DNA from: Clostridia bacterium
Lineage (GTDB): Bacteria > Bacillota > Clostridia > Oscillospirales > Oscillospiraceae
Direction: 5' to 3'
Length of the DNA: 13,619 bases
Assembly: GCA_003245395.1 (NCBI GenBank)
Contig: QKDF01000019.1
Span: forward strand, 1-13,619
Shown here piece after piece: positions 1 to 13,619 of the stretch. Every line of letters starts with the position of its first letter. The first letter of the stretch is position 1. Made by a program: the position numbers and the translations under genes. Below the pieces are notes generated by a model. It was given only the letters and a program-made list of their open reading frames with translations. It searched no databases and had not been told where the DNA came from.

Positions 1-1932
1 AATCCCGGTGTATCGAGTGACGCAATCTATAAAATTGTTCAGCAGCGAGTAAAGGCTTACGATCTCCAGGCTGGCGGTATGGTCGGCCCATCGGGTATTG
101 ATAAGACAACCGGAATAGACTTTTCCCAAGCGGATTGGTATCAGGCGGCAACCAAAGGAAATACATATATTTCGGAACCGACAAAACTGGTGACCGGTTC
201 CCGAGCGGTGGTTGTTGCCGCTCCAATCTGGAAAAGCGGCGAACGAGGCGGAATTGTAAGTGGCGTAGTTTACCTTGTTCCGCAGCGTACTTTTTTAGAT
301 GATATCATGAAGACTATATCTGTCAGCGAGAACAGCGTTGCATATATCTTAGACAAGAGCGGTACCGTGATCGCGCATACAAGCACGGATTTGGATGACT
401 CGAATTTTATTGAACAGGCTAAGTCCGACGCTTCTCTGACTTCCACAGCTCAATTCGTGACTGCCCAGATAAGCGGCCAGACGGGCTTTGGAACCTATCA
501 ATATCAGGGTACAACGCAGTACGGCAGTTACGCGCCCATCGCGGGCACCGACGGATGGACGATCGGGATCAGGGCACCTCGCGGAGATTTTATGCGTGAT
601 ACATTCCTTGGTATTTTCGTCACCGTACTGCTTGCTGCAGTGGCCGTGCTGATTTCCATTATTATGGCGGCGGGAGTAGCCAAACGAATTGCAGCTCCCA
701 TCAAAGCCTGCGCCGAGCGTGCCAGACTGCTGGCCGACGGCGATCTGACTTCACCGGTACCGCAGGTTAAGACCAATGATGAAACGAAAATATTGGCCGA
801 CGCCATGGCGGAAATGGTGAATAAGATGACCACCATTATTGAGGATGTAGTCCGCAATATGGATGAACTGAGTCATGGCAATTATACGGTCCGCACCAGA
901 TGCCGGGAAAGCTATGTGGGAGGCTTCCATCCGCTGCTGATGTGCATGCGGACGATGTGTCTGAACATGAACGAGACCATTGGCCAGATCAGTACCACGG
1001 CCGATCAGGTTTCCGCTGGCGCCGAGCAGGTGGCCGCCGGTGCACAGGCGCTGTCGCAGGGTGCAACGGAACAGGCGTCTTCCGTGGAAGAGCTGGCTGC
1101 TACCGTCAATGAGATTTCTTCCCAAATCAACCATACTGCTTCCGGTGCGGGACAGGCCAAAGACCGCATGAATCATGTGGGGGAGATGATGCAGGAATGC
1201 GATCAGCAGGTAAAGCAAATGGTTTCTGCCATGGACGAAATCAATGACAGCTCCCGCCAGATCGGACACATCATCAAAACCATCGAGGACATTGCGTTCC
1301 AGACGAATATCCTTGCGCTCAATGCGGCCGTGGAAGCGGCCCGGGCTGGTGAGGCCGGCAAGGGCTTCGCTGTTGTGGCAGACGAGGTAAGGAACCTGGC
1401 CAGTAAGTCGGCCGAAGCATCCCAAAACACGACTTCCCTGATCGAAGCGGCTGTAACTGCAGTAGGAAAGGGCTCCAAAGTGGCGAGCGTCACTGCGGAG
1501 ACGATTAGCGCCATGTCCGAACACACCTATGCAGTTACGGGGATGGTGGATCAGATTGCAGATGACGCACAGCAGGAAGCTGCGGCAGTTGAACAGGTGA
1601 CAAAGGGTATTGAACAGATTTCCGCAGTCGTACAAAATAATTCCGCTACCAGCGAGGAAAGCGCTGCCGCCAGCGAGGAGCTCTCCGCTCAGGCTGATAT
1701 GCTCAAAGAACTGGTAGACCGATTCCAGCTGGCCGATAACACTGATCTGATGGCGATGAACAAGGCGTTGAATGAGCATGCAGCAAAAGAAAAGCCCGGA
1801 AAAGGAAGCTCAGACCCGGCAGGGAAAGTGTCTGCGCCTGAACAGATGCCCACGCAGGAAAAGACAGACAGCGGCAAAGCCGCCAAGGCTCCCAAAACGG
1901 AACAGATCCCTGTAGGTACCGGAAAATATTGA
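1..1932 (+). CDS. Methyl-accepting chemotaxis protein, 5'-truncated by the window edge
   Basis: Transmembrane chemoreceptor that senses an extracellular ligand and controls the CheA/CheW kinase. The frame is open from base 1, so the start, the first membrane helix and part of the sensor lie outside; the Met codon at 79 is internal and not a credible start. About 643 residues are visible. The C-terminal part of a Cache-type sensor runs to about base 590, with a typical DWYQAA segment and an [13 protein letters not shown] segment. A hydrophobic helix (about 601-675) precedes a HAMP domain (about 676-840), then a second HAMP-like linker with a HGNYTVR motif. The long coiled-coil signalling domain carries the near-invariant hairpin tip (about 1288-1400: [20 protein letters not shown], then [15 protein letters not shown]). 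The tail is Lys/Pro-rich without an NWETF-type tether for the methylation enzymes. A strong terminator follows 12 bases on. Family certain; ligand unknown. Confidence 0.95.
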
Positions 1933-1944
1933 TCTGTATAATCA

Positions 1945-1994
1945 CATCAAAAGGACAGCCCCGGCGGATTTCCGTCGGGGCTGTCCTTTTGATG
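1945..1994. terminator. Bidirectional intrinsic terminator between convergent genes
   Basis: Near-perfect inverted repeat. The 23-base arms (1945-1967 and 1972-1994) pair with a single G-U wobble around an ATTT loop. The stem core is GACAGCCCCG/CGGGGCTGTC, flanked by AAAAGG on the left and CCTTTT on the right, so each strand has a GC-rich stem followed by a short U tract. It lies 12 bases after the chemoreceptor stop codon and 47 bases beyond the stop of the minus-strand gene at 2042, so it can end both transcripts. Confidence 0.9.
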
Positions 1995-2041
1995 CAGACA
2001 AATTAGCAAAGCTTTACAGAAGAAGTTTCTCTTGCGCAGAC

Positions 2042-2443
2042 TTACGAATTGTCTGAAAGATCGTCCGGATTTATTGCAGAGGGGGGATAGCAGTCTGCAT
2101 AGGAGGTTTCAAAATTTTTGCGGTTTTGGTCGTTGTTCGGAGTCATTCTCTTTACACTCAAGACAAAGGCCAGCAAAAAGCCCACTCCATATCCGCAAAT
2201 GATTGCAGTGGAGGCGAAATGAATCACCAGAGCGGTCACTATGATACAGAAAAAAATCGTCAGACTGGCCACCTGAGCAATGCGGCGATACGCACGTCTG
2301 GCGTTAAATTCGTTGTATTCCTGTTGACAGCGGCGTATCAGGGGAATTGAGGAGAAAAGAGCCACGGCGGCCTGAATTCCAATGGCAGCCATCAGAATGA
2401 AACCAAAAGCGGCGGCACCCAAAAACCAGGGGATATTGTACAT
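2042..2443 (-). CDS. Small three-helix membrane protein of unknown function
   Basis: 133 residues; I do not recognise the family. Hydrophobic helices lie at about residues 5-32, 57-76 and 78-98. They are separated by a basic loop (about 37-55, with RRCQQEYNEFNARRAYRR), and a hydrophilic 35-residue tail follows VKRM. The positive-inside rule gives an outside N terminus with the basic loop and the tail in the cytoplasm. The start is well supported: on the minus strand AGGAGG lies 7 bases upstream of the ATG, and a consensus-like promoter lies about 85 bases upstream. The gene is alone in its transcription unit, convergent with the chemoreceptor and divergent from the purine operon, so context says little about its role. 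It is real by signals, but its function is open. Confidence 0.75.
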   Translation of the reverse strand: MYNIPWFLGAAAFGFILMAAIGIQAAVALFSSIPLIRRCQQEYNEFNARRAYRRIAQVASLTIFFCIIVTALVIHFASTAIICGYGVGFLLAFVLSVKRMTPNNDQNRKNFETSYADCYPPSAINPDDLSDNS

Positions 2444-2526
2444 GGAAATCCCTCCTATGCAATATAAAAACAGGCGCAGTTTTCCCCATCCTTATTTGAC
2501 GGAGAGCAAGTACAGCTTTAATAATT

Positions 2527-2555
2527 ATTATACCATGGGAGGACAGATAAATCAA
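2527..2555 (-). promoter_or_regulatory. Vegetative-type promoter for the small membrane protein
   Basis: Read on the minus strand, TTGATT (plus-strand 2550-2555) and a perfect TATAAT (2527-2532) are separated by exactly 17 bases. The -10 is preceded by TGG, an extended -10 element. Transcription should start near 2520, giving a leader of about 75 bases before the ATG at 2443. No second structured element was seen in that leader. Confidence 0.75.
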
Positions 2556-2771
2556 CCCGCTGCCCCTTTGACCGCTGACAAACTGCCCTGAATCAGCTTC
2601 TGGGAACTGCAATGCCTATCATTTCTGCTGCAAAGGCGGGTTAGCAGACTTTTGACTTTGTACCAGAAAATACAGGGAAAAATTGGAGTTTAAATTCCGG
2701 AAACAATAAAAATGCACAAAAATGAAACTAGAATGGGCTCGAAAATTGCGAATATGTAGATGAGACACCAC
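2556..2771. other. Gene-free divergent spacer, nothing recognised
   Basis: A2T2-rich stretch between the two divergent promoters. The short open frames here lack ribosome binding sites and show no protein-like composition. I see no strong dyad, direct repeat, attachment site or RNA gene. Operators for either promoter could be here, but none stands out. Confidence 0.5.
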
Positions 2772-2801
2772 TTGACAGAAGAAATAAAAGTATGCTACGC
2801 T
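2772..2801 (+). promoter_or_regulatory. Probable promoter of the purine uptake and oxidation operon
   Basis: A perfect TTGACA at 2772-2777 is followed 18 bases later by TACGCT at 2796-2801. A TGC immediately precedes the -10, giving an extended -10 that would compensate for the weak hexamer. The start of transcription would be near 2808. The untranslated leader of about 215 bases would then contain the folded element and the terminator upstream of the first gene at 3025. The position fits a regulated operon; the -10 match is only moderate. Confidence 0.6.
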
Positions 2802-2832
2802 TTCAGTGAAGTTAATATTCAAGGTCTCCGTG

Positions 2833-2925
2833 ATTTGTTTTTAACAAATTGTACATCCTGTCCTCTGGTAGGGGGAGTGACACCGTGTGTCAGATCCTAC
2901 CTCGAAGCATTCGTATGTACAATTT
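2833..2925 (+). promoter_or_regulatory. Structured RNA leader, candidate orphan riboswitch aptamer
   Basis: Seen directly: a perfect 11-bp closing helix (2846-2856 with 2915-2925) encloses three further pairings. GGTAGG (2867-2872) pairs with CCTACC (2896-2901). TGACA (2878-2882) pairs with TGTCA (2888-2892) around a CCGTG loop. CGAA-GCA-TTCG forms a small hairpin at 2903-2913. The strand TGACA has a second possible partner: TGTC-CTC (2859-2865) pairs with GAG-T-GACA (2875-2882), which would turn GGTAGG/CCTACC into a loop-to-downstream pseudoknot. A 7-bp hairpin just upstream (2833-2839 with 2843-2849) shares four bases with the closing helix, so the two compete. An intrinsic terminator starts 15 bases downstream. 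Aptamer-plus-terminator order before a purine-related operon suggests a riboswitch. I cannot match it to the purine, xanthine (NMT1), ykkC-family, THF, preQ1, ZTP or Moco consensus from memory. Confidence 0.55.
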
Positions 2926-2939
2926 CATAAAAACAAAAC

Positions 2940-2990
2940 AAGGGCGTTTTGATTTTTTAAAAAATCAAGGCGTCCTTTTATTTTTTTCTA
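2940..2990 (+). terminator. Intrinsic terminator in the operon leader (attenuator)
   Basis: The arms 2940-2958 and 2959-2977 are fully complementary if three G-U pairs are allowed. The lower part is AAGGGCG/CGTCCTT and the upper part TTGATTTTTT/AAAAAATCAA. It is followed by TTATTTTTTTC and a further run of T. It sits upstream of the first gene, within the transcript expected from the promoter at 2772-2801, so it must be read through for expression. The A-rich stretch AAAAACAAAAC at 2929-2939 can pair with GTTTTGATTTTT inside the 5' arm, a possible weak competing hairpin. Confidence 0.85.
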
Positions 2991-3024
2991 TTTTTCCGGA
3001 AGAAAAGGGCTGGGAGGAAGCAAT

Positions 3025-4050
3025 ATGAAAGTTCATCGGGCGGTAAAGCCAGTTCTATCCATTTTTTTGGCATTGCTGATCGGCGCGGCGGTGATCCTGC
3101 TGCTTGGCGAAAATCCTGTAACTGTCTATGGCGTGATGTTTAAAGGCGCATTCGGCAGCACCAATGCGCTGGCCGGAACGCTTGTAAAAACGACTACCAT
3201 GATCTTTGTGGGTTTGAGCTACGGGTTTGCCTACAAATGCGGGTTGGTCAACATTGGCATTGAAGGTCAGCTGTACATGGGAGGCCTTTTGTGCAGCCTG
3301 ACCGCAATTTACATAGAGCTGCCGCCTATCATCCATATTCCGCTGTGCCTGCTGGCCGGCTTCGTGGGCGGAGCCGCATGGGGAGCGATTGTCGGCTTCC
3401 TGAAAACCCGGTTCCGGGCCAGCGAAATGATTACCACCGTGATGATGAACTATGTGGCGATCTTTTTTGTGAGCTATATGGTCAACGGCCCCATTAAAGC
3501 GGAAAAGGGAACGTATCCCCAGAGCGAGCCGATCCTTAAAAGTGCCGAACTCCCCACGCTGATTCCAAAAACGCAGCTGACCATCGGATTTCTTATTGCG
3601 ATTGCCGCTATCGTACTCTATGTCCTGTTCTGGAAAAAGACGGCGGTCGGCTATGAGATGGAAATGGTGGGAAGCAGTGAACAGGTGGCTCGTTACGCGG
3701 GTATCCCGGTGGATAAGATCGCAATCTGGTCCATGGCGGTTTCCGGCGGCCTCGGTGGGCTGGCGGGGTGCATGGAGGTACTGGGCGTACAGCACAAGAT
3801 CATGGAGGGCCTGTCGGCGGGCTATGGGTTTGATGGAATCGCAGTTTCCCTGCTGGGGAACAACGGCGGTATCGGAATTTTCTTATCGTCGTTTCTGTTT
3901 GGCATCATGCGGTATGGCGGTAATGCAATCCAGATGTTTACGAAACTGTCCGTCGCTGTGATCTATATCCTGCAGGCACTGATCATTCTGCTCGTTGTGG
4001 TAGACGTATTCAAACGAAGCAAGAGGAGGGAACAGCATGTCTGTCATTGA
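3025..4050 (+). CDS. ABC transporter permease, nucleoside/purine type (NupP/YufP-like)
   Basis: 341-residue integral membrane subunit of a branched-chain-permease-like ABC importer that works with BMP-family binding lipoproteins (nucleoside importers such as Bacillus NupNOPQ). Several hydrophobic segments run throughout, including about residues 10-28, 56-70, 82-98, 104-126, 138-153, 186-204, 236-254, 284-296 and 308-328. Two family hallmarks are present: GLVNIGIEGQLYMGG (about 73-87), and a loop for ATPase contact with VGSSEQVARYAGI (about 215-227). The start is set by GGGAGG shortly upstream of ATG. It is the first gene behind the leader terminator, and its end overlaps the next permease by 14 bases. 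The substrate is inferred as a purine nucleoside or base from homology type and from the downstream purine enzymes. Confidence 0.9.
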   Translation: MKVHRAVKPVLSIFLALLIGAAVILLLGENPVTVYGVMFKGAFGSTNALAGTLVKTTTMIFVGLSYGFAYKCGLVNIGIEGQLYMGGLLCSLTAIYIELPPIIHIPLCLLAGFVGGAAWGAIVGFLKTRFRASEMITTVMMNYVAIFFVSYMVNGPIKAEKGTYPQSEPILKSAELPTLIPKTQLTIGFLIAIAAIVLYVLFWKKTAVGYEMEMVGSSEQVARYAGIPVDKIAIWSMAVSGGLGGLAGCMEVLGVQHKIMEGLSAGYGFDGIAVSLLGNNGGIGIFLSSFLFGIMRYGGNAIQMFTKLSVAVIYILQALIILLVVVDVFKRSKRREQHVCH

Positions 4051-4918
4051 AAGTTTCCTATCTGTAGTATTTAATTCTTCCACGTCCATCTTGTTTGCGG
4101 CACTTGGAATTTTGCTGATGCACTTGTCCGGCGTCGTCAATATCGGGGCGGAGGGAATGATGCTCATCGGCGCATTTTCCGGCGTCGTCGGGTCCCACCT
4201 GACCAGCAATGTCTGGCTGGGCGGATTGTTTGCGATGGCGGTGACAGGAGTCGTGGGCCTTGTTTATGGGTACTGCACGATTACCTACAAAGCCAATCAG
4301 GTGGTGGTGGGTATTGCCTTCAACATTCTGGCCCAGGGCCTTACCACAACGCTTTACCGCATCGTATTCGGTATGAATTCCAGCACCATGAAGGTAGATG
4401 CCTTTTCAAAGCTCGGTGCTTTCAGTACCCCCGTGTATGTGGGACTGGGGTTTGTGATCGTCATGACGGTGTTCCTCAATAAAACCAAGCCGGGGCTGAA
4501 GGTCCGCGGAGCGGGCGAGTATCCTCAGGCAATTGACTCCATGGGTATCAGCGTCAATTTCACCCGCTATGCCAGCGTGGTGGCCGGTTCCATGATTATT
4601 GGCTTCGGCGGCGCTTATCTCTCGTTGGGGCAGCTGTCGTTCTTTACGGAAAACATGACGGATGGGCGCGGATACATTGCGTTGGCCGCCGTGATTTTCG
4701 GGCGGTACACCGCCCTGGGGACATGGCTGGCCGTGCTGGTATTCGGCGCCGGCGAGGCGCTTACCTATCGGCTCCAGGCGCTTAACAGCGGCGTCCCCAG
4801 CCAGATGATTCTGATGATCCCCTATGTGCTCTCCATCGTGGTGGTGGCGTTTTTCGGGCAGAAGGGCAGCGGCCCCGAGGCGCTGGGCATCCCGTTTTCA
4901 AAGGATGGGCGGCAGTGA
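4037..4918 (+). CDS. ABC transporter permease, second subunit (NupQ/YufQ-like)
   Basis: 293-residue partner permease. It carries the shorter family version of the hallmark, GVVNIGAEGMMLIGAF (about 32-47), and a later GYIALAAVIFGRY segment (about 212-224) typical of the second subunit in nucleoside and simple-sugar-like importers. Hydrophobic helices fill most of the chain, for example about 16-30, 40-52, 60-80, 88-102, 132-147, 180-197, 230-240 and 257-274. The start is firm: AGGAGG at about 4023-4028 precedes ATG 4037, inside the end of the first permease gene, which implies translational coupling and a heterodimeric channel. About 84 bases separate it from the lipoprotein gene; I see only a ribosome binding site there. 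Confidence 0.9.
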   Translation: MSVIESFLSVVFNSSTSILFAALGILLMHLSGVVNIGAEGMMLIGAFSGVVGSHLTSNVWLGGLFAMAVTGVVGLVYGYCTITYKANQVVVGIAFNILAQGLTTTLYRIVFGMNSSTMKVDAFSKLGAFSTPVYVGLGFVIVMTVFLNKTKPGLKVRGAGEYPQAIDSMGISVNFTRYASVVAGSMIIGFGGAYLSLGQLSFFTENMTDGRGYIALAAVIFGRYTALGTWLAVLVFGAGEALTYRLQALNSGVPSQMILMIPYVLSIVVVAFFGQKGSGPEALGIPFSKDGRQ

Positions 4919-5002
4919 ACCATTGAAAAGAAATACCGGTGCGCAACGGTTTTCTCAATATTTAATCACAATCAATCAAACAAACAAAAGGAGACGAAAA
5001 CA

Positions 5003-6091
5003 ATGAAAAAAGATGTATTGAAAAGACTTCTGACGTTGGCGACTGCCGGGGTTATGATGCTGTCCATGGCTGCCTGCGGCAGCACGGCTGGTACAGCTTC
5101 TTCCGGAGCGTCCTCCTCCGGTACATCCTCTTCCGCCGCTTCCGCGGGATCTTCTGCGGCGACCTCCAGTGCGGCAAAGGACTATTCCTCCATTAAGGTG
5201 GCCTTGCTGCTGCCGGGTTCGGCAAACGACAAGGGCTGGAACCAGGAAGCCTATGAGGGCCTGGAAGAGATCAAGGCACTGGGCTGCCAGACCGCCTATT
5301 CCGAAAGCGTCGCACCCTCCGATTACGAGGCCGTCTTCAGAGGCTATGCCGACCAGGGCTACAACATCGTCTTCGGCCACGGCGTCGAATTCGGAGACGC
5401 CGCGACAGCGGTGGCGCCCGACTATCCCGACACAATGTTCTGCATCACCAGCTCTGATTTGAGTGTGGCACCCAACGTGTGCTCCCTCCAGAACCTGAAC
5501 AATGAGCAGGGCTTCATCGCGGGCGTTGTCGCCGCGCTGGCCTCCAAGTCCGGCAAGGTTGGCGCAATCGGCGGCATGGAGATTACTTCCATCCAGAGCT
5601 ATATCCTTGGTTTTCAGCAGGGCGTGAAGTATGTCGACAACGGCACCACCGCGCTGACCGCTTATACCGGCGACTTTGACGATGCGACGAAGGTCAAGGA
5701 GCAGGCCAACGCCTTTATCGAGCAGGGCGCGGACGTCATCGCCCAGGACGCCGACCAGGCCGGTCTGGGTTTGTTTGAGGCCGTCAAGGATGCGCCTGCA
5801 GGCGTATATGCCATCGGCTCTGTCAAGGACCAGTATGAGGAGTGCCCGGGCCGTGTTCTGACCAGTGCCCTCAATGCCATCAGTGATGCCATGGCCGTCG
5901 CGGTCAAGCAGTATGCCGAGGGCAACCTGACCGCGCAGTGCTATCGTTACGGCATCAAGGAAGGCGTGATCGGTCTGGCGGACTATCATGACTGCGCAAG
6001 CGTTCTGACTGATGAGCAGAAGGCGTTTGTCACTGATACCATGAACAAGATCGCAGCCGGCGAAATCACAATCCAGAGCGCCCAGAGCTGA
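5003..6091 (+). CDS. BMP-family (PnrA-like) nucleoside-binding lipoprotein
   Basis: 362-residue extracytoplasmic substrate receptor of the importer. The N terminus is a lipoprotein signal: basic MKKDVLKR, a hydrophobic core, then a lipobox ending in MAAC with Cys25 as the lipid-anchored residue. A Ser/Ala/Gly-rich flexible linker follows (about 26-58). The two-lobed BMP fold starts at SIKVALLLPG (about 63-72) with NDKGWNQEAYEGLEE (about 75-89), GHGVEFGDAA (about 125-134), EQGFIAGVVAAL (about 168-179), IGGMEI (about 189-194) and DVIAQDADQAG (about 244-254). AAGGAG upstream sets the start. Codons end in C or G more strongly than in the flanking genes, as expected for the most abundant component of a transporter. 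Known relatives bind purine nucleosides; the ligand here is inferred. Confidence 0.92.
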   Translation: MKKDVLKRLLTLATAGVMMLSMAACGSTAGTASSGASSSGTSSSAASAGSSAATSSAAKDYSSIKVALLLPGSANDKGWNQEAYEGLEEIKALGCQTAYSESVAPSDYEAVFRGYADQGYNIVFGHGVEFGDAATAVAPDYPDTMFCITSSDLSVAPNVCSLQNLNNEQGFIAGVVAALASKSGKVGAIGGMEITSIQSYILGFQQGVKYVDNGTTALTAYTGDFDDATKVKEQANAFIEQGADVIAQDADQAGLGLFEAVKDAPAGVYAIGSVKDQYEECPGRVLTSALNAISDAMAVAVKQYAEGNLTAQCYRYGIKEGVIGLADYHDCASVLTDEQKAFVTDTMNKIAAGEITIQSAQS

Positions 6092-6099
6092 TAAATCCC

Positions 6100-6135
6100 G
6101 GCCGGACCGGAGCCGTATAGGCTCCGGCCCCGGCC
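6100..6135 (+). other. Intercistronic hairpin, probable mRNA stabiliser or weak attenuator
   Basis: GC-rich stem-loop 8 bases after the lipoprotein stop codon: inner stem CCGGAGCC/GGCTCCGG around a GTATA loop, outer stem GGCCGG/CCGGCC, with a small A versus CC internal loop. No T run follows (the next bases are AAACCGACT), so it does not look like an efficient terminator. Such hairpins after binding-protein genes often protect the upstream mRNA and let the receptor be made in excess over the ATPase; that role is inference here. Confidence 0.7.
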
Positions 6136-6162
6136 AAACCGACTACGAAATGAGGGATTGAT

Positions 6163-7698
6163 ATGGCGAGTATGCTGGAACTGAAAAAGATTACCAAGCG
6201 GTATGGCGCGTTCTGCGCCAACAAAGAGATCAGCCTGTCGATTGGCGAGGGAGAGGTCTATTGTCTGCTGGGAGAAAACGGCGCGGGGAAAAGCACCCTG
6301 ATGAACGTACTCTACGGCCTGACGAGACCTGATGATGGTGACATTTTGATGGATGGGCAGAAAGTGGCGATCCGATCTCCCAAGGACGCCATTCAGCACG
6401 GAATCGTAATGGTTCATCAGCACTTCATGCTGATCCCGGCGCTGACGGTTCTGGAGAATATCGTGCTTGCCACCGAGGAACATAAGGGCGTCTTTGTGGA
6501 GAAGCAGCAGGTGTCTGCCCGTATCCGCGAAATTTCTGAAAAATACGGCTTCCGAATCGATCCGGAAGCGCGTGTGTGCGATCTTTCGGTCGGGCAGCAG
6601 CAACGGGTGGAGATCGTAAAGGCGATCTATCATCAATGCAGGCTGCTGATTCTGGATGAGCCCACCGCGGTTCTGACGCCCCGGGAGACGGAAGAACTCT
6701 ACGCCATTATTGAACAATTTAAAAAGGAACATAAGTCGGTGATTTTTATCTCCCACAAACTGCACGAGGTCATGCATATCAGTGACCGGATCAGTGTGCT
6801 GCGCAATGGAGAAAACGTCGCTACATTAAATAAAGGTGACACCAACGAAAGCGAGCTGTCCGCCTATATGGTGGGCAAGCCCGTGGATCTTGCGGTTGAA
6901 AAGGCAAATATCTGTCCCGGCGAAGTGGTTTTGAAGGTCGGGAGCCTGCAGGTGAAAAGCAAAAAGGGAAATCTGGCGGTCAAGGGCCTGTCCCTCTCCG
7001 TACGCTCCGGTGAGATTTACGGCATCGCGGGCGTGGACGGCAACGGACAGTCAGAACTGATTCAGGCGTTGACGGGACTGTCCCGGTCCGAAAGCGGAAG
7101 CGTGCAGATTTTGGCCAACGATACGACCAATACCGCACCGGGACGGGTTTTGAGTCTGGGTGTCTCCCATATTCCGGAGGACCGCCAGCATATGGGAATC
7201 GCCATGAACCAGAGCTTGATGAATAACCTGATTCTGTATGATTACCGGAATCCGGAGTATCGGAAAGGCTGTTTTCTGGACTGGGGAAAAGCGCGCAGGC
7301 ATGCGCAGCATCTGGTTGAAAAGTACCGGGTCAAGGCGCCAAGCCTGAATCAGAATATCAGCTATCTTTCCGGAGGCAACCAGCAAAAGGCGGTTGTGGC
7401 GCGAGAACTGGACAAAGGCCCGAAATTGCTGCTGGCGGTCTACCCCACCCGCGGGGTGGACATCGGGGCGGTGGAATTCATCCATAAGGAGATCGTCAAA
7501 GCCCGGGACAACGGCTGCGCGGTGCTGCTGGTATCCTCCGAGTTGGATGAGATTCTGGTGCTCAGTGATCGCATCGGAGTAATTTATGAGGGAACCATCA
7601 TCGGAGAAATGAATAGGGAGGATGCCACGGTTGAAAAGATCGGCATGTATATGGCGGGTATTGCTGATCGGACGCCGGAAGAAAAATTAGAGGCATAA
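6163..7698 (+). CDS. Nucleoside ABC transporter ATP-binding protein, duplicated ABC domains (NupO/YufO-like)
   Basis: 511-residue cytoplasmic energy subunit with two ABC modules in one chain, as in the sugar and nucleoside importer group. Module 1 is complete: Walker [10 protein letters not shown] (37-45), signature LSVGQ (141-145), Walker B LLILDEPT (161-168, Glu166 catalytic) and switch His198. Module 2 is degenerate: the P-loop reads GVDGNGQSE (290-298) without the lysine, the signature LSGGN (402-406) is kept, Walker B reads [10 protein letters not shown] without the catalytic Glu, and the switch is SSEL. This asymmetry is normal for the family and leaves one hydrolytic site per dimer. 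GAGGG lies 6 bases before ATG 6163. With the two permeases and the lipoprotein this completes an importer. The stop at 7698 is 7 bases from the next start. Confidence 0.93.
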
Positions 7699-7705
7699 AA
7701 GGAAT

Positions 7706-9106
7706 ATGACGGATTTATTGCTGACCAATGCGGTGATCGTGACGGTCGATCCGCAGCGCCGGATTTTGTTTGACGGCGCCATGGCTGTGTGCGGAGACAG
7801 AATCCAGGCAATCGGGGAAAGCCCAGAGCTGCTCAGCCGATTTCCCGACGCGAAGCGGACGATTAACTGTGCGGGGAAAATTGTTTTTCCCGGCTTTATC
7901 AACACCCATAACCATTTGTTCCAGACGCTGCTCAAGGGCTTGGGAGACGACATGGTGCTTAAGGACTGGCTGAAAACTATGACGTTCCCCGCCGCCCGGT
8001 TCCTGGAGCCGGAGGACTGCTGGGGCGGAGCGATGCTGGGTATTCTGGAGGGCATCCACAGCGGTATGACCACCGAGGTGGATTATATGTATCCCCATGC
8101 GCGGGAGGGCCTGAGCGACGGGGTACTCAAGGCGTACCGGGATACGAAAATTCGCGGCGTCTTTGGCCGGGGCTGTATGGATACCGGAACGGATTTTGGT
8201 GTCGTACCCGAGATTATGCAGGACCGAAAGACGGTGGAAAAAGACCTGACACGAATCTTCGATACCTATCACAACACGGAAAACGGGCGGATTCAGGTCT
8301 GGACGGCGCCCGCTGCGCTGTGGTCGAATACAGAGCCGATGCTCCGGATGCTCTACGAGATCAGCAATTCCTATCACGCGGGACTGACGGTTCACGTCTC
8401 GGAGACGCCGTTTGACCGCACAGCCACGCAGGCGCTTCATGGCAGCTGCGGTGTGGACTGTCTGGAAAAGATCGGACTTACCGGGCCCAACGTGCTGATG
8501 GTGCACTGCGTTTACCTGACGGTAAACGACATCCGGAAAGCGGGGGAGTACGATCTGAAGGTCTCCCACAACCCGGTGAGCAATATGTATCTGGCGTCGG
8601 GCGTGGCTCCGGTGGGGCAGATGCTGCAGAACAACATCACCGTCGGTCTGGGCGTGGACGGTGCGGCCAGCAACAACGGTCAGGATATGCTGGAGCTGAT
8701 GAAAACAACGTCTCTGCTGCAGAAGGTACATACACTCAATCCCACCGCGATTTCTGCGGAAAAAGTGCTGGAGATGGCAACCATCGACGGCGCTCGGGCC
8801 ATCGGTATGGAGCACGAGATTGGTTCTCTGGAGGCCGGGAAAAAGGCGGATTTTGTGATCTTCAATCCGTATCGCTCCGCCAAGGCGGTTCCGGTTCACA
8901 ACCCGGTGTCCACACTGGTGTATTCCTCCACGATGCAGAACATCGAAAGCGTTGCGGTGGACGGTACGTTCCTGATGGAAAACGGCGTGGTTACGGTGGT
9001 GCCCGACGAGGAGGCCGTTTTGCGGCAGTGGCAGAAGATTGCCGAGCGGTTGGCTCAGCGCGCGGGAATCTGCAACAGGGGGGCCGGTCATCCCTGGAGG
9101 AGGTAA
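7706..9106 (+). CDS. ATZ/TRZ-type amidohydrolase, probable purine deaminase (guanine or 8-oxoguanine type)
   Basis: 466-residue cytosolic metal-dependent hydrolase of the cytosine-deaminase-like amidohydrolase superfamily. Metal and catalytic residues are all visible: THNH (His68, His70) after FPGF, VHVSET (His230, with Glu233 as likely proton shuttle), MVHC (His267) and GLGVDGAASNNG (Asp318). The C-terminal composite sheet contains SLEAGKKADFVIFNP. Related enzymes deaminate guanine, 8-oxoguanine, S-adenosylhomocysteine or hydrolyse aminotriazines. Position between a purine-type importer and a xanthine-dehydrogenase-type enzyme favours guanine to xanthine or 8-oxoguanine to urate (inference). 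The ribosome binding site is weak and close (AAAAGGA two bases from ATG), suggesting dependence on translation from the ATPase gene 7 bases upstream. Exact substrate uncertain. Confidence 0.85.
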   Translation: MTDLLLTNAVIVTVDPQRRILFDGAMAVCGDRIQAIGESPELLSRFPDAKRTINCAGKIVFPGFINTHNHLFQTLLKGLGDDMVLKDWLKTMTFPAARFLEPEDCWGGAMLGILEGIHSGMTTEVDYMYPHAREGLSDGVLKAYRDTKIRGVFGRGCMDTGTDFGVVPEIMQDRKTVEKDLTRIFDTYHNTENGRIQVWTAPAALWSNTEPMLRMLYEISNSYHAGLTVHVSETPFDRTATQALHGSCGVDCLEKIGLTGPNVLMVHCVYLTVNDIRKAGEYDLKVSHNPVSNMYLASGVAPVGQMLQNNITVGLGVDGAASNNGQDMLELMKTTSLLQKVHTLNPTAISAEKVLEMATIDGARAIGMEHEIGSLEAGKKADFVIFNPYRSAKAVPVHNPVSTLVYSSTMQNIESVAVDGTFLMENGVVTVVPDEEAVLRQWQKIAERLAQRAGICNRGAGHPWRR

Positions 9107-9111
9107 AAGAC

Positions 9112-9117
9112 AGGAGG
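9112..9117 (+). promoter_or_regulatory. Ribosome binding site that fixes a GTG start for the Mo subunit
   Basis: AGGAGG here lies 8 bases before GTG at 9126, ideal spacing. The alternative longer frame from ATG 9039 would begin inside the amidohydrolase gene, add 29 residues of non-conserved sequence and has no comparable site upstream. A second AGGAGG at 9098-9103 adds to ribosome recruitment. Confidence 0.75.
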
Positions 9118-9125
9118 TGTTGGCG

Positions 9126-11444
9126 GTGCAGGAAAACTATCAGGTGATCGGCCGTTCCCATGTCCGAGTGGATGCCGGAGAAAAAGTAACGGGGCGGGCC
9201 GTTTACGCCGACGATCTGGAGATGCCCCGCATGGTTCATGCGGGGAGCGTCCACACGACCCATCCACATGCCGCGGTGTCCGTGGATGCGGCGGCGGCGC
9301 TGACCGTGCCGGGGGTCGTCTGTGTTCTGACTGCCAAAGATTTTCCAAAACCGCAGAGCCATTCTGACTTTTGCTACTGCACAGACACTCCGAAGTTTAT
9401 CGGTGACGTGGTTGCCGTCGTAGCCGCAAAAAACCCGGAGAGCCTGCAGGAGGGAATCCGGGCTGTCAAGGTAACGTATCGGGATCTGCCGGGAGTCTAC
9501 ACCATCGAGGAGGCTCTGAAAGAAAATGCTCCGGTTATCCGCGAGAAAGGCGTGGGTCTGACAGACGGCCTTCCCGATCCTGCAAAACCCGGTAATGTTT
9601 TTCTCCAGTCTCATAAGCCCCTGCGAAAGGGGGATGTGGAGACCGGCTTTGCGCAGGCGGACGTTATCTATGAGCAGACCTTTGAGACTCCGTTTGTGGA
9701 GCACGCCTATATCGAGCCGGAGTCGGTTCTGGTATACACCGAAGCGGAGACGGGCACCGTCGTGGTTCGATCCTGCTCCCAGCAGGGGCACGCACCACGG
9801 GAGTTCGTGGCGGACGCCCTGGGCATCCCCATGAACCGGGTGCGGGCGGTGCAGTGCACAGTGGGCGGCTCCTTCGGCGGAAAATTTGAACTGGTGGGCA
9901 TTTTAAGCGGCCGCGCGGCAGTGGTCAGCCGGAAAACGGGCCGGCCCTGCAAAATAACGCTTAGCCGGGAGGATTCCATTCTGGAGAGCGCCAAGCGCCA
10001 CCCGTTCCGTACAACAATCCGGGTGGGAGCAAAGCGGGACGGAACCATCACCGCCTATCAGGCGCGGCAGGTGGAAAACTGCGGTGCGTACAACAGCCAG
10101 GCGCCCTGGATGAACATCCGCGCCATGGTGCACTCCGCCGGGCCGTACCGGATTCCCAACATCCGGACGGACACCTATGGCGTCTTTACCAACAACCTCA
10201 CGCCCTGTGCCTTTCGGGGGTACAGTTCCCCCCAGGTGATCTTTGGCAACGAGATGATGATGGACGAGTTGGCCGAGCGGCTGGGAATCAGCATCGTGGA
10301 CTTAAAACGGAAAAATTTGCTCCGGCAAGGGGACCGGACCGCCACCGGGCAGGAGCTGATCCATGAGACGCTTCTGCCTTTTATGATGGAGGACATCGTC
10401 CGGGATACGGACTACCTGCGCAAGGAACAGGCGTATCGGCATCAGGACGGAGTTTGGAAAAAAGGCATCGGCCTGGTGACCAGCTATCGCGGCTCCGCCT
10501 TGGGCGGGGAGAGCGTGGATTCCTCCGGCGCTATGCTGACGGCGTTGCAGGACGGGAGTTTTATCCTCAATGCGGCCCTGATGGAGATCGGGCAGGGTTT
10601 GCGCACCGTTTATACGGAAATTGCGGCGGAAGCCTCAGGCATCGCCATGAAAGATATCGCGGTCACGCAGGTGGACTCCCACGCCATTCCCGACAGCGGA
10701 CTGACCGTCGCCTCCCGGGGGACAGCACAAGGAGGGCAGTCCGTGCGGATGGCCGGGGAAAAAATGAAGGAGATGCTGATCGAGTCCGGTCGTATTCTTC
10801 TGGGTGCAAAACCGGAAGAACACGTACAGATCGTCGCCAGCCGGTGCTTCATCGAAGAGCGCCCGGAGCGGATGATCTCTGTGGCGGACATCTGCCTGTA
10901 CCGCAAGTACCAGGGGCTGCCCATGGCGGCATACCAGTGGTATATTCCCCGTCCGTTGATCAACGATGAGGCCACCGGTCAGGGCGAGGCGTTCACGACC
11001 TACGCCTACGGCGTCAGTGTAGCGGAGGTGGCGGTAAACTGCCACACCGGTCAGGTGCGGGTGGAAAAAATCACCGCGTACCACGACGTGGGTAAGGTGC
11101 TGGACGAGCGGCTGGTGAAAGGGCAGATTTACGGCGGTATTCTGATGGGCATGGGCTTTGGCCTGTGGGAAAATGTACAGGTCCGGCAGGGGAAGACGAA
11201 GGATCTCAATTTTGACAGATACCACATTCCCACGTCCCAGGATCTGCCGGACATTCAAATCAAACTTTACGAATGCGACGACCCGGAGGGAACGTATGGT
11301 GCGAAATGCATCGCCGAGGCGGCCACGGAAATGATCGGGACAGTCCTGGCTTTGGCGGTCAAGCACGCCATTGGAAAACCGATCCGCTCCCTGCCGGTGA
11401 GCATGGAGGCTGTTGTCAATTTGCTGGGCGAAGACTGCCCATGA
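9126..11444 (+). CDS. xdhA: Xanthine dehydrogenase family, molybdenum-binding catalytic subunit
   Basis: 772-residue large subunit that binds the molybdopterin cofactor and hydroxylates the substrate ring with water. The GTG start was chosen from the AGGAGG at 9112; numbering is from it. The N-terminal a/b hammerhead domain includes VTGRAVYADD (about 21-30). The Mo-binding region contains EHAYIEPES (192-200), GGSFGGKFE (247-255), RHPF (291-294), AFRGY (362-366), EIGQG (487-491) and, near the C terminus, GAKCIAEAA (725-733), whose Glu731 matches the catalytic base Glu1261 of bovine xanthine oxidase. By hand alignment Arg332 (IRAMVH) matches bovine Arg880 and Arg364 matches Arg912, both substrate-side residues; bovine Glu802 aligns with Phe254. 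The FeS and FAD subunits follow, making a three-gene enzyme. Xanthine or hypoxanthine is the likely substrate, but other N-heterocycles remain possible. Confidence 0.9.
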   Translation: MQENYQVIGRSHVRVDAGEKVTGRAVYADDLEMPRMVHAGSVHTTHPHAAVSVDAAAALTVPGVVCVLTAKDFPKPQSHSDFCYCTDTPKFIGDVVAVVAAKNPESLQEGIRAVKVTYRDLPGVYTIEEALKENAPVIREKGVGLTDGLPDPAKPGNVFLQSHKPLRKGDVETGFAQADVIYEQTFETPFVEHAYIEPESVLVYTEAETGTVVVRSCSQQGHAPREFVADALGIPMNRVRAVQCTVGGSFGGKFELVGILSGRAAVVSRKTGRPCKITLSREDSILESAKRHPFRTTIRVGAKRDGTITAYQARQVENCGAYNSQAPWMNIRAMVHSAGPYRIPNIRTDTYGVFTNNLTPCAFRGYSSPQVIFGNEMMMDELAERLGISIVDLKRKNLLRQGDRTATGQELIHETLLPFMMEDIVRDTDYLRKEQAYRHQDGVWKKGIGLVTSYRGSALGGESVDSSGAMLTALQDGSFILNAALMEIGQGLRTVYTEIAAEASGIAMKDIAVTQVDSHAIPDSGLTVASRGTAQGGQSVRMAGEKMKEMLIESGRILLGAKPEEHVQIVASRCFIEERPERMISVADICLYRKYQGLPMAAYQWYIPRPLINDEATGQGEAFTTYAYGVSVAEVAVNCHTGQVRVEKITAYHDVGKVLDERLVKGQIYGGILMGMGFGLWENVQVRQGKTKDLNFDRYHIPTSQDLPDIQIKLYECDDPEGTYGAKCIAEAATEMIGTVLALAVKHAIGKPIRSLPVSMEAVVNLLGEDCP

Positions 11445-11454
11445 GGAGGAGCAT

Positions 11455-11928
11455 ATGCAGGAGAAAACGGTTCGGTTTTATGTAAACTCTGTGGAAACAG
11501 AGGTCACGGTTTCGGTGAACGACCGCTTACTGGACGTGCTGCGAAATCAACTGGGACTAACCGGAACCAAGGAGGGCTGCGGCATCGGTGAGTGTGGCGC
11601 CTGCACCGTGATACTGGACGGGAAAGCGGTAAATTCCTGCCTGGTACCGGCTGCATCGCTGGATGGCCATGAAGTGGTAACGATTGAGGGATTGTCGGAG
11701 GGCGGAACCCTCCACCCACTGCAGGATGCCTTTGCCCGGCACGGCGCTGTTCAGTGCGGGTTTTGCACGCCGGGATTCATTATGAGCGCCAAGGCGCTGC
11801 TGGACGAAAATTCCCATCCCGAGCGGACGGAAATTCAGGAGGCTATCGCCGGAAATCTATGCCGCTGCACGGGTTATGAGCAGATTATCGATGCGATTGA
11901 GGACGCTGCGGGAAAGGCCGAGCCATGA
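11455..11928 (+). CDS. xdhC: Xanthine dehydrogenase family, [2Fe-2S] subunit
   Basis: 157-residue electron-transfer subunit with two [2Fe-2S] clusters that carry electrons from the molybdenum site to FAD. The plant-ferredoxin-like N domain has C42-x4-C47-x2-C50 and C62 (GCGIGECGACTV ... NSC). The helical C domain has C101-x2-C104 (QCGFCTPGF) and C136-x-C138 (CRCTGYEQI). All eight ligands are present and the length is normal for the family. The start at 11455 is chosen because GGAGGA at 11445-11450 is correctly spaced. An ATG at 11413 in the same frame would lie within the Mo subunit gene and add 14 unrelated residues. The stop overlaps the start of the FAD subunit (ATGA), so the two are translationally coupled. 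Confidence 0.95.
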   Translation: MQEKTVRFYVNSVETEVTVSVNDRLLDVLRNQLGLTGTKEGCGIGECGACTVILDGKAVNSCLVPAASLDGHEVVTIEGLSEGGTLHPLQDAFARHGAVQCGFCTPGFIMSAKALLDENSHPERTEIQEAIAGNLCRCTGYEQIIDAIEDAAGKAEP

Positions 11929-12875
11929 TACAGGTGGGAGATTACTGCCGCCCGGCTTCTGTGGCGGAGGCGGTAACACTGTGCGCGCGGGAGGGGGCCG
12001 TCTCGTTTGCCGGAGGGACGGACCTGATGGTCAAGGCGAGAGGGCGTTCTCAATTCCGGGACAAGACCTTTGTGGACTTGGGCGGCATGTCCGAGCTGTC
12101 TTTCATCCGGGACGAGGGAGAGACAATTTCCATCGGTGCCGCCGTCACGCTGACGCAGCTGCTCCAAACCGCTGCAATCAAAGAATCCGTACCGCTGCTG
12201 TGGCAGGCCGCCTCCCGTGTGGCCAACCGTCAGGTTCGCAACCGTGCCACGCTTGCGGGAAATATTGCGAATGCCTGCCCCGCGTCGGATTGCATTCCTG
12301 CGCTGATGGTGCTTGGCGCTTCCGTCACCGTGACGGGAACGGAGGGGGAGCGGACGATTCCCGTGGCGGAGCTGTTTCGCAGCTGTGAAGCCTGCCTGCG
12401 CCACGATGGGATGCAGGTTCGCACCTGCTTCTTTTTGGAAACGGTAACAAAGAAATTGACGCTCCGGCAGGGAGAATTGATCACCTCTTTGGAAATATCC
12501 AAACAGAGCGCCGAACAGCGGTCTGTGTTCTATAAGCTCACGGAGAACCGGTCATCGGGCATGGCGGTGCTGAACTTCGCCATGACGGGCTCTTTGGGTG
12601 CGGATGGAACGGTGACGGCATTCAGCGTCTGCCCGGGAGGCGTTTTTCCCAAGCCCCGCTGCTTCCCGGAGAGGGAGAACCCGCTGCTGGGCAGGCTGCC
12701 CGACCGGGCGCTGTTCCAGAGCATAGTACAGGAAATTTCTGACAGTCTTGCGGCGGAAAAAGACACGCTGGCGGGATATGCCTATAAAAGCCGTGTCCTG
12801 CCGGAAATCTTACAGGATGGGATGGCGCAGCTTTTCCTGGGAATCCCCATGGAAGGATCGGAGTGGAGCATATGA
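11925..12875 (+). CDS. xdhB: Xanthine dehydrogenase family, FAD-binding subunit with a Cys-containing insert
   Basis: 316-residue flavoprotein subunit of the molybdenum hydroxylase that passes electrons to the final acceptor. FAD contacts are recognisable: FAGGTDLMVK (28-37), IGAAVTLTQL (70-79), RNRATLAGNIANACPASD (105-122), and the CO-dehydrogenase-flavoprotein-like C domain from about 195 on. Where the family usually has a short GPGKT-type loop after FRS, this protein carries about 16-20 extra residues containing C154-x2-C157-x10-C168. Inserts in this subunit hold a [4Fe-4S] cluster in 4-hydroxybenzoyl-CoA reductase; whether that holds here is not known. The ATG overlaps the stop of the FeS subunit by the ATGA arrangement, and its own stop overlaps the next gene in the same way. 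Confidence 0.92.
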   Translation: MIQVGDYCRPASVAEAVTLCAREGAVSFAGGTDLMVKARGRSQFRDKTFVDLGGMSELSFIRDEGETISIGAAVTLTQLLQTAAIKESVPLLWQAASRVANRQVRNRATLAGNIANACPASDCIPALMVLGASVTVTGTEGERTIPVAELFRSCEACLRHDGMQVRTCFFLETVTKKLTLRQGELITSLEISKQSAEQRSVFYKLTENRSSGMAVLNFAMTGSLGADGTVTAFSVCPGGVFPKPRCFPERENPLLGRLPDRALFQSIVQEISDSLAAEKDTLAGYAYKSRVLPEILQDGMAQLFLGIPMEGSEWSI

Positions 12876-13619
12876 AAGCGGTAAAAGCGGGCTGGCTGAT
12901 CTGCGCCTTTGACGATATCCGGGAGGACTGCGGATTTTTGATTGCGGACGGGCGGGTCGAAGAAGTCCTGACCAACGCCGGGATCGACAGCCTGACGGAG
13001 AAGGGCACGCTTGCGGCTGTGGACGTGCTTGACCGAAGGGAAAGCATTGTCTTTCCGGGCTTTGTGAACGCCCACATGCACCAGTACGGAATGCTGTCCC
13101 ACGGAATTCCTCAGGCGGGCGATGTGCGGGATTTCGATACGTTTCTGAGCAACTACTGGTGGCCATACATCGAAAACCGCATCCGGAAAGAGCAGGTGCT
13201 CATCACGGCAGAGTATACGGCGGCGGAGATGCTCCACAGTGGGATCACCGCCTTCTGCGACATTCTGGAGGCTCCGTATACCGAGGACGACACATTGATT
13301 GCCCAGGGGGAACTGATTGAAAACACCGGAATGCGGGCGGTCGTCTCCCTGGAGAGCTCGGAACGAGTCAGCCCGGAAAACGGAATGCGGTGCCTGGGGC
13401 AAAACGCCCGGGCTGCCGATTATTTTGCGGCCCGCAGCGGTGTGGTGCGCGGGGCCATCTGCACCCACACCACCTTCACCTGTTCCGATGGTTTCATCCG
13501 GCAGGCGGCGGAGTTGGCCCAGGCGCGGGGCGCTCTGCTGCAATTCCATCTTTCCGAGAGCCGCTACGAGCCGGACCGGCTTTGCAGAGAACGGAATCTG
13601 ACCCCTGCCGCGCTGTATG
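12872..13619 (+). CDS. Second ATZ/TRZ-type amidohydrolase, 3'-truncated by the window edge
   Basis: The first 249 residues are visible and the frame is open at the right edge, so roughly half of a typical protein of this family is seen. The start ATG overlaps the stop of the FAD subunit (ATGA), with GTGGAG upstream. Family marks: VFPGFVNAHMH (60-70) gives the first metal pair His68 and His70, and QFHLSES (224-230) gives His226 and Glu229, matching VHVSET in the amidohydrolase at 7706. The later His and Asp ligands lie outside. Apart from the metal motifs the two amidohydrolases look quite different, so they are paralogues by family rather than a recent duplication, and probably act on different compounds. 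Tight coupling to the flavoprotein suggests a linked step, such as deamination of an amino-purine or opening of a ring product (inference). Confidence 0.88.
   Translation, partial: MKAVKAGWLICAFDDIREDCGFLIADGRVEEVLTNAGIDSLTEKGTLAAVDVLDRRESIVFPGFVNAHMHQYGMLSHGIPQAGDVRDFDTFLSNYWWPYIENRIRKEQVLITAEYTAAEMLHSGITAFCDILEAPYTEDDTLIAQGELIENTGMRAVVSLESSERVSPENGMRCLGQNARAADYFAARSGVVRGAICTHTTFTCSDGFIRQAAELAQARGALLQFHLSESRYEPDRLCRERNLTPAALY

Follow-up and report, generated by a model that had tools for sequence, protein, structure and literature searches.

The question raised by this locus is whether the structured leader of a likely purine-breakdown operon acts as the aptamer of an orphan riboswitch, as the original prediction proposed for positions 2833-2990. 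The window, by which we mean the whole stretch analysed, is a complete contig of 13,619 bases from an incomplete genome (72% complete). Its tetranucleotide usage correlates with that of its own genome at r = 0.84-0.92 for five of six stretches and at 0.72 for the sixth, as against 0.78, 0.50 and 0.37 for the related operons, which speaks for, without proving, a correct binning of the contig.

The operon and its relatives

A purine-type operon had been predicted downstream of the leader, and family profiles agree with this in identifying a putative importer, amidohydrolases and subunits of the xanthine-dehydrogenase type (Table 1). These assignments hold at family level, with Pfam thresholds passed and NCBIfam curated cut-offs not reached, and they make a function in purine breakdown likely. 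The first permease, used as a query against genomes, returned three related loci (L035, L036 and L037, from genomes G485, G486 and G487), whose permeases are 74% (record titled Mediterraneibacter), 71% (titled Eubacterium) and 70% (titled Lachnospiraceae bacterium) identical to that of the window. All three were taken as Lachnospiraceae because the family draws of their genomes begin with the same genomes. A further genome of the window's class but of another order (G337) is apparently one and the same as the Lachnospiraceae member G808, the match lying at the same place, and two orders are therefore concerned.

The operon order is kept in L035, of which a longer stretch (L062) was available, through to the second amidohydrolase. 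Beyond it lie genes for a dihydroorotate-dehydrogenase/PreA-like protein and for a YgeY-family hydrolase, whose score of 492.7 bits exceeds the cut-off of 321 bits. There follow two further XdhA-like proteins, a protein weakly resembling WrbA and a further 2Fe-2S subunit. YgeY, SsnA and Xdh mark purine and urate gene clusters. Just upstream of the L035 operon are the last part of a 23S rRNA gene and a gene for tRNA-Asn (L062 1-330).

Table 1. Features of the leader and the operon in the window
Feature	Position	Strand	Basis
Perfect -35 hexamer TTGACA, likely promoter	2772-2777	+	By eye
Weak -10 TACGCT, spacing 18	2796-2801	+	By eye
Possible antiterminator strand, would pair with terminator 5' arm 2942-2952	2819-2829	+	Proposal from partial-transcript folds
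Invariant 5' block AAGGTCTCCGTG	2821-2832	+	Identical in 3/3 leaders
Hairpin P2 (2833-2839 with 2843-2849)	2833-2849	+	Paired in 3/3; both-side change in 2 pairs
P1 5' strand GTACAT, partner 2915-2920	2851-2856	+	Paired in 3/3; 5/6 pairs invariant, one GC/GU
Internal-loop strand CCTGTCC, conserved	2857-2863	+	Identical in 3/3
P3 5' strand GGTAGG, partner 2896-2901	2867-2872	+	Both-side change in 4/5 modelled pairs
Internal-loop strand GGGAG, conserved	2873-2877	+	Identical in 3/3
Hairpin P4 TGACAC-CGT-GTGTCA	2878-2892	+	Paired in 3/3; both-side change in 1 pair
P3 3' strand CCTACC	2896-2901	+	Pairs in the three-leader alignment
Linker holding CGAA-GCA-TTCG hairpin	2902-2914	+	Sequence differs in L035/L036
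P1 3' strand ATGTAC, 3' end of element	2915-2920	+	Three-leader alignment
Intrinsic terminator: stem (2940-2977) and U-rich tract	2940-2987	+	Terminator prediction
ABC importer, two permeases	3025-4050, 4037-4918	+	Family profiles
Bmp/PnrA-type binding protein	5003-6091	+	Family profiles
ABC importer ATPase	6163-7698	+	Family profiles
Amidohydrolase	7706-9106	+	Family profiles
XdhA-like Mo subunit	9039-11444	+	Family profiles
2Fe-2S subunit	11455-11928	+	Family profiles
FAD subunit	11925-12875	+	Family profiles
Second amidohydrolase, truncated by contig end	12863-13618	+	Family profiles

Conservation and covariation of the leader element

The same leader precedes the same operon in L035 and L036, two Lachnospiraceae MAGs, which together with the window make up the three known members of the element. 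Their alignment (A2), restricted to these three leaders, two of which (L035 and L036) come from one family, fixes the boundaries of the conserved element at 2821-2920, so that it starts 12 bases upstream of the interval originally reported. The element consists of the invariant 5' block and the hairpin P2, which stands beside a rod of P1, P3 and P4 with the internal loops CCTGTCC and GGGAG. The compact structured domain foreseen for this leader is thus conserved in both relatives, but its boundaries need correction, as the module begins at 2821.

All 24 pairs of the named structure (P2 with 7 bp, P1 with 6, P3 with 5 and P4 with 6) form in each of the three leaders (72/72 cells), and seven of them are changed on both sides (two in P2, four in P3, one in P4), a number that none of 500 shuffles reached (shuffled mean 2.3). 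When the partners are slid by 1-3 columns only 29-47% of the cells remain paired, a control that favours the named structure since this was drawn from the same three sequences. Further pair types, used as a control measure, are unremarkable (reached by 177/500 shuffles), and across the three leaders both-side changes are few in P2 and P4 and none occur in P1. RNAalifold recovers the same helices without a given structure, with both-side changes in 8/35 pairs, and lengthens the rod by pairs that are often broken in L036 or the window; single-sequence folds likewise give the same helices in each leader. At the level of primary sequence, the leaders share 79/91, 79/94 and 86/97 aligned bases over the element (84-89%), whereas the gene start is less conserved (72-74%). 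For the 100 bases upstream of the element the alignment does not surpass that of shuffles (z -1.3, 0.4 and 1.3), while z reaches 8.8, 3.5 and 6.5 for the stretch extending down to the start codon. In our judgement it is highly probable from this comparison that 2821-2920 represents a conserved structured leader RNA. The original prediction had asked for conservation and covariation in homologous leaders, and both were found in the two others.

We hold the structure to be real because it is conserved with compensatory change, and not because of its folding energy. For the reported interval 2833-2990 the folding energy is -57.8 kcal/mol, whereas 200 shuffles average -28.0 (sd 3.7, z = -8.1) and none of them does as well. 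Much of this low energy, however, belongs to the terminator and to a long A-T stem. Folding energy was rejected as proof of the element, which taken alone is ordinary in two of the three sequences (z = -1.65 in the window and -0.51 in L036, where 13/200 and 58/200 shuffles, respectively, do as well; z = -5.46 in L035). The 10-bp A-T stem (2834-2843/2929-2938), which is peculiar to the window and in the minimum-energy fold competes with P2, was also rejected as a conserved structure, as it is absent from the folds of L035 and L036 and as P2 covaries.

The comparison also revises the helices that had been named from the window alone. The GGTAGG/CCTACC helix (2867-2872/2896-2901) and the TGACA/TGTCA hairpin are present and correspond to the covarying P3 and to P4, respectively. 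The perfect 11-bp closing helix, AAATTGTACAT (2846-2856) with ATGTACAATTT (2915-2925), can be read in the sequence, but only six of its pairs (2851-2856/2915-2920) are common to the relatives, and 2846-2849 belongs to P2 instead. The CGAA-GCA-TTCG hairpin (2903-2913) exists in the window and is absent from L035 and L036.

Terminator, possible switching and interpretation

The hexamer TTGACA lies 43 bases upstream of the element in the window, 50 in L035 and 48 in L036, although an automated scan reported no plus-strand promoter at its site in the window. An intrinsic terminator had been placed 15 bases after position 2925 and ahead of the first gene, and it was found there. Such a terminator follows the structured RNA in all three leaders (at 19 bases in the window, 21 in L035 and 11 in L036) and qualifies by its position as an expression platform. 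A U run directly 3' of P1 was observed in L035 (701-712) and L036 (4906-4910) and is absent in the window; in these two relatives the rod itself might already terminate transcription before the second terminator.

When the leaders are folded only up to the 5' arm of the terminator, this arm pairs with the 5' block (UYAAGGUCUCC) in all three, a pairing that would close P2 and P1 into a junction in each of the partial folds, and by eye the 3' arm resembles the 5' block, as competing strands should. The expected numbers of pairs (10.3, 11.6 and 8.1) are matched by 18%, 10.5% and 17% of dinucleotide-shuffled arms; with mononucleotide shuffling the figures are 19%, 2% and 9.5%. The duplex energies are ordinary. 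Arms taken from leaders that lack the element give 7.3-10.0 expected pairs with the 5' block, which in L036 is more than its own arm gives. The pairing is no better than that of shuffles, and the antiterminator therefore stays a proposal. Alternatively, CUCC (2826-2829) could pair with GGAG (2874-2877) as a pseudoknot, which would engage the same block with opposite polarity.

Represented by three members, the element shows one general mark of riboswitches, a structured RNA that is conserved ahead of an operon of metabolic genes. The reading we prefer, with a probability of roughly 0.55, is a rare orphan riboswitch for a small molecule, with 2821-2920 as its aptamer domain and 2940-2987 as its terminator platform. 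The aptamer would bind a small molecule handled by the operon, such as a purine base or an oxidised purine, probably at the CCUGUCC and GGGAG internal loops. Binding would then decide whether the 5' block holds the 5' arm of the terminator, acting as an antiterminator that switches the operon on, or frees it. The catabolic nature of the operon suggests an ON switch with induction by the substrate, although this polarity is a guess. More tentatively, we consider it possible, if somewhat short of probable, that the element represents a new class from Lachnospiraceae and a neighbouring order, which senses a compound of purine breakdown (xanthine, urate or a related base), turns on uptake and oxidation by antitermination, and has an aptamer whose fold is not related to those of the known classes for purines and xanthine. 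The original interpretation thereby keeps its conserved leader, its terminator and its purine-type operon; two of its named helices and the domain boundaries need correction, and there are relatives that carry operon and terminator without the element.

If confirmed, such a switch would be a further RNA sensor of the purine type, distinct in its fold, and its ligand, if found, would reveal the substrates of the Bmp-type importer and of the molybdenum hydroxylase. Purine and urate breakdown by gut lineages is of medical interest, and the hosts of the element are related to common gut lineages.

Alternative explanations and distribution

The leader of L037 (before 1919) lacks the element but keeps a promoter-like site and a terminator of similar kind, and the same holds for two operon copies in genome G278 (L096 and L097), whose permeases are close relatives about 16 kb apart. 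In these three leaders the promoter-like site and the terminator hairpin stand in direct succession, with nothing aptamer-like between them. The terminator is therefore not tied to the element everywhere, and another factor may act there, which lends some weight to the view that a regulatory protein (an antiterminator or attenuator protein) binds to the element, which then would not be an aptamer for a small molecule. Small hairpins with conserved loops would suit proteins as well. No regulator gene was recognised among the scanned proteins of the window and of L062, which represent part of the ORFs, however, and the conserved bases are spread over the 5' block and two internal loops in a manner that we judge to be more aptamer-like, so that we regard a protein site as unlikely, though as the strongest of the alternatives.

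The aptamer reading also has to be weighed against the distribution of the element, which is rare. A model of the element (R1) detected it in 1/63 genomes of the genus of the window's genome, 1/6 of the genus of G486, 1/58 of the genus of G485 and 1/397 of the family of G486, in each case the genome itself, as well as in 1/140 of the order of G485 (G485) and 0/375 of the family of G487 (at least partly the genomes scanned for the family of G486); divergent members could escape the stricter filters of the scans in the window's genus, in the genus and order of G485 and in the two families, and in the family scans at most ten candidates a genome were scored among the matches listed. With filters off, the best matches at 30 permease loci (E 0.12 in L084, 0.27 in L070 and 0.91 in L066, at its leader terminator) were taken as chance. 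The near-palindromic rod gives rise to weak minus-strand matches of the model at the same sites (E 0.004 in the genus of G485, E 0.002 in the window's genus). Pattern scans were positive in two of the three genomes of L035-L037 and in 4/391 genomes of a class sample, namely the window and three copies of a coding stretch. With up to three mismatches, the pattern matched in 14/397 genomes of the family of G485, the rest of the motif being found only at the exact match of G485, and a reversed control pattern matched about as often (24 genomes). A sole pattern match in IMG/VR was rejected, as the viral contig has an ORF of 631 aa at this place; a permease search of IMG/VR gave no match, and the leader had none in plasmids and phages, where all plasmid permeases were below 60% identity. 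The matches listed for the permease include 34 clusters at 60-93% identity. Within the window's genome the element is present as a single copy and is thus not a repeat.

This patchy distribution, together with a first permease that is 70-74% identical to Lachnospiraceae and at most 46% to its own genus among the matches listed, indicates that the operon has apparently been exchanged across orders. The leader might hence be conserved only through a fairly recent exchange between lineages, its hairpins having no switching role. We consider this improbable, as the element is better kept than the gene start, the DNA upstream has diverged, and the base changes within the element are compensatory.

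Slightly less probable still is that the element belongs, as a highly divergent member, to one of the known riboswitch classes. The genes downstream resemble those associated with xanthine-I and xanthine-II. Xanthine-I (NMT1 motif) is a leader RNA that precedes genes for the oxidation and transport of purines and binds xanthine and uric acid; it is reported only from alpha-, beta- and gamma-Proteobacteria, adopts a two-stem P1/P2a/P2b fold and turns off translation (PMC7373994). Xanthine-II, a three-stem junction of the guanine family, precedes genes for xanthine dehydrogenase and other enzymes of purine breakdown (PMC9295807), and PRPP and related ykkC subtype 2 riboswitches precede purine biosynthesis genes (PMC7266159). 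The element shares with xanthine-I, so described, the position before purine-type genes, but differs in layout and has a terminator; it lacks the three-stem junction and the purine core of the guanine family with its purine ligands, and it precedes breakdown genes, unlike the likewise purine-linked ykkC leaders.

Rfam accords with these differences. The leader had originally been fitted to neither the purine consensus nor another class, and a scan had been named as the possible refutation; Rfam 15 (E up to 5 for the window and up to 10 for the leaders) gave no family at threshold, and no significant match to a known class, in the window, L035 or L036, three independent members of which short stretches, too, were searched at an E limit of 10. 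The weak matches name no family that is common to all three. Two families come up in two members each, both below threshold: RsmV on the minus strand with 10.4 and 8.1 bits (threshold 100), and Spy1186876 with 10.5 and 18.1 bits (threshold 208). A xanthine-I core had no match in the three leaders, assuming the NMT1 model to be among the 4227 models, and of the three-stem junction with binding joining regions (guanine/adenine, xanthine-II) the folds give no sign, consisting of P2 and the rod; in the models a junction would arise only if the 5' block pairs with the terminator. Among the open PMC papers listed for urate or uric acid, xanthine and purine-breakdown riboswitches and for the ssnA motif, no description of the element was found. 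A human-microbiome study that reportedly contains thousands of candidate RNAs (PMC8040213) could include it.

Attenuation by a four-codon leader ORF (GTG-N3-N3-N3-TAA, 2830-2844), the translation of which would open P2, is very improbable. An AAGG and a GTG with three codons and TAA do recur at matching positions in each leader, but L035 and L036 hardly differ in this stretch, their codons yield no peptide consistent with the window, and TAA arises easily in A/T-rich hairpins. In the window the stretch after AAGG reads GTG ATT TGT TTT TAA. Weak chance matches to Rfam also drew our attention to a long near-perfect hairpin at 1938-1995, which follows a chemoreceptor-like ORF (1-1932) and is likely to be its terminator.
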